64,000 nucleotides of DNA from Afipia sp. (GTDB lineage: Bacteria; Pseudomonadota; Alphaproteobacteria; Rhizobiales; Xanthobacteraceae), in NCBI GenBank assembly GCA_024508675.1, contig JANINQ010000005.1:1-64000 (forward strand), read 5' to 3'. Below are positions 1 through 64,000 of this stretch, piece by piece. Position 1 is the stretch's first letter. Every line of letters begins with the position of its first letter. Below the pieces are notes generated by a model. It was not told where the DNA came from and ran no database searches. It saw nothing but the letters and a program-made list of their open reading frames with translations. Position numbers and translations under genes: made by a program.

Positions 1-1417
1 CGGTGTTGCGGTCCATCCACAGCGACATGAAGTGACAGCCGATACCGGCCATCGCACGGCTGCCTTCCGGCACCTTGGTCGAGGTGTTGTGCGGACAGCC
101 CGAGCAGAAGTATGGCGTGCGCGTCACCGGCGCGACGGCCTGAACCTGCGTCGCCTGCCGGCCGTTGAACCAGTCGGCCTTGGCGCGCAGCATTGCGACG
201 ATTTCGGGATTGAGATCGAGCTGCAGCAGCCGCTCGGTCAGTGAGCTTGCCAACGACGCAACGCTCAATTCCTCCGCGAACGGCAGGAAGCGCTTGTCGT
301 GGTTGTCCATCTTGCCGATGATGCGCGGGCGCACATCGTCGCGCCAGTTGAACAATTCCTGCTTGACCTGATTTTCAACGATCTCGCGGCGCTCTTCGAT
401 AATGAAGATTTCCTCGAGGCCGACGGCGAACTGCCGCACGCCTTCCGGCTCCAGCGGCCACGGCATACCGATCTTGTAAAGCCGCAAGCCGATCTTCGCG
501 GCCACTTCCGGCGTGATGCCGAGTTCGCGCAGCGCCTGGCGGATGTCCTCGTAGCTCTTGCCCGACGCCATGATGCCATAGCGGGCGTTCGGCGAATCCA
601 TGGTGATGCGGTTGATCTTGTTGGCGCGCGCGAAGGCGACCGCGGCAAAGCCTTTGTAGTCCTGCAGGCGCTTGTCCTGCGCGTAGCGGTCGTCCGGCCA
701 GCGCAGATTCAAACCGCCCGGCGGCATTTCGAAATCGGTCGGAATAATGAACGGCGTCATTTCGTCGTTCAAATTGATTTCGGCGGTGGTCTCGACCGTT
801 TCGGTGATGACCTTCATGCCGACCCAGCAGCCGGAATAGCGCGACATCGCAATGCCGAGCAGCCCCATCTCGATCATCTCATGGATGCTGGATGGATAGA
901 GATACGGCATCAGCGCCGAGATGAAGGCATGGTCCGACTGATGCGGCACGGTCGAGGATTTTGCACCATGGTCGTCGCCCGCCAGACACAGCACGCCGCC
1001 ATTCTTGGCCGAGCCTGCAGCGTTGCCATGACGGAAGACGTCGCCGCAGCGATCGACACCCGGTCCCTTGCCATACCAGATGCCCGTGATGCCATCGAAC
1101 TTCGCGCCCGGCGACAGGTTGAGCTGCTGCGAACCCCAGATCGCCGTGGCGGCGAGGTCTTCATTCACACCGGGCTGGAACTTGACGTTGTATTGCTCGA
1201 GATGCTTGCGCGCGGCATGAAGCTGCTGGTCGTAACCTCCGAGAGGCGATCCGCGATAACCGGTGACAAAGGCGGCGGTGTTCAGCCCCATCGCCCGGTC
1301 CCGCCGCACCTGCGCCATCGGCAGCCGGACCAGCGCCTGGATGCCGGTCAGGAAAACGTGTCCCGAGCTCTGCGTGTATTTCTGATCGAGACTGATCGGG
1401 CCTTGATTAATTCCCAT
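1..1417 (-). CDS. Indolepyruvate ferredoxin oxidoreductase family protein (3' end cut by window edge)
   Basis: About 472 codons from ATG at 1417 (MGINQGPISLDQKYTQ) run open to base 1, so the C-terminal half lies outside the window. The N-terminal part matches the fused proteobacterial indolepyruvate:ferredoxin oxidoreductase, a TPP-dependent enzyme of about 1150 residues that oxidatively decarboxylates arylpyruvates to aryl-acetyl-CoA. Recognisable landmarks are TGYRGSPLGGYD near residue 55, GDDHGAKSS near residue 145, a CSGCPHNTSTKVPEG segment and AGIGCHFMSLWMDRNT at the very edge, typical of this family. AGAGG lies upstream of the start. The gene is transcribed leftwards, away from the small membrane-protein pair. 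Family call is firm; substrate is from family knowledge. Confidence 0.93.
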   Translation of the reverse strand, partial: MGINQGPISLDQKYTQSSGHVFLTGIQALVRLPMAQVRRDRAMGLNTAAFVTGYRGSPLGGYDQQLHAARKHLEQYNVKFQPGVNEDLAATAIWGSQQLNLSPGAKFDGITGIWYGKGPGVDRCGDVFRHGNAAGSAKNGGVLCLAGDDHGAKSSTVPHQSDHAFISALMPYLYPSSIHEMIEMGLLGIAMSRYSGCWVGMKVITETVETTAEINLNDEMTPFIIPTDFEMPPGGLNLRWPDDRYAQDKRLQDYKGFAAVAFARANKINRITMDSPNARYGIMASGKSYEDIRQALRELGITPEVAAKIGLRLYKIGMPWPLEPEGVRQFAVGLEEIFIIEERREIVENQVKQELFNWRDDVRPRIIGKMDNHDKRFLPFAEELSVASLASSLTERLLQLDLNPEIVAMLRAKADWFNGRQATQVQAVAPVTRTPYFCSGCPHNTSTKVPEGSRAMAGIGCHFMSLWMDRNT

Positions 1418-1793
1418 AATTCCGTTGCCTCTTTGCCGGGCGATTGCTGATGACGCCACGAGTCTGATTAGAACCAGTCTATGTCGCTTTTCGTTTCCAG
1501 CACATCATAAATCGCATTCATCAGACCTTTGTTTTCAAATGCAATTTTGGGCACTTTTTCGCCCGGTCAGACCTCTTGTGTCGCTGGAAGGCCTGCGGCT
1601 GAAACGACATTGCGCCGTTTTCCTTACAGCCCGCGCAGCGCGCGCATTCGCTGCAGTGCACCGGATAGGCCCTGCAACGCTGACCCGCATTCACTGCAAG
1701 GCTCGGCAGGAACAGTTCACACCAACGAACCGTTGCCCAACGACCCAGCCACAACCCGATTTCAACGGGTGCGCGACAAAAGAGGATTTCGAC
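1418..1793. other. Divergent intergenic region between the ferredoxin oxidoreductase and small membrane protein genes
   Basis: 376 bases without a convincing gene. The open frames crossing it lack ribosome binding sites and have no recognisable composition. The only element I can support is the stress promoter at 1709-1734 reading rightwards. The leftward promoter of the oxidoreductase gene must also lie here, but I see no clear consensus for it. Confidence 0.6.
1709..1734 (+). promoter_or_regulatory. EcfG-type general stress response promoter
   Basis: GGAAC at 1709-1713 and CGTT at 1731-1734 are separated by exactly 17 bases, matching the published alphaproteobacterial EcfG consensus GGAAC-N16/17-CGTT. 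It sits 60 bp upstream of the ATG at 1794, so a transcript would start near 1741 and carry a normal-length leader. It would drive the two small membrane-protein genes. Confidence 0.65.
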
Positions 1794-2030
1794 ATGACCC
1801 TCATGTCAGGAAACGACTGGCCGTCGGAGGGAAAGAAAAGCGCCTATGACGAGCCGACCGGGACCAGCAAATTCGAAAATCAGCAAGGCAAGCCCGTGAA
1901 AGCCCTGATCGGTATCGTGCTGCTTGTCGTATTCGCGGTCATTCTTGCGTGGATGAATCCCGCACCACACGAAACCGCCAGCACCCCTGCCTGGACCACA
2001 AACCAGACCACCGGTTCCGGCGCGAGATAG
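1794..2030 (+). CDS. Small single-pass membrane protein, 78 aa, unknown function
   Basis: The start was moved to ATG 1794 (MTLMSGNDWPSEGKK) because AGAGG lies 8 bases upstream and an EcfG-type promoter lies 60 bp upstream; an in-frame start further left would lie above the promoter. The protein has a polar N-terminal half (about residues 1-40), one hydrophobic segment with core ALIGIVLLVVFAVILAWM (about residues 42-60), and a short Thr/Pro-rich tail. The next gene, 81 bp downstream, has the same layout, so the pair is probably one stress-induced unit. No family recognised. Confidence 0.6.
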   Translation: MTLMSGNDWPSEGKKSAYDEPTGTSKFENQQGKPVKALIGIVLLVVFAVILAWMNPAPHETASTPAWTTNQTTGSGAR

Positions 2031-2111
2031 ATTCAGCGGCAAACGCCGGATTGGAACGTCTCGGGCATCCAGAGATTGTCTCCACAAGATGTACCGACTG
2101 GAGAAATGATC

Positions 2112-2525
2112 ATGGCAATCGAGCGCAATCCCAACGATCCCTATTCTGCGGCTACGAACGATGAATTGCTTCGCCGCCGCTCGGAACAGTTCGACAGTGA
2201 TCTGCAGGCGGACCCGGAACTTGCTGAAGGGCCTGCTGGCGGCGGACGCATCGCGCTCTTTGCGATTGCGCTCGTGGCGATTCTTGGCGTCGTCTTCTAT
2301 GGGCTGAACAACTCCAGCACCTCGCCGGAGACCACACCAACAGCACAGACAACGCCGGTTTCGCCGCCGCCGACCGGAACGGCTCAGGCGCCGCGCGCTC
2401 CGTCCGGCCAGACGACCGGTTCGTCCATGCGCCCGGCAGAACCCGCGCCGCCGCCTGCGGCCAACAATCCGGCACCCGCCGCTCCGCAGAACAACTCGGC
2501 GCCGTCGGATTCTTCGACGAGGTAA
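2112..2525 (+). CDS. Membrane-anchored Pro/Ala/Thr-rich protein, 137 aa, unknown function
   Basis: Start chosen at ATG 2112 (MAIERNPNDPYSAATNDELL) because GGAG lies about 9 bases upstream. Residues 1-45 are hydrophilic, followed by one transmembrane segment with core IALFAIALVAILGVVFYGL and then a low-complexity tail rich in Pro, Ala, Thr and Ser that probably extends into the periplasm. It shares its architecture with the gene just upstream (polar N-terminus, one membrane helix, Pro/Thr tail) and likely shares its EcfG-type promoter. A hairpin lies 22 bp downstream. Function not known. Confidence 0.65.
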   Translation: MAIERNPNDPYSAATNDELLRRRSEQFDSDLQADPELAEGPAGGGRIALFAIALVAILGVVFYGLNNSSTSPETTPTAQTTPVSPPPTGTAQAPRAPSGQTTGSSMRPAEPAPPPAANNPAPAAPQNNSAPSDSSTR

Positions 2526-2547
2526 CGGCGACTGTCATCACATCAAG

Positions 2548-2578
2548 GCGGGCATCGAAAAGATGCCCGCTTCTCTTT
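2548..2578 (+). terminator. Hairpin terminator after the small membrane-protein pair
   Basis: A perfect 9-bp stem (GCGGGCATC at 2548-2556, GATGCCCGC at 2562-2570) with a GAAAA loop is followed by TTCTCTTT. It lies between convergent genes; the T-rich tail favours the plus strand. Confidence 0.6.
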
Positions 2579-2594
2579 GCGCTTGTTCCCGCTT

Positions 2595-3431
2595 CTACTT
2601 TCGCTCCTTCAAAGCCTTCGCGAAGAAGCTGTTGATCTCTCCATGCGGCACCGCATGAGCGAGTTCGGCGAACGATCCTTTCTCGGAAATCTCACGCGCC
2701 GCGCGCAGAAATCCGCCCCAGGCCGCGCGCGCCAGTGCACCCCCGATGCTGATGCGCCGTACGCCGAGGTCGGCCAGTTCCGCCACCGTCAACCCCGGAC
2801 TTCCGACAAGAATATTGATCGGCTTCGGCGCAAGCTCCCTCACCACCGTCGCGATCTGGCCCTTGTCCCTGATGGCAGGCGCGTAAAGACAATCGGCGCC
2901 GGCCTCGGCATAGGCAACCAGCCGCGCGATGGTCGCCTTGAGATCGGGCTGACCGATCAGGAAGCTTTCGCATCGCCCGATGAGCATCACATCTTCGCCC
3001 GTTGCATCGATCGCGGCGCGGGCAGCGCGGATGCGCTCCACTGCCAGCGTCATCTCATAGAGCGGCGCGGACGCATCTCCCGTCGAGTCCTCGATCGACA
3101 GACCGGCGACACCCGTTGCGACACCGCGCGTCACATTCGCCGCGACACCGGCCGGATCGTCGGCGAAGCCGCCCTCAAAGTCCGCATTCACCGGCAGATC
3201 GGTGGCATCGTTCAGCGTTTTCAGATGCGACAGCACGGCATCGCACGTCACCTTGTTATCGGGATGACCAATGGTCCAGGCAAATCCCGAACTGGTGGAG
3301 GCCAGCGCCTTGAACCCCATGCCCTGCAACAACTGCGCGCTGCCGACATCCCATGGATTGGGCAGCACAAAGCATCCACTCTCGTGAAGCTTCCTGAACT
3401 CGGCGCGCTTCTGCGCGATTGAGACCGGCAT
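2595..3431 (-). CDS. Isocitrate lyase / PEP mutase family protein
   Basis: 278 residues, the usual length for small members of the isocitrate lyase/phosphoenolpyruvate mutase superfamily, which fold as a TIM barrel and act on C-C or C-P bonds of 2-oxo or 2-hydroxy acids. Visible family features are LPNPWDVGSAQLLQ (about residues 23-36), the metal-binding segment DFEGGFADDP (about 84-93), SIEDSTG (about 112-118), IGRCESF (about 151-157) and GADCLYAPAI (about 178-187). The isocitrate lyase KKCGH loop is absent, so it is more likely a PEP mutase-like or oxaloacetate decarboxylase-like enzyme. Substrate unknown. Confidence 0.88.
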   Translation of the reverse strand: MPVSIAQKRAEFRKLHESGCFVLPNPWDVGSAQLLQGMGFKALASTSSGFAWTIGHPDNKVTCDAVLSHLKTLNDATDLPVNADFEGGFADDPAGVAANVTRGVATGVAGLSIEDSTGDASAPLYEMTLAVERIRAARAAIDATGEDVMLIGRCESFLIGQPDLKATIARLVAYAEAGADCLYAPAIRDKGQIATVVRELAPKPINILVGSPGLTVAELADLGVRRISIGGALARAAWGGFLRAAREISEKGSFAELAHAVPHGEINSFFAKALKERK

Positions 3432-3520
3432 ATATAGTCCTCCCCGGATTCCATGATCGATTTTCTGGCGCGGCGAGAATGCAGCCGATGCTCCGCCAGT
3501 TCAATCGCGATCAAATGACC

Positions 3521-3829
3521 TCAGCCGTGCACCTGCCGCAGAAAGGTTCGCTCCTCTGCGAGGATGAACTTGTGCTCCTGCGCGAAGTTGAAGTTCGCGA
3601 CACCTTCCGCATCGGCTTTCAGCCGTGTGCGATAAGCCTCGTAATCCGCCAGACTTTTAAACGAGATCAGTCCGAACGCGATGTTGTCGGTTCCCTCATG
3701 CGGCATCCAGTAGCCGAGCAGATCGCCTCCGCATTTCGGAATGATGGTGAGCCAGCGCCGGGCATAGGCTTCGAACAGATGGCGCTTGAACGGATCGAGC
3801 TGGTAGCGAATGAAAACGGTAACGGTCAT
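3521..3829 (-). CDS. NIPSNAP family protein
   Basis: 102 residues from ATG 3829 ([20 protein letters not shown]), preceded by a good AGGAGA site; the longer open frame reading through from 4441 was rejected because it overlaps the divergent regulator gene. The sequence matches the bacterial NIPSNAP family, small ferredoxin-like alpha/beta barrel proteins whose biochemical role is unclear. The invariant-looking [19 protein letters not shown] segment occupies about residues 29-47. It is divergently placed from the ArsR-type regulator, with a palindrome in the 66 bp between them, which suggests it is the regulator's target. Confidence 0.85.
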
Positions 3830-3876
3830 GAGCTTCTCCTGTTTGAAGAAGACTAGGCCATTGCCTGACGTTAATG

Positions 3877-3894
3877 CTTCGACTAGGATCGAAG
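3877..3894. promoter_or_regulatory. Candidate ArsR-family operator
   Basis: Perfect inverted repeat CTTCGA (3877-3882), six-base spacer, TCGAAG (3889-3894), ending one base before the ATG at 3896. The spacer contains part of GACTAGG, which also occurs 30 bp to the left at 3851-3857. Its position in the NIPSNAP/ArsR divergent region suits autoregulation and control of both genes. Confidence 0.5.
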
Positions 3895-3895
3895 T

Positions 3896-4585
3896 ATGAA
3901 AGCAGGACCTGACATGGCCATGATCGCCTCGCTTGTCGGCGATCCCGCGCGCTCCAACATGCTGACCGCGCTGATGAGCGGGCGCGCCCTCACCGCCACC
4001 GAACTCGCACAGGAGGCCGGTATCACCGCGCAGACCGCGAGTTCGCATCTCGCCAAGCTCGAGGCCGGACACCTCGTCGTCCCCGAAAAGCAGGGCCGCC
4101 ATCGCTATTTTCGCCTGTCCGGCCCCGATGTCGCGGCGGTTCTGGAAGGACTGATGGGCCTCGCAGCCCGTGCCGGTCATTTGCGGGTGCGGACCGGACC
4201 GGCCGATCCCGGCCTGCGCCGCGCCCGGGTCTGTTACGATCATCTGGCAGGCGACCTGGGTGTGCGGATGCTTGACTCGATGACCGAGAAAAAGCTCCTG
4301 CGCACGCAGAAAGGGAGCGTCGGACTGACGCCGCAGGGCGAACGGTTTATCGCCGATCTCGGCATCGACCTGCCCGCGCTTGGCGGAACGCGGCGCCCCC
4401 TGTGCAAGACCTGCCTCGACTGGAGCGTCCGGCGCAGTCACCTTGCCGGATCGCTTGGTGCAGCGATGCTGTCACGATTCTATCAGCTGAACTGGGCGAA
4501 GCGCGAAAAAGGCAACCGCGTCGTGACATTTTCTCCGAAAGGCACGGCCCGCTTTAACGCCTTGTTCGGCGCTCCGGGCGATTAA
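3896..4585 (+). CDS. ArsR-family winged-helix transcriptional regulator
   Basis: 229 residues. The N-terminal 90 residues form an ArsR-like winged helix: [20 protein letters not shown], the recognition region [18 protein letters not shown] (about residues 44-61) and the wing [10 protein letters not shown]. The C-terminal 130 residues resemble the extra domain of larger ArsR-type regulators, with a [19 protein letters not shown] segment holding two Cys that could sense metal or redox. It is divergent from the NIPSNAP gene and probably represses it and itself. No strong ribosome binding site is visible, and the ATG abuts the palindrome. Confidence 0.88.
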
Positions 4586-4600
4586 TGCAACAATCCGCAG

Positions 4601-4630
4601 TTGACAGACTTAAACAAAAATTGGCGTAAT
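4601..4630 (+). promoter_or_regulatory. Candidate sigma-70 type promoter for the secreted protein gene
   Basis: Perfect -35 TTGACA at 4601-4606, an 18-base spacer and a weak -10 CGTAAT at 4625-4630, about 50 bp upstream of the ATG at 4682. The -10 match is poor, so this is tentative. Confidence 0.35.
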
Positions 4631-4632
4631 TC

Positions 4633-4652
4633 AGCGCGCTTTTCGCGCTTTT
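4633..4652 (+). terminator. Short GC hairpin with T tract after the ArsR gene
   Basis: AGCGCG (4633-4638) pairs with CGCGCT (4644-4649) around CTTTT and runs into TTTT. It is 48 bp after the ArsR stop codon and could end that transcript. It also overlaps the expected start of a transcript from the promoter at 4601-4630, so one of the two calls may be wrong. Confidence 0.4.
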
Positions 4653-4681
4653 GATGTCCCGCATTTCTGACAGGGTGTTCC

Positions 4682-5548
4682 ATGGTTCGCAGTGGGTTAA
4701 TCGCATTTGCCGCGCTGTTCTCGGTTACCGCTCCGGCGACGGGCTGGGCTTACGAGATCAAGCCGAAGACTCCCGAAACTGCGTTTTCCGCAAAACTCCA
4801 GCCGGACATCGTCGGCCTGTCCAGCGCCACCGAAGGCAGCAAGGCCGCCGCGATCTTCGAGGCCTACCTGAAGGATCTTCCCGGCGTGAAGCCGGAGACC
4901 GCGCAGCAGAAGTTCGGCGGCACCAACGTGACTTATGTCACCGCGATGAAGTTCACCCTCGCCCCCACCAGCACCCATCCCGGTGAATCGATGCTGGCAG
5001 TGTTCTCCTCCCCCGCGAGCAGCAACCGCGCCTATTACATCTCCCGCCTGCTCGGCTTCTCGACCGATAAGCAGCCGTCGAAGGCCGAGATGATCGAGCG
5101 CGTGACCGCGAAGTACGGCGCGCCGACCGCGATCGGCGACGGCCGCATGTATTATTTCTACAAGGCCGGCAAGTTGATGTCGGTGAAGCAGAAATATACC
5201 CCGGCGAGCGCCCTCGAAGCGCTCAACGCGCCGATCAATCCGAAGGTCGCCGTCGCCCTCAACGATGCCAACGGACGCGGGAGCTGCGTCGCGGAACTGA
5301 AGCGCTCGCAGGCGCTGGAGAAGACTCTCGACAAGCTCGTCGCCGAAGCCAAGGCGGCAAACTGTGACGCACTGGCGTCCGTCGAGATTTTCCCCGGCAT
5401 CACGCCGGACCGCGTAAGCAAGGCAGAATTCACGCTGATCGATTTCAAGCAGATCGTCAGTGCGGCAAAGATCGACGCGGAAGCCTTCGCCGCTGAAAAG
5501 AACGAAGCCCTCAACAAGACGCCGCTCGGCAACGCGCCGAAACTCTAA
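4682..5548 (+). CDS. Secreted protein, 288 aa, unknown function
   Basis: An N-terminal signal peptide is clear: MVRSGLIAFAALFSVTAPAT followed by GWA as a probable cleavage site before YEIKPK (about residue 24). The mature protein of about 265 residues is soluble-looking, with no lipobox and no further membrane segment. Two Cys (in GRGSCVAEL and AANCDALAS) could form a periplasmic disulfide. The C-terminal third is rich in Ala, Lys and Glu and probably helical. A small secreted GCG-GFHR protein follows 18 bp downstream, suggesting co-transcription. I do not recognise the family. Confidence 0.75.
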   Translation: MVRSGLIAFAALFSVTAPATGWAYEIKPKTPETAFSAKLQPDIVGLSSATEGSKAAAIFEAYLKDLPGVKPETAQQKFGGTNVTYVTAMKFTLAPTSTHPGESMLAVFSSPASSNRAYYISRLLGFSTDKQPSKAEMIERVTAKYGAPTAIGDGRMYYFYKAGKLMSVKQKYTPASALEALNAPINPKVAVALNDANGRGSCVAELKRSQALEKTLDKLVAEAKAANCDALASVEIFPGITPDRVSKAEFTLIDFKQIVSAAKIDAEAFAAEKNEALNKTPLGNAPKL

Positions 5549-5566
5549 GCGCCGGATACCCTGGCG

Positions 5567-5830
5567 ATGAAGATGCGTCTTGCGGCTGCTGCCCTTGCTG
5601 CTTCGGTGCTTTGCGCCGGAGTTGCGCAGGCCGCGCCGCTAACGCCGCCTTTCCTCGCCGCCGATCGTCACATCATCGCGGTGAAGGACGGATGCGGCAT
5701 CGGCTTTCACCGCCTGTCCAGCGGCGTGTGCCGTCCGGAGCCGAAGGGGCCGCGGCTGATGCAGCTGTTCGCGCGCAAATGCCCGGTCGGTTATCGCCGC
5801 AATCTCGTTGGCAAATGCCGCCGCGAGTAA
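5567..5830 (+). CDS. Small secreted GCG-GFHR family protein, 87 aa
   Basis: Signal peptide MKMRLAAAALAASVLCAGVA ends at QA-AP (about residue 23). The mature region begins with a Gly/Cys motif, DGCGIGFHRLSSGVCRPEPKG (residues about 41-61, four elements C-C then KCPVGYRR and KCRRE), giving four Cys in two pairs. The same GCGxGFHR...G.CR pattern occurs in the protein at 6940-7200, so the two are paralogues. These small exported proteins are common in Rhizobiales but have no established role. It follows the secreted 288-residue gene by 18 bp. Confidence 0.75.
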   Translation: MKMRLAAAALAASVLCAGVAQAAPLTPPFLAADRHIIAVKDGCGIGFHRLSSGVCRPEPKGPRLMQLFARKCPVGYRRNLVGKCRRE

Positions 5831-5856
5831 CATAAACCTCTCTCCTCAAACGAAAA

Positions 5857-5876
5857 CCCCGGCGCTGAGGCCGGGG
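5857..5876 (-). terminator. Terminator shared by convergent small-protein genes
   Basis: Stem CCCCGGC (5857-5863) with GCCGGGG (5870-5876). Read on the minus strand the stem runs into GTTTTCGTTT, so it mainly serves the Tat-signal gene ending at 5896. It lies only 26 bp past the stop of the plus-strand gene and may end both. Confidence 0.7.
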
Positions 5877-5895
5877 CTCGTTAGTTCAACCGCGC

Positions 5896-6171
5896 TTACC
5901 AGCGGCGGCGATGCCAGTGACGGCGGCGCCAATGACGGCGATGATGATGACGGCGGCGCCATTGCACATTCTCGGCGCGGACGTTGGTAAGATCATCCTG
6001 ATCGGCAACTGCGGGTTTCGCGGCTGCATCAGATTCAGGCTTCGGGCCGTTCATCAGATCCTGCTGCGGGGACAGCATCGGCGCCGCACTTGCAGCTGTC
6101 GCAGCCGCGGCGATTGCACCCGCGCCGGCAGCGACGCCGAACGCGAACTTCAGGAAATCACGACGTTCCAT
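5896..6171 (-). CDS. Tat-signal small protein with Arg/His/Trp-rich tail, 91 aa
   Basis: Start set at ATG 6171 (MERRDFLKFAFGVAAGAG), with AAGGAGA just upstream; the open frame extends further left without a site. The twin-arginine motif ERRDFLKF and following Ala/Gly-rich hydrophobic stretch mark a Tat signal, cleaved near ASAAPM (about residue 31). A short acidic linker (DQDDLTNVRAE) is followed by a C-terminal tail of about 20 residues made almost only of Arg, His and Trp. The next minus-strand gene (6325-6681) has the same plan. An EcfG-type promoter lies 47 bp upstream. Function unknown; metal or anionic polymer binding is speculation. Confidence 0.72.
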   Translation of the reverse strand: MERRDFLKFAFGVAAGAGAIAAAATAASAAPMLSPQQDLMNGPKPESDAAAKPAVADQDDLTNVRAENVQWRRRHHHRRHWRRRHWHRRRW

Positions 6172-6224
6172 CAATTCTTCTCCTTGTGACCTTTCACGGC
6201 ACCGATTGTCCCGCAAGAACGATG

Positions 6225-6250
6225 AACGCGAAATGAAGCAGGATCGTTCC
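6225..6250 (-). promoter_or_regulatory. EcfG-type general stress response promoter
   Basis: On the minus strand, GGAAC (6250-6246) and CGTT (6228-6225) are separated by exactly 17 bases, matching the EcfG consensus. The ATG of the Tat-signal gene is at 6171, about 50 bp downstream, with a good Shine-Dalgarno sequence between. Confidence 0.62.
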
Positions 6251-6324
6251 ATCAGCGGCGCGAATAATTTGTCGCATGCAGATGTGAGTGAAAACGCGCG
6301 AACGCATTCACGCGCGGTAACTCA

Positions 6325-6681
6325 TCACCAGTAGTAACGGCGGCGACGCCAGTACCGGCGACGATAGACACGACGGCGGCGCCATCCCCAATACCGGCGG
6401 CGGCGCCAGTATCTGCGTCGGCGGAAGCCCCAGTAGCGACGACGGCGCCATCCCCAGCGGCGACGGCCCCAGCCACGGTGCCGACCCCACCGAATCTGTT
6501 CGGCCTGTGCTTCATTCAGATCCTCGTCATTCGCGATTGCGTTCTGCGGAATCTGATCCGGCTCGAGCGGCTTGTCGGTGAGCGCTTGCGGACTAAGCGG
6601 TGCAGCCTTCGCGGCGGCGATGGTTGCAGCACCTGCTGCTGCGACACCAAATGCGAACTTGAGAAAACCACGGCGATCCAT
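6325..6681 (-). CDS. Tat-signal small protein with long Arg/Trp/Tyr-rich tail, 118 aa
   Basis: Twin-arginine signal DRRGFLKFAFGVAAAGAA (residues 2-19), probable cleavage after AKA-AP (about residue 27). A middle region (PLEPDQIPQNAIANDEDLNEAQAEQ) is acidic. From about residue 65 the protein is a tail of some 54 residues built from repeats of the type W-R-R-R-Y/R-W, ending YWRRRRYYW, with hardly any other residue but Gly. It is a longer paralogue of the protein at 5896-6171 on the same strand, 153 bp apart. GGAGGATGCCTC precedes the ATG. No described function. Confidence 0.72.
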   Translation of the reverse strand: MDRRGFLKFAFGVAAAGAATIAAAKAAPLSPQALTDKPLEPDQIPQNAIANDEDLNEAQAEQIRWGRHRGWGRRRWGWRRRRYWGFRRRRYWRRRRYWGWRRRRVYRRRYWRRRRYYW

Positions 6682-6939
6682 GAGGCATCCTCCGATGTTC
6701 TGTTCTCGTGGTGTGAAGAGTTTCGCAGCGCGGATGAATACAGACTGAACCGCGGCTCCTCAGATCGACGAGGATTCAATGAAACTCCCGCGGTCACAAT
6801 CGGTTCATCTTGTGTCAATATTCGAGAGAATAGTGTTCCCCGTCGGCCAAGGCCGGCGACTGATTCCGGCTACTGGTCAGCCCCGGCCGGACCGGAACAG
6901 ATCGCGATGTCAACTTTGATGACCCAAGGAAGGATACCC

Positions 6940-7200
6940 ATGAAAACCTTGTTCGCAGCAGCATTTCTCGCAGCCACCGCGGCCGGCTTCAGCGTCGCAA
7001 ACGCCATGCCCGCAGGCCCCGTGTCCGGCGGCGGCGCCGATGTGATTCAGGTCGCTGGCGGCTGCGGCCCCGGCTTCCATCGCGGTCCCTATGGCGGCTG
7101 CCGCGCCAACCGCGGTCGCGTTGTGGTCGTTCGTCCTCCAGTCGTGCGCAAGTGCCGTTACTGGGGCCCCGGCCGCCGCGTCTGCCGCACCTGGTGGTGA
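6940..7200 (+). CDS. Small secreted GCG-GFHR family protein, 86 aa
   Basis: Start at ATG 6940 (MKTLFAAAFLAATAAGFSVA), with AAGGAAGG 8-15 bases upstream; earlier in-frame starts would run through the divergent gene. The signal peptide is cleaved near ANA-MP (residue 22). The mature protein holds AGGCGPGFHRGPYGGCRANRG and then a Val/Arg/Pro segment ending CRYWGPGRRVCRTWW. The GCGxGFHR box is shared with the protein at 5567-5830, and the basic-aromatic end echoes the Tat-signal proteins in between. A textbook terminator follows. Confidence 0.75.
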   Translation: MKTLFAAAFLAATAAGFSVANAMPAGPVSGGGADVIQVAGGCGPGFHRGPYGGCRANRGRVVVVRPPVVRKCRYWGPGRRVCRTWW

Positions 7201-7221
7201 GCCTCGCTACATCACATTCAA

Positions 7222-7249
7222 AACCCCGCTTCGGCGGGGTTTTTCTTTT
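7222..7249 (+). terminator. Strong intrinsic terminator
   Basis: AACCCCGC (7222-7229) pairs with GCGGGGTT (7234-7241) around a stable TTCG tetraloop closed by C-G, followed by TTTCTTTT. It lies 21 bp after the stop codon of the GCG-GFHR gene. The rest of the gap to 7527 (about 280 bases) holds no feature I can support. Confidence 0.9.
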
Positions 7250-7527
7250 GCTGTCATCCATCGAGGCTCGAAAGTGTTTGCACCTCTGGCTGACGATCAC
7301 GCTGCATAAATATCGCGCGTGATTTTTCTTCCCGTCGTCCCGCTTTCACCTCGGAAGTTCGGCGTGGTGGCGTCGTGGGCATACTGAACATATTCCTATA
7401 TCAGTTGAATATCAGGCGCGAGGTATCGAATGGGTATCTTCCGGCGTGTGACGCGAAGGCCTAAACCCATGCCCTCAAAAATTCCCCGCAATGCTGGAAC
7501 GATTTAGCGTTCCGTGGTTGGTACACG

Positions 7528-8001
7528 ATGACAGACAGCATCATCGCCCACCGCTCCATCCGCTCCCGCACGTCAAAATGCGCCCATGTCATCGAACGCC
7601 TCGGCCTTGCGATGGCGGGAGGATCGTGCGGCCTGTTCGTGGCCGCCCATGTCTCGACCTCACGCGTCGATGCGCTGGGTTCCATCAGCATGAGTCTGGC
7701 GCTCATGATCCTTGGCGCCATCGGCTTTTATCTCGGCATCGACGTACCGCCTCACCGCTCCGCGCGGCTCCATCTGACCGGTACTCACGCCGGCGAAGAT
7801 CCTCCCACGACTGATCCGGTCGAACTGCTCAGTTCGGCCGGAACCTTTCTCGCCGCTGCGTCAGCCTTCCTGTCGGTTTACGCGATTGTGACGGACGCCG
7901 AGACATCAGCGACGGCATCCTCCCTGCTCACGCTCGGCTGGCTGCTCGGCGTGACAATCCAGATCGTCGCGGGCACCACCGCACGCATGCGGAAAACCTG
8001 A
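7528..8001 (+). CDS. Integral membrane protein, 157 aa, unknown function
   Basis: Four likely transmembrane segments: about residues 27-45 (GLAMAGGSCGLFVAAHV), 52-71 (ISMSLALMILGAIGFYLGI), 105-124 (AGTFLAAASAFLSVYAIV) and 132-150 (LLTLGWLLGVTIQIVAG). The N-terminal 25 residues and the 72-104 loop are polar. It stands alone on the plus strand between a terminator and convergent genes. No recognised domain; the start could be a few codons off because no strong ribosome binding site is visible. Confidence 0.6.
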   Translation: MTDSIIAHRSIRSRTSKCAHVIERLGLAMAGGSCGLFVAAHVSTSRVDALGSISMSLALMILGAIGFYLGIDVPPHRSARLHLTGTHAGEDPPTTDPVELLSSAGTFLAAASAFLSVYAIVTDAETSATASSLLTLGWLLGVTIQIVAGTTARMRKT

Positions 8002-8020
8002 GAGAATTTTAGCGAAAATG

Positions 8021-8257
8021 TTACGGCAATTTCTCGCGGCTGGGCGGCGGCGTGTCGGCCTTGATCATGACAGCAGCATCAAGGGCCTCGCGCTGCTTCT
8101 TCAGCGCTTCATCGCGCGCCTTCGCGCATCGCGCCTTGTCATAAGGCATCGGCTGCTTCGGCCCGATCCGCTCGACGCGCGACACCATCTGCTGTGGCAT
8201 GTGACTGCCATCTGACATTGGCTGGATGATCATGGGAGGCGGCTTGCGTGATGGCAT
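8021..8257 (-). CDS. Small hypothetical protein, 78 aa
   Basis: A soluble-looking small protein (MPSRKPPPMIIQPMSDGSHM at the N-terminus) with a Lys/Ala/Arg-rich helical middle (KARCAKARDEALKKQREALD) and a Pro-rich end. The open frame extends to 8353, but the N-terminal extension has no typical composition. No clear ribosome binding site supports any of the candidate starts at 8257, 8233 or 8215. Its reading frame is clean and no competing frame fits, but this could be a chance frame. Confidence 0.4.
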   Translation of the reverse strand: MPSRKPPPMIIQPMSDGSHMPQQMVSRVERIGPKQPMPYDKARCAKARDEALKKQREALDAAVMIKADTPPPSREKLP

Positions 8258-8356
8258 GCACGATAAACGCGCAGACTGCCTAATTGTTTCCTGGAACAAA
8301 TCACCAAAATGCCGCGGCGAATTGGACAGACATACTGACCGGGAAAAACACAAACG

Positions 8357-8992
8357 TCAGTGCGGCCCTTCCCGCTCGTAGATGAACTTCGGCATTTCCC
8401 ATTTGTAGCGGATCGCCAGCAAACGGAACGTCAGACCGAACGCCACCGAGCCGATCACGACCGCGACATGCTCGGTGCCGAAATGCGTGAACGCGACATA
8501 GATCGCGCCGGTGAGCAACGACACGCTGGCGTAAAGCTCGCTGCGGAACAGCAGCGGTATCTCGGTGCAGAGAATATCGCGCAGCACGCCGCCGGCGCAT
8601 CCGGTGATCATGCCCGCCACCACAACGATGGTCAGCGGCTGGTCCATGCTCATGGCGACGCTGCAGCCAATGATCGTAAAGACCACAAGCCCGATCGCAT
8701 CGAGCACCAGAAAGAGCATGTGAAAGCGATGCACCACGCGCGCCAGCGCGATGGTAAGCAGCGCCGCGCCGCCGGTGAGAAACAGCAGCATCGGATGTTT
8801 CACCCACAGCAGCGGATAATGCCCGAGCAACACATCGCGCAGCGAGCCGCCGCCAAGCGCAGTGACGCAGCCGAGCATGGCGACGCCGAACCAGTCCATC
8901 TTGCGCCGACCGGCGGCCAGCGCTGCCGTCATAGCCTCGGCGACCATGGCGAACAGACCGAAGATGAAAAGAACTGATTCTGCGGGCTCCAT
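8357..8992 (-). CDS. Trimeric intracellular cation channel family (UPF0126) membrane protein
   Basis: 211 residues from ATG 8992 (MEPAESVLFIFGLFAMVAEA), the normal length for YadS/YicG-type UPF0126 proteins. Two homologous three-helix halves are visible, each with the family signature GGxxRD: GGGSLRDVLLGHYPLLW (about residues 47-63) and GCAGGVLRDILCTEIPLL (about 131-148). Seven hydrophobic segments are expected. Prokaryotic members of this family are reported to be cation channels; a role in glycine uptake has been suggested for some. The frame continues upstream to 9145, but that part translates the palindromic repeat and was excluded. Confidence 0.88.
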   Translation of the reverse strand: MEPAESVLFIFGLFAMVAEAMTAALAAGRRKMDWFGVAMLGCVTALGGGSLRDVLLGHYPLLWVKHPMLLFLTGGAALLTIALARVVHRFHMLFLVLDAIGLVVFTIIGCSVAMSMDQPLTIVVVAGMITGCAGGVLRDILCTEIPLLFRSELYASVSLLTGAIYVAFTHFGTEHVAVVIGSVAFGLTFRLLAIRYKWEMPKFIYEREGPH

Positions 8993-9041
8993 GAAGGAGG
9001 CGTAGCACAGGGCCGAGTGTTCTCCACCATCAACGTAACCC

Positions 9042-9192
9042 ATCCCTCCCCCTTGTGGGGAGGGTGGCATGTTGCGAGCGCAGCGAACAACATGTCGGGT
9101 GGGGGGTATGGCGCCGCACGCGGCCCCTGCGACACGCTCTGTCACCCCACCCGGCCGGCTACGCCGTCCACCCTCCCCATCAAGGGGAGGGA
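9042..9192. repeat. GC-rich palindromic intergenic repeat (type 3)
   Basis: Two arms in inverted orientation. The left arm starts CCCTCCCCCTTGTGGGGAGG and continues to GTCGGGTGGGG (9044-9105). The right arm reads CACCCCACCCGG (9143-9154) to CACCCTCCCCATCAAGGGGA (9169-9188). Each arm also contains its own small palindrome. Composition and form match a dispersed repeat that is very abundant in Bradyrhizobium-group genomes, located between genes. It separates the UPF0126 gene from the gene ending at 9207. Confidence 0.7.
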
Positions 9193-9206
9193 AAGAAGGG
9201 CGCAGG

Positions 9207-9518
9207 CTAACCCGGCCAGCTTTCCGCCTGCACCATGATGTCGCGCGAGCGCTTCACATCCGGCCAGTCGCGGTCGAAATCGCGGATCAGCCGCTTCATC
9301 TCCTCCCCGCCCACCGCAGCATCGAGCGATGCGCGGTCGGGAAATTCATACATTGCCAGATGTACGGCAGGATCGTTGGCGAGCCAGTAGCGCCACGCGC
9401 GCTTGCAGCCGAACGACTTCACCGCATCCGGCAAATGCTCGCGCGAATACCACGCATCGAATGCAGCGCGTTTTGATTCATCGGGGACAGCGGCGCGGAC
9501 AACGAAGATGTGGGGCAT
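9207..9518 (-). CDS. DUF4286-like small dimeric alpha/beta barrel protein, 103 aa
   Basis: Start chosen at ATG 9518 (MPHIFVVRAAVPDESKRAAF); a TTG four codons upstream overlaps the stop of the preceding gene. The pattern VVRA..PDESKRAAFDAWYSREHLPDA resembles DUF4286 and related ferredoxin-like proteins in which a W-Y/H-xEHLPD segment follows the first strand. Such proteins are usually small dimers, and no reaction is established. The membrane-protein gene 9527-9880 ends 8 bp upstream, so the two may be co-transcribed even though their base composition differs. Confidence 0.7.
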   Translation of the reverse strand: MPHIFVVRAAVPDESKRAAFDAWYSREHLPDAVKSFGCKRAWRYWLANDPAVHLAMYEFPDRASLDAAVGGEEMKRLIRDFDRDWPDVKRSRDIMVQAESWPG

Positions 9519-9526
9519 GGGACCGA

Positions 9527-9880
9527 TCAATTAAACAGCCGCAAGAAAAGCTGAGCACGAAACTGTGCATAATCCAGCACTATGTGAAGCAAGGATGGCC
9601 TCTGAATTACGAGAAACACCGCGACAAACGCAACTAGTAACAACAAAGCCAAAGGATAGAATCTGCGATTACGCTCCAGCCATAGGGACAAGAAGGCAAA
9701 GACCGAAATCAAAATACCTGGAGAAATAAGCATTAGAGTTTTTATCCAAAAACCAACCTTCACATTTGGTGCACCCAGAAAACTCCCAAGTAGAAAACTA
9801 AAAAAGGGCCACGAACCGATCTCTAGCCCGACGACAACCAGCATCAAGGCTATCGCGCCAACTCTCGAAAAATTATCCAT
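9527..9880 (-). CDS. Small membrane protein, 117 aa, from a locally AT-richer gene
   Basis: Three hydrophobic segments can be seen: about residues 8-36 (GAIALMLVVVGLEI and WPFFSFLLGSFLG), 48-67 (TLMLISPGILISVFAFLSLW) and 74-96 (FYPLALLLLVAFVAVFLVI). It ends with a Leu/Phe-rich amphipathic stretch. The base composition is clearly less GC-rich than the genes on either side, with more A/T-ending codons, which suggests acquisition from elsewhere. Charged residues are few and lie between the helices (ERNRR). No family recognised. Confidence 0.6.
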   Translation of the reverse strand: MDNFSRVGAIALMLVVVGLEIGSWPFFSFLLGSFLGAPNVKVGFWIKTLMLISPGILISVFAFLSLWLERNRRFYPLALLLLVAFVAVFLVIQRPSLLHIVLDYAQFRAQLFLRLFN

Positions 9881-9955
9881 CGAACCTACTGGAAATCATC
9901 GAACTAGTACCGGAGGTAACCGATGAGAACTTGGCGCGCTTAAACCTCCGCTCTA

Positions 9956-11488
9956 TCACAACGGAATGTTGTCGTGCTTCTTCATCGGCACATCGACGTG
10001 CTTTTCCTTGAGCATGGCGAGCGCGCGGGCGATGCGCTTGCGGGTCGAGTGCGGCATGATCACGTCGTCGATATAGCCGCGCTCGGCGGCAACGAACGGT
10101 GACAGGAAGCGGTCTTCGTATTCCTTGGTGCGCGCGGCGATCTTGTCCGCGTCGCCGATGTCCTGCCGGAAGATGATCTCCACCGCGCCCTTCGCGCCCA
10201 TCACCGCGATCTGCGCCGTCGGCCAGGCGTAGTTCATGTCCGCGCCGATTTCCTTCGAGGCCATCACGTCAAACGCGCCACCATAGGCCTTGCGCGTGAT
10301 CACCGTCACCAGCGGCACCGTGCACTGGCTGTAGGCGAACAAGAGCTTCGCGCCGTGCTTGATCAGGCCGCCGTATTCCTGCGCGGTGCCCGGCAAAAAG
10401 CCCGGCACGTCCACGAAGGTGACAATCGGAATGTTGAAGGCATCACAAAAACGGACAAACCGCGCGGCCTTGCGCGAGGCGTCAGAGTCCAGCACGCCCG
10501 CCAGCACCATCGGCTGGTTGGCAACGAAGCCCACGGTCTTGCCTGCGATGCGGCCAAAGCCGGTGACGATGTTCTTCGCGAACGTGTCGGCGAGTTCGAA
10601 GAAATCGCCCTCGTCCACCACCTTCAGGATCAGTTCCTTGATGTCGTAAGGCTGGTTCGGATTTTCCGGCACCAGCGTATCGAGCGAGTCTTCCGTGCGC
10701 TCGATGTCGTCGAAGCTCGGCCATTCCGGCACACCTGCGGTGTTGTTGCTGGGCAGGAAATCCAGCAGGCGGCGCATCTGCAAAAGCGTCGTCACGTCGT
10801 TGTCGAAGGCGCCGTCGGCGATGGAGGAGCGAGTCGCATGCACGCTCGCGCCGCCGAGCTCTTCCGCCGTGACGACTTCGTTGGTCACGGTCTTCACAAC
10901 GTCGGGGCCGGTGACGAACATGTAGCTGGTGTTCTTCACCATGAAGATGAAGTCGGTCATCGCCGGCGAATAGACGTCGCCGCCCGCGCACGGCCCCATG
11001 ATGACGCTGATCTGCGGGATGACACCCGAGGCCTGCACATTGCGGCGGAACACATAGGAGTAACCGGCCAGCGCCGCGACGCCTTCCTGAATGCGCGCCC
11101 CGCCCGCGTCGTAAAGACCGACGATCGGCGCGCGCGCCTTCAGCGCCATGTCCTGCAGCTTGGTGATCTTGAGCGCGTGGGTTTCCGACAGCGAGCCGCC
11201 GAACACGGTGAAGTCCTTGGCGAACACGAAGGTCTTGCGGCCGTTGACCGTGCCCCAGCCAGTGACCACGCCGTCACCCGGGATCTTGGTCTTTTCCATG
11301 CCGAACTCGACCGAGCGATGCTCGACGAACATGTCGAATTCCTCGAACGAGCCCTTGTCCAGCAGCAGCTCGATGCGCTCGCGGGCCGTCAACTTGCCGC
11401 GGGCATGCTGCGCCTCGATGCGCTTGTCGCCGCCGCCCTTCTTGGCTCCGGCGCGGCGTTCATCGAGTGCTTCGAGGATATGCTTCAT
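9956..11488 (-). CDS. pccB: Propionyl-CoA carboxylase beta subunit (acyl-CoA carboxylase carboxyltransferase)
   Basis: 510 residues from ATG 11488 ([20 protein letters not shown]), the normal length for PccB. The longer frame to 11620 has an atypical Arg/Pro-rich extension. Carboxyltransferase signatures: [20 protein letters not shown] (about 125-144), the oxyanion-forming [18 protein letters not shown] (about 164-181), [18 protein letters not shown] (about 364-381) and [18 protein letters not shown] (about 405-422). The enzyme transfers carboxyl from biotin to propionyl-CoA, giving methylmalonyl-CoA, in propionate and odd-chain/branched amino acid catabolism. No alpha (biotin carboxylase) subunit gene lies nearby. 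A 9-bp GC palindrome sits in the leader at 11512-11531. Confidence 0.95.
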
Positions 11489-11661
11489 GGATTTCGCCCC
11501 AGCGTCTTTGGACCGGCGGCGAGCCGCCGGTGATGGATCATTGGCGGCGGTTCTAGCACGCTGTTTGGGCGGGGGAAAATGGCCCTGCCGCCTCGAAAAT
11601 GGCGGGTCCGGGTGGCCCATGGCGCGTGCTAAAAGGCACTCTTTACAGGGGATTCGCGGCC

Positions 11662-12069
11662 ATGACCGATTTCACCACCACCCCCGCCCCGGGCGGCGCC
11701 ACCGGCGGGGTCCGCACCCTGCTGCGGCTGGAGGGCCTGGCGCTGGCTGTCGCCTGCATGGTTTTCTACAGCTACTTCGAAGGCTCGTGGTGGATGTTCG
11801 CGCTGCTGCTAGTGGTGCCGGACCTGAGCTTCCTCGGCTATCTCGCCGGCCCGCGCGTGGGCGCTGCCGTCTACAACGCTGCCCATGCCGCGATCCTGCC
11901 GATGCTGCTCGGCATCTTCGCGATGGTTACGTCTTCCGCGCTGGCGATGCACCTGTCGCTGATCTGGTGCGCGCATATCGGCTTCGACCGCGCGCTCGGC
12001 TACGGCCTGAAATACAACGCAGGATTTTCTTTCACACATCTGGGACGGATCGGGAAGGACGCGCGGTAA
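11662..12069 (+). CDS. DUF4260 family membrane protein
   Basis: 135 residues from ATG 11662 ([20 protein letters not shown]), with AGGGG in the expected region; the upstream extension to 11599 overlaps the pccB leader. The protein has the DUF4260 pattern: [20 protein letters not shown], the charged-Gly loop [21 protein letters not shown] and the C-terminal [22 protein letters not shown]. Four transmembrane helices are likely. Members are typically lone small inner-membrane proteins with no known role. A palindromic repeat lies directly downstream. Confidence 0.85.
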
Positions 12070-12115
12070 TCCAAACTTTCGACCCTCCTGCGCGAGGGGA
12101 TCGCTCCATAAGTTC

Positions 12116-12202
12116 GTCATGGCCGGGCTTGTCCCGGCCATCCACGTCTTTCTGAAATATCCAAAAGAGACGTGGATCACCGGGACAAGCCCGGTGATGA
12201 CG
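12116..12202. repeat. Bradyrhizobium-type palindromic repeat (type 2, copy 1)
   Basis: A long imperfect inverted repeat of 87 bp. The left arm holds GTCATGGCCGGGCTTGTCCC followed by GGCCATCCACGTCTTT. The right arm holds AAAGAGACGTGGATCACCGG followed by GACAAGCCCGGTGATGAC. Each arm is itself a palindrome around GGGCTTGTCCC or GGGACAAGCCC. It sits between convergent genes. A diverged copy lies at 39007-39102 in the ribosomal operon. Confidence 0.75.
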
Positions 12203-12221
12203 ATGGAGAGATCGCGACGAA

Positions 12222-13559
12222 TCACGCCAGCGTTTCATCCAGCCAGTCGAAGATACGAGCAAACGCCAGACGGCTTGCGCCGACCTGACAATGCGCGCCC
12301 GCGCCTTCGGCGTTTGAGAAGTGGATCATGGTCTTGCGGCAGGTCAGGTGATCGAACAGCTTCTGCGGCTGGCCCTTGAAGAACAGATCGTCTTCCGGGT
12401 CCAGCACCAGCGTCGGGCAACTGATCTTTTCCGCGATACCGTCCTTCACATTGAAATCGATCGCCCTGGCGAAATAGCCGCGCGGCGTCTTGGCACCGGT
12501 AGCGTACATTCCATGGGTGATGGCCCACCGAGAAGTCGGCGACGCCTTCATCGCCCCTTCCAGCGCGCGGTCGATCTCGGGCGCCTGCTCGGCGCGCAGC
12601 GCGGCATCGAATGCGGCCTGCTTCTCCGGCGGCACGCGGGCTGCGGCCCTGTGCACCTCGCCGTAGTCGTAGAGACCATCGTTCGCGACCAGCGCCGCGA
12701 TGCGCTTCTCGAAGGCCGCCGCGCGCGGCGCCAGCACGCCGCCGAGGCTGATGCCCATGTAAGCGATCTTTTTCGGATCGATCCCCGGCTGCTTCAGCGC
12801 GAAGTCCACCACCGGCGTGACGACCTTTTCCCAGTCCGGACGGAACACCAGACCTTCGCGGTGCAGAGGGCCGTATTGGCCCGGCCCGTCGAAGGCCAGA
12901 ACATTGTAGCCGCGCTCGACAGCGGCGCGCGCGCCGGAGACGTGCATCTCCTCGGCCGATCCGTCGAAGCCGGTATGCATGATCAGCGTCGGGCGCGGAC
13001 GGCCCGAGTCATCGACCAGATGCAGATAGCCCGGCAGCGTGGTGGTCTCGTACGGAATCTCCACAGGCCTGATCGGCTGGTCGTGCAGCGCCGCGCTCTG
13101 CTTGTAAGTCTCCACCGACAATTTGTAGGCGCGCGTGACCCGCGGGTCTTTCGGGTTGGCGTGGAGAAAGAACTCCGAACAGAAGTAATAGGTGCTGGCG
13201 CGCAGAAAGCTATCGCGGGCGCTGACGCGATGGCCGCGCGCGAGCTGATCGGTCCCCTCCTTGGCGACCTTGTCGGCGGTCGCGTTCCATTCGTCGTACC
13301 AGCTATCGTAATCCCCGGCCTTGATCCGCGACGACGTCGACAGAACCTCGCCGAACAGCGAGCCACCGTATTCCGCCGCGCCGAACACCCGCTGGGTCTC
13401 GAACCAGAACTGGACGTCGTCCGGGAACAGCGGCGGCTTGGCTGCCGAGGGTTTCGGCGCGGCTGCGACGGCGGGCGGCGGGGTCTGGGCGGCGGCAAAG
13501 GTGCTGGTGGCGACAGTGGCGAGCGAAATTCCGAGTTCCAAAAGCGTTCTGCGATCCAT
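12222..13559 (-). CDS. Exported alpha/beta hydrolase (dihydroxypseudooxynicotine hydrolase-like)
   Basis: 445 residues with an N-terminal signal (MDRRTLLELGISLATVATST, cleavage near AAA-QT; the RR makes a Tat route possible). An all-helical lid/N-domain (about residues 45-175) precedes an alpha/beta hydrolase core. The nucleophile elbow is YMGISLGGVLAPRA (Ser near residue 270), the acid is in LDPEDDLFF and the His in EGAGAHCQVG near the C-terminus. This is the layout of the 2,6-dihydroxypseudooxynicotine hydrolase group of C-C bond hydrolases and related esterases. GGAGG precedes the ATG. Divergent from the TetR gene across a palindrome, so it is probably TetR-controlled. Compare 28646-29845. 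Confidence 0.88.
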   Translation of the reverse strand: MDRRTLLELGISLATVATSTFAAAQTPPPAVAAAPKPSAAKPPLFPDDVQFWFETQRVFGAAEYGGSLFGEVLSTSSRIKAGDYDSWYDEWNATADKVAKEGTDQLARGHRVSARDSFLRASTYYFCSEFFLHANPKDPRVTRAYKLSVETYKQSAALHDQPIRPVEIPYETTTLPGYLHLVDDSGRPRPTLIMHTGFDGSAEEMHVSGARAAVERGYNVLAFDGPGQYGPLHREGLVFRPDWEKVVTPVVDFALKQPGIDPKKIAYMGISLGGVLAPRAAAFEKRIAALVANDGLYDYGEVHRAAARVPPEKQAAFDAALRAEQAPEIDRALEGAMKASPTSRWAITHGMYATGAKTPRGYFARAIDFNVKDGIAEKISCPTLVLDPEDDLFFKGQPQKLFDHLTCRKTMIHFSNAEGAGAHCQVGASRLAFARIFDWLDETLA

Positions 13560-13613
13560 TGGGAGCCTCCAAATTGTTTATTGGCGCCCGCTACAATGGC
13601 ATGTGAAAACTAC

Positions 13614-13635
13614 TAACGCAAATTAACTTGCATTA
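13614..13635. promoter_or_regulatory. Candidate TetR-family operator
   Basis: A 22-bp inverted repeat with half-sites TAACGCAA and TTGCATTA around ATTAAC; 18 of 22 positions are symmetric. It lies 9 bp before the TetR start codon and 54 bp before the hydrolase start codon, where repression of both genes is easily pictured. Confidence 0.6.
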
Positions 13636-13644
13636 AGGAAGGCC

Positions 13645-14205
13645 ATGACGGGGACAACCCGGCCCGGCGGACGGACCGCCCGGACCAAGGAAGCGGTCTT
13701 TAAAGCCGTCGCCGCCCTGATCGCAGAGCGCGGATACGGCAACATCGCCATGACCGACATCGCCGAGCGCGCCGGGGTCGCGGCCACGAGCCTGTATCGC
13801 CGCTGGGGCGATGTGCGCCTTCTGGTGCTGGAAGTGGCGGTGGAAGACCTGATGCGCGAACGCCCCCTGCCCGACACCGGATCGCTGCGCGGCGACCTGA
13901 TCGCCTGGGGCCGCTCGATTGCCGCAGGCCTCGCGAGCCGCGAAGGCTCGTCGTTCTTCCGTGCACTGGTCGCAACCATGATGCCCGCAGGCACCGACGA
14001 GTCAGCCCGCTCCGCGGTGCTCACGCCGCGCAGCAAGCAGATCTCGACCATGCTGGCGCGCGCCCGCGAGCGTAAAGAGAAAACGCCATCGACGTCCGAC
14101 GTGCTGGATCACCTGCTTGCGCCGCTCTATGTGCGCGCGCTGTTCGGCGCGCCCGCCGATGAAGCCTTTGCCGAAAGTCTGGTTGAGCGGCTGCTGACCA
14201 GATAG
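13645..14205 (+). CDS. TetR/AcrR-family transcriptional regulator
   Basis: 186 residues. The N-terminal helix-turn-helix is clear: RTKEAVFKAVAALIAERGYG, then MTDIAERAGVAATSLYRRWG (about residues 35-54) as the recognition part. The C-terminal ligand-binding domain contains conserved FFRALVATMMPAGTDE and TSDVLDHLLAPLYVRALFGA, as in the AcrR-like group. It is divergent from the alpha/beta hydrolase gene with an operator candidate in between, consistent with a local repressor responding to that enzyme's substrate or product. AAGGAAGG precedes the ATG. Confidence 0.92.
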   Translation: MTGTTRPGGRTARTKEAVFKAVAALIAERGYGNIAMTDIAERAGVAATSLYRRWGDVRLLVLEVAVEDLMRERPLPDTGSLRGDLIAWGRSIAAGLASREGSSFFRALVATMMPAGTDESARSAVLTPRSKQISTMLARARERKEKTPSTSDVLDHLLAPLYVRALFGAPADEAFAESLVERLLTR

Positions 14206-14245
14206 GATTCGCGCGTAACATTCACGCGCACTGAAAGATCAGGTC

Positions 14246-14542
14246 ATGCTGTTTCTTGTCATCTCCGAACCCAGACCCGAGCGCCCGTCCGATGTCGCCA
14301 AGGCGCGGCAGGGTTTCTGGCCATGGATGGAAACCTATCAGGCGCAGGGAACCTGCAAGCACATCTATCCGCGCGTCGGGCGCGGCGCGGTGGCGATCTT
14401 CGATGTGGAGAGCAACGAGGTGTTGCACCGGATTCTGAACGAATGGGCGGACATCATCCCTGCCCGCTTCGATACCTATCCGCTGGTCGATCTCGCCGCG
14501 ACCAAGGCCGTACTGGCCGCGCAGGTGAAGGGGAAGGGCTGA
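14246..14542 (+). CDS. Muconolactone isomerase-like / DUF3303-like small protein, 98 aa
   Basis: MLFLVISEPRPERPSDVAKA begins a ferredoxin-like fold of the size of muconolactone delta-isomerase and DUF3303 proteins: beta strand, helix (ARQGFWPWMETYQAQG), strand (KHIYPRVGRGAVAIFDV), helix (NEVLHRILNEWADI) and the typical RFDTYPLVDL strand. Residues needed for muconolactone isomerisation cannot be confirmed. It lies 40 bp after the TetR gene on the same strand and may be read with it. Function open. Confidence 0.65.
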   Translation: MLFLVISEPRPERPSDVAKARQGFWPWMETYQAQGTCKHIYPRVGRGAVAIFDVESNEVLHRILNEWADIIPARFDTYPLVDLAATKAVLAAQVKGKG

Positions 14543-14562
14543 ATTCTCTGCCCGCTTCCGTG

Positions 14563-14994
14563 CTACGCACCGTCCTCCCTTTGTGACTGCCCCTTCAAGC
14601 CGCCGATGCATTTTATCGCAAAAACGACCAACCCAACCACCAAAACGGCTACTGAGATCATTCCCACGATTGTGGCTAGCCACCATGCCCAATCACCATG
14701 CCCGACCGAATTCGTTTCGAACACATAGAGCTGTACCGTGAAATAAACTCGTCCGAAAAAGATCGCCAAAATGAAAGCTGCGTAACTTGCGACAAGAGGA
14801 CAGACATCTCTAAATAGAACGAGAACAATGGCTGGAGATAACCAGACAGAGAAATTTACGAGAGCAAATGTGTAGTTTCCTACCGGATGACTTTGATAGG
14901 CCATTCCAAAAACTGAAAAAGCGTGCACAACAGACAGCACAAGAGCTGCGGTCCGACACCGTCCACGAGCGCTCGATTGTTTCTCATCCTGCAA
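14563..14994 (-). CDS. Integral membrane protein, about 143 aa, AT-richer gene
   Basis: No ATG fits at the N-terminus; I chose TTG 14994 (reading LQDEKQSSARGRCRTAALVL) because AGGAAGG lies 10 bases upstream and because it starts 16 bp after the stop of the preceding gene. Four hydrophobic segments follow, including ALVLSVVHAFSVFGMAY, FSVWLSPAIVLVLF, VASYAAFILAIFFGRVYF and LATIVGMISVAVLVVGLVVF. The coding sequence is visibly poorer in GC than its neighbours, hinting at recent acquisition. The start is uncertain and no family is recognised. Confidence 0.5.
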   Translation of the reverse strand: MQDEKQSSARGRCRTAALVLSVVHAFSVFGMAYQSHPVGNYTFALVNFSVWLSPAIVLVLFRDVCPLVASYAAFILAIFFGRVYFTVQLYVFETNSVGHGDWAWWLATIVGMISVAVLVVGLVVFAIKCIGGLKGQSQREDGA

Positions 14995-15010
14995 AACTAT
15001 CGGGCCTTCC

Positions 15011-15412
15011 TCACGCCTTCGGCGGGCGGCTCGGCACAAAGTAGCTCGACTTGTGCACCACCTTGCCGTCGCGCAGCGTGATGACGTCAACCAGTTCCAT
15101 CACAACAGGCGTGCCGTCCGGCTTCGTTGCCGTGATGATCGATTCCGAAACGAAATGATCGTCGCTGCCATGAAGCGACACCGGCTCGAACTTTATGCCT
15201 GGCAATCCGGAAATGTCCTTGCCAAACTGCTCGGCCACGACGTCCTTGCCCTTGTAGATCTTCGGATTGCCGTGGCGCTGGTAGCTGGTGTCATCCACAT
15301 GAAACGCCATGATCGCCGCGACATCGTGCGAATTCCACGCCGCGCTGTAACGCTCGGCAAGATCACGCCATGACGAAGCGGATGAAATTTTTGCAGCGGC
15401 TGAGGACGACAT
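15011..15412 (-). CDS. SnoaL-like / NTF2-fold protein (nuclear transport factor 2 family), 133 aa
   Basis: Start placed at ATG 15412 (MSSSAAAKISSASSWRDLAE), with AGGGAG just upstream; an ATG six codons earlier is possible. The cone-shaped NTF2/SnoaL fold is suggested by LAERYSAAWNSHDVAAIMAF (about 19-38), GHPNPKIYKG-like YKGKDVVAEQFGKDI, FEPVSLHGSDDHFVSESIIT, and the terminal MELVDVITLRDGKVVHKSSY. Members include ketosteroid isomerases, cyclases and lumazine-type proteins, and the ligand cannot be predicted. The AT-rich membrane-protein gene follows 16 bp downstream. Confidence 0.82.
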   Translation of the reverse strand: MSSSAAAKISSASSWRDLAERYSAAWNSHDVAAIMAFHVDDTSYQRHGNPKIYKGKDVVAEQFGKDISGLPGIKFEPVSLHGSDDHFVSESIITATKPDGTPVVMELVDVITLRDGKVVHKSSYFVPSRPPKA

Positions 15413-15487
15413 GCGAAGCTCCCTGAACATAAGTTGTTGCGGAAAGCCTAGCGTGTTTCAGGCAGGCGCGAAACCGGGCACCTTGCG

Positions 15488-16321
15488 TCAAATGGCTCCT
15501 ATGTCAGCAAGACACAGTTGAGCGATTTTCATCCGGGCCGCGGAATGCTTCGGCTCGCGGACATCGAGATTGAGCGCGAAGACGGTCTGCGCATCGCCCT
15601 TCTCGGCCCATCCGGCCAGCCAGCCCACCGCAACGCCCTTGCCTTCATTCATGCTTCTGTCGGTAACGCCAGTCAGGCCCGTCTTGGCGCGGATCACGCT
15701 GTCACCCGCTTTCGTCACCGGCAGAATATCCGCAGTCAAATCCTGCGCTCGCTTCGACACCGGCAGCGCACGACGGCGCAATTTATCCACGAACGCGATC
15801 TGCTCCAGCGGCGAGATGCGCAGGTCGCCGGACAGCCAGAAGCGGTCGATGCCGCCGCCGATATTGCGGTTGCCGTATTCGAACGCATCGACATACTTCT
15901 GCATGCGCTCCGCGCCGATCCGCCGCGCAATCTCCTGGTAGACGGGCAGCGCGGAGACGGCGATGGCCGAGCGCAGGGTGTGGTCCTTATTCCACTCCTT
16001 GATGTCGCGCGTGACGCCGTCCCATTTGAACACGTCCTTGTCCGGATCGGCCACGACGCCGGTTTCCAGTGCGATGACCGAGTTGGGAATCTTGAAGGTC
16101 GATGCCGGAAGCATTGCCTCGCGGGCGCGCGTATTGTCGCTGGCAATCACATGCTGGCTGTCGGCGCGGAATGCGGCAAACGCGCCGGTTATGCCCTCAT
16201 CGGCAAAATGCTTCTGGAGGTTCTTGCGTACCTCGTAGCGCGGCACGCCGGTGGCGAGCGCGTGAACGGGAATGACAGTGGCGGTAGCAACCAGCGAAAG
16301 GACATGACGGCGGGAGAGCAA
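15488..16321 (-). CDS. Class D (OXA-type) beta-lactamase
   Basis: 277 residues with a leader MLSRRHVLSLVATATVIPVH (cleavage near ALA-TG). Class D motifs are all present: STFK at 74-77 (nucleophilic Ser74, carbamylated Lys77), YGN at 149-151, FWLSGDLRIS at 161-170 with the Trp that shields the carbamate, and KTG at 213-215. The second motif reads SAL at 123-125 instead of the usual SxV. It would hydrolyse penicillins in the periplasm. It is a lone chromosomal gene with no integron or transposon nearby, so it is likely an intrinsic enzyme. Confidence 0.93.
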   Translation of the reverse strand: MLSRRHVLSLVATATVIPVHALATGVPRYEVRKNLQKHFADEGITGAFAAFRADSQHVIASDNTRAREAMLPASTFKIPNSVIALETGVVADPDKDVFKWDGVTRDIKEWNKDHTLRSAIAVSALPVYQEIARRIGAERMQKYVDAFEYGNRNIGGGIDRFWLSGDLRISPLEQIAFVDKLRRRALPVSKRAQDLTADILPVTKAGDSVIRAKTGLTGVTDRSMNEGKGVAVGWLAGWAEKGDAQTVFALNLDVREPKHSAARMKIAQLCLADIGAI

Positions 16322-16380
16322 GTGCGGCTCCTGATTTCAAGGAGCGCGCAACATTGTCGGCGATCATGGCCGAAGTGCGG

Positions 16381-16647
16381 TTAGCGCAGCCGTCCCGTTA
16401 GCCGCATGACAAAAATCAGGACTTCCGCCACCGCCTTGTAAAGCTCGGCCGGAATCTCGTCGCCAAGCTCGACATTGGAGAGCGCGCCCGCGAGCACTTC
16501 ATTCTCCTGAATGGGAATGTCGTTCTCTCTGGCGATCTCGATGATCTTTTCGCCAACCGTGCCCTTGCCCTTGGCGACAACGCGCGGCGCGCCCCTCTTG
16601 TCGTAATGAAGGGCGACGGCAAGGCAGCTTTTGGTGTCAATACTCAC
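16381..16647 (-). CDS. FlhB-like / EscU-YscU-HrcU family small protein, 88 aa
   Basis: 88 residues equal to the cytoplasmic C-terminal domain of flagellar/type III export switch proteins, without the membrane part. Recognisable are [20 protein letters not shown] (about 10-29) and [20 protein letters not shown] (about 38-57), where P-I-x-E-N is typical, and the L-x-D-E-I-P-x-E-L-Y-x-A-V-A end. The autocleavage NPTH sequence is absent. It overlaps the FliK-like gene by 4 bp (ATGA type), so the two are translationally coupled. A free FlhB-like C-domain may modulate export or be a paralogue with another role. Confidence 0.88.
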
Positions 16648-18239
16648 AGCGCGCGATCCAGAAAATGACCGGCCGGCGGTGGCGCGGCTTTCGGCGGCGC
16701 GCCATCTCCGATCACGATGTCGCCGGGCTCAAGCGCGGCTTCGCGCAGCGCATGGGATAGCTGCGGAGCGTTGATGCGAAGTTGCGCGGCGGTCGCGGGC
16801 CGCTCGGCCCACATCCGCACCGAAGTCCGCCCGCCGCTGAGCGAGACCAGCGCATGGACCGGGCCGCTCGGTTCGACATCGAGCGAGAAGCGTGCGCGCC
16901 AGACACGGCTGGCGGTTTCCACTTCACTACCTGCACCATCACGCGAAATCTCGAACTGCGCCACGGCAGTGCCTTGTGGTGTCGCGAAAGGAATCTCGAA
17001 ATTCCAGCGCGGCACGGCCGGATCGTTGCGCAAGCCCGGCGTATCCACCGGCAATGACGCCGCCTGCAGCAATGTCTGCCGCGCCAGCGCGGCGTCCGCA
17101 TCGTCGATCAGGCGGTGCGCCATGGCTGCGGGCGCATCGTCCGGCGAGAGCGACGGCAATGCGATGGACTGGGCGCTCGGCTCCGAACCGCGAAACGGCG
17201 GCGGTGGAACATTGGTGCGCGCGATCTCGTCGCCGTCGGCAGGCATGCGGGACACGCCTGCATGCTCTTGCGCGTTGAGAAGTTTCGCCACTTCGTCCTG
17301 CACGCCTTTGGGAAACGCCTGCAGCACTTCCTGCAGCGCCGTCAGCCCCGCGCTTGCAGCCGCAGCGCGGTTTGCCGCTGTCGGCAGCGGCTCGTTCGGC
17401 GCATAAATGCGGACCTTGCCGTCCAGTTCGGCAGCATCTTCTGCGATACGCGCTGCCATCTGAGGCAACAGGACGTCACCGTCCAGATCCGGCGAGAGCG
17501 GCGGCGCGCCGGTTTGCGGCACACTGGATGGCTGCGGCTGCGCCGCGGTTTCCGGCGCAGGCGCGTTGCCCAGCCACGATGAGACTGTCTGACGGAATAC
17601 GATCAGCGCGGCCTTGAGATCGGGGCTATTCGCCGCCTGCGGCGATGCGAGATTGTGTTCAAGGAACAGGCCGGACTTCTGGAACGCGGTTTTCAGTGTA
17701 TCGCCGGTCAGGTTTTCGGTGAGCGGCGTACGCTGCGCGAGCAATTGCGCGGCGGCCTGCTGCAATGTCTGCGGCACCAGCGGCGATGACACAGCAACAC
17801 TGAGGTTTGCAAACAGCGGCGACAGGCTGCCCTGCCGCGTGGCAGCGTTCTGCACCGCAGCCGAGACGGCAAGCGCTTCGAGATTCGTCAGCACGCGTCC
17901 CGCGGCAGCGGCCTGGACCGGTACATCCGCCTTGGGCACGCTAACCGTGTCGGTTCTCGCAGCCGTTCCTGTTGCGGACGATGGCGCACCCTCACCCGGC
18001 ACGATCTGCAGCCGCACGCCTTGCGGCGTCTGCGATACCGCAAGCTGCAGCGTCTGCCCCGGCTGCAGCGGCACTTCGGACAGCACTTCGATGGTGAGAT
18101 TGGCGATCGCAATACGGACCAGATTGGCGTCGAGCTGTTTCAGCACGGTCGCATCGATCACCGTGCCCGGCTGCAAGGCAACCGCAGCCGTGGGCTGCGC
18201 GGCAACAACCGGAAAGACGGGATTGATGGCGATCGACAT
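16644..18239 (-). CDS. Flagellar hook-length control protein FliK-like
   Basis: 531 residues. The N-terminal two thirds are low in charge and rich in Ala, Pro, Gln and Val ([20 protein letters not shown], then [20 protein letters not shown]), as in the stretched ruler part of FliK. The C-terminal region (about 400-520) is a flagellar hook-length control domain: [40 protein letters not shown] and [20 protein letters not shown]. FliK measures hook length and, with FlhB, switches export specificity. Here it is coupled to an FlhB C-domain-like gene and no other flagellar gene is in the window. Confidence 0.82.
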
Positions 18240-18302
18240 AGGACGCTTCCTGTTGGACAGGACCCTAGCGCAGCGTCGTAAACGTCTTGTTAACTTAAAG
18301 GA

Positions 18303-19076
18303 TCAGCCGAGCGCCTTCAGCACCCGTGCAGCCGCCTCAAAATCCCTGAACTTCGAGGCGCGGCGGGCGGCAACCTCCTCGTCGACGCCCCACTTCTCGC
18401 TGTTCCAGTCCTCATCCACATGCGCGGCGGCCCAGACCTGCGATCCATCGAATAGGCCATGCTTGAGCGCCAGCGCGAGCAGCGCCGAGCCGGTCATCGT
18501 AGTGACCACATGAAACGCGCCGATTGGCCACGCCTCTAAGGGCAAGGCGTTGCGCGCGGCGGCGACAGCGTTTTCCGGCTGACGCACATGAACGATGCCT
18601 TCGCCAAGAATGAAGTGCGCGCCGAGCGCATCGGCCGCCCACCGCAACACCGGGTCCCAATGCTCGGCCTGCTTCTGAACCAGCGCTTCGGGAAAGCCGG
18701 CGCGATAGAACAGCAGATCGGTTTCGAGATATTTCGCGGCATCGTCGGACACCGACTGCACGTTTCCGGCGACGCCGTCGATCACGCTGTTGGCAAGGCG
18801 CGTCAGCGGCATCGACATCGGATCGATGTTTTCGCCCTGCGCATCCCACTCCGCTGCGATGGCTTCGGCGAGATCGCGGGTCGGCGCGGCGAGCACATTC
18901 TTGCCGGGCGTACGGACCTGCTTGCCGTCGAGCGTGACTCCGAAACCGTCCGGTCCCTCGCTCACACCCGCGCTGGTGTAGAACTTCTTGCGCAGCGGCG
19001 TGCGCGATGACTTCTGCGAGGCCACGCGCGGGTCCGGCGACAGTTTGTCTTCAATGTCCTCGAATAGCTCGCGCAT
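18303..19076 (-). CDS. ATP12-family F1 ATPase assembly chaperone
   Basis: 257 residues with the ATP12 pattern: FYTSAGVSEGPDGFGVTLDG, KQVRTPGKNVLAAPTRDLAE, AIAAEWDAQGENIDPMSMPL (the most conserved stretch, about residues 83-102), TRLANSVIDGVAG, and GAFHVVTTMTGSALLALALK near the C-terminus. ATP12 binds the F1 alpha subunit during ATP synthase assembly in mitochondria and alphaproteobacteria. In this group it commonly sits near a pseudouridine synthase gene, as here. A palindromic repeat lies just upstream of the gene. Confidence 0.93.
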   Translation of the reverse strand: MRELFEDIEDKLSPDPRVASQKSSRTPLRKKFYTSAGVSEGPDGFGVTLDGKQVRTPGKNVLAAPTRDLAEAIAAEWDAQGENIDPMSMPLTRLANSVIDGVAGNVQSVSDDAAKYLETDLLFYRAGFPEALVQKQAEHWDPVLRWAADALGAHFILGEGIVHVRQPENAVAAARNALPLEAWPIGAFHVVTTMTGSALLALALKHGLFDGSQVWAAAHVDEDWNSEKWGVDEEVAARRASKFRDFEAAARVLKALG

Positions 19077-19095
19077 AAATTCGCTTTCTCATTTT

Positions 19096-19142
19096 GGGCA
19101 TGGCCTTGCCCGAAAACCGGTGCCCACTTTTCGGGGCCATGC
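19096..19142. repeat. Palindromic repeat (type 1, copy A)
   Basis: Arms GGGCATGGCCTTGCCCGAAA (19096-19115) and CACTTTTCGGGGCCATGCC (19125-19143) form an imperfect inverted repeat around ACCGGTGCC. It abuts the stop codon of the gene ending at 19143. The same core, GAAAACCGG-N-CCCACTTTTCGG, recurs at 39866, 44421 and 48420. Confidence 0.8.
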
Positions 19143-19523
19143 CTACTGATTGGCGCACTGGCGCAAATACGCCGCGCGCTGATTTGGATTCATGCCCCAT
19201 GCCGCACCATCATCGAGGCAGCGCGCCACGCGGTCGCTGAACGATGGACGGCGCTCGCGACGGAGCACAGGCGCCGGCGGCGTGTCCTGCGTCACGATAC
19301 CGGGCCTGGTGTTCTGCAAGGCGAAGGGCGGCGGCGAATTCATCTGCGGAACCTGCGGCACCACAATCGGCGGCGGCGGAGGTGCCGGCGGCGCGGTGGG
19401 GAACGGGATTACCGGCTGGTTGTTGATGCCGCCCGGCGGATAGATCTGCGCGTGGACGCCCCCCGCGAGAGCGCCTGACAACGCGAGAACAATTGCAATG
19501 CTTGCTTTATGCATCACCAACAT
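19143..19523 (-). CDS. Exported Pro-rich protein, 126 aa, unknown function
   Basis: Signal peptide MLVMHKASIAIVLALSGALA with cleavage near VHA-QI (about residue 25); a second ATG (19514) is an equally possible start. The mature protein begins with a Pro-rich stretch (PTAPPAPPPPPIVVPQVPQM, about residues 43-62) and ends with a small conserved-looking domain, SDRVARCLDDGAAWGMNPNQ then AAYLRQCANQ, whose two Cys could bond. It lies 45 bp after the pseudouridine synthase gene on the same strand and may belong to that operon. No family name known to me. Confidence 0.65.
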   Translation of the reverse strand: MLVMHKASIAIVLALSGALAGGVHAQIYPPGGINNQPVIPFPTAPPAPPPPPIVVPQVPQMNSPPPFALQNTRPGIVTQDTPPAPVLRRERRPSFSDRVARCLDDGAAWGMNPNQRAAYLRQCANQ

Positions 19524-19568
19524 ATCGTCATCCCGCGCGGCGACGGCAAGAGTGTCACCCGCGTGTGA

Positions 19569-20816
19569 TCATTCCTCCGGCGCGTTCTCGATCGGATCGA
19601 AGCGGTCGCCTTCAAGACCAAGCAGGTTCCACGACTGTTGCATGTGCGGGGGCAACGGTGCGGTCACATCGATAAACCCACCGCGAGGGTGCGGGATCAC
19701 GATGCGCCGTGCCAACAGATGCAACCGCTTCTGGATGCCGCCCGGCAACTGCCAGTTTTCCTTGTTGAAGTATTTCGGATCGCCCACAATGGCGTGATCG
19801 ATATGCGCCATGTGCGCGCGTAACTGATGGGTGCGCCCGGTTACCGGCTTCAGCGACACCCAGGCAAGCTTCTGCGCCGAGGCTTCGACCACCGCATAAT
19901 AAGTCACCGCATGAGCCGCGCCCTCGTCACCGTGCGCCGCGACGCGCATGATGGAATCTTCCTCACTCTCTTCTTTTGCAAGATAGGTCGAGATGCGCCC
20001 CTGCTTCGGCTTCGGCACTCCTGCCACCAGCGCCCAGTAAATCTTGCGCGCGGAGCGATGACGAAACGAACCGGTGAGCGCGCTGGCGGCAAAACGGGTC
20101 TTGGCGATCAGGAGACAGCCGGAGGTTTCGCGGTCGAGACGATGGACCAGACGCGGCTTCTGACCCTTGGCGTCGCGCATCACCTCCAGCATCTGGTCGA
20201 CATGCTTGGTCATGCCCGAGCCGCCCTGCACGGCCAGGCCCGCGGGCTTGTTCAGCACCATCAGATCCTCGTCCTCGAACAGGATCATCTTGCGCAATTC
20301 TTCAAGGGTCTTCGTCGCAGCTTCGGACAACTCGCCGCCGGCCTTCGGTGTATCGAGTTTGAGCGGCGGAATGCGAACGCTCTGCCCCTCTTCAAGCCGA
20401 TCCTTGCTGTCGGCACGCTTGCCGTTCACGCGCAACTCGCCTTTGCGGACGATGCGCTGGATGTGGGAAAACGACAGGCCCGGAAAGCGATGCTCGAGAA
20501 AGCGATCCACGCGCATGTTGTCTTCGTCGGCGGTGACGACAACGGTCTGCACCTTGGTTGGCAACGGCGGCGGCGCGGCCTTCTCCTCGCGCACCGGTTC
20601 GGGTCGCGATTCACGCACTGGCGGGCGCGACGCAAACTTTCCGGCGGATGCCGGGCCGCGCTTCTCCGAGGTCCGCGCACCAAACGACGGTTTGCCAGAA
20701 CCCGGCTTGCCCGATGCAGATTTCCCCGAGCCACGCTTCGCGGCACCGCGCTTGTCGCCTTTGCGATCCTCGCGCAAGGATTTCTTTTCCAGCGGCTTTC
20801 TGAAACGGCGGCTCAT
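19569..20816 (-). CDS. RluC/RluD-family 23S rRNA pseudouridine synthase
   Basis: 415 residues. The first 85 are a basic, Gly/Ser/Lys-rich disordered extension. An S4 RNA-binding domain follows (RVDRFLEHRFPGLSFSHIQR to NGKRADSKDRLEEGQSVRIP, about 102-150), then the pseudouridine synthase core with VLNKPAGLAVQGGSG (187-201), the catalytic HRLDRETSG (225-233, Asp228) and TGRTHQLRAHMAHI. RluC-type enzymes modify uridines of 23S rRNA. The start overlaps the end of the NAT gene by 4 bp, making it the last gene of the degP-rarA-nat-rluC series. Confidence 0.93.
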   Translation of the reverse strand: MSRRFRKPLEKKSLREDRKGDKRGAAKRGSGKSASGKPGSGKPSFGARTSEKRGPASAGKFASRPPVRESRPEPVREEKAAPPPLPTKVQTVVVTADEDNMRVDRFLEHRFPGLSFSHIQRIVRKGELRVNGKRADSKDRLEEGQSVRIPPLKLDTPKAGGELSEAATKTLEELRKMILFEDEDLMVLNKPAGLAVQGGSGMTKHVDQMLEVMRDAKGQKPRLVHRLDRETSGCLLIAKTRFAASALTGSFRHRSARKIYWALVAGVPKPKQGRISTYLAKEESEEDSIMRVAAHGDEGAAHAVTYYAVVEASAQKLAWVSLKPVTGRTHQLRAHMAHIDHAIVGDPKYFNKENWQLPGGIQKRLHLLARRIVIPHPRGGFIDVTAPLPPHMQQSWNLLGLEGDRFDPIENAPEE

Positions 20817-21646
20817 GCTCGGCCCTCGGCCTTGAACAGCCCCTCAAGGGCTGCATCCACTTTCATACTAGCAGGCAATGTGATTCCAAACATGTCGGTT
20901 AGCGTGGAACGCAACTCCCTCACATCGGCCAATGTCCGCTTCTCGACCCCGCCATCGGCATGGCGGATCGATAGCTGCGTGTTGTTGAGAATTTGGCGGC
21001 GATCGGCTGTCGGACGGGCGATTACCAGATTGCGCACGAATTCGGATTCGGGATAGGTCGAAACCAGCCAGTTCGCCGCCTGGAAGTCGATCGGGTAGTA
21101 GTCCACGCTGTCGAAGCTGTAGACCGGACGCCAGTGTTCGCCGAGCTTCACTTCCAGATGAAGCGAGTCGCCGATGGGAACGAGACGATAGGATTGATGC
21201 GGCGTCACCTGCTCTTCTGTCGTATCGAGGCGCAGCGGCGCGGTCGGCGTCATCGCCCCAAACGCCACGTCGCTGAGATACCATTTGCCGTCGACGGCGA
21301 CATTCAACGTCATGTGACCACGCTGCGGCATGGCTTCCGGCGGCTGCATCCAGCGCACTCGCGCCATCCGCAAACGCGCATCGTAGCCGAGCGCCTTGAG
21401 AACAAGACGCAGATACTGGTTCTGCTCGTGGCAATACCCGCCACGCCCGCCACGAACGATTTTCTTCTCGATAGCCGCAGGGTCGATCACCACCGGCGCA
21501 CCGGAAAATGAATCGAGATTCTCAAAGGTGATGGCGCGCTGATGCGACAGAATAATAGGCTTGAGAACCTCAAGCGTCGGCGTGCGCGGGCCATCGTAGC
21601 CGATGCGCGCAAAATAGGCATCCAGATCGACGTTGAAATCCGTCAA
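20813..21646 (-). CDS. nat: Arylamine N-acetyltransferase
   Basis: 277 residues, the standard NAT length. The Cys-His-Asp triad is visible: RGGRGGYCHEQNQYL with Cys72, RGHMTLNV with His111 and LSDVAFG with Asp126. N-terminal FENLDSFSG (about 41-49) is also a family marker. NATs move acetyl groups from acetyl-CoA to arylamines and hydrazines in the cytoplasm. The His after the catalytic Cys (YCHEQN) replaces the usual Phe (YCFEQN). It overlaps rarA and the pseudouridine synthase gene by 4 bp on each side. Confidence 0.95.
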   Translation of the reverse strand: MTDFNVDLDAYFARIGYDGPRTPTLEVLKPIILSHQRAITFENLDSFSGAPVVIDPAAIEKKIVRGGRGGYCHEQNQYLRLVLKALGYDARLRMARVRWMQPPEAMPQRGHMTLNVAVDGKWYLSDVAFGAMTPTAPLRLDTTEEQVTPHQSYRLVPIGDSLHLEVKLGEHWRPVYSFDSVDYYPIDFQAANWLVSTYPESEFVRNLVIARPTADRRQILNNTQLSIRHADGGVEKRTLADVRELRSTLTDMFGITLPASMKVDAALEGLFKAEGRA

Positions 21647-22974
21647 GCGTTGCGGTCCTTCCTCAGTTTTGCCCAGTAATCGAGCCGCTTGCGAATCTCG
21701 CGCTCAAAGCCACGGTCCGGCGGATCGTAGAACGTCTGGCGACCGAGCGTTTCCGGAAAGTAGTCCTGCCCCGAAAAGGCATCGGGCATGTCGTGGTCAT
21801 ACTGATAGCCGGAACCATAGCCCTCAGCCTGCATCAGCTTGGTCGGCGAATTGAGAATGTGCTTCGGCGGCAGCAGCGAGCCGCCCTCCTTCGCCGTGCG
21901 CATCGCGGCCTTGTAGGCCATATAGCCCGCGTTGGATTTCGGCGCGGTGGCGAGATAGATCACTGCCTGCGCGATGGCGAGTTCGCCTTCGGGACTTCCG
22001 AGGAAGTCATAGGCATCCTTGGCGGCATTGCAGATCACCAGCGCCTGCGGATCGGCTAAGCCGATGTCCTCCACCGCCATGCGCACTACGCGCCGCGCGA
22101 GAAACAGCGGGTCCTCGCCCGCATCAAGCATGCGCGCGAGATAGTAAAGCGCCGCATCGGGATCGGAGCCACGCACAGACTTATGCAACGCCGAGATCAG
22201 ATTGTAGTGACCATCCGCGGACTTGTCGTAGATCGGCGCGCGGCGTTGCAGAATCTCCTGCAACTGCGCAGCATTGAAAACCTCATCGGCGCGCGCGGCA
22301 CGCCAGACTTCTTCCGCCAGTGTCAGCGCGGCGCGTCCGTCGCCATCTGCCATACGCACCAGCACGGCGCGGGCTTCCGCATCCAGCGGCAGCTTCTTGC
22401 CCTGAACCTCTTCGGCGCGTGCGTAGAGCTTCTCCACCGCGTCCGGATCGAGCGACTGGAACACCAGCACACGGGCACGCGACAGAAGCGCCGCGTTGAG
22501 TTCAAACGATGGATTTTCCGTCGTGGCGCCGACCAGAACCACCGTGCCGTCTTCCATCACCGGCAGGAATGAGTCCTGCTGCGCGCGGTTGAAGCGATGC
22601 ACCTCGTCCACGAACAGCAGCGTGCCCTTGCCCATCTCGCGGCGGGCGCGCGCGGCGTCGAACACTTTCTTGAGATCGGCGACGCCGGAGAACACCGCGG
22701 AGATCTGCTCGAACTGAAGTTCGGTGGCGTCCGCCAGCAGCCGCGCCACCGTGGTCTTGCCGGTGCCAGGCGGTCCCCAGAAAATCAGCGAACCCAGCGT
22801 GCGCGTTTCCAGCATGCGCGTGAGCGCGCCGTCAGGCCCGAGGATATGGTCCTGCCCGACGACATCGCCCAGGGTCTTCGGCCGCAGCTTCTCCGGCAGC
22901 GGACGCGGCGCGTCCTGCTCCAGGCCGGCTGCGGCGAAGAGATTGGGGGATGGCTGTGGTCGCTTCGAACTCAT
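21643..22974 (-). CDS. rarA: Replication-associated recombination protein A (AAA+ ATPase)
   Basis: 443 residues of the RarA/MgsA/WRNIP1 family, related to clamp-loader ATPases. Walker A is WGPPGTGKTT (66-75), Walker B is LLFVDEVHRFNRAQQDSFLP (about 114-133), sensor 1 is GATTENPSFELNAALLSRAR (about 154-173), and the C-terminal tetramerisation region carries LISALHKSVRGSDPDAALYY (about 264-283) and YQYDHDMPDAFSGQDYFPE. It acts at stalled replication forks. It overlaps degP at its start and nat at its end by 4 bp. Confidence 0.96.
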   Translation of the reverse strand: MSSKRPQPSPNLFAAAGLEQDAPRPLPEKLRPKTLGDVVGQDHILGPDGALTRMLETRTLGSLIFWGPPGTGKTTVARLLADATELQFEQISAVFSGVADLKKVFDAARARREMGKGTLLFVDEVHRFNRAQQDSFLPVMEDGTVVLVGATTENPSFELNAALLSRARVLVFQSLDPDAVEKLYARAEEVQGKKLPLDAEARAVLVRMADGDGRAALTLAEEVWRAARADEVFNAAQLQEILQRRAPIYDKSADGHYNLISALHKSVRGSDPDAALYYLARMLDAGEDPLFLARRVVRMAVEDIGLADPQALVICNAAKDAYDFLGSPEGELAIAQAVIYLATAPKSNAGYMAYKAAMRTAKEGGSLLPPKHILNSPTKLMQAEGYGSGYQYDHDMPDAFSGQDYFPETLGRQTFYDPPDRGFEREIRKRLDYWAKLRKDRNA

Positions 22975-24362
22975 CCACCCAGCACGACGTTCAACTGCTG
23001 GCCACCACGGATCACCGTGATACGCCAGAGCCGCGAGCCTTCGCTGGCGAGCTTGTCGAGGTCGCGGGTCTGGGCGATTTTCTGCCCGTTCACGACAACG
23101 ATGACATCGCCCTTCTTGAACCCGACATTTGCCGCAACCGCATTCTCGGGCAGATCGGTGACGACGATGCCCTCGATGCTCGAGTCGAGCTTCAGTTCAT
23201 CCGCCAGCGCCGGCGAGATGTTCGCGACCTTTGCGCCCTGGAAAGGCGAGCGCGCCTTGATGACGATCTCGTCGCGGCCGGTGTCCGGCGCGGTTTCCAG
23301 TGCGATGGCGAGCTTCACCGGCTTGCCGCCGCGCAGCACTTCGATCTGCGCGGTGCCGCCAAGCGGGCGCGTCGCGAAGCGATAGTCGAACGCATTCGGA
23401 TCGTCGATCACCTGACCGTCGATCGACACGATCAGATCCGACAGCTTGAGGCCTGCCTTCGCTGACGGGCTGCCATTGGTCACGTTGGCGACCAGCGCGC
23501 CGGTCGGGCGCTTCAGCCCGAGGGTTTCAGCGATCTCCGGCGTCACCGCTTGCAGGCGCGCGCCGAGCCACGGACGCTTCACCGCGCTACCGCCGCCCTT
23601 CGCGGAAGCGACGACCACGCGCACCATGTTGGCAGGAATGGCAAAGCCGATGCCCTGCGAACCGCCCGAGCGCGAGAAGATCGCGGTGTTCACGCCGACC
23701 AGCTTGCCGGTCATGTCCACCAGCGCACCGCCCGAATTGCCGGGATTGATCGCAGCATCGGTCTGGATGAAGAACTGATAATCGGTGATGCCGACCTGCG
23801 TGCGGGCCAGCGCCGAAATGATGCCGTGGGTCACGGTCTGTCCGACACCGAACGGATTGCCGATGGCGATCACCACGTCGCCCACCAGTGCATCGTCGGA
23901 ATTGGCGAAGTCGAGGGTCGGGAATTTCTCCTTCACCTCTTTCAGGCGCAGCACCGCGAGATCGGTGCGGCTGTCCTTGAGCACGATCTCGGCCTCGAAC
24001 TCGCGCTTGTCGGAGAGCGAGACCTTTACCTGATCCGCGCCTTCGATGACGTGGTTGTTGGTGACCACGAGGCCCGATGCATCGACCATCACGCCGGACC
24101 CGAGCGAACGCTGCATCTGCTCGGGCTGATTGCCGGGAACGCCGAAGAAACGGCGGAACATCGGGTCGTCCAGCAGCGGATTACGCGGCACCGCCTTGGC
24201 GGCGTAGACGTTCACCACCGCCGGCTGCACGCGCTGAACGATCGGCGCATAGGAGAGCCGAAGCTGGGTCTGCGAGCCCGGAACGATACGGTCCTGCGCC
24301 AGCGCGGGCGCAGCGAGAACGGACGAAAGGGTGAGCGCAAGAAGCGCGCGAACGACGGTCAT
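22971..24362 (-). CDS. Periplasmic DegP/DegQ-type (Do family) serine protease
   Basis: 463 residues with a signal peptide (MTVVRALLALTLSSVLAAPA, cleavage near LAQ). Catalytic triad: His104 in TNNHVIEGAD, Asp134 in SRTDLAVL, Ser210 in NPGNSGGAL. Two PDZ domains follow: about 255-350, including LGARLQAVTPEIAETLGLKR, and about 365-460, ending ITVIRGGQQLNVVLGG. Such proteases degrade or refold damaged envelope proteins. It is the first gene of a four-gene chain with 4-bp overlaps, so its promoter, in the 50 bp before it or further upstream, probably drives rarA, nat and the pseudouridine synthase too. Confidence 0.94.
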   Translation of the reverse strand: MTVVRALLALTLSSVLAAPALAQDRIVPGSQTQLRLSYAPIVQRVQPAVVNVYAAKAVPRNPLLDDPMFRRFFGVPGNQPEQMQRSLGSGVMVDASGLVVTNNHVIEGADQVKVSLSDKREFEAEIVLKDSRTDLAVLRLKEVKEKFPTLDFANSDDALVGDVVIAIGNPFGVGQTVTHGIISALARTQVGITDYQFFIQTDAAINPGNSGGALVDMTGKLVGVNTAIFSRSGGSQGIGFAIPANMVRVVVASAKGGGSAVKRPWLGARLQAVTPEIAETLGLKRPTGALVANVTNGSPSAKAGLKLSDLIVSIDGQVIDDPNAFDYRFATRPLGGTAQIEVLRGGKPVKLAIALETAPDTGRDEIVIKARSPFQGAKVANISPALADELKLDSSIEGIVVTDLPENAVAANVGFKKGDVIVVVNGQKIAQTRDLDKLASEGSRLWRITVIRGGQQLNVVLGG

Positions 24363-24412
24363 GAAAACAATCCTGAACCTGATGCCAAATGATGAAGTTG
24401 TCTGAATGGTGC

Positions 24413-24835
24413 TTAAGCGGGCTGCGGTTCCCGCGACGCGCGCGACGTGGAATCCGTTTTTGCCCTGGCCTTCCCTGCTCCTGCGGCTTTCGCCTGCGAT
24501 ACCGCGTCAAGCCGCGCGCGGTTGTCGTCGCCCCACGCCTTGAGCGCATCGATCACCGGGCGAAGGCGCTGTCCCGCTTCGGACAACTCGTAATCCACCC
24601 GCGGCGGAACCTCCGCATACACCTTGCGGATGATCAGGTCATCCTCCTCAAGGGCGCGAAGCTGCTTGGTCAGCATCCGCTGGGTGATCCGGGGCAGCCG
24701 CTTGCGCAGCTCGCCAAAGCGCAGCCGCCCGTCCTGCAGGTGATAGAGGATGACGCCCTTCCACTTGCCGTCGATCAGGTCGAGCGTGACCTCCACCGAA
24801 CAGCCCGGAGCGCAGCCAAAATCCTGTCGTTTCAT
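24413..24835 (-). CDS. HxlR-family transcriptional regulator
   Basis: 140 residues from ATG 24835 (MKRQDFGCAPGCSVEVTLDL); the open frame upstream was rejected because it enters the divergent promoter region. The HxlR winged helix is clear: LIDGKWKGVILYHLQDGRLR (about 20-39), FGELRKRLPRITQRMLTKQL (about 40-59) and RKVYAEVPPRVDYELSEAGQ. Two Cys (GCAPGC, residues 7 and 11) near the N-terminus fit the redox/aldehyde-sensing pattern of this family. The last 30 residues are a basic Ala/Lys tail. It is divergent from the alcohol dehydrogenase-like gene. The inverted half-sites ACGGT (24860-24864) and ACCGT (24883-24887) may be its operator. Confidence 0.92.
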   Translation of the reverse strand: MKRQDFGCAPGCSVEVTLDLIDGKWKGVILYHLQDGRLRFGELRKRLPRITQRMLTKQLRALEEDDLIIRKVYAEVPPRVDYELSEAGQRLRPVIDALKAWGDDNRARLDAVSQAKAAGAGKARAKTDSTSRASREPQPA

Positions 24836-24955
24836 AGGATGTTTTCCATTGGTATCCGAACGGTGACTATATCCCCGAAATGACCGTACTTGCAAATATG
24901 GCCTAAGCGCGACACGTAGAACCGGGACCGGAATAGTCCAGATGGAGCAAGATCA

Positions 24956-25969
24956 ATGAAAGCTGTGGGTTACAGGAAGTCGCTGCCGATCGATGCGGCG
25001 GACGCACTGTTCGATTTTGAAACCGGCAAGCCGGAGCCGCGCGAGCGCGACATCCGCGTCGCGGTGAAAGCGGTTTCCGCCAATCCGGTGGACTACAAGG
25101 TCCGCAAGCGCGCCGAACCGAAGGAAGGCGACACCAAAATTCTCGGCTTCGATGCTGCAGGCGTGGTCGATGCCGTAGGTCCGGATGTGACGCTGTTCAA
25201 GCCGGGCGATGAAGTCTGGTATGCTGGCTCGATCCAGCGCCAGGGCACCAACTCGGAATTCCATCTGGTGGACGAGCGCATCGTCGGTCACAAGCCGAAG
25301 ACGCTGTCTTTCGCACAATCGGCCGCCCTGCCCCTGACCTCGATCACCGCATGGGAATTGCTGTTCGACCGTCTCGGCGTCGCGCCGGGCAAGAGCGTCG
25401 ATCCGCGCACGCTGCTGATCGTCGGCGGCGCCGGCGGCGTCGGCTCGATCCTGATCCAGCTCGCGCGCCGTCTCACCGGCCTCACCATAGTCGCCACTGC
25501 GTCGCGCCCGGAATCCCGCAAGTGGTGCCTCGATCTCGGCGCGCATCATGTCATCGACCATTCGAAGCCGATGAAGGAGCAGATCGATGCGCTGAAAATC
25601 GCGCCGGTCGCACTGATCGCAGCGCTCACCAATACCGATCAGCACTTCGCCGCGCTGGCGGACATCATCGCTCCGCAGGGCAAGCTCGGACTGATCGACG
25701 ATCCGGCTTCGCTCAACGTCAATCTGCTCAAGGGCAAGGCGGCATCGCTCCACTGGGAGTCGATGTTCACGCGCTCATCGTTCCAGACCCCGGACATGAT
25801 CGCGCAGCATAACCTGCTCGACGATGTTGCCAGCCTGATCGACAACGGCGTGCTGCGCACCACTCTCGACAAGGTGCTGGGCAAGATTAACGCAGCGAAC
25901 CTGAAGCAGGCGCACGCACTGCTGGAAGGCGGCCGCTCCACCGGCAAGCTGGTGCTGGAAGGCTGGTAA
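24956..25969 (+). CDS. Zinc-binding alcohol dehydrogenase family / quinone oxidoreductase-like protein
   Basis: 337 residues of the medium-chain dehydrogenase superfamily. N-terminal GroES-like domain: MKAVGYRKSLPIDAADALFD, VKAVSANPVDYKVRKR, ILGFDAAGVVDAVGPDV. NADP-binding Rossmann motif: LLIVGGAGGVGSILIQLARR (about 152-171). C-terminal HALLEGGRSTGKLVLEG. The zinc-ligand Cys/His set of true alcohol dehydrogenases is not present, so an NADPH:quinone or enone reductase activity is more likely despite the family name. It is divergent from the HxlR regulator, a common pairing for quinone or aldehyde detoxification. Confidence 0.9.
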   Translation: MKAVGYRKSLPIDAADALFDFETGKPEPRERDIRVAVKAVSANPVDYKVRKRAEPKEGDTKILGFDAAGVVDAVGPDVTLFKPGDEVWYAGSIQRQGTNSEFHLVDERIVGHKPKTLSFAQSAALPLTSITAWELLFDRLGVAPGKSVDPRTLLIVGGAGGVGSILIQLARRLTGLTIVATASRPESRKWCLDLGAHHVIDHSKPMKEQIDALKIAPVALIAALTNTDQHFAALADIIAPQGKLGLIDDPASLNVNLLKGKAASLHWESMFTRSSFQTPDMIAQHNLLDDVASLIDNGVLRTTLDKVLGKINAANLKQAHALLEGGRSTGKLVLEGW

Positions 25970-25995
25970 CGGCTGTTCTCTACCTTCCAAATAAA

Positions 25996-26023
25996 AACCT
26001 CCGGCAGGGCATTGCCGGAGGTT
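25996..26023. terminator. Hairpin terminator after the dehydrogenase gene
   Basis: AACCTCCGGCA (25996-26006) pairs perfectly with TGCCGGAGGTT (26013-26023), an 11-bp stem with a GGGCAT loop, 26 bp after the stop. There is no T run on the plus side; on the minus side it is followed by TTTTATTTGG, so it may work best leftwards as a back-up. Confidence 0.6.
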
Positions 26024-26248
26024 CGGAAGGTTCTATGAGAAAACTCGCATGGACGCGAAATGAACGGCGGATGCGGCCGCTGCGCCATGATTGAACCATG
26101 CCTCAAATACCTTATTTAGTCAAACAATCGGAGTGCATGGCTCCTCTCACGATTGCGTGTGGGTACGTGATTTTACTCACCTCAGTTTACGCGCAGATGC
26201 TCTTTCTTTTACGGACCCGCGCTTTCACTCTGTAGAGCTTCTAAAGAA

Positions 26249-26276
26249 AAACCCCGGCAGTTGACTGCCGGGGTTT
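26249..26276 (-). terminator. Terminator of the porin gene
   Basis: AAACCCCGGCAG (26249-26260) pairs with CTGCCGGGGTTT (26265-26276) around TTGA, a perfect 12-bp stem. On the minus strand it is followed by TTCTTTAG. It lies 24 bp past the porin stop codon. Confidence 0.85.
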
Positions 26277-26300
26277 CTTGTTCAGGTGATCGTCAGACGA

Positions 26301-27767
26301 TTACCAGGTGCGGCGAACGCGGAAGTTGCCGGACAGGACGCCCTGATCCTTGAACTCGTAGTTGCCAGCCGGCTTGAAGAGACCGGCGTTGCCAGCGGCG
26401 GCGGCATTGAGGCCGCCAGTGCTGCTCTGGTCGATCGTGGTGTAGAGCACTTCGCCCGAGAACGTCAGGTTCCGGACAGGAGTCCACGCGGTGCGCGAAC
26501 CGATCTGCCAGATCTTGAAGTCCGGGTTGTAGTTGCTGCCGGCGACGAGCGACGGGGCATAACCCGCACGCAGGATTGCCGAAGCAGTGTCGTTATAATC
26601 GATGTTCACGTAGCTGCCGAAGATACCGGTCTGCCACTCGGGGCTCCAGTTATGCTCGAAACCGCCCTGCACGGCCCAGACCTTGGTCTTCTGGATCGAG
26701 CCGCCCGTGGTGTAGACGCCGTCAAGCAGCGAGGCCACAGCGAACGACTGGTAGAAGGCCGGGGTCGTACCCGCGTTGTTGAACGAGTCGAAGCTGTTGC
26801 CGGTGGTGCCACCGATCACGTACTTCGGCGCGCCGTCGGTATAGATCGCGCTGAACGACAGCTTGTCGCCGGGGCCGGTCGGCAGGTTCTTCAACTGAAT
26901 GCCGCCCTGGATGGCGAAGCCCCATTCGTCGCTCGGATGACCGGTAGGTTCGGTCGTGCCGTAGTAGCCTGCATGGATGTTGTGCAGACCAGCCGACAAC
27001 TGGGCCGTGAACGCAGCCTGGTCGACGCGGATGTTACCGACGAAGTCCGGAGACACGTTGCCGCCAGCCGCGTTGGTGAACGCACCCGTGAAGAGCTGGG
27101 CATTGGTCGGAGCAACTGCACCGTTGTAGATCGGAGCGCGGTTGATGACGCGGTTGTCTTCAACAGCAACCGACGCCGACACGCCATTGCCGAACTGCCA
27201 AGTGTAAGCGATCTGGCTGATACCGGTGGAGTTGTCGTAACCGCCGATCAGGTACGAGCTGTTCAGGTTGGTCGGGTTGGCGCCCCACGGAGTCTGGAAC
27301 ACCGAAATCGCCTTACCGAAGGTGAAGCCGGCGAACTGAACGAAGCCGAGGTCCATGGTCAGGACACCGGACGACGGGCCGTCGCCAGTGGTGTGCTGGA
27401 AGTTGCTCGCCCAGTAGGTGCGAACCACGCCCCACTCGCTCGCGGTGCGGGTGTCGATGTTCAGGTTCACGCGCGTACGGGTGGTGAAGTAGTCCGACGT
27501 ACGGTTCTGAAGACCGAGGTTGTTGCCGTTGTCCCAAGCTGGCTTGTCGTGCACGCCGCCGTTGACGTTTGCGTCGAACTGAACGTAGCCGCCCAGCTTG
27601 ATGCAGGTGTCAGTTCCCGGGATGTAGTAGAAACCCGCTCCATACAGGGAGCAGATCTTCACGTACTGGACCGCTTTCGCCTTGACGGGAAGATCAGCCG
27701 CCTGTGCGCCTGTGGCGGCAACCAGTGCGGCTGCCGAGCCCAGGATAAGGCTCTTAATCTTGCTCAT
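26301..27767 (-). CDS. Outer-membrane porin (Bradyrhizobium/Omp2b type)
   Basis: 488 residues from ATG 27767 (MSKIKSLILGSAAALVAATG), with GGAGG well placed upstream; the longer frame starts inside the leader. The signal peptide is cleaved near AQA-AD (about residue 24). The mature N-terminus (ADLPVKAKAVQYVKICSLYG, then AGFYYIPGTDTCIKLGGYVQ) is diagnostic of the rhizobial general porins, 16-strand beta barrels that form trimers. It ends in a Trp (FRVRRTW), consistent with an aromatic outer-membrane C-terminus. Alternating-residue strands and Gly/Asn-rich loops fill the remainder. Codon use is strongly biased, indicating high expression. Confidence 0.95.
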   Translation of the reverse strand: MSKIKSLILGSAAALVAATGAQAADLPVKAKAVQYVKICSLYGAGFYYIPGTDTCIKLGGYVQFDANVNGGVHDKPAWDNGNNLGLQNRTSDYFTTRTRVNLNIDTRTASEWGVVRTYWASNFQHTTGDGPSSGVLTMDLGFVQFAGFTFGKAISVFQTPWGANPTNLNSSYLIGGYDNSTGISQIAYTWQFGNGVSASVAVEDNRVINRAPIYNGAVAPTNAQLFTGAFTNAAGGNVSPDFVGNIRVDQAAFTAQLSAGLHNIHAGYYGTTEPTGHPSDEWGFAIQGGIQLKNLPTGPGDKLSFSAIYTDGAPKYVIGGTTGNSFDSFNNAGTTPAFYQSFAVASLLDGVYTTGGSIQKTKVWAVQGGFEHNWSPEWQTGIFGSYVNIDYNDTASAILRAGYAPSLVAGSNYNPDFKIWQIGSRTAWTPVRNLTFSGEVLYTTIDQSSTGGLNAAAAGNAGLFKPAGNYEFKDQGVLSGNFRVRRTW

Positions 27768-28087
27768 AAAACCTCCAAAATTGATCAACTGAGGAAAGGT
27801 CCGCTTCCCGTGGCACCAGCCACCCCAATCAGCCCCTGATCCCCGCTTACCGCTGGTGGCCTGTCTTCCTGACAGGACGCCCGCGAGTCACCCGATGCTC
27901 TCGGCTGACAAGGCGACAATGCCTGCATCGATCAGATGATTACAATAATTGATTTACTCATGCTTTTATTTGGCCTCACTCGTGTGCTTTCCCCGCAACA
28001 TCATGTCAGTGGGATGACGCAAGCATCGATTGCAAAGGCACGGATGCTGACATATTTTTGCGCATTCGAGCGAAAAGGCAGTATTAA
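27768..28087. other. Divergent leader/promoter region between porin and MarR genes
   Basis: 320 bases with no gene. A long leader before the porin gene is expected for a highly expressed, regulated porin, but I see no certain promoter. The middle part (27930-28030) is AT-rich. An inverted repeat CTGTCTTCCTGACAG is visible near 27859-27873. Confidence 0.5.
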
Positions 28088-28642
28088 ATGGCCGGCAGAA
28101 TCCCCGCCAAGAAAATTTCATCTCAACGTCATACTTCAAGCCCGCGCGGCACCCCGCACGACATGCATCCGATGGGACCGGATGATACGCTGGTTCGTCA
28201 ATTCATCTGGGATGTTATTTCAATCAACACCCATCTCGAGGAAATCCGTTCCAACTGGGCGCGCATGCTGGACATCACCTGTCCGCAATGGCTGATCCTG
28301 ATGGCGGTCAACGATCTCGATCAAGGCAAGGGAATCTCGGTCCGCGAGGTTTCGACAAAGCTGCATGTCGATCCCTCTTTCGTGACGACTCAAACCAAAA
28401 GCCTTGAAAAGCACGGCTTCATGCGCCGTGTCGCGTCCAAGGAGGACGCACGCGTGGTGCTGATGTCGCTCACCGACAAGGCGCACAAGCAGATCGCGAA
28501 TCTTTATTCGCAGCAGGTGGTCGCGGACAATCTGGTCTTCTCGGATTTCTCGACGCAGACATTCCGCGATCTCACCGACAAGCTCTCGACACTCAAGGAG
28601 CGGCTGGCGAAAGCCGCTCAGATGATCGCCGCGAACGGCTGA
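28088..28642 (+). CDS. MarR-family transcriptional regulator
   Basis: 184 residues. A basic N-terminal extension (about 1-30) precedes a MarR winged-helix domain: NWARMLDITCPQWLILMAVN (about 56-75), GISVREVSTKLHVDPSFVTT (recognition region about 82-101), the wing RRVASKEDARVVLMSLTDKA (about 113-132), and a C-terminal dimerisation helix. It is divergent from the porin gene and convergent, with only 3 bp between stops, with the hydrolase-like gene. It could regulate either, or an aromatic catabolic function. Confidence 0.9.
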   Translation: MAGRIPAKKISSQRHTSSPRGTPHDMHPMGPDDTLVRQFIWDVISINTHLEEIRSNWARMLDITCPQWLILMAVNDLDQGKGISVREVSTKLHVDPSFVTTQTKSLEKHGFMRRVASKEDARVVLMSLTDKAHKQIANLYSQQVVADNLVFSDFSTQTFRDLTDKLSTLKERLAKAAQMIAANG

Positions 28643-28645
28643 CGT

Positions 28646-29845
28646 TCACGCTGCCTCTGACGCAGGTACGATCGCGAGGCGGCTCGCGATCCAGTCGAAC
28701 ACGTACTCATTGCCAAGGGTCGGATTGTCAGACTGGCCGTGCGCCGCGGCCGTTTCCGCAGCGGCAAAAATCTTCAGCGTGACATCGGCGCCCTCGGCCC
28801 TCAACGCAGACGACAGGGTGACGGCGTGGCGGGTGTCGAGCCAATCGTGCTCGCCGAAGGTCATCAGGATCGGGCACTTGATGCTGGTAAGTCCATGGCG
28901 CTGGAGCCTGCGAATCTCGTCAGCAATGGCGTCCCTCACATCGTGACCGGACATCCACTGCGTCGCCGTCACGCTCTGGTGCAAGTCCCAGATGCCGGCA
29001 TCGCAGACAGCCGCTGCAAAGCGGTCGTCGAGGCTCGCCGCGCGTGACGCATAGGCCGCGCCGAGTCCATCGCCAAAAATGGCGACACGCTGCTCGTCGA
29101 TATCGCCGCGCGCGATCAGATAATCCACACAGCAGCTAATCGCGGTCTCGATCTCGTAACGCACCAAACCCTTGATCCGCGGCGCACTGCCCTGCCCCGG
29201 CAGATCGGCCAGCAACAGCGACAGACCACGCGCATGGGCCTGACGCATCAGGGTGTGCAGATGCTCGTCCTTGAAATGCCCCGACCCGCCAACGCAGATC
29301 ACAACAGGAGTCTTTGAAGAGGCGCCCGGCGCGCGCAGGAAGTAAGCCTCGACAAAACCATCGTCGAAGCACGGAATCCTGACCAGTTCACCGCCCGACG
29401 GCTGATGCGAGACGACAAGGGAGGAGCAGGCCCGCATCCGCTCAAGCGCGTCCGCACGTCGGCTATCATCGAGCTTCAGGAAGATTTCCGAGGTTCGATA
29501 ATAATTCGATGCGCGAAGCCAGTTGCTGAGGGCCGAATGGAGATGTCCAGCCCCGAGCGCAACATCGCCGCGAGCCCTGTTGCTGTCCGCGACGGTGGTC
29601 CATGCGCGATACCAGCTCTCGTCGTCGCCGGGCACGATGCGGCTTGCAGCCAGAAAACATTCGGAGACGGTGCTGCCGCCCTCCTGCGCCGAACCGAGCA
29701 CGCGCATGAACTGAAGACTATAGTCCTCATCGTCAGGCCACTGCATCCAGCCGCCAGGTTCAAAGCGCGGAGGCGAAAGGTCGGCAGGTCTATCGTTCAA
29801 AAGAGCAGTCCACACGATCAGGTCAGCCGATGATTGAAGCTGCAC
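28646..29845 (-). CDS. Alpha/beta hydrolase-fold protein with Ser-to-Gly change in the nucleophile elbow
   Basis: About 399 residues if GTG 29845 is the start; the frame reaches an ATG at 29986, but that N-terminal part (Cys/His/Arg-rich) looks non-coding. It resembles the hydrolase at 12222-13559: helical N-domain (DDESWYRAWTTVADSNRARG), then the core with VVICVGGSGHFKDEHLHTLM and LLADLPGQGSAPRIKG. The elbow reads IFGDGLGAAYASRAA where the relative has YMGISLGG, so the nucleophilic Ser is Gly. The acid (FGEHDWLD) and a His (AAAHGQSDNP) remain. It may be an inactive or altered enzyme. Start uncertain. Confidence 0.75.
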   Translation of the reverse strand: MQLQSSADLIVWTALLNDRPADLSPPRFEPGGWMQWPDDEDYSLQFMRVLGSAQEGGSTVSECFLAASRIVPGDDESWYRAWTTVADSNRARGDVALGAGHLHSALSNWLRASNYYRTSEIFLKLDDSRRADALERMRACSSLVVSHQPSGGELVRIPCFDDGFVEAYFLRAPGASSKTPVVICVGGSGHFKDEHLHTLMRQAHARGLSLLLADLPGQGSAPRIKGLVRYEIETAISCCVDYLIARGDIDEQRVAIFGDGLGAAYASRAASLDDRFAAAVCDAGIWDLHQSVTATQWMSGHDVRDAIADEIRRLQRHGLTSIKCPILMTFGEHDWLDTRHAVTLSSALRAEGADVTLKIFAAAETAAAHGQSDNPTLGNEYVFDWIASRLAIVPASEAA

Positions 29846-30047
29846 CAAGCCCGCTCGATCTAGAAAAGAAACGTCCGAGAACAAGGCGAGCAGGCATGTT
29901 GCATTGCAGCCATGAGCATGACCGCACAAATGCGACAGACGCGTTACAGTTGTGTGACAAGCAGCCGATCTGCGACGTTGTCGCATGCGACACGACGTCC
30001 CGGGAGAAAATTATTTCCACAGAATGCGGAAAACAGACCCACCGCTT

Positions 30048-30842
30048 CTACGCAATTGTCTGGATAATCCCGCCTTCCGCGCGCAGCGCGGCCCCGTTTG
30101 TCACCGATGCTTCACGCGAACTGACATAGACAACCATGTTGGCTATCTCGTCGACGGTGGCGAATCGCTGGATCAGCGACGTGCCGCGGTGCTGCTTCAC
30201 GAACTGCGAGGCGGCCTCATCCACCGACTGGCCATTCTGTTTCGCCAAGTCCTTCACGAAGGTCTCGACCCCCTCGGACATGGTCGGCCCCGGCAGCACC
30301 GAATTGACAGTGACACGCGTCCCTTTGGTCAGTTCGGCCAGACCACGGGACACCGAGAGTTGCGCGGTTTTGGACATGCCGTAGTGAATCATCTCGCTCG
30401 GAATATTGACCCCCGATTCCGAGGAGATGAAAACGATGCGGCCCCAGTTACGCTTGAGCATTCCGGGCATATAGGCGCGCGACAGCCGCACACCGGACAT
30501 CACATTGACTTCGAAGAAGCGCGTCCAGTCCGCGTCGGGAATTTCGAAAAAATCCTTCGGCTCGAAGATGCCGGCATTGTTGATGAGGATGTCCGTCTCC
30601 GGCACGGCAGCAACAAGCTTCGCACAACCCTCAGCAGTGGAAACGTCAGCGCCGACACCGCGCGCCTTCGCGCCCGGCACCACCTGAATGATCGCCGCTG
30701 CGGCAGCGTCCGCCTTCGCCTGGGTGCGTCCGTTGACCACGACGCTCGCCCCGCTCCCGGCAAGGCCGCGCGCGATGGCCAGCCCGATGCCTCCGGTCGA
30801 TCCGGTGATGATAGCGGTCGTTCCTGAAAGATCGATTTTCAT
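30048..30842 (-). CDS. SDR-family oxidoreductase
   Basis: 264 residues from ATG 30842 (MKIDLSGTTAIITGSTGGIG), with AGGAG upstream; 53 further in-frame codons upstream were rejected. Classical short-chain dehydrogenase features: cofactor motif TGSTGGIG (13-20), NNAG (88-91), catalytic Ser near 141, YGMSK with Tyr154 and Lys158. NGR after the second strand favours NADPH. The typical GG.IQTIA end is present. Substrate unknown. It lies between the hydrolase-like gene and the TetR gene, all on the minus strand. Confidence 0.93.
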   Translation of the reverse strand: MKIDLSGTTAIITGSTGGIGLAIARGLAGSGASVVVNGRTQAKADAAAAAIIQVVPGAKARGVGADVSTAEGCAKLVAAVPETDILINNAGIFEPKDFFEIPDADWTRFFEVNVMSGVRLSRAYMPGMLKRNWGRIVFISSESGVNIPSEMIHYGMSKTAQLSVSRGLAELTKGTRVTVNSVLPGPTMSEGVETFVKDLAKQNGQSVDEAASQFVKQHRGTSLIQRFATVDEIANMVVYVSSREASVTNGAALRAEGGIIQTIA

Positions 30843-31018
30843 GTGCTTGCTCCTGTCCCCGACAGTTAAGTGCGGCAGGCCGTGCCGGCCAGCAGAAAAC
30901 CCTGTCTGCCAGTTCATGGCATTATGTCCCGACAGGCAATAATCCGGCCGCACAAAATTCCGTGCACCCGCCGCTCGCGTGGCCACACAGAGCAGGCTCA
31001 TGCTGGAAGAGGAAAGCG

Positions 31019-31681
31019 CTAGCCCATGGCCGGAAGCAGCCGGCGAATCTCGGCCTGCAATTCAGGGATCGCCTGTGCGTCGCCGGACAGATGACGCAGC
31101 AAACATTTCTGAAACAGCCCGTCGAATAGCGCGTAGAGGGCTTCGGGCGAAACGACCGGCTTTTTGCGGCCCAGCTGGGCGTAGCGGGACACGACGCGCC
31201 ACATCATGTCCTCAAGGCTCTTGTCGATCGCCGTGACATCGTCGCGGAATGCATCCTCGAACAAGGCCTGCGCGCGCAGATCGTACCAGAGCCGATGCAT
31301 ATGCGCTTCGGTGCGGATCGTTTCGCCGAGCTTGTCGAGAAAACCGTCGAGCAGCTCACCCCTGCTCTTTGCCGTCGCCGTGATCTGATCGTAGCGGGTG
31401 ACGCATTTGGCCTTGTAGTGGCGCACGCTGCAGCAGATCAGATCGAACTTGTCGCTGAAATAGTAGTGCAGCACGCCATGGGTGAACTCGGACTTCTGCG
31501 CGATTTCCCGCAACGAGGTGCGCGCATAGCCAAGCTCAGCGAGAGTCGCGAGCGCGGCCTCCGCCAGTTCAATCCGCCGGGCATTGAACTTGTCGACGGG
31601 AACGCGAGCGCCGCGTCGCGCCGCAGTTTCCGTCCGCGCTCCGATCTCCGCTAACCGCGCCGCCATTCCGACCGTCTTCAC
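31019..31681 (-). CDS. TetR-family transcriptional regulator
   Basis: 220 residues. After a basic N-terminal arm (about 1-35) the helix-turn-helix runs IELAEAALATLAELGYARTS (about 37-56) and LREIAQKSEFTHGVLHYYFS (about 57-76), in which GVLHYYF is the usual TetR recognition end. The C-terminal domain (DKFDLICCSVRHYKAKCVTR onward) resembles TetR_C regulators of the BetI/FadR-like group and contains Cys-Cys. It is divergent from the SDR gene at 31920 across a repeat-containing region at 31753-31814. Confidence 0.92.
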   Translation of the reverse strand: MKTVGMAARLAEIGARTETAARRGARVPVDKFNARRIELAEAALATLAELGYARTSLREIAQKSEFTHGVLHYYFSDKFDLICCSVRHYKAKCVTRYDQITATAKSRGELLDGFLDKLGETIRTEAHMHRLWYDLRAQALFEDAFRDDVTAIDKSLEDMMWRVVSRYAQLGRKKPVVSPEALYALFDGLFQKCLLRHLSGDAQAIPELQAEIRRLLPAMG

Positions 31682-31752
31682 CTCTTCGAGTCACCGGCGC
31701 CCCGATTATGCATGGACCGGCGAAGAAATCTTCGGACCACTCAAAACGAATC

Positions 31753-31814
31753 CTTGACAATCGTCAAGATTCTATTGGACGTTTGTCAAAATAAAACTGG
31801 CCAATCGTCAAGAT
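31753..31814. promoter_or_regulatory. Repeated operator-like motifs between TetR and SDR genes
   Basis: A perfect inverted repeat CTTGAC (31753-31758), AATC, GTCAAG (31763-31768). The 12-base sequence AATCGTCAAGAT occurs twice in direct orientation, at 31759-31770 and 31803-31814, with a related TTTGTCAAA at 31782-31790. Three GTCAA boxes at regular spacing on a divergent promoter point to cooperative binding of the TetR-type protein. Confidence 0.6.
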
Positions 31815-31919
31815 ATTCGGGCGATTGCGGAGGAGCCTCTGGACCGCCTCACTCCCGGTCTCCCCGCAGCAGCTTCAATCTCGAAGGCGACGAGCCATTA
31901 ACAAGGGAGGAAGTTGTCA

Positions 31920-32723
31920 ATGAGCGGAAAGAGTTTGGCTGGCCGAAAGGCTCTGGTGACCGGTGGCGCGCGCGGCATCGGTGAAGCGATCGCGACAGCG
32001 CTCGCGAATGCCGGTGCATCGATCATGATTACCGACGTCCTGACGGACCTCGGAAAGACCACAGCGGCAAACATCGCCAAGACCGGCGTGAAAACAGGCT
32101 TTCACGCGCTGGACGTCACCGACGATGCGCAATGGGAGAAAGCCGTTGCCGCAACGGTCGCAGAACTCGGCGGCTACGACATCCTCATCAACAATGCGGG
32201 CATCGAGATCACATCGCTTCTCATCGATGTGAAGGCCGAGGACATGCGCAAGATGTGCGACGTGAACATCGTCGGCACCGGCCTCGGGATGAAACATGCA
32301 TTTCGCGCCATGCGTCCCGGCGGCGCGGCGGGCAAAGGCGGCGCTGTCGTCAATATCTCGTCGGTCGCGGCCACCATCGCCTACCCTGCCATCGCAGGTT
32401 ACTCCGGCACCAAATCCGCCGTGGACCGGATGACGCGCGTCGGCGCGATGGAAGCCGGTAAGCTCGGTTACGGCGTGCGCGTGAACTGCCTCTATCCGGG
32501 CCTCGCGCCGACCGACATGGGGTTGAAACTCGCGAGCGACATCGCCGCGCTCGGCCTTGCACCCGACGTCAACGCCGCGGTTGCTTCCGTCATCGACCAG
32601 ACGCCGCTCGGCCGCCTCGCGGAAGTCGGCGACATCGCCGATGCCGCGGTCTTCCTCTGCTCCAACGAAGCGCGGTTCATCACCGGAATCGGCCTGCCGG
32701 TCGAAGGCGGCATGGGCACCTGA
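31920..32723 (+). CDS. SDR-family oxidoreductase
   Basis: 267 residues from ATG 31920 (MSGKSLAGRKALVTGGARGI), preceded by GGGAGGAAG. Classical SDR signatures: TGGARGIG (14-21), D39 after the second strand (ITDV) favouring NAD, NNAG (91-94), Ser147/148 and YSGTK with Tyr161 and Lys165. VNCLYPGLAPTDMG and the terminal GLPVEGGMGT are typical. It is divergent from the TetR gene and followed after 94 bp by a DUF5938 oxidoreductase-like gene, so the two are probably a TetR-controlled catabolic unit. Substrate unknown, perhaps a secondary alcohol such as a steroid or terpenoid. Confidence 0.93.
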   Translation: MSGKSLAGRKALVTGGARGIGEAIATALANAGASIMITDVLTDLGKTTAANIAKTGVKTGFHALDVTDDAQWEKAVAATVAELGGYDILINNAGIEITSLLIDVKAEDMRKMCDVNIVGTGLGMKHAFRAMRPGGAAGKGGAVVNISSVAATIAYPAIAGYSGTKSAVDRMTRVGAMEAGKLGYGVRVNCLYPGLAPTDMGLKLASDIAALGLAPDVNAAVASVIDQTPLGRLAEVGDIADAAVFLCSNEARFITGIGLPVEGGMGT

Positions 32724-32817
32724 GCCTGCCCACTCGGGCCTGCTCACAAGAACGGAACGATGAAGGCCGCTTGCCCTCATCGTCACCCAGCACATCATAT
32801 AACAGGGAGGATTTCAC

Positions 32818-33939
32818 ATGAGCGACAAGCGACCCGTCGTCGTCTACGGCGTGTCCGGTTATACCGGCCGTCTCGTCTGCGAATATCTGCGCGAATACAA
32901 TGTCCCGTTCATTGCCGCCGGCCGCGACAAGGCCAAGGTTCAGGCCGTCGTCGACAAGATTCCCGGCATCGAGACCGCCGATTACGAAGTCGTCGAGGTC
33001 GAGCACACCGTCGAGGCCCTGACAAAGCTGTTCAAGGGCGCACGCTTCGTCAGCAACATGGTCGGCCCGTTCATCAAATACGGCAGCGAAGTCGTGGAAG
33101 CCTGTCTTGCCGCCGGCTGCCACTACAGCGACACGACCGGTGAACAGGACTGGGTGCTGCACGCACAGAAGACCTGGGGCGACAAGTTCGCGGCGAAGGG
33201 CCTGCTGCTCGCGCCGAACATCGCACAGATGTATACGACCGGCGAAATCGCAGCGAACATCTGCCTCGAAACGCCGGGCCTCGACACGCTCGACATTCTC
33301 GTCTTCTGGAAGGGCTTTCCCACCTACGCCTCGACCCAGACGATCTTCACCATCCTCAAGGCCAACTGGTACTACCTCGAGCAGAACAAGTTCGTGGAAT
33401 GGGACGTCACCGCCCGCGCCGACGTTGTGGTGCCGGGACAGCACGAGACAGCCATCGCCGTACCATGGGGCGGCACTGCGCATCCGGTCTGGTTCAAGAA
33501 CGATCCGCGCGTGCAGAGCTGCCGCGTGCTCGGCGGCGTTCTCGCCCGCCCGGTGATGGAAGGCGTGGTGCAGACGACGCAGATGGTGAAGGAGCAGATC
33601 AAGCCGCTGCCGCCAGACCAGCAGGAAAAGGCGCTGGCCGACATTGCAGCAACGGTGCAGGCCGCGATGCCGCCGCGTGAAAACCCGCGCGTCAACACCT
33701 CGATCGACTCGGTCTATGCGTCAGGCCCGCTGGGACGCGCTCACTGCGTCATTCACGGCAACTGCAACTACAAGCAGACCGGCATGCTGCAGGCCTACGC
33801 CGCCTATTCGCTGCTACAAACCCCTCCGCGCAAGGTCGGCTTCGCATCCGGGTGCCAGGCGTTCGGTCATCGCGAGTTGCTCGGACAACTGCGCAGCTTC
33901 GGGCTGGTGATGAATCCGATCCTCACCATCCACACCTGA
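32818..33939 (+). CDS. Saccharopine dehydrogenase-like / DUF5938 protein
   Basis: 373 residues from ATG 32818, preceded by AGGGAGG. The N-terminus is an NAD(P)-binding Rossmann fold of the saccharopine dehydrogenase NADP-binding type: VVVYGVSGYTGRLVCEYLRE (about 7-26) and FIAAGRDKAKVQAVVDKIPG. A GHYSDTTGEQDW-like segment CHYSDTTGEQDWVLHAQKTW (about 101-120) matches trans-acting enoyl reductase-type relatives. The C-terminal half fits DUF5938 (VFWKGFPTYASTQTIFTILK, IDSVYASGPLGRAHCVIHGN). It most likely reduces or oxidises a substrate made or used by the SDR upstream. A strong bidirectional terminator follows. Confidence 0.85.
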   Translation: MSDKRPVVVYGVSGYTGRLVCEYLREYNVPFIAAGRDKAKVQAVVDKIPGIETADYEVVEVEHTVEALTKLFKGARFVSNMVGPFIKYGSEVVEACLAAGCHYSDTTGEQDWVLHAQKTWGDKFAAKGLLLAPNIAQMYTTGEIAANICLETPGLDTLDILVFWKGFPTYASTQTIFTILKANWYYLEQNKFVEWDVTARADVVVPGQHETAIAVPWGGTAHPVWFKNDPRVQSCRVLGGVLARPVMEGVVQTTQMVKEQIKPLPPDQQEKALADIAATVQAAMPPRENPRVNTSIDSVYASGPLGRAHCVIHGNCNYKQTGMLQAYAAYSLLQTPPRKVGFASGCQAFGHRELLGQLRSFGLVMNPILTIHT

Positions 33940-33961
33940 TCAGCGATCCGACAAAACAAAA

Positions 33962-33984
33962 AAGCGGCGCCCGAGGCGCCGCTT
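33962..33984. terminator. Bidirectional terminator between the DUF5938 gene and rplQ
   Basis: AAGCGGCGCC (33962-33971) pairs with GGCGCCGCTT (33975-33984), a perfect 10-bp stem. It is flanked by a T run rightwards (TTTTAAAC) and, on the minus strand, TTTTTTGTTTTG. It ends the ribosomal superoperon leftwards and the DUF5938 transcript rightwards. Confidence 0.93.
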
Positions 33985-34008
33985 TTAAACTCACTCAGGA
34001 TGTCAGAC

Positions 34009-34428
34009 TTACGCCGCTTCTGAGGACGAAGCTTCCTGCACCGGACCCGAATCCTGGCCTTTGGCATCGACGTCGCGGTCGACGAACTCGATCACGGCCA
34101 TCGGCGCGTTGTCGCCGTAGCGGAAGCCGGCCTTGATGATGCGGGTATAGCCGCCCTGACGGTCCTTGTAGCGGGGCGCCAGAACGTCGAACAGTTTCTT
34201 GACCTGATCGTGGTCGCGCATTTCGCCGATAGCCTGACGGCGCAGGGCGAGACCGCCGCGCTTGCCGAGGGTGACCAGCTTTTCCACGATCGGACGAAGT
34301 TCCTTCGCCTTCGGCAGCGTGGTGACGATCTGCTCGTGCTTGATCAGCGCAGCCGCCATGTTGGCAAACATCGCCTTGCGATGTTCTGCGGTGCGGTTGA
34401 GTTTACGATGAACCTTGCCGTGACGCAT
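34009..34428 (-). CDS. rplQ: 50S ribosomal protein L17
   Basis: 139 residues, [20 protein letters not shown] being the family's hallmark start. L17 sits near the polypeptide exit tunnel. The core ends about residue 118, after which a short Ser/Glu/Asp-rich tail ([16 protein letters not shown]) is added, as in other alphaproteobacteria. It is the last gene of the superoperon, 125 bp after rpoA, and is followed by the bidirectional terminator. Confidence 0.98.
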
Positions 34429-34553
34429 GATGATAGTCCTCTATTTCAGTTGCCGCGACGGTTCGTCGGACATGTTGCTCAGGTGGGCTGCCTGCGTTCG
34501 CCCGGTAACGTCAGTGCGAGATCAGGATGGCCCTGCCCTCGCACCTATTTCGC

Positions 34554-35585
34554 TCAGTAGTGATCTTCGAAGCGCTTGGCCAGCTCGTCGATGTTCTCCG
34601 GCGGCCAACCGGGCACTTCCATGCCGAGGTGCAGACCCATCTGGGCCAGCACTTCCTTGATCTCGTTCAGCGACTTGCGGCCGAAGTTCGGGGTGCGGAG
34701 CATTTCCGCTTCCGACTTCTGCACGAGGTCGCCGATATAGACGATGTTGTCGTTCTTCAGGCAGTTTGCCGAACGAACCGACAGTTCGAGTTCGTCCACC
34801 TTCTTGAGGAACGCAGGGTTGAAGGCGAGATCCGGAATGATCTCGGCAGCAACCTCCTTGCGGGGCTCCTCGAAGTTGACGAACACGTTGAGCTGATCCT
34901 GCAGGATGCGCGCCGAGTAAGCGAGCGCATCGTCCGGCGAGATCGCGCCGTTGGTCTCGATGGTCAGCGTGAGCTTGTCGTAGTCGAGGATCTGGCCTTC
35001 GCGGGTGTTCTCAACCTTGTAGGATACCTTGCGCACCGGCGAGAACAGGCTGTCGACCGGGATCAGGCCGATCGGCGCATCTTCCGGGCGGTTGCGCTCG
35101 GCGGCGACGTAGCCCTTGCCGGAGTTCACGGTGAACTCCATGCGGATTTCAGCGCCCTCGTCGAGGGTGCAGATCTGCAGATCGGGGTTCAGCACGACGA
35201 CATCGCCGACGGTCTGAATGTCGCCGGCAGTCACAACGCCGGGGCCGGACTTCTTCACGACCATGCGCTTGGGGCCTTCGCCCTGCATCTTGATCGAGAT
35301 GTCCTTCACGTTCAGCACGATGTCAGTCACGTCCTCGCGCACGCCGGCGATCGAGGAGAACTCGTGCAGCACGCCGTCGATGTGAACCGACTGCACGGCA
35401 GCGCCCTGCAGCGAGGAGAGCAGCACGCGGCGCAGCGCGTTGCCGAGCGTCTGGCCGAAGCCGCGCTCGAGAGGTTCAGCGATGACGGTAGCGAAACGGG
35501 TCGGGTCCGAACCGGGCGTCACGTTGAGCTTGTTCGGACGAATGAGTTCTTGCCAATTTTTCTGGATCGTCACTTGTTCACCCAT
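34554..35585 (-). CDS. rpoA: RNA polymerase alpha subunit
   Basis: 343 residues. The N-terminal assembly domain (about 1-235) contains [20 protein letters not shown], the stretch that binds beta. The C-terminal domain (about 255-330) holds [20 protein letters not shown] and [20 protein letters not shown], which contact UP elements and activators. The N-terminus [20 protein letters not shown] carries a few residues before the usual IQKNW. It lies 119 bp after rpsK and 125 bp before rplQ. Confidence 0.99.
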
Positions 35586-35704
35586 GCCATCAAAATCACT
35601 GGCGTTGGAGGTTTTGCGGCGCGGGTACCGTTATTAAACAATGGCCGCGTCATCGCATCTCAAAAACAACGCGGGCGCATAACGCCCGCGGCAGTCCAAA
35701 CAAA

Positions 35705-36094
35705 TCAGACGCGCCGGCGCTTGCGCGGACGGCAACCATTGTGCGGGATCGTGGTCACGTCACGGATCGAGGTGACGGTAAAGCCCGCGGCCTGCAAGGC
35801 GCGCAGCGCCGATTCACGGCCCGAACCCGGACCCGCGACTTCGACTTCCAGCGTGCGCATGCCGTGTTCCTGCGCCTTCTTCGACACGTCCTCGGCAGCA
35901 ACCTGAGCCGCATACGGAGTCGACTTGCGCGATCCCTTGAAGCCCATCGTTCCGGCCGACGACCAGGCAATGGTGTTGCCCTGCGCGTCCGTGATGGTGA
36001 TGGTGGTGTTGTTGAACGACGAATTTACGTGCGCGATGCCGGAGGCGATGTTCTTGCGTTCACGGCGACGTACGCGGGTAGCATCTTTAGCCAT
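35705..36094 (-). CDS. rpsK: 30S ribosomal protein S11
   Basis: 129 residues, with the family markers [20 protein letters not shown] (about 19-38) and the C-terminal [21 protein letters not shown]11 lines the mRNA exit and platform of the small subunit. It lies 109 bp after rpsM. Order rpsM-rpsK-rpoA-rplQ is the standard alpha operon without rpsD. Confidence 0.98.
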
Positions 36095-36203
36095 TTGGTC
36101 TCTTCTCTTCCTTCAAGCGCGTCCGTGATTCCAGACGCTGGGGAATTTCAGGTGATCATCCGGCCGCCATGCGACAGCCGGATCGGTCGGTGAAAAACGG
36201 AAA

Positions 36204-36572
36204 TTACTTCTTCTTGCCGGCGATAGCCTTGGCCGGACCCTTGCGCGTGCGCGCATTGGTGTGGGTGCGCTGACCGCGCACCGGAAGACCGCGGCGATGA
36301 CGCAGGCCACGATAGCAGCCGAGGTCCATCAGGCGCTTGATGTTCATGCCGACTTCACGGCGAAGGTCACCTTCCACGAGGAAGTCGCGGTCGATCATTT
36401 CGCGGATCTGGAGGACTTCGGCGTCGGTCAGTTGCGAGACGCGGCGATCGAGCGGAATCTTGAGCTGCTCAACGATGGTCGCGGCATTCTTCTGGCCGAT
36501 GCCATGAATGTACTGAAGCGCGATCAGCACGCGCTTGTTGGTCGGAATGTTGACGCCTGCAATACGGGCCAC
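36204..36572 (-). CDS. rpsM: 30S ribosomal protein S13
   Basis: 122 residues from [20 protein letters not shown]; the C-terminal [20 protein letters not shown] then [15 protein letters not shown] is the basic extension that reaches between tRNAs on the head of the small subunit. It lies 162 bp after adk. No rpmJ (L36) or infA gene is found in this gap, unlike in enterobacteria and firmicutes. Confidence 0.98.
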
Positions 36573-36734
36573 GATCTTCGCTCCTGTCGCCGTCCATCAC
36601 GGACCGGCTTGTCTTGTTTAGGTCTTTTGCGTCGGGCGGGTGTTCACAAACGCGAACACGACGCCCTCCCCATTTTTCTTTCGGGGCCCGGCATCGTCTG
36701 AACTATCCGACTGGATGCGGGCTTATTAATGTAT

Positions 36735-37655
36735 TCAGCGCCGTTTCGTCAACCGTTTGACGGCCTTAGCGCTCTTTTTCGTGGCCTTTTTGGCCACTTT
36801 CCGGGTCTTCGCGGCCCGGGCTCCCGCAGCCCGGCCTTTGGCCTTCGCCGCGGCCTTTTTCCGGCCCTTCACAGCCCCCTTAGCGGCCTTCCCGGCCGGT
36901 TTTGAGGCCTTTTTGGCCTTCCGGGCGGTCGCCTTGGCAGCCTTCCTGGTCACCTTTTTCGCAGCTTTCTTGGCCGCCTTCCTGGTTCCCTTGGCCTTGC
37001 CGGCGGCCTTCTTTGCCGTGGCAGGCTTATGGGTCGCGGCCTTCTTCTCTGCCTTGGAGGCCGAATCGGCCTCCAGAGCGGCCAACACTCGGTTGATCGC
37101 CGCAGTCACCTGCTCGATGGTCATCATGCCATCGACCGTGATGAGCTTGCGCTTTTCCGAATAGTAGTGAACCAGCGGCTCGGTCTGGGCGCGGTAGCTG
37201 GCCAGGCGCTTCGAGAGCACTTCCGGCGTATCGTCCACCCGGACTTCCTCGCCGCGCTCGCGCATCTGCGCAACACGGGTTTCGACGCGATCGAGCAGCG
37301 CGCTTTCGTTCACGCGCAATTCGACGACGGCGTCGAGCTTCAGATGCTTCTTCTTGAGCAGTTCGTCCAGCGCAGCAGCCTGAGGCACGGTGCGCGGAAA
37401 GCCGTCGAGGATGAAGCCCTTCTTCGCGTCCGGCTCCTCGATGCGATCGGCAATGATCCCGACCACAACTTCATCAGGGACCAGCGCGCCGCTGGCCATG
37501 ATGTCCTTCGCCTTGAGGCCGATCGGCGTTCCGGCTGCAACAGCGGCACGCAGCATCTCTCCGGTGGAGAGCTGAACGATACCGTGCTTGTGAACCAGTC
37601 GTTGCGCCTGTGTTCCCTTGCCCGCCCCCGGCGGCCCGAGAAGAATCAACCTCAT
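36735..37655 (-). CDS. adk: Adenylate kinase with long Lys/Ala-rich C-terminal tail
   Basis: 306 residues against about 190-220 for usual Adk. Residues 1-197 are a complete short-LID adenylate kinase: GPPGAGKGT (8-16), STGEMLRAA (30-38), LDGFPRT (83-89), and a short LID near 122-148 without zinc Cys. From about residue 198 to 306 follows a tail made mainly of Lys, Ala, Arg, Thr and Gly ([20 protein letters not shown] and similar), like histone H1 or the HU/H1-type tails of some bacteria. The kinase converts ATP and AMP to two ADP. The tail may bind rRNA or DNA. It overlaps secY by 4 bp. The tail is in frame, with one stop at the end. Confidence 0.95.
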
Positions 37656-38983
37656 TTACGGCGGCCCCTCAATTTCGATTTACGAATCAGCCCTTCATAC
37701 TGGTGCGCCAGCAGATAGCCCTGCACCTGAGCGACCGTATCCATGGTCACGCTGACAACGATCAGCAGTGATGTGCCGCCGAGATAGAACGGCACGGACG
37801 CATACGAGATCAGGATTTCAGGCACCAGACAGACGACCGCCAGATAGATCGCGCCGACCACGGTGATGCGTGACAGCACGTAGTCGATGTATTCGGCGGT
37901 GCGCTCACCCGGACGAATGCCGGGGATGAAGCCGCCGTGCTTCTTCAGGTTATCGGCGGTCTCGGTCGGGTTGAACACGATCGCGGTGTAGAAGAACGCG
38001 AAGAACACGATCAGCCCGAGATAGAGAACGAGGAACAGTGGGCGGCCGTGCGCGAGCTGCGTGGTCAGCCACTGGAACCACTCCGGCCCCTTGCCTGCGT
38101 TGAACTGCGCGATGGTGGTCGGCAGCAGCAGCAGCGACGACGCGAAGATCGGTGGAATGACGCCCGACGTATTGAGCTTGAGCGGCAGGTGCGAGGACTG
38201 GCCCTCGAACATCTTGTTGCCGACTTGACGCTTTGGATACTGGATCAGCAGGCGGCGCTGCGCGCGCTCGACGAACACGATCAGCGCGATGACCGCAACG
38301 GCCATGATGATGATCGCGAGAATGAGCACCGTCGACAGCGCGCCCTGGCGGCCGAGTTCGAGAGTGCCCGCGATCGCCGACGGCAGCTCGGCGACGATGC
38401 CGGCCATGATGATCAGCGAGATGCCGTTGCCGATGCCACGCGAGGTGATCTGCTCGCCGAGCCACATCAGGAACATGGTGCCGCCGACCAGCGTGATGGT
38501 GGTCGACATGCGGAAGAACAGGCCCGGATCGGACACGACATTGCCCGCGCCTTCGAGGCCGACGGCGATGCCGTAAGCCTGGAATGTCGCAAGCACGACA
38601 GTCAGGTAGCGAGTATACTGGTTGATGATCTTGCGGCCCGACTCGCCCTCCTTCTTGAGGGCTTCGAGCTGCGGCGACACGGTGGTCAGAAGCTGAAGGA
38701 TGATCGATGCCGAGATGTACGGCATGATGTTCAGCGCGAAGATCGCCATGCGGTTGATGCCGCCGCCGGCGAACATGTTGAACATGCCGAGGATGCCGCC
38801 AGCCTGCGACTTGAAGATCTGGCTCCAGATATTCGGATCGATGCCCGGCAGCGGCACATACGTGCCCAGCCGATAAACAAGCAGCGCACCCAGTGTGAAC
38901 CAGATGCGCTTCTTGAGCTCGTCAGCCTTTGCAAATGCCGAGAAGTTAAGGTTTGCCGCAAGTTGTTCCGCTGCAGAGGCCAT
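37652..38983 (-). CDS. secY: Preprotein translocase subunit SecY
   Basis: 443 residues from ATG 38983 ([20 protein letters not shown]). Ten transmembrane helices are expected. Markers: [20 protein letters not shown] (plug region), [20 protein letters not shown] (helix 2), [20 protein letters not shown], and the cytoplasmic loop [20 protein letters not shown]. SecY is the channel of the Sec translocon. A palindromic repeat separates it from rplO upstream; it overlaps adk by 4 bp downstream. Confidence 0.99.
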
Positions 38984-39006
38984 TTTTAATCCCGGTTCCT
39001 TCAACA

Positions 39007-39102
39007 CATCAGGCCGGGCTCATTCCCGGCCCTCCACACCTGCCCTTTGAGACATCAAAGAAGTAAAGGCGTGGATGCCCGGCACAAGGCCGGGCGTGAC
39101 GG
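39007..39102. repeat. Bradyrhizobium-type palindromic repeat (type 2, copy 2) between rplO and secY
   Basis: Arms ATCAGGCCGGGCTCATTCCC with GGCCCTCCACACC, and GGCGTGGATGCCCGGCACAA with GGCCGGGCGTGACGG, around a CATCAAAG-containing centre. It is a diverged form of the repeat at 12116-12202 and fills the whole gap between the stop of rplO (39107) and the start of secY (38983). Confidence 0.75.
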
Positions 39103-39106
39103 AATT

Positions 39107-39625
39107 TTACGAGGCCTTCCTGTTCGGCTTCTTGGCAGCAGCCTTCTGCGCAGCGGCGTCCTTCGCCGGTGCCAGAATCTTCACCGAACCGCCAGCCTTC
39201 TCGACCGCCGCAATGGCGGACTTGGTGGCGCCGTAAACTTCGACGGTCAGCTTCGACTTGAGTTCGCCGCGGCCCAGGAGGCGCACGCCATCCTTCGAAC
39301 GGCGCAGCACGCCCGATTTCACCAGAGCTTCCGCATTCACGGTCGCGCCTGCGTCGAGCTTCTTCGCATCGATGGCTTCCTGCAGGCGGTCGAGATTGAC
39401 CTCCGTCAGGTCGAGCGCGAAAATGTTATTGAAGCCGCGCTTCGGCAGACGGCGATGCAGCGGCATCTGGCCGCCCTCAAAGCCCTTGATGCGCACGCCC
39501 GAACGCGCGGTCTGGCCCTTGCCACCGCGGCCTGCCTGCTTGCCCTTGCCGGAGCCAATGCCACGGCCAACGCGCATGCGCTTCTTGCGCGAGCCGGCGT
39601 TGTCGGCGATTTCATTGAGCTTCAT
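39107..39625 (-). CDS. rplO: 50S ribosomal protein L15
   Basis: 172 residues; [20 protein letters not shown] and [20 protein letters not shown] (about 20-39) are the conserved Gly/Lys-rich rRNA-binding arm. The C-terminus adds an Ala/Lys stretch ([20 protein letters not shown]) beyond the usual 145-150 residues, reminiscent in composition of the tail on Adk. It lies 11 bp after rpmD. Confidence 0.98.
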
Positions 39626-39636
39626 CGCTTGCTTCC

Positions 39637-39834
39637 TTACTTCTCGCCGACGACGCGAACGAGGTGCCTGACCTTGTTGATCATGCCGCGAACCTCAGGC
39701 GAATCCTGCAGCTCGGCGACGCGGCCGATCTTGTTGAGACGCAGACCGATCAGGGTCTCGCGCTGCGAGCTGTGGCGGCGGATCGGGCTGCCGGTCTGCT
39801 CGACCTTGATGGTTTTCGTTGCGGCCTTGGCCAT
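39637..39834 (-). CDS. rpmD: 50S ribosomal protein L30
   Basis: 65 residues; [20 protein letters not shown] and [20 protein letters not shown] match L30, and [13 protein letters not shown] is the standard end. It lies between rplO (11 bp) and a palindromic repeat that separates it from rpsE. Confidence 0.97.
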
Positions 39835-39865
39835 GGTTTAAACTCCAAAACGTCTTTTCAGACTG

Positions 39866-39911
39866 GCTTGATCTTGTCGGAAAACCGGAAGTCCGCTTTT
39901 CCGGATCATGC
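39866..39911. repeat. Palindromic repeat (type 1, copy B) between rpsE and rpmD
   Basis: GGCTTGATCTTGTCGGAAAA (39865-39884) and GTCCGCTTTTCCGGATCATG (39891-39910) form an inverted repeat around CCGGAA. It is the most diverged of the four type 1 copies in this window. Confidence 0.75.
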
Positions 39912-39916
39912 CCCAA

Positions 39917-40495
39917 TTATTCCGCGACAGCTTCCGCGTCGCCGCCGACGCGGCGGGACTGCAACGTGGAAACCTTGATGTTGCGGCGGTTGGCAACCGA
40001 ACGCGGCGAATCCTGATGCTTCAGCGCGTCGAACGTCGCGCGAACCATGTTGTACGGATTCGACGAGCCGATCGACTTCGCCACCACGTCCTGGATGCCC
40101 AGGGTCTCGAAGACGGCGCGCATCGGGCCGCCCGCGATGATGCCGGTACCGGCAGGAGCGGCGCGCAGGTAAACGCGGCCGGCGCCATGACGGCCAGCAA
40201 TATCGTGATGCAGCGTGCGGCCTTCGCGCAAAGCGACGCGCGTCAGGTTGCGCTTGGCCGACTCGGTCGCCTTGCGGATCGCTTCCGGCACTTCGCGCGC
40301 CTTGCCGTGGCCGAAACCGACCCGGCCCTTCTGATCGCCGATAACGACCAGAGCCGCGAAACCGAAGCGCTTGCCGCCCTTGACGACCTTCGCCACACGA
40401 TTGATGTGGACGAGCTTGTCGACGAACTCGCTGTCGCGCTCTTCCCGATCCCGACCGCCCCGTTCGCGTCCACCGCGTTCGCGTTCAGCTGCCAT
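39917..40495 (-). CDS. rpsE: 30S ribosomal protein S5
   Basis: 192 residues from ATG 40495 ([20 protein letters not shown]); a TTG four codons upstream is less likely. The N-terminal 25 residues are an extra Arg/Glu/Gly segment. The core starts [20 protein letters not shown] and carries [11 protein letters not shown]-like [20 protein letters not shown] and the loop [21 protein letters not shown]5 shapes the mRNA entry tunnel and decoding accuracy. Confidence 0.98.
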
Positions 40496-40548
40496 TGTCT
40501 TATCCAATCCTTGAGGGACCTGATGTCCCTGCCCTTGTGTTCAAAAAA

Positions 40549-40911
40549 TCAGAAGCTCAAACCGCTTTCGCGCGCAGCGTCGCCCAGCGCCTTGACGCGG
40601 CCGTGATAGAGATAGCCGCCACGGTCGAACACCACTTCCTTGACGCCGTTCTTCACGGCGCGTTCGGCGAGCAGCTTGCCCACGGCCTTCGCCGCGTCGA
40701 TGTCCGCGCCGGTCTTGCCGGTATCGCGCATGGCCTTCTCCAGCGACGAGGCGGAAGCGAGAGTCTCGCCCTTCACGTCGTCGATGACCTGAGCGTAGAT
40801 GTGCTTCGACGAGCGGAACACCGACAGGCGCGGACGTCCATTCGCGGTCCGGCGCAGCGCGAGACGAACGCGCTGCTTGCGCCGGGCATTCGTGACCTTG
40901 AGTTTCGACAT
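40549..40911 (-). CDS. rplR: 50S ribosomal protein L18
   Basis: 120 residues with [20 protein letters not shown] (about 11-30), [20 protein letters not shown] and [20 protein letters not shown], which are typical of L18, the 5S rRNA binder. It lies 11 bp after rplF and 53 bp before rpsE. Confidence 0.98.
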
Positions 40912-40922
40912 GACCGGCTCCG

Positions 40923-41456
40923 TTACTTCTTCTTGCCTTCCTTGCGGAAGATGAATTCATCGGCGTAGCGCACGCCCTTGCCCTTGTACGGCTCCGGCGG
41001 ACGATAGCTGCGGATTTCGGCGGCCACCTGGCCGACGCGCTGCGAGTCGTTACCGACGATCACGATCTCGGTCGGCTTCGGCACGGTGATGGCGATGCCT
41101 TCCGGGATCGCATACACCACGTCGTGGCTGTAACCGAGCGCGAGCTGCAGGCTCTTGCCCTGCAGCGCGGCGCGATAACCGACGCCGGTGATTTCCAGCT
41201 TCTTCTCGAAACCCTTGGTAACGCCCTCGACCAGGTTCGCCACCTGCGCGCGCGCGGTGCCGTATAGCGAGCGTGCCCGCTTGGTCTCGAAACGCGGCGC
41301 AACCTTGACCGCGCCGTTCTCGAACTTGACCTCGACGTCGTCGTGCACGACGAACTGAAGCTGACCCTTCGGCCCCTTCATCTTGACGGTCTGGCCCTCG
41401 ACGGCAGCCGTCACGCCGGACGGAACCACGACGGGCTTCTTGCCAACTCGTGACAT
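40923..41456 (-). CDS. rplF: 50S ribosomal protein L6
   Basis: 177 residues. [20 protein letters not shown] is the usual start; [20 protein letters not shown] (about 90-109) and the C-terminal [20 protein letters not shown] are highly conserved. L6 lies at the base of the L7/L12 stalk. It lies 14 bp after rpsH. Confidence 0.98.
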
Positions 41457-41470
41457 GCGAAAATCCTTCC

Positions 41471-41869
41471 TCAGAACACCGTGAAGAGAACTTCGCCGCC
41501 CACGTTCGCGTCGCGCGCTTCGTGGTCAGCCATAATTCCCTTCGGCGTCGACAAAACCGAGATGCCCAGGCCGTTGTTGACGCGCGGCAGGTTCTTCACC
41601 GACGCGTAAACCCGGCGGCCAGGCTTCGACACCCGCTCGATCTCGCGGATGACCGGCTCGCCATCGAAATACTTCAGCTCGATCTCAAGCTCGTTGCGGC
41701 CCGAGGCGTGCTCGACGCTGGCGTAACCGCGGATATAACCTTCGGTCTTCAGCACTTCGAGAACGCTGGCGCGCATCTTGGAGCCCGGGGTCGAAACCTT
41801 GGACTTGGAACGCATCTGCGCGTTGCGGATGCGGGTGATGAGATCGCTGATCGGATCGTGCGTTGACAT
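41471..41869 (-). CDS. rpsH: 30S ribosomal protein S8
   Basis: 132 residues; [20 protein letters not shown] at the start and [20 protein letters not shown] near the end are standard. S8 binds helix 21 of 16S rRNA and, in enterobacteria, represses the spc operon by binding its mRNA. It lies 12 bp after rpsN. Confidence 0.98.
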
Positions 41870-41881
41870 GCTCGCTCCCCC

Positions 41882-42187
41882 TTACCAGCTCGACTTGACG
41901 AGGCCCGGAACCAGGCCCTTGGAACCCAGCTCACGCAGCGCGATACGGCTCAGCTTGTTGAGCCGGTAGACCGAACGCGAACGGCCGGTCAGCTCGCAGC
42001 GGTTGCGGATGCGCGTCGTCGACGAGTTGCGCGGCATCTCGGCCAGCTTCAGGGTGGCGGCGAACCGCTCTTCCATCGGCTTGGTCTTGTCGGCGATGAT
42101 GGCCTTCAGACGCGCGCGCTTCGGCGCGGCGTTCTTGGACATCTTCTTCCGACGGTTGTTCTTCTCGACTGAACTCTTCTTCGCCAT
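41882..42187 (-). CDS. rpsN: 30S ribosomal protein S14 (zinc-free form)
   Basis: 101 residues; [20 protein letters not shown] and [20 protein letters not shown]-like [20 protein letters not shown] (about 50-69) mark S14. The CxxC-x-CxxC zinc ribbon is absent, so this is the long, zinc-independent type. It lies 43 bp after rplE. Confidence 0.98.
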
Positions 42188-42230
42188 GCGTGGCTCCTAG
42201 GTATCCGCGTTTGAGAGGCTTTTCAGCGTC

Positions 42231-42788
42231 TCACTGCCGGAACGGGAAATTGAAAGCGGTCAACAAGGCGCGCGCCTCGTCATCGGTCTGCGCCGTGGTG
42301 CAAACCGTAATATCCATGCCCATCGGCTCCCCGGCCTTGTCGAAATCGATCTCGGGGAAAATGATGTGTTCCTTGATGCCGAGCGAGTAGTTGCCACGGC
42401 CATCGAAGCTCTTCGGATTCAGGCCGCGGAAGTCGCGCACGCGCGGCAGCGCGACGTTGATGAGACGATCGATGAAATCGTACATCTGCGCCTTGCGCAG
42501 CGTCACCTTGCAGCCGATCGGCTGATTTTCACGCAGCTTGAAGGTCGCGATCGCGATACGCGAATAGGTCACGATAGCCTTCTGGCCGGCGATCAGCGAC
42601 AGGTCGCCCGCCGCGGTCTCGGCCTTCTTGCGGTCGTTGACGGCTTCGCCGACGCCCATGTTGAGCACGACCTTGTCCAGCCGCGGCACCTGCATGACGT
42701 TGGCGTAACCGAACTGCTCGGTCAGCTTGGCCCGAATGCTCTTGTCGTATTCCGCGCGAAGCCGCGGAACGTAAGCGGTCTCAGCCAT
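42231..42788 (-). CDS. rplE: 50S ribosomal protein L5
   Basis: 185 residues from ATG 42788 ([20 protein letters not shown]), overlapping the end of rplX by 8 bp; the longer frame upstream is the rplX antiphase and was excluded. Conserved [35 protein letters not shown] and [20 protein letters not shown] are present. L5 binds 5S rRNA and contacts P-site tRNA. Confidence 0.98.
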
Positions 42789-43095
42789 CGATCTCTGCTC
42801 CCGAACGCTTGGCGACACGCACCTTGGTGCCGTCTGCCTGAATCTTGAATCCCACGCGGGTCGGCTTGCCGTCCTTGCCGACAATCGCGATGTTCGACAG
42901 GTGGATCGGGCTCTCCTTGGAGATGATGCCGCCCTCCTGCGCCTGCGTCTGCTTCTGGTGACGCTTCACCATGTTGACGCCGCGCACCAGAGCGCGGTTC
43001 TCGCTCGGACGCACCTCGAACACTTCGCCGGTGCGGCCCTTGTCGCGGCCGTTCAGCACGATGACCTTGTCACCCTTGCGAATCTTGGCGGCCAT
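42781..43095 (-). CDS. rplX: 50S ribosomal protein L24
   Basis: 104 residues from ATG 43095 ([20 protein letters not shown]), sharing one base with the rplN stop (TGATG). KOW motif [19 protein letters not shown] (8-26) and [20 protein letters not shown] are typical. L24 is an assembly initiator near the exit tunnel. It overlaps rplE by 8 bp, which indicates translational coupling. Confidence 0.98.
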
Positions 43096-43463
43096 CACAA
43101 CACCTCCGGCGCAAGCGAAATGATCTTCATGTGGTTCTTGGCGCGCAGCTCGCGCGGCACCGGCCCGAAGATACGGGTGCCGATCGGCTCCGACTGGTTG
43201 TTGATCAGCACGGCCGCGTTGCGGTCGAAGCGGATCACCGAACCGTCGGCGCGGCGGATGTCCTTGGCGACGCGAACGACGATCGCCTTCATGACGTCGC
43301 CCTTCTTCACCTTGCCGCGCGGAATCGCTTCCTTGATCGACACGACGATGACGTCGCCCACGGAGGCATAACGGCGCTTGGACCCACCCAGCACCTTGAT
43401 GCACATGACACGGCGTGCGCCTGAATTGTCGGCCACGTCGAGGTTGGTCTGCATCTGAATCAT
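43095..43463 (-). CDS. rplN: 50S ribosomal protein L14
   Basis: 122 residues from ATG 43463 ([20 protein letters not shown]), the standard start; upstream in-frame codons lie in the gap after rps[21 protein letters not shown] (about 36-55) and [10 protein letters not shown]-like [20 protein letters not shown] are conserved. L14 lies at the subunit interface. Confidence 0.98.
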
Positions 43464-43500
43464 TGATGCACCTCGTCCTCTTTCTGATGCGCTATTGCGC

Positions 43501-43749
43501 TTAAGCTGTTTTCTTTGCGTCGCTCTGGACAACCGTCCAGCGCTTCAACTTCGAGAGTGGTTTGCTTTCTTCGATCCAGACCGTGTCGCCCGCCTTGAAC
43601 TCGTTGTTCTCGTCGTGCGCGTGGTAGTTCTTGGACCGGCGAATGGTCTTCTTGTAGATCGGGTGGGTGAAGCGGCGGTCGACGCGCACGACAACGGTCT
43701 TGTCCTGCTTGTCGCTGACGACGACGCCCTGGAGAGTACGCTTCGGCAT
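43501..43749 (-). CDS. rpsQ: 30S ribosomal protein S17
   Basis: 82 residues from ATG 43749 ([20 protein letters not shown]). OB-fold protein with [20 protein letters not shown] and the [17 protein letters not shown] end. It lies 10 bp after rpmC and 37 bp before rplN. Confidence 0.98.
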
Positions 43750-43759
43750 CTTTCGCCCC

Positions 43760-43969
43760 TTACTTCTTTTTGCCGTCGCGCTTCTGCGCGGCGACGGTCT
43801 TGATGCGTGCAATATCGCGGCGAGCTTCACGCAGGCGCGAGGTGTTCTCGAGCTGCCCGGTGGCGCGCTGGAAGCGCAGATTGAACCGCTCCTTCTTCAG
43901 ATTGAGGACGGCTTCGTCCATCTGATCGGGGCTCATTGCGCGAATGTCTTCGATCTTGAGTTCGGCCAT
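43760..43969 (-). CDS. rpmC: 50S ribosomal protein L29
   Basis: 69 residues, a two-helix protein: [20 protein letters not shown] and [20 protein letters not shown] then [15 protein letters not shown]29 surrounds the exit tunnel and helps dock SRP and trigger factor. It lies 5 bp after rplP. Confidence 0.98.
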
Positions 43970-43974
43970 GGTCC

Positions 43975-44388
43975 TTACTCCGCAATGCGCGCAACGAAGC
44001 GCGTCTTGATCGGCAGCTTCGCGGCGGCAAGCTCAAGAGCTTCCTTCGCGGTCTGATGAGTCACACCGTCGATCTCGAACATGATGCGGCCCGGCTTGAC
44101 GCGCGCCACCCACAATTCCGGCGCACCCTTGCCCGAGCCCATGCGGACTTCAGCAGGCTTCTTCGACACCGGCACATCCGGGAACACGCGGATCCAGACG
44201 CGGCCGGCACGCTTCATGTGACGGGTCAGCGCGCGGCGGGCGGCTTCGATCTGGCGCGCGGTGATGCGCTCCGGCGCCATCGCCTTCAGGCCGAACTGGC
44301 CGAAAGACAACGTCGCGCCCGACGACGCCACGCCGTGGATACGGCCCTTATGCGCCTTTCGGAACTTTGTCTTCTTTGGTTGCATCAT
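43975..44388 (-). CDS. rplP: 50S ribosomal protein L16
   Basis: 137 residues; [20 protein letters not shown] start (the second ATG is equally possible) and the conserved [20 protein letters not shown] (about 40-59), [21 protein letters not shown]16 supports the peptidyl transferase centre and A-site tRNA. A palindromic repeat separates it from rpsC upstream. Confidence 0.98.
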
Positions 44389-44420
44389 GGCTTACGCCCT
44401 CAAACCTTTATTTCCCTTGA

Positions 44421-44465
44421 GCATGACCTGATCCGAAAACCGGTACCCACTTTTCGGGGTCATGC
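44421..44465. repeat. Palindromic repeat (type 1, copy C) between rpsC and rplP
   Basis: GCATGACCTGATCCGAAAAC and GGTACCCACTTTTCGGGGTC then ATGC: ends GCATGACC and GGTCATGC are perfect inverted arms with the core GAAAACCGG-N-CCCACTTTTC between. It sits in the only sizeable gap of this stretch. Confidence 0.85.
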
Positions 44466-44473
44466 AATTTCAA

Positions 44474-45175
44474 TCAGGCCGCATCGCGACGGGACGGACG
44501 CCCGCTGTCGCCTTCAGCCATACGCTTGTCCTGGGCCATCGGATCGTGCTCAAGGATTTCACCCTTGAAGATCCAGACCTTGACGCCGCAGGTGCCGAAG
44601 GTCGTGAACGCGGTGGCGACACCGTAGTCCACGTCAGCGCGCAGCGTGTGCAGCGGCACGCGGCCCTCGCGGTACCACTCCATACGAGCGATTTCGGCAC
44701 CGCCAAGACGGCCCGAGCAGTTGATGCGGATGCCTTCGGCGCCCAGACGCATCGCCGACTGAACGGCGCGCTTCATGGCGCGGCGGAACGCAACGCGGCG
44801 CTCGAGCTGCTGCGCGATCGACTCTGCAACGAGGGTCGCATCGAGTTCCGGCTTGCGGATTTCGATGATGTTGATCACGACGTCGGAGTCGGTGATCTCG
44901 GCGACCTTCTTCTTCAGCTTGTCGATGTCGGCGCCCTTCTTGCCGATCACCACACCCGGACGCGCCGAGTGGATCGACACGCGGCACTTCTTGTGCGGGC
45001 GCTCGATCACGATACGCGCGACAGCGGCCTGCTTCAGTTCCTTCATCAGCACTTCGCGGATGCGGATGTCCTCGTGGAGGAGCTTCGCATACTCGTTCTT
45101 GCCGGCGAACCAACGGGAATCCCAGGTCCGGTTGATGCCCAGACGCAGCCCGATTGGATTGATCTTTTGACCCAT
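44474..45175 (-). CDS. rpsC: 30S ribosomal protein S3
   Basis: 233 residues, [20 protein letters not shown] start. The KH domain GxxG loop is [20 protein letters not shown] (about 75-94), and the C-terminal half carries [21 protein letters not shown]3 lies at the mRNA entry site and has helicase activity with S4 and S5. The last 20 residues are a polar extension. Confidence 0.98.
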
Positions 45176-45190
45176 CGTCTTCTCCCGCCC

Positions 45191-45577
45191 TTAGGCGCTC
45201 GCCTCGGCCTCGACCTGACGAACGACGATCGTCAGCTGCGAGAACGGCTTGTAAACACGACCCGAACGGCCACGGCCGCGCGGTGCGAAACGCTTCATCA
45301 CGATGCCGTTGCCAACATGCGCCTCGGCGACGACCAGAGCGTCGACATCGAGATCATGGTTGTTTTCGGCGTTCGCGATCGCGGACTCCAGGCACTTCTT
45401 GACGTCGCCGGCGATCCGCTTGCGCGAGAACTGCAGGTCGGCCAGCGCCGCCGATGCCTTACGGCCGCGGATCAACTGCGCAACAAGATTCAGCTTCTGC
45501 GGCGAGACGCGAAGCATGCGGGCGACCGCCTTTGCCTCGTTGTCCGGGAGAGCCCGTTCGCGCTTTGGTTTGCTCAT
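45191..45577 (-). CDS. rplV: 50S ribosomal protein L22
   Basis: 128 residues; [20 protein letters not shown] (about 19-38), [20 protein letters not shown] and the tunnel-lining loop [20 protein letters not shown] are recognisable. Its beta hairpin reaches into the exit tunnel. It lies 15 bp before rpsC. Confidence 0.98.
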
Positions 45578-45595
45578 GACTAAGTCCTCAAGCCC

Positions 45596-45871
45596 TTACT
45601 TCTTGGCTTTCTTGTCGCCCGAATGGCCGTGGAAGGTCCGGGTCGGCGAGAACTCGCCGAACTTGTGACCGACCATTTCCTCGTTCACGGCAACCGGAAC
45701 ATGCTTCTGACCGTTGTAGACGCCGAACGTCAGACCGACGAACTGCGGGAGGATCGTCGAACGACGGCTCCAGATCTTGATAACGTCGTGACGGCCGGAC
45801 GCGCGCGCGGCATCTGCCTTCTTGAGCAGAGAGCCTTCAACGAACGGGCCTTTCCAGACTGAACGAACCAT
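45596..45871 (-). CDS. rpsS: 30S ribosomal protein S19
   Basis: 91 residues; [40 protein letters not shown] and [20 protein letters not shown] are the family's conserved blocks. S19 sits on the head of the small subunit near S13. It lies 12 bp after rplB. Confidence 0.98.
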
Positions 45872-45883
45872 GTCCGGCGATCC

Positions 45884-46717
45884 TTACTTCTTCCGCTTGT
45901 GGCGGCTGATGAGAATGAACTTGTTGGTCGACTTGTTCGACCGCGTCTTCTTGCCCTTGGTCGGCTTGCCCCACGGGGTGACCGGGTGACGACCGCCCGA
46001 GGTGCGGCCTTCACCACCGCCGTGCGGATGGTCGATCGGGTTCATGACGACGCCGCGGTTGTGCGGACGACGGCCCATCCAACGGGTACGGCCGGCCTTG
46101 CCGATCGAGGTGTTCATGTGGTCCGGATTTGACACCGCACCGATCGAACCACGGCAGCGGCCGTGAACCAGACGTTGCTCGCCCGAGTTCAGACGCAGGA
46201 TGACGTAGTCATGATCGCGACCGACGATCTGGGCATAGGTGCCCGCCGAACGCGCCAGCTGACCGCCCTTGCCGATCTTCAGCTCGATGTTGTGCACGAT
46301 GGTGCCGACCGGCATGTTGCCGAGCGGCATGACGTTGCCCGGCTTCACGTCGACGTAGTTGCCGGCGATCACCTGGTCGCCGACAGCCAGACGCTGCGGC
46401 GCGAGGATGTAAGCCTGCTCGCCATCGGCGTACTTGATCAGCGCGATGAAGGCGGTGCGGTTCGGATCGTATTCGAGCCGTTCCACGGTCGCGGCGACAT
46501 CGACCTTGGTGCGCTTGAAGTCGACCAGGCGATAGGTCTGCTTGTGACCGCCGCCACGGAAACGCACGGTGATGCGACCGGTGTTGTTGCGGCCACCAGC
46601 CGAGGACTTGCCCTCGGTCAGCGCCTTGACCGGCTTGCCCTTATACAGGGCCGAACGATCGACCATCACCAGCTGACGCTGGCCGGGTGTCGTCGGATTG
46701 AATTTTTTCAGTGCCAT
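45884..46717 (-). CDS. rplB: 50S ribosomal protein L2
   Basis: 277 residues. [20 protein letters not shown], the [20 protein letters not shown] block, and the C-terminal [20 protein letters not shown] with the His needed for peptidyl transferase function are all present. L2 is one of the most conserved large-subunit proteins. It lies 13 bp after rplW. Confidence 0.99.
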
Positions 46718-46730
46718 CGTCGTATCCGCC

Positions 46731-47027
46731 TTATAGCCCGGTGGTGACGTCGATGCGGTGGCCCTCTTCGAGGGTCACGACCGCGCGCTTGGTGTCCGAC
46801 TGCGACCCAAGATGCCCGCGGAAGACCTTCGTCTTGCCCTTACGCACCAGCGTATTCACGCTCTTGACCTTGACGTCGAACAGCTTCTCAACCGCTTCCT
46901 TGATCTGCGGCTTGGTCGCCTTGCCCGCCACCTTGAACACAACCTTGTTGTGCTCGGAGGCCGTCGTCGCCTTTTCGGTAATCACCGGCGCGACGATCAC
47001 GTCGTAATGCTTCGCATCGATTGTCAT
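46731..47027 (-). CDS. rplW: 50S ribosomal protein L23
   Basis: 98 residues; [20 protein letters not shown] (about 8-27) and [20 protein letters not shown] are typical. L23 lies at the tunnel exit and docks trigger factor and SRP. Its start overlaps the rplD stop by 4 bp. Confidence 0.98.
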
Positions 47028-47644
47028 TTGAAGCGCGCCTCCAGCGCATCAACCGCCGCCTTGGTCAGCACCAGCTTCTGACGGCGCAGAATGTCGTAGA
47101 CGTTGATGCCCTGGATCGGCAGCACGTCGATGTTCGGAATGTTGCGCGCGGCCGCGGCGAAACCGTCATGCACCTGCGCACCATCGATGATCAGGGCGCT
47201 GGTCAGGCCCAATCCCGAGAAGTGACCGACCAGGGTCTTGGTCTTGGCAGCTTCCAGGTTGGCATTGTCGAGCACAACGAGTCCGCCGTCCTTGGCCTTC
47301 GCCGACAGGGCATGCTTCAGCGCCAGGGCGCGGACCTTCTTCGGCAGATCGAACGCATGCGAGCGAACGACCGGACCGAAGGCACGGCCACCGCCACGGA
47401 ACTGCGGTACGCGGGCCGAGCCGTGACGAGCACCGCCGGTGCCCTTCTGCTTGTACATCTTCTTGCCGGTGCGCCAGACTTCCGCACGGCCCTTGGCCTT
47501 GTGCGTACCGGCCTGACGCTTGGCGAGCTGCCAGTTCACGACGCGCTGGATCAGATCCGTGCGCGGCTCGAGACCGAAGATCGCATCCGACAGTTGGACC
47601 GAACCAGCCGACTTGCCTTCAAGGGTTGTGACCTTCAATTCCAT
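47024..47644 (-). CDS. rplD: 50S ribosomal protein L4
   Basis: 206 residues from ATG 47644, which overlaps the rplC stop codon (TGATG). [20 protein letters not shown] and [20 protein letters not shown] form the tunnel-constricting loop. In enterobacteria L4 also represses the S10 operon; no matching mRNA structure can be claimed here. Confidence 0.98.
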
Positions 47645-48369
47645 CACGCACCCTCCCCAGCCGGAGCCGCTTCAGCAGCCGCATCGGTTTCGCCAGCCAG
47701 CTTGAACTTGCCGGGCTTCGGCGCATCCTTCGGCAATGCTTTCTTCACCGCGTCGCGCACGGTGATCCAGCCGCCCTTGGAGCCGGGAACGGCGCCTTCG
47801 ATGAGCAGCAGGCCGCGCGCCACGTCCGTCTGGACGACGCGCAGGTTCAGCGTGGTGATGCGATCGACGCCCATGTGGCCAGGCATCTTCTTGTTCTTGA
47901 AGGTCTTGCCGGGGTCTTGACGGCCACCGGTCGAACCGATCGAGCGGTGCGAAACCGAGACGCCGTGAGTTGCACGCAGACCGCCGAAGTTCCAGCGCTT
48001 CATGCCGCCCGCGAAGCCCTTACCGACCGAGGTGCCGGTAACGTCGACGAACTGGCCGACGACGAAATGATCAGCCTGGATTTCAGCGCCAACCGGGATC
48101 AGCGAGTCTTCCGACACGCGGAATTCCGCGACCTTGCGCTTCGGCTCGACCTTGGCGACGGCGAACTGGCCGCGCTCCGCCTTCGGCAGATAGACGCTCT
48201 TGCGCGAGCCCGAACCGAGCTGCAGCGCGACGTATCCATTCTTCTCGGTCGTGCGATGGCCAACAACCTGGCAATTGCCCAACTTGAGCACGGTCACAGG
48301 GATATGTTCACCGGTCTCTGTAAAGACCCGTGTCATCCCGACCTTTTGTGCGATCACTCCGGAGCGCAT
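47644..48369 (-). CDS. rplC: 50S ribosomal protein L3
   Basis: 241 residues, [20 protein letters not shown] start. The core includes [20 protein letters not shown] and [20 protein letters not shown], a site of Gln methylation by PrmB in other bacteria. The last 20 residues ([17 protein letters not shown]) are an acidic, Ala-rich extension. A palindromic repeat lies between it and rpsJ. Confidence 0.98.
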
Positions 48370-48419
48370 CGGCGTGCTTCCTGTTCTTTCTGTCCCGAGG
48401 GACTAACTAACTTATCTTG

Positions 48420-48468
48420 TGAGCACGACCCGGTCCGAAAACCGGTGCCCACTTACGGGGTCATGCTC
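48420..48468. repeat. Palindromic repeat (type 1, copy D) at the end of rpsJ
   Basis: GAGCACGACCCGGTCCGAAA and CACTTACGGGGTCATGCTC form an inverted repeat with GAAAACCGGTGCCCACTT in the centre. Its right end overlaps the rpsJ stop codon, since TGAGCATGACC supplies the TGA on the minus strand. Confidence 0.85.
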
Positions 48469-48775
48469 AGAGCTTGATCTCGACGTCGACACCGGCGGCG
48501 AGGTCGAGCTTCATCAGCGCGTCCACGGTCTGCGGGGTCGGATCGACGATATCGAGAAGGCGCTTGTGAGTGCGCATCTCGAACTGCTCGCGGCTCTTCT
48601 TGTCGACGTGCGGCGAACGGTTGACGGTGAACTTCTCGATGCGGGTCGGCAGCGGAATGGGTCCGCGAACCTGAGCACCGGTGCGTTTTGCCGTGTTCAC
48701 GATCTCACGGGTCGACGTGTCGAGAATCCGATGGTCGAACGCCTTGAGACGGATGCGAATATTCTGGCCGTTCAT
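48467..48775 (-). CDS. rpsJ: 30S ribosomal protein S10
   Basis: 102 residues; [40 protein letters not shown] and [20 protein letters not shown] are standard. S10 also pairs with NusB in antitermination. It lies 79 bp after tuf, separated by an inverted repeat, and starts the S10 gene block. Confidence 0.98.
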
Positions 48776-48794
48776 TGCCGCTTCTTTCTTTAGT

Positions 48795-48836
48795 GAGTGG
48801 TGAGTAGCGAGTAGCGAATATTCCTACTCGCCACTC
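48795..48836. repeat. Inverted repeat between tuf and rpsJ
   Basis: GAGTGGTGAGTAG (48795-48807) pairs with CTACTCGCCACTC (48824-48836) with one mismatch across a 16-base centre that itself repeats CGAGTAG. The element resembles short tandem/inverted CGAGTAGCGAGTAG-type repeats seen between genes in rhizobial genomes. It could act as a processing or attenuation structure, as it has no T run. Confidence 0.6.
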
Positions 48837-48854
48837 CCCAATCGCTATTGGCTC

Positions 48855-50045
<1,191 letters not shown>

Positions 50046-50083
50046 GATACTCTCCGTTCAGGCGGTGATCGTCGCGACGACGA

Positions 50084-52156
<2,073 letters not shown>

Positions 52157-52187
52157 GGGCTGTCCTTAATGTCCGTTCGTTTCGCCG

Positions 52188-52673
<486 letters not shown>

Positions 52674-53045
52674 TTACTTCGGACGCTTCGCGCCGTACTT
52701 CGAACGGCGCTGCTTGCGGTTCTTGACGCCCTGCGTATCGAGGACGCCGCGGAGGATGTGATAGCGCACGCCGGGAAGGTCCTTCACGCGGCCGCCGCGG
52801 ATCATGACCACCGAGTGCTCCTGAAGGTTGTGGCCTTCACCCGGAATATAGCCGATGACCTCGAAGCCGTTGGTCAGACGCACCTTGGCGACCTTACGAA
52901 GCGCGGAGTTCGGCTTCTTCGGAGTCGTCGTATAGACGCGCGTGCAAACGCCACGCTTCTGCGGCGACTGCTGCAGCGCTGGCACCTTCTTGCGCGACTT
53001 CTGCGCTTCGCGTGGATTCGCGATCAGCTGGTTGATCGTCGGCAT
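52674..53045 (-). CDS. rpsL: 30S ribosomal protein S12
   Basis: 123 residues. Both positions where changes give streptomycin resistance are wild type: Lys43 in TTPKKPNSA and Lys88 in GGRVKDLPG, so a streptomycin-sensitive ribosome is predicted. S12 controls decoding accuracy. It is the first gene of the superoperon on the minus strand, with a leader of more than 400 bp to the best promoter candidate. Confidence 0.99.
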
Positions 53046-53467
53046 CGTTCGCCTTCACCCTTGTTCGCGCGAAACCTTTCCGGCTTCGCAAATTCGTTCG
53101 GAGCAACCGCCCCACTCGCTTCACGTCCGCAACAAGCCCGGGGCATCCATTCCGCACGCACAGATAAAGACCCGCGCGCAAAACGAAATCGCGCCACCCA
53201 TTCATCGCTGAATGGAAAGCGCTTGACCGCCACAGAGGACCACAATCGAAACCGTGGTCATGCACCCGAGACTGAACCCTTGAGACATGCGCAAAGCGCT
53301 GTGACCCGAGAGATCAATGTTGTCCTGGCATTGCCTGGCTAGTGCCGACAGCGTTTGAGCGACATCCGTCGAGGTTGGTGCCGATCCATTCCCGGACAAA
53401 GTCGCGGGGCTGAAAAGGTGATCCGTTCCGACGCAGGGAAGCTCACCGCCTGTCGTGAAGTGGGCGG

Positions 53468-53496
53468 GTTTTATAAGCCATGCACACCCAAGTCAA
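53468..53496 (-). promoter_or_regulatory. Candidate sigma-70 promoter of the str/S10 superoperon
   Basis: On the minus strand, TTGACT (53496-53491), a 17-base spacer and TAAAAC (53473-53468); TATAAA overlaps with a 15-base spacer. A GC-rich CCCGCCCAC discriminator follows, as in stringently controlled ribosomal promoters. The start of rpsL is about 420 bp downstream. Confidence 0.45.
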
Positions 53497-53721
53497 GACT
53501 AATCAACATGCGAAAAGAGCAAGTGGCAGAGCCACTTCTTGCACACGGCATGAAACCGGACACGCCCGGATCATGACATGCGGCGCGAATCTTTTCGGCG
53601 TGAAATCCAGCCGATTCTGACCGTGCCGGGCCGGTTCACGGCAGGTCCGTGCAACAGCCAAGTGAGGCTCGCGACCGTCCCAAAGGACGGTCAGGTAGCC
53701 AGGCCGACTCGCCGAAAAAGA

Positions 53722-53739
53722 GAAATATTGTTATATTTC
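53722..53739 (-). terminator. AT-rich hairpin with T run after the acyltransferase-like gene
   Basis: GAAATAT (53722-53728) pairs with ATATTTC (53733-53739) around TGTT. On the minus strand the stem leads into TCTTTTTC. It is 34 bp after the stop at 53773. The stem is weak, but position and T run fit an intrinsic terminator. Confidence 0.5.
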
Positions 53740-53772
53740 AATTGATTACAAGGATACCCCGACCTAACGAAT

Positions 53773-54903
53773 TCACGGCGTCGGGGCCAGCCGCCGTTTT
53801 GCATGCAGTGCGGACATGGCCCGGAGCCAGTCCCGGAGGTCGCGGAGCCGCTCATAGCCATACTGGCGGGCAGCCTCCATGCCAAACACCAGCGAGCGAG
53901 TCGGGCTGACATCCACCACCATGTCGACCATGGTTTTCCGGCCGGTCCATATCTGGGCCATGAAGCTGTCCTGCGCCGAGCACGAATCGATGGCCTGCAC
54001 GTCGGTGGCGGAGAAAAGCTGTTCGGTCATCTTGTCGACCACCAGCACCCCCGGCGAATATCTGGCGAACTCGCCGTCAAAGGCGATTTTCCAGGTGTAG
54101 GCCGTTGGCCCACAATAGAGCAGCACTTGGGCTGCGATGGTCCGCCCGTCGAGACGCAATACCGCCACCGACGCGTTGCCTTCGGCTGCGAGATCCCCAA
54201 TCAGCCGCCGGGTAAATTCGGTGTCGCGGTCGCTGCAGAGGATGGCGGTGCCCTTCTCGCCCTTCCAGCTCCGCTTTTCGAGATTCAGGAATTCCTCGAA
54301 GGCGGTCCGCGTCGCTTCCGCGTTGCGCTCATTGACCACTTCGAGCTTGCCGAGAGCCGACAGCCGGTTCCAGTCCTGCCGCAGCTTCTTGCGGGTGGAG
54401 CCGGACGTCTTGATCCCCTTCTCGCGCGTCACCGCCGGCCTCAACGTCTGGGTGAGCGTCAGGTGCGCAAGATGCTGGTCGGCAATGGTCTTTTGAATCG
54501 CGGCATAGGCTTCGGAATCCGCGTCCATCTCCTTCAGGCTGATCACATTCGGCAGCGCCGGGTTTTTGCGGATCGCAGCGAAGAACGCCGGCATGACCTC
54601 CAGCGCAAAGGCCGGATCGACTACCGGTGTGGACAGGAAAGCGTAGTTGTAAGGCCGCGCCTCGAGCATCGGCGGCCAGAGCGGAATGACGTTGCGGTGC
54701 TGCAGGGCCCACAGCCCGACCAGTCGCGCGGACTCAACGCCTTCTTCCCAGGCCAGCAGCACCGTCACCACCGCGAACATGGTGTCGAGCGCGGCCTTGA
54801 GCGCGGTGGGATTCATGAAGGCATTGCCCGGCGCGCGGCGAATGAGATCATTCCACTGCGCGGTGAGATCCTGCCCCTTCGATGCGACTGTCACTGAAAT
54901 CAT
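53773..54903 (-). CDS. GNAT / CelD (BcsL)-like acyltransferase
   Basis: 376 residues from ATG 54903 (MISVTVASKGQDLTAQWNDL); the frame open to 55035 adds an atypical part. The C-terminal half matches the Acetyltransf_6 domain found in CelD/BcsL and FemAB-like proteins: LEKRSWKGEKGTAI, FTRRLIGDLAAEGNASVAVL, GRTIAAQVLLYCGPTAYTWK and the DGEFARYSPGVLVVDKMTEQ block. The tail (DLRDWLRAMSALHAKRRLAP) is basic. Such enzymes acylate sugars, polysaccharides or peptides in the cytoplasm. It stands next to an FAD-dependent oxidoreductase-like gene in divergent orientation; substrate unknown. Confidence 0.82.
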   Translation of the reverse strand: MISVTVASKGQDLTAQWNDLIRRAPGNAFMNPTALKAALDTMFAVVTVLLAWEEGVESARLVGLWALQHRNVIPLWPPMLEARPYNYAFLSTPVVDPAFALEVMPAFFAAIRKNPALPNVISLKEMDADSEAYAAIQKTIADQHLAHLTLTQTLRPAVTREKGIKTSGSTRKKLRQDWNRLSALGKLEVVNERNAEATRTAFEEFLNLEKRSWKGEKGTAILCSDRDTEFTRRLIGDLAAEGNASVAVLRLDGRTIAAQVLLYCGPTAYTWKIAFDGEFARYSPGVLVVDKMTEQLFSATDVQAIDSCSAQDSFMAQIWTGRKTMVDMVVDVSPTRSLVFGMEAARQYGYERLRDLRDWLRAMSALHAKRRLAPTP

Positions 54904-55164
54904 AGAGGCCGAACCTGCGTCGACGCGTATCCAAACCGCATTCTCGCGGAGCCAAATTGCGGGTGCATGACTGCAATCCAAGAACCAGAAATACGCCCCG
55001 GTTCCATTAATGCTGCGGCGGCCCGCCGCAGGCAAGCCGCAACCATTTAAATCGTTAATACAAGCGTTTTCGCTGCATTAACCTAAGCAAGCATTCACCA
55101 CGTTTCTTTCAAGCTTTAGTCGAGTTTGCAGCCGTAGTGCTAAGTAGCTGAAAAGAGGCGCGAC

Positions 55165-56331
55165 ATGCGGCACACGGACATTGCCATTATCGGCGGCGGA
55201 CTTGCAGGATCGACAGCGGCCGCGATGCTCGGCCGCGCCGGCATCTCCACCATCCTGATCGACCCTCACAAAATCTATCCGCCAGACTTCCGCTGCGAAA
55301 AACTCGGCGGCTATCAGCTCGATCTCCTGCGCAAGACCGGCATCGCCGATCCGGTGCTTGGCGCCACGACGCTCGATGGCAATGCCTGGACGGCGCGGCT
55401 CGGCCGTCTGCTCGACAAGAAGCCGAGCGACCAGCATGGCATCATTTACGGCGATCTGGTGAATACCGTCCGCCGCCAGATTCCGGACAACGTCGAGTTC
55501 ATCGAAGACAAGGTGACAGCGGTTGCGACCAGCGCCGATCGCCAGACGCTGACGCTGTCGAATGGCGAACAGATTTCCGCGCGGCTGATCGTGCTCGCGA
55601 ACGGGCTGAATATCGGCCTGCGTCACAGCCTCGGCATCGAGCGCGAGGTCATCAGCCCGTGCCACTCCATCACCATCGGCTTCAATGTCCAGCCTGTGGG
55701 CCGCGAGAGTTTCGAATTTCCGGCCCTGACCTATTTTACCGAGAACTCCGCGGCGCAGATGTCATATCTGACACTGTTTCCGATCGGCTCCACGATGCGT
55801 GCAAACCTTATGGTCTATCGCGGCATGGACGATCCATGGCTGCGCCGTATGCGCCAGACGCCCGAACAGGCGATCCACGAATTGATGCCGAACCTTCGCG
55901 CCCTCTCCGGCGAGTTCAAGGTCGATGGCTTGATCAAGATCCGTCCCGCCGACCTCTACGTCACCAAGGGACACCGGCAAGCCGGCATCGTCCTTGTCGG
56001 TGACGCGTTCTGCACGTCGTGCCCTGCTGCCGGCACAGGCACCGGCAAGGTGTTCATGGACGTGCAGCGGCTGTGCAACGCCTATATCCCCACATGGCTC
56101 GCAAGCGGCGGTATGGGTGCGGACAAGATTTCGCAGTTCTACGACGATCCGGAAAAGTGCGCGAACGATGCCTCCGCACTACGTCAGGCTTACGACCTGC
56201 GTTCGATCTCCATCAATACCGGACTGTCATGGCACGTCCGGCGCTGGGTCCGCTTCCTGCATCGCGCCGGTGTCGGCGCGTTGCGTCACGCGCGCGAAAC
56301 CCTGTCGGTCCGGCGGACGGCGCAGCCGTAG
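55165..56331 (+). CDS. FAD-dependent oxidoreductase / monooxygenase-like protein
   Basis: 388 residues. The N-terminal dinucleotide motif is IIGGGLAGSTAAAMLGRAGI (8-27), with a second FAD-binding element at VLVGDAFCTSCPAAGTGTGK (about 275-294); the usual GDAAHxxxP His is replaced by Cys. A middle segment, LIVLANGLNIGLRHSLGIER, is of the DG type in PHBH-fold hydroxylases and geranylgeranyl reductase-like proteins. AGAGG precedes the ATG. It is divergent from the acyltransferase and convergent with the ABC exporter gene (3 bp gap). It may hydroxylate or reduce a lipid or polyketide-like substrate. Confidence 0.85.
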   Translation: MRHTDIAIIGGGLAGSTAAAMLGRAGISTILIDPHKIYPPDFRCEKLGGYQLDLLRKTGIADPVLGATTLDGNAWTARLGRLLDKKPSDQHGIIYGDLVNTVRRQIPDNVEFIEDKVTAVATSADRQTLTLSNGEQISARLIVLANGLNIGLRHSLGIEREVISPCHSITIGFNVQPVGRESFEFPALTYFTENSAAQMSYLTLFPIGSTMRANLMVYRGMDDPWLRRMRQTPEQAIHELMPNLRALSGEFKVDGLIKIRPADLYVTKGHRQAGIVLVGDAFCTSCPAAGTGTGKVFMDVQRLCNAYIPTWLASGGMGADKISQFYDDPEKCANDASALRQAYDLRSISINTGLSWHVRRWVRFLHRAGVGALRHARETLSVRRTAQP

Positions 56332-56334
56332 GAA

Positions 56335-58305
56335 TCAATCCTCGTCATCGTCATCATCATCGTCGTCGTCATCCTCTGACGGATCATGCGACTGGTGAAG
56401 CTGGTCGTCCCAGAGCTTGCGGTACATGCCATTGGCCTTGAGCAGTTCGGCATGCGGGCCACGCTCGACGGCCTTGCCGTTGCTCACGACAATGATTTCG
56501 TCCATGTCGATCACCGACGTCAGGCGGTGGGTCGAGAAGATCATGGTGCGGCCCTTGGCGACCTTGAGCAATGTGCGGTTGATCGCTGCTTCCGTGGTCT
56601 GATCGAGCGCCGAGGTCGCTTCATCGAGCAGCAGGACGGACGGATTGCGGACGATGGCGCGCGCAATCGCGATGCGCTGGCGCTGGCCACCGGACAGCGT
56701 GTCGCCGCGCTCGCCCACCACCGTGTCGTATTTCTGTGGCAGGCTCATGATGTAGCGATGGATCTCGGCTTTCTTCGCCGCTTCCTCGACTTCAGCATCG
56801 GTCGCGCCATCCTTGCCGAGCCGGATGTTTTCGCGGATCGACATGTTGAACAGCATGTTTTCCTGGAACACCACTGCCATGCTGGCGCGCAGGGATTCAC
56901 GCGTCACCTTGCGGATATCGACGCCGTCGATGGCCACCTTGCCCTCGTTCGGCTCGTATAGACGCAGAATCAGATTGAGCAGCGTGCTCTTGCCGGAGCC
57001 GCTCGGCCCGACAATCGCGATATTCTTGCCCGCGCCGATTTTGAGCGAGAGGCCGTCAAGCACAGGGGTCTCACTGCCTTCGTATTTAAAGACAACGCGA
57101 TCGAACGCAATGTTATCGGTGATGCGCGGCAGATCCGGTGCACCGGGGCGGTCCGCGCCGCGCGGCGGCTCATCGAGCAGTTCTTCCATATGACGCACGG
57201 CGGCCGCGGCTTGAATCGCCACCGGGATGAAGTGCATCAAGTGGGCAATGTTGTAGGAAATTTCCCAGAACGCACTTTCGAACGTAACGAAGGTGCCGAT
57301 GGAAATCTTGCCGATGGTGGCGAGATAGGCGCCGATCGCCAGCACGATCAGATGCAACAGCAGCACCGACACGGTGACGGTGCGCTCCACCATGGTGGAC
57401 AGGAAGGTCGCGTCCGCCATCGAGCGGCGCGCGGCGTTGTTGCGGAAAGTAAACCAGCCGAACGCCTTGCGCTGCAGGCCGAACGCTTTCACCACCATCT
57501 GTGCGGCGACGTTTTCCTGCACCACGCCGAGGATCGCGGATTCGTTGACCTTCTGCTCGTAGTTCGCCTGCACCGCCTTCGGCGTCAGGATGCGCGGCCC
57601 AATCAGGGTGATCGGAAAAATCAGCAGCGCCACGGCGGCGAGCTGCCAGTTCAGCCAGATCATCAGGCCGATGCCCGCGATTAGTTCGAGGAACGGCAGC
57701 GCCGCGCTGTTGGCAAAATGCTTGACCGAGGATTCATAGCCCGCCATGTCGACGGAAAAACGAGAGAGGATTTCGCCGCGCTTGGTGCGTCCGAAAAACG
57801 CCGCCGGCAGACTCTGGACATGCTGGAACATCCGCGCCCGGACATCGGAAATCACCGATGCCGCCAGCCGCGCATCCCACCGCTCATACCAGACCGCGAC
57901 AATGGACGTGATGATGCCCGCGACCGCCAGCACCGTCAGAATGGTGTAAAGCGCCTGAAAATCCTCTTCGCCGAGCGCGTCGTCGATCAGATATTTCAGG
58001 CTGAGCGGCATGATGACGTTGAACAACGTCTCAATGAAGAGACCGATGGCAACGAAACTCAGCCACGTCTTGTAGTTACGCAGGTGCGGCCAGGTAAACC
58101 GCCACAGGGTCGCGAACGCGCCCGCGGCTTCGCTTGCGGTATAGGCGACAAGATCCTCGTCATCGTCATCATCGTCGTCGATGTCATCGGGATCGGGCGG
58201 CGGCAGAATATCGGCCTGCGCGGCGGCCAGGCGCGCGGCTTCGTCCTCGAGCGGCTTGCCCGGCTCTGTCTTATCGGTATCCGAACCGGGTGGCTTGCTT
58301 GCCAT
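56335..58305 (-). CDS. ABC half-transporter (permease plus ATPase) with poly-Asp ends
   Basis: 656 residues. Cytoplasmic N-terminal 75 residues hold a run PDPDDIDDDDDDDED (about 37-51). Six transmembrane helices follow (FIETLFNVIMPLSLKYLIDD to FVTFESAFWEISYNIAHLMH). The nucleotide-binding domain has IVGPSGSGKST (about 425-435), LSGGQRQRIAIARAIVR (signature) and LLLDEATSALDQ (Walker B). The C-terminus is SE followed by ten Asp and ED. It is a homodimeric exporter of the MsbA/ABCB type for lipids, glycans or hydrophobic metabolites. It lies 76 bp downstream of the oxidase-methyltransferase fusion on the same strand. Confidence 0.92.
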   Translation of the reverse strand: MASKPPGSDTDKTEPGKPLEDEAARLAAAQADILPPPDPDDIDDDDDDDEDLVAYTASEAAGAFATLWRFTWPHLRNYKTWLSFVAIGLFIETLFNVIMPLSLKYLIDDALGEEDFQALYTILTVLAVAGIITSIVAVWYERWDARLAASVISDVRARMFQHVQSLPAAFFGRTKRGEILSRFSVDMAGYESSVKHFANSAALPFLELIAGIGLMIWLNWQLAAVALLIFPITLIGPRILTPKAVQANYEQKVNESAILGVVQENVAAQMVVKAFGLQRKAFGWFTFRNNAARRSMADATFLSTMVERTVTVSVLLLHLIVLAIGAYLATIGKISIGTFVTFESAFWEISYNIAHLMHFIPVAIQAAAAVRHMEELLDEPPRGADRPGAPDLPRITDNIAFDRVVFKYEGSETPVLDGLSLKIGAGKNIAIVGPSGSGKSTLLNLILRLYEPNEGKVAIDGVDIRKVTRESLRASMAVVFQENMLFNMSIRENIRLGKDGATDAEVEEAAKKAEIHRYIMSLPQKYDTVVGERGDTLSGGQRQRIAIARAIVRNPSVLLLDEATSALDQTTEAAINRTLLKVAKGRTMIFSTHRLTSVIDMDEIIVVSNGKAVERGPHAELLKANGMYRKLWDDQLHQSHDPSEDDDDDDDDDDED

Positions 58306-58381
58306 CTAAAACCGTCGCTGCGCGGCCACGCTGCCGCAATCACTCGCCGCAGCGGCCGGATGGCCGATGCCTGTTAAGCGA

Positions 58382-60436
58382 TTAGTCGTCGTCGGCAATC
58401 TTGTCAAAGAACGAATAGCGCAGACTGTCCGCGTCGGCGTACCAGTCGCCCGGCCCCTTGTTGGCCTTGAGCGTCGCGTCCCACACGGCGTCCGTGGTGT
58501 CCCGCCGGTGCATGGACAGATCGAAGCCGTTGCTGAAGAACAGTTCGGACCATTCCCACCAGGTGCCCAGTTTCTTGACACCGCGCAGCAGGTCGTAGCG
58601 GTCGATCAGGCCCGGCATCATGTCGCTGGTGACCGATCCGAACACGAAGCCGGTCTTCACCACACGGTTGAGTTCGCGCACTGCGCGCTTCACCTGCTTT
58701 TCCGGCACATGGCAAAGGCTGGTTTCGAAAACGAAATCGAATTCCTCGGCCTTGAACGGCAGCTTGGTCAGCGAGCCGAACTTGTTGTATTTGCGCAGCG
58801 CCTTCGGCGTCTTGCCATGAATGTAACGGTTGTTCTCGACGCCCCAGGCATCGATGCCACGCTCGCGCAGCGCGCCGACCAGTTCGCCGCTCGCCGAACC
58901 CGCGACCAGCAGCTTGTAGCCCTTGGCCCTGTTCCAGACGATCTTGATGAGGTTCATCAGATAGTCCGGATCGGTGAACTTATTCCACACCTCGCCGTAA
59001 GGACCGGTGTTGCGATAGTTGTCGAAATAGGCGCGATCGATCTTGTCGGACGGCACGTTGCCGCTCTCGCCGCGCTCGTAGCGCAGCTTGATCATCTGCG
59101 TCAGGATGATGTCGGTGGCCGCATCCGACGAGTCCAGGAGACCATTCAACGTCGAGTCGAACAGATAGTCGCCGACAACGACAAGGCCGGGATGGTCGGT
59201 CGGCTCCGGGTGATGATTGGTCATCACGTCGCGCGCGGGCAATCCGCCCGGAATGCAGTTCACCGACGACAGCCAGCGATGGGTCTTGCCCTCAATAAAA
59301 TGCGCACGCGCATCACCGAACGACTTCGGCAGCGATTTGATCGCAGCATCGATCAGCTCGGCATCGCTGAGATTGGCGAAGGCCAGCGCGTCGGAGCCCG
59401 GAATCAGCCAGTTCAGCACGCCGTGGCGGCCGACGTCGTGGCGCGCGCCCTCGACATAAACGCAGCAGCCGCCGAATGCCTCGGACATCCACCACGCGCC
59501 CGGAACCTTGTCGCCCCAGAACGGCTCATCGAACAGAATCGAGACGCGCAGGTAGTGCGCGGGACGATCGAAGTAAGCGATGTGCTTCACCATCGAATGG
59601 CGCAGCAGCTCGCCTTCCCAGTTCATGGTGGTCAGCCACGAATGCGGCAGGCACATCACCACGAGATCGTGCTCCTTGGTGATCGGCCCCTTCCCGTTCA
59701 TCATGTTGATGGCGTAGCGCCCGGAATTCGCCTTGCCGACTTTCAGCACGCGATGGTTCAACTGGATATCGGCGTCGATCTCGCTCTTGAGGCTGTGGAT
59801 CAACTGCTCGTTGCCGTTCTGGATCGAGTAGAGGCCGATATAGCCGTCCACATCCATCACGAAGTTCTTCAGCGCGTTGAGGCCGTTGGTGTTGTGCGGC
59901 TCGGTGGCGATGTCCGAGCGCGCCATCACCTTGAGGAAGCGTTTGGCGACAGGGTCCGCCACTTCGCGGTCCAGCAGTTCCTCGGCGCTGATGTAAGCCC
60001 AGGGATGTTCGTTGTCGTGCGCGCCGACGCCTTCGTAATATTCGGTCGGCGACACCATCCTGGTACAGAGCTTGCGGAAGTCCTGGATGGCCTTGGCGGT
60101 CTGCGGGCCGTACTTGCGGCGCATGCCGGGGACATCATTCAGAAGTTCGCCGTCGAGCTGCACCTGCTCGGCGTCCATCGGGATGGTCTGCAGGCCGAAA
60201 TGCTGGATCAGCTCCCGCAGCGGGTCCGGGCCGGTCATCGAGTAATCGTAGATCTCGGCGACACCCGCCTCGTACATGGCAGGGGCTGTGTCGAAGGTCT
60301 TGGTCAGGATCTTGCCGCCAAGCCGGTCGGACGCCTCATAGATCGTGATGCGGCAGAGCGCCCCAAGCTTCTTCTTGAGGTACCACGCACTCATAAGCCC
60401 GCCTGGGCCGCCGCCGACTATCGCCAGATCGAGCAT
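58382..60436 (-). CDS. Flavin amine oxidase-type domain fused to SAM-dependent methyltransferase
   Basis: 684 residues. N-terminal part: FAD motif LAIVGGGPGGLMSAWYLKKK (about 4-23), EASDRLGGKILTK (about 34-46) and, near the C-terminal end of the oxidase, PGLVVVGDYLFDSTLNGLLD (about 424-443), as in protoporphyrinogen oxidase/phytoene desaturase/amine oxidase flavoproteins. C-terminal part from about residue 507: methyltransferase motif I LLVAGSASGELVGALRERGI (about 509-528) with acidic GVENN, then PFKAEEFDFVFETSLCHVPE. It probably acts in two steps on one substrate. The ABC exporter gene follows; the start codon is ATG 60436. No family name for the fusion is known to me. Confidence 0.85.
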   Translation of the reverse strand: MLDLAIVGGGPGGLMSAWYLKKKLGALCRITIYEASDRLGGKILTKTFDTAPAMYEAGVAEIYDYSMTGPDPLRELIQHFGLQTIPMDAEQVQLDGELLNDVPGMRRKYGPQTAKAIQDFRKLCTRMVSPTEYYEGVGAHDNEHPWAYISAEELLDREVADPVAKRFLKVMARSDIATEPHNTNGLNALKNFVMDVDGYIGLYSIQNGNEQLIHSLKSEIDADIQLNHRVLKVGKANSGRYAINMMNGKGPITKEHDLVVMCLPHSWLTTMNWEGELLRHSMVKHIAYFDRPAHYLRVSILFDEPFWGDKVPGAWWMSEAFGGCCVYVEGARHDVGRHGVLNWLIPGSDALAFANLSDAELIDAAIKSLPKSFGDARAHFIEGKTHRWLSSVNCIPGGLPARDVMTNHHPEPTDHPGLVVVGDYLFDSTLNGLLDSSDAATDIILTQMIKLRYERGESGNVPSDKIDRAYFDNYRNTGPYGEVWNKFTDPDYLMNLIKIVWNRAKGYKLLVAGSASGELVGALRERGIDAWGVENNRYIHGKTPKALRKYNKFGSLTKLPFKAEEFDFVFETSLCHVPEKQVKRAVRELNRVVKTGFVFGSVTSDMMPGLIDRYDLLRGVKKLGTWWEWSELFFSNGFDLSMHRRDTTDAVWDATLKANKGPGDWYADADSLRYSFFDKIADDD

Positions 60437-60679
60437 GTTGTCCTTCGCCCCTCGCCGGCGTTTTTCTCGAATACCGCCAGTCTAACTCACCCTAAACAAA
60501 TGCGTTTTTCATCTGAAGGGAAGATGAACAAACCGCGACCCGGAGTGAAAAAGACCGAAACAGCCGAAAGAAGGTGCAATTTGCCGCGATTCCCCGACCA
60601 GTTGGACCGGATCGCCGCCCCTGGGATCGGGGACGCTGCGAAAAGAGGAGTTCCGCCCAGCGAAACACACCAAAAGAAA

Positions 60680-60700
60680 TGGGCCGGCAGAGCCGGCCCA
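60680..60700 (-). terminator. Strong GC hairpin with T run on the minus strand
   Basis: TGGGCCGGC (60680-60688) pairs with GCCGGCCCA (60692-60700) around AGA. On the minus strand it is followed by TTTCTTTTGG. It lies 250 bp beyond the LuxR-type gene stop and 244 bp before the fusion gene start, so it would end a transcript coming from the LuxR gene or from a promoter in between. Confidence 0.75.
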
Positions 60701-60877
60701 TGGAGAAGGATGTTCCTGATTATCCTGAGCCACGGACACCAAAATCATCACCGCGAGGCGATCATGTCCTATGGCTGAAAAACTATCGTCCCGTTTGTAT
60801 GCCCTGCCCCGAAATCACTGGACTTCTTGGTTGGTCACAGAATGGCCACAGACTAGAAATCCGGCAGACTGATACAT

Positions 60878-60893
60878 CCCCCAAATGGGGGAA
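60878..60893. promoter_or_regulatory. Perfect 16-bp palindrome, possible regulator site
   Basis: TCCCCC (60878-60883), AAAT, GGGGGA (60888-60893): a perfect inverted repeat with a 4-base centre. It lies 58 bp downstream of the LuxR-type gene and could be an operator for it or the start of an independent small transcript ending at the hairpin at 60680-60700. No factor can be assigned. Confidence 0.35.
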
Positions 60894-60950
60894 ACGCCTT
60901 CGGCTGACTGGTGATCGATTGCGATTGCCCGTGAGCGTGTCCCAAATGCA

Positions 60951-62075
60951 CTACTTGATGACAAGCCGCGCCATCATCGCCGCCAGTTCGCTCTGACGCG
61001 ACACGCCCACCTTGGAAAACACCCGCTTCAGAACCGAGCGCGCGGTTTCTTCGGCAATGCCGAGCCGCTCCGCAGCGTCCTTCGGAGACAACCCGGAGCC
61101 GACCAGCGCCGCAATCCGGGCCTCGCCGAGGGTGACGCCGAGAACATCGCGGATCAGCGCAGGGTCCGGTACGCCATCGGCGGTCGGGTTCATCACAAGA
61201 ACAATGGCGCGGGCGCGAGTCAGAAAACCGTTTCCGGAGTTCTGTGCGGGAATTGGCAGGACATAAAGGGCCAGCGGCCGGTTCGCATTCTGGCGATGAA
61301 CCAGAATTGGCCTGGTTTCCTGCGCGACCAAAGCGCGATTGCCATCCAGCGCATTCCGGATCGCCGTCACCGCCTCTTCGCTCGCCACGGGATTGGCCAG
61401 CACGAGCCGGTCATTCACGACATTCAAACCATCGCCGAGCAAGGCCTGCGACGCCGCATTGGACGACACCACACGGCCCAGCGAATCCAGCGCAAAGACG
61501 CCGATCCCGATCCGGGCCATCGCGGCGCCCATACCGGAATTCATCGCCGTCGCATCCATCAGGTGAATGCTCAGGCGGAGCGAGGATTCAACATGAGGAG
61601 CAAGCTGCTCCAGCAACTTCAACTCGTCTTCCGAGTATTCCGCGCGGCCGATCGCACGCTGCACACTCAAGGCCACCTCGATATGCGGGTCGGGAGACAC
61701 CGTCGCCGCAGCAAAATATCTCAGGCCGTGCCGACGCAGCAGATCGCTGTAGAACGGATCGGTTTCGATTTCCTCGGGCGACAGGAGATCGCGGTCGGTA
61801 ATGACGTCGCGTTTGAAAAAATAGCCGCGTTCGCGCGCGCGGATCGCGCGGATATCGCGGTCGCTCCAGCTCAGCGCGTATTCCGCGCTCACCGCCTTGA
61901 GCGATGGAGATTCAATGACACCGAAGCTGCCGTCGTCCCGGCCGTAAATCAAAATCGACCCGACATCATCAAAGCACCTCGTGATGATCTCGAGGGTGGA
62001 CGGCCATCGTGACGGTTCGGCCGCGGCAGCATAAATGGCTTCAATCGCCGCGATCAGGCGGTCATGGTCGTGCAC
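60951..62075 (-). CDS. LuxR-type transcriptional regulator
   Basis: 374 residues from ATG 62075. The C-terminal 65 residues form a LuxR helix-turn-helix: LGVTLGEARIAALVGSGLSP (about 309-328), KDAAERLGIAEETARSVLKR and VFSKVGVSRQSELAAMMARL, the last matching the usual KLGVSSRTQLA-type end. The N-terminal 300 residues resemble a sensor with PAS-like features (GIGVFALDSLGRVVSSNAAS, about 187-206), not an AHL-binding domain. Such lone regulators of this type are common in Bradyrhizobium-group genomes. It is read toward the oxidase-methyltransferase gene and may control it. Confidence 0.9.
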   Translation of the reverse strand: MHDHDRLIAAIEAIYAAAAEPSRWPSTLEIITRCFDDVGSILIYGRDDGSFGVIESPSLKAVSAEYALSWSDRDIRAIRARERGYFFKRDVITDRDLLSPEEIETDPFYSDLLRRHGLRYFAAATVSPDPHIEVALSVQRAIGRAEYSEDELKLLEQLAPHVESSLRLSIHLMDATAMNSGMGAAMARIGIGVFALDSLGRVVSSNAASQALLGDGLNVVNDRLVLANPVASEEAVTAIRNALDGNRALVAQETRPILVHRQNANRPLALYVLPIPAQNSGNGFLTRARAIVLVMNPTADGVPDPALIRDVLGVTLGEARIAALVGSGLSPKDAAERLGIAEETARSVLKRVFSKVGVSRQSELAAMMARLVIK

Positions 62076-62111
62076 AACAGGCCCCGTGCTTAATTAAGGC
62101 GTCAAACCAAG

Positions 62112-62136
62112 AACTTGAAAAATACGGCGGTGTTCC
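62112..62136 (-). promoter_or_regulatory. Weak EcfG-like promoter candidate upstream of the LuxR-type gene
   Basis: On the minus strand GGAAC (62136-62132), 16 bases, AGTT (62115-62112); consensus is GGAAC-N16/17-CGTT, so there is one mismatch. It is about 37 bp before the ATG at 62075. Confidence 0.3.
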
Positions 62137-62209
62137 CGCCTTCCATTTGCGAAAGATCAAATCTGAAAACACGCCAGGACAATAAAAAGTCCCGCAGACA
62201 CTAACAAAA

Positions 62210-62233
62210 AGGCCGCCCCGAAGGGCGGCCTTT
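62210..62233 (-). terminator. Terminator of the rpoB-rpoC operon
   Basis: AAGGCCGCCC (62210-62219) pairs with GGGCGGCCTT (62224-62233) around CGAA, a perfect 10-bp stem. On the minus strand it is followed by TTTTTGTTAG. It lies 33 bp after the rpoC stop codon and shows that rpoC and rpsL are separate transcription units here. Confidence 0.93.
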
Positions 62234-62265
62234 TATTCATGGCAGACACGCCAATCGGCGCGAAA

Positions 62266-64000
62266 TCACTCCGCCGGCGGCAGAGCCAGCGGTTCGGCTT
62301 CCGGAGCAGCCGGCGTGATTGCCGCCTGCTTCTCGCGCTCGTCGAGGATCAGCTTGTCGCGCTTGGTTGCGACTTCGCGAATCTTCGCCATCGAGGCACC
62401 GGTGCCGGCCGGGATCAGGCGGCCGACAATGACGTTTTCCTTGAGGCCTTCGAGCGGGTCCACCTTGCCGTTGACGGCAGCTTCGGTGAGCACGCGCGTG
62501 GTCTCCTGGAACGACGCAGCCGAGAAGAACGAGCGGGTCTGCAGCGAGGCCTTGGTGATGCCGAGCAGCACGGGGTTTCCGGTCGCAGGCTTCTTGCCCT
62601 CGTCCTTCGCCTTGGCATTGAGCGCGTCGAACTCGATCTTGTCGACCTGCTCGCCCGAGATCATGTCGGTCTCGCCCTGGTCGGTGACCTCGATCTTCTG
62701 CAGCATCTGACGGACAATCACTTCGATGTGCTTGTCGTTGATGAGCACGCCTTGCAACCGGTAAACTTCCTGGATTTCGTTGACCAGATAGGCAGCGAGT
62801 TCCTCGATGCCCTTGATCGCCAGAATGTCATGCGGCGCCGGGTTGCCTTCAACGATGAAGTCACCCTTTTCGACGATGTCACCATCCTGCAGATGGATGT
62901 GCTTGCCCTTCGGAATGAGGTACTCGCGAGTCTCCTCGTTCTTGTCGACAGGCTCGATCGAGATGCGACGCTTGTTCTTGTAGTCGCGGCCGAAGCGAAT
63001 GGTGCCGGCGATCTCGGCGATGATCGCCGCATCCTTCGGCTTGCGCGCTTCGAACAATTCGGCGACACGCGGCAGACCGCCGGTGATGTCGCGCGTCTTC
63101 GCGCTTTCGGTGGAGACACGGGCGAGAATGTCGCCGGGCTTCACCTTGCTGTCGAGGTCAACCGACAGAATGCCGTCGACCGACAGCATGTAACGCGCAT
63201 CGCCGCCGCGCGCCAGCTTCAGCACCTTGCCGTCCTTACCCTTGATCACGATCGCGGGCCGCAGATCGGCGCCGCCACGCGTCGAACGCCAGTCGATGAC
63301 CACGCGCTTGGCGATACCGGTCGATTCGTCCAGCGTTTCCGAGATCGACTGACCTTCGACCAGATCCTCGAATCCGATGGTGCCCTCGACTTCGGTGAGG
63401 ATGGGACGGGTATACGGGTCCCACTCCGCGATGCGCTGGCCGCGCTTGACGGCATCGCCCTCGTCGACGTGCATGCGCGCGCCGTACTGAATGCGATGGG
63501 TCGCGCGTTCGGTGCCGTCGGCATCGACCACCGCGACCACCATGTTACGAACCATCGCAACCAGATGGCCTTCGCTGTTGCGCGCGATCGCCTTGTTCTT
63601 GATCGTGATCTTGCCGTCGAAGTTCGACTCGATCACCGACTGCTCGTTGAGCTGCGCCGCGCCGCCGATGTGGAACGTGCGCATCGTCAGCTGCGTACCC
63701 GGCTCACCGATCGACTGCGCCGCGATGACGCCCACCGCTTCGCCGTGATTGACCGGTGTACCGCGCGCGAGATCGCGGCCGTAGCACTTGCCGCAGATGC
63801 CGTTGACCAGTTCGCAGGTCAGCGCCGAGCGGATCTTCACCTCCTGGATGCCGGCCTGCGAGATCTGCTCGACGTGGCTTTCTTCCATCAGGGTGTTGCG
63901 CTTGATCAGCACCTTGTTGGTCGCCGGATCGCGGATGTCCTCGCACGCGGTGCGGCCGAGGATGCGCGAGCCGAGCGACGCCACCACCGTGCCGGAATCA
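62266..64000 (-). CDS. rpoC: RNA polymerase beta' subunit (N-terminal part beyond window edge)
   Basis: The last 578 codons of rpoC; the rest lies to the right of the window (full proteins have about 1400 residues). Visible features are [20 protein letters not shown], the second zinc site with [20 protein letters not shown] (about 55-74 of this part), [20 protein letters not shown] (downstream of the trigger loop), and the C-terminal [20 protein letters not shown]-like [20 protein letters not shown]. Read minus, so it is transcribed towards the LuxR-type gene. Confidence 0.98.

Follow-up and report, generated by a model that had tools for sequence, protein, structure and literature searches.

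The window analysed here, a 64,000-nucleotide stretch of Afipia sp. DNA, carries on its minus strand a gene (58382..60436; hereafter FUS) that joins a flavoprotein of the amine-oxidase fold to a SAM methyltransferase in one chain of 684 residues. The two halves are fused, their cofactor motifs are intact, both are under purifying selection, and the gene has fixed partner genes. Our preferred, tentative reading is that FUS may be a bifunctional tailoring enzyme, in which FAD-dependent oxidation is followed by SAM-dependent methylation at the membrane, the product being exported in this lineage. That FUS has both activities, applies them to a single substrate in this sequence, acts at the membrane and has its product exported is our inference, as follows: the N-terminal half would bind FAD and oxidise (dehydrogenate, desaturate or cleave) a probably amphipathic substrate, and the C-terminal half would then use SAM to methylate the oxidised product, with FUS acting on the cytoplasmic side of the membrane alongside a partner to which it is genetically linked. 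For Nitrobacteraceae and two further families this partner would be an exporter of the MsbA/ABCB type, which would carry the finished compound outwards; in a second clade it would be a protein of about 280 amino acids with a C-terminal hydrophobic stretch. FUS is real and conserved, and it is unstudied as far as the literature was searched: a full-text search gave no paper on the family among the matches listed, most subscription papers being outside its coverage.

The gene was called from its open reading frame, Pfam matches and full-length relatives. A longer frame of 803 amino acids overlaps it on the plus strand (58367-60778), which we attribute to high GC and regard as an antisense artefact; the minus-strand frame (read from 60436 to 58382) is the gene because of its Pfam matches, its full-length conservation in other genera and its low dN/dS. 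An earlier note on this DNA had described an oxidase followed by a methyltransferase in a single chain, and a Pfam search of the 684 residues agrees, with Amino_oxidase (PF01593) at residues 12-432 (E 3.3e-27; 96.3 bits against a gathering cut-off of 19.8) and Methyltransf_11 at residues 512-596 (E 8.7e-8; 33.2 bits against 21.2). Both domains also exceed the Pfam cut-offs in four divergent relatives (Amino_oxidase 89.6-107.1 bits). The oxidase half, residues 1-442 (59111..60436, minus strand), delimited by the Pfam match and conserved columns, contains a GGGPGG dinucleotide-binding loop, E34, an RxGG motif and a C-terminal GDYLFDSTLNG motif. A variable linker follows (about residues 443-489; 58970..59110, minus strand), marked by raised dN/dS over residues 441-500, and then the methyltransferase half, residues 490-684 (58385..58969, minus strand), which has the motif I glycines of class I SAM methyltransferases (G513-S-A-S-G517), the acidic residue ending strand 2 (E534) and D567. 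The motifs cited earlier were all recovered, GGGPGGLMSAWYL from residue 8, GDYLFDSTLNGLLD from residue 422 and LLVAGSASGELV from residue 509, and the acidic residue that had been assigned to the methyltransferase is E534, in GVENN.

Conservation was read from an alignment of 128 rows, or 127 sequences, the window gene being present twice. G13, R38, E56, E61, R297, G422, D423, N431, G513, G517, E534 and R591 are invariant, and for G8, G10, E34, G40 and G41 the sole exception is L038, a broken copy. The methyltransferase is not degenerate, because its SAM-binding residues (G513, G517, E534) are identical in 128/128 rows, and the possibility of its decay in all relatives, which the note had named as a refutation, is ruled out. 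A second alignment (VIA-align) has rows covering residues 466-667 only and therefore carries no information on the oxidase half. Purifying selection acts on both halves: against the window gene, dN/dS is 0.03-0.14 in the oxidase half and 0.01-0.24 in the methyltransferase half (12 comparisons each, out of 13, L104 having been dropped for its length difference), while the linker (residues 441-500) reaches 0.57 and exceeds both halves in the more distant comparisons. Broken copies occur elsewhere, with an early break in G018 and two pieces on one contig in G1327. There are five further partial matches, in G1282, G1309, G1315, G1321 and G1345, that of G1309 being a second copy beside a full one. 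G421, a single-contig genome of the window's family, has FUS split into two frames that overlap by four bases near residue 349 (L106/L110), which may reflect an error, gene decay or a genuine split.

Directly downstream of FUS lies an ABC exporter gene (56335..58305, minus strand), its ATG 76 bp away, whose product has Pfam ABC_membrane and ABC_tran in one chain, as expected of the MsbA/ABCB type. A scan of genome contigs confirmed 267 stretches, and the 80 loci kept for neighbourhood analysis came from Afipia, Bradyrhizobium and Tardiphaga or from metagenome bins with less specific names. The exporter noted earlier downstream of FUS is a conserved companion: it lies within 1 kb downstream in 79 of the 80 loci, and at the 80th the contig ends. 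Wherever both rpoC and rpsL are contained in the locus (70 loci), the order is rpoC-FUS-ABC-rpsL on a single strand. The likeness of this exporter to MsbA/ABCB exporters is a near end-to-end match to MsbA-type NCBIfam models, and P-glycoprotein-like chains match as well; it stays under the curated cut-off of each among the best 25 of 191 NCBIfam models, with 387.1 bits against a cut-off of 602 for the lipid-A MsbA model. It differs from such exporters by acidic runs at both ends, found near the N-terminus (at least 7 D/E in 10) in 79/79 orthologous loci and at the C-terminus in 75/75 loci with a complete end. PADLOC, whose library shows no cut-offs, gives a mads_3 match of 112 bits, probably to the generic ATPase part.

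Adjacency to a membrane protein is not proof of shared function. The two halves might do unrelated jobs and the exporter be independent of them, in which case only co-expression or history would account for the fusion and the gene order, an explanation we find rather unlikely. The single chromosomal site in Nitrobacteraceae would by itself preserve neighbours, and the exporter is of a generic ABCB/MsbA type; against this, the FUS-ABC pair persists in another family, with about 40% identity and away from the rpoC-rpsL site, and above strict thresholds (with both halves together in the query) we found no unfused relative except a partial oxidase match in G111. The amine oxidase of that genome stands alone, with an amidase gene upstream, and the five frames scanned there include no methyltransferase. 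In a third family 12/12 genomes have FUS, and the exporter follows it in all three loci examined there (L111, L162, L163), FUS being about 40% and the exporter 43-44% identical, with neither rpoC nor rpsL in the stretch read; these exporters have the acidic runs at both ends too. G1113, from yet another family, has a FUS that is 62% identical and the exporter at the same chromosomal site, the exporter's C-terminus having only 5 D/E in 10.

The proposed coupling of oxidation and methylation at the membrane would involve a different partner in the second clade. Its fusions, 38-42% identical to FUS, come from seven loci in five families (G352, G153, G1115, G845 and three of the six g614 genomes with a match, g614 belonging to the window's own family). 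In 7/7 of these loci a conserved protein of about 280 amino acids replaces the exporter directly downstream on the same strand (L114:11057-11908, L115:11312-12154, L160:11002-11838 and L161:7669-8562, with matches in L168, L169 and L170). A hydrophobic stretch is seen by eye at the C-terminal end of four aligned copies. Searches with four copies in Pfam and as a PDB profile, three in NCBIfam and two in PADLOC gave no match apart from one in Pfam at E 0.044, below cut-off; it might conceivably be RMND1/DUF155-like, and the literature offered nothing useful on this among the matches listed. A search of the window's own genome did not find the protein. Among 249 genomes of the order it occurs in one, G845, which has two consecutive copies and carries FUS, and because G845 supplied a row of the model this search shows only that the protein is rare. 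In a midpoint-rooted tree, for which the program warned that long branches meet, four of the seven second-clade loci form one side with support 100/100 (the tree lacks the g614 loci). In G880 and G1095 the contig stops too soon after the fusion to reveal a downstream partner; these two fusions group with the rows of the third family (100/100 for all five, 96/86 for the pair).

FUS is widespread in one clade, with distant copies scattered elsewhere. In a sample of relatives from the genus, a match of full or nearly full length is present in 26 of 29 genomes (counting the window's own), that of G018 being broken, and the three genomes that have none are 83-84% complete. In the wide GTDB family there is a match in 96/248 genomes but only 13/47 genera (E 1e-50), so most genera lack FUS; genus g596 has genomes both with and without it. 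Samples of the order, class and phylum gave matches in 34/397 (E 1e-25), 5/385 (E 1e-10; including the partial oxidase match of G111 and the split gene of G421) and 11/398 genomes (E 1e-25), the last all from the window's own family. Full-length fusions occur in nine families, namely the window's own and those of G055, G352, G153, G845, G880, G1095, G1113 and G1115. A plasmid origin was also considered, and four plasmid records gave only partial matches of 22-25% identity, the one looked at having no annotation there.

The oxidase half belongs by sequence to the same Amino_oxidase family as the flavin-containing amine oxidases (putrescine oxidase 2yg3, MAO-A, L-amino acid oxidases). Because, of the proteins with solved structures, putrescine oxidase matches best by sequence (profile search, E 8.6e-13; aligned over FUS residues 3-375), an amine substrate has to be considered. 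In line with the reasoning of the note, FUS would then pair an amine oxidase with an N-methyltransferase, its substrate being a polyamine or an amino compound. We consider this unlikely, notwithstanding the Pfam match. In MAO-type amine oxidases an active-site lysine near flavin N5 is catalytic; the lysine of putrescine oxidase aligns with Arg297 of FUS (codon 59546..59548, minus strand), which is arginine in 128/128 rows, so that "amine oxidase", the activity implied by the earlier naming, is to be taken as a fold label. The positions of the MAO aromatic cage were placed by eye against its motif: position 399 is Y/F in 4/128 rows, and position 429, put opposite a cage tyrosine, is threonine in 128/128, which may also speak against an amine substrate. 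FUS thus differs from classical flavin amine oxidases in having Arg297 for the lysine and in its fused methyltransferase.

Other family matches of the oxidase half are weaker. Prenylcys_lyase (PF07156) passes its Pfam cut-off in one of the four divergent relatives, L111 (29.9 against 27 bits, residues 202-282, covering 84/363 profile positions only), and is not among the matches of the window's FUS at E 0.01. Protoporphyrinogen oxidase models of NCBIfam match FUS weakly and far below their cut-offs, as do all NCBIfam equivalog matches of FUS, L111 and L160 (for L160, among the best 25 of 30); at E 0.01 or better there are 12 matches for FUS and 14 for L111. A role in anti-phage defence was also considered; in PADLOC, again with no cut-offs shown, FUS scores 24.9 bits with a "C-3,4 desaturase" model and 13 bits with mads_2. 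Protoporphyrinogen oxidases, prenylcysteine oxidases and carotenoid-type desaturases thus give partial matches, mostly in their FAD-binding parts, and we know of no fused methyltransferase in any of them. The prenylcysteine lyase, protoporphyrinogen oxidase and desaturase matches may point, weakly, away from simple amines. Our guess would be a lipid- or isoprenoid-like substrate rather than a simple amine, because of the missing lysine, the weak family matches and the types of partner. Structure prediction adds little: AlphaFold2 gave a mean pLDDT of 45.1 for the whole chain (38 rows) and 47.7 for the oxidase half alone (53 rows), and only the methyltransferase core (about residues 490-600; pLDDT 63-88 by block) is usable. 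The oxidase models are too poor to say whether the two active sites face each other, as the note had hoped to learn, and the Foldseek result that ranks prenylcysteine oxidase first (E 4e-8, TM 0.13/0.18) is given little weight because the underlying model is so poor.

The earlier statement that no characterised protein has this architecture was too sweeping. MnmC is a characterised chain that contains an FAD oxidase and a SAM methyltransferase domain acting sequentially on one tRNA substrate (mnm5U34), with an FAD domain homologous to glycine oxidase (PMC3648344). It resembles FUS in coupling the same two cofactors within a single protein. What stands of the claim lies in the differences: the FAD part of MnmC is C-terminal (TIGR03197 "MnmC_Cterm") and the domain order is therefore reversed, its substrate is tRNA, and its FAD domain is related to glycine oxidase, whereas the oxidase of FUS belongs to another family. 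To our knowledge MnmC has no exporter partner. The architecture of FUS is unusual yet has precedent. That FUS should itself be an analogue of MnmC, modifying the wobble uridine of tRNA by FAD-dependent oxidation and SAM methylation, is very improbable: MnmC likewise combines FAD and SAM chemistry in one polypeptide (PMC3648344) and FUS lies among translation genes, but no MnmC model is found among the NCBIfam matches of FUS (12), L111 (14) or L160 (best 25 of 30), the domain order is reversed, the distribution is patchy, and it would be difficult to account for a partner that is an exporter.

A broader form of the preferred reading, a membrane-coupled tailoring enzyme, is doubtful: FUS might found an enzyme family, as yet uncharacterised, in which oxidation and methylation are coupled to the membrane through interchangeable partners, an acidic-tailed exporter or a tail-anchored protein, with a secreted, probably lipid-like product basic to the biology of Nitrobacteraceae. 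The pair is kept between rpoC and rpsL, usually in one copy, across symbiotic soil bacteria and related genera (Bradyrhizobium, Afipia, Tardiphaga), and this conservation would imply that the group shares a product not yet described. The fusion offers two coupled activities and a candidate exporter, and a knockout combined with metabolomics could therefore reveal the compound. In Bradyrhizobium, bll5409 and bll5410 encode the RNA polymerase beta and beta-prime subunits (PMC8225791) and bll5402-5404 encode elongation factors Tu and G and ribosomal protein S7 (PMC6320959); judging by this numbering, the pair probably corresponds to the genes numbered about 5406-5408 in USDA110. The five group-specific essential genes of the Tn-seq paper (PMC8225791) do not include the pair, which says little because those genes also had to be essential in Rhodopseudomonas palustris.

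The other genes adjoining FUS point to no named pathway. A LuxR-type regulator with a GTG start lies upstream (60951..62075, minus strand; Pfam and locus comparison) and is not a fixed part of the unit, because a similar gene is present in only 23/70 loci, and at 60% identity or more in 6/70. A FAD_binding_3 (UbiH-like) oxidoreductase (55165..56331, plus strand) is an optional neighbour, with a similar gene in 55/70 loci. A GNAT-type Acetyltransf_6 gene (53773..54897, minus strand; start codon unsure, the frame being open to 55035) has a similar gene in 20/70 loci and probably lies outside the FUS unit. Its product scores 136 bits with the NCBIfam BspF acyltransferase model, whose cut-off is 775, and is probably only a distant relative of that enzyme. 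A scan of 55050-62300 gave no sigma-70-like site, with 1.9 expected; terminator-like sites numbered 14, against an expectation of 6.3. Five hairpins resembling terminators, of which two overlap, lie on the minus strand in the 514-bp gap (60437-60950) upstream of FUS.
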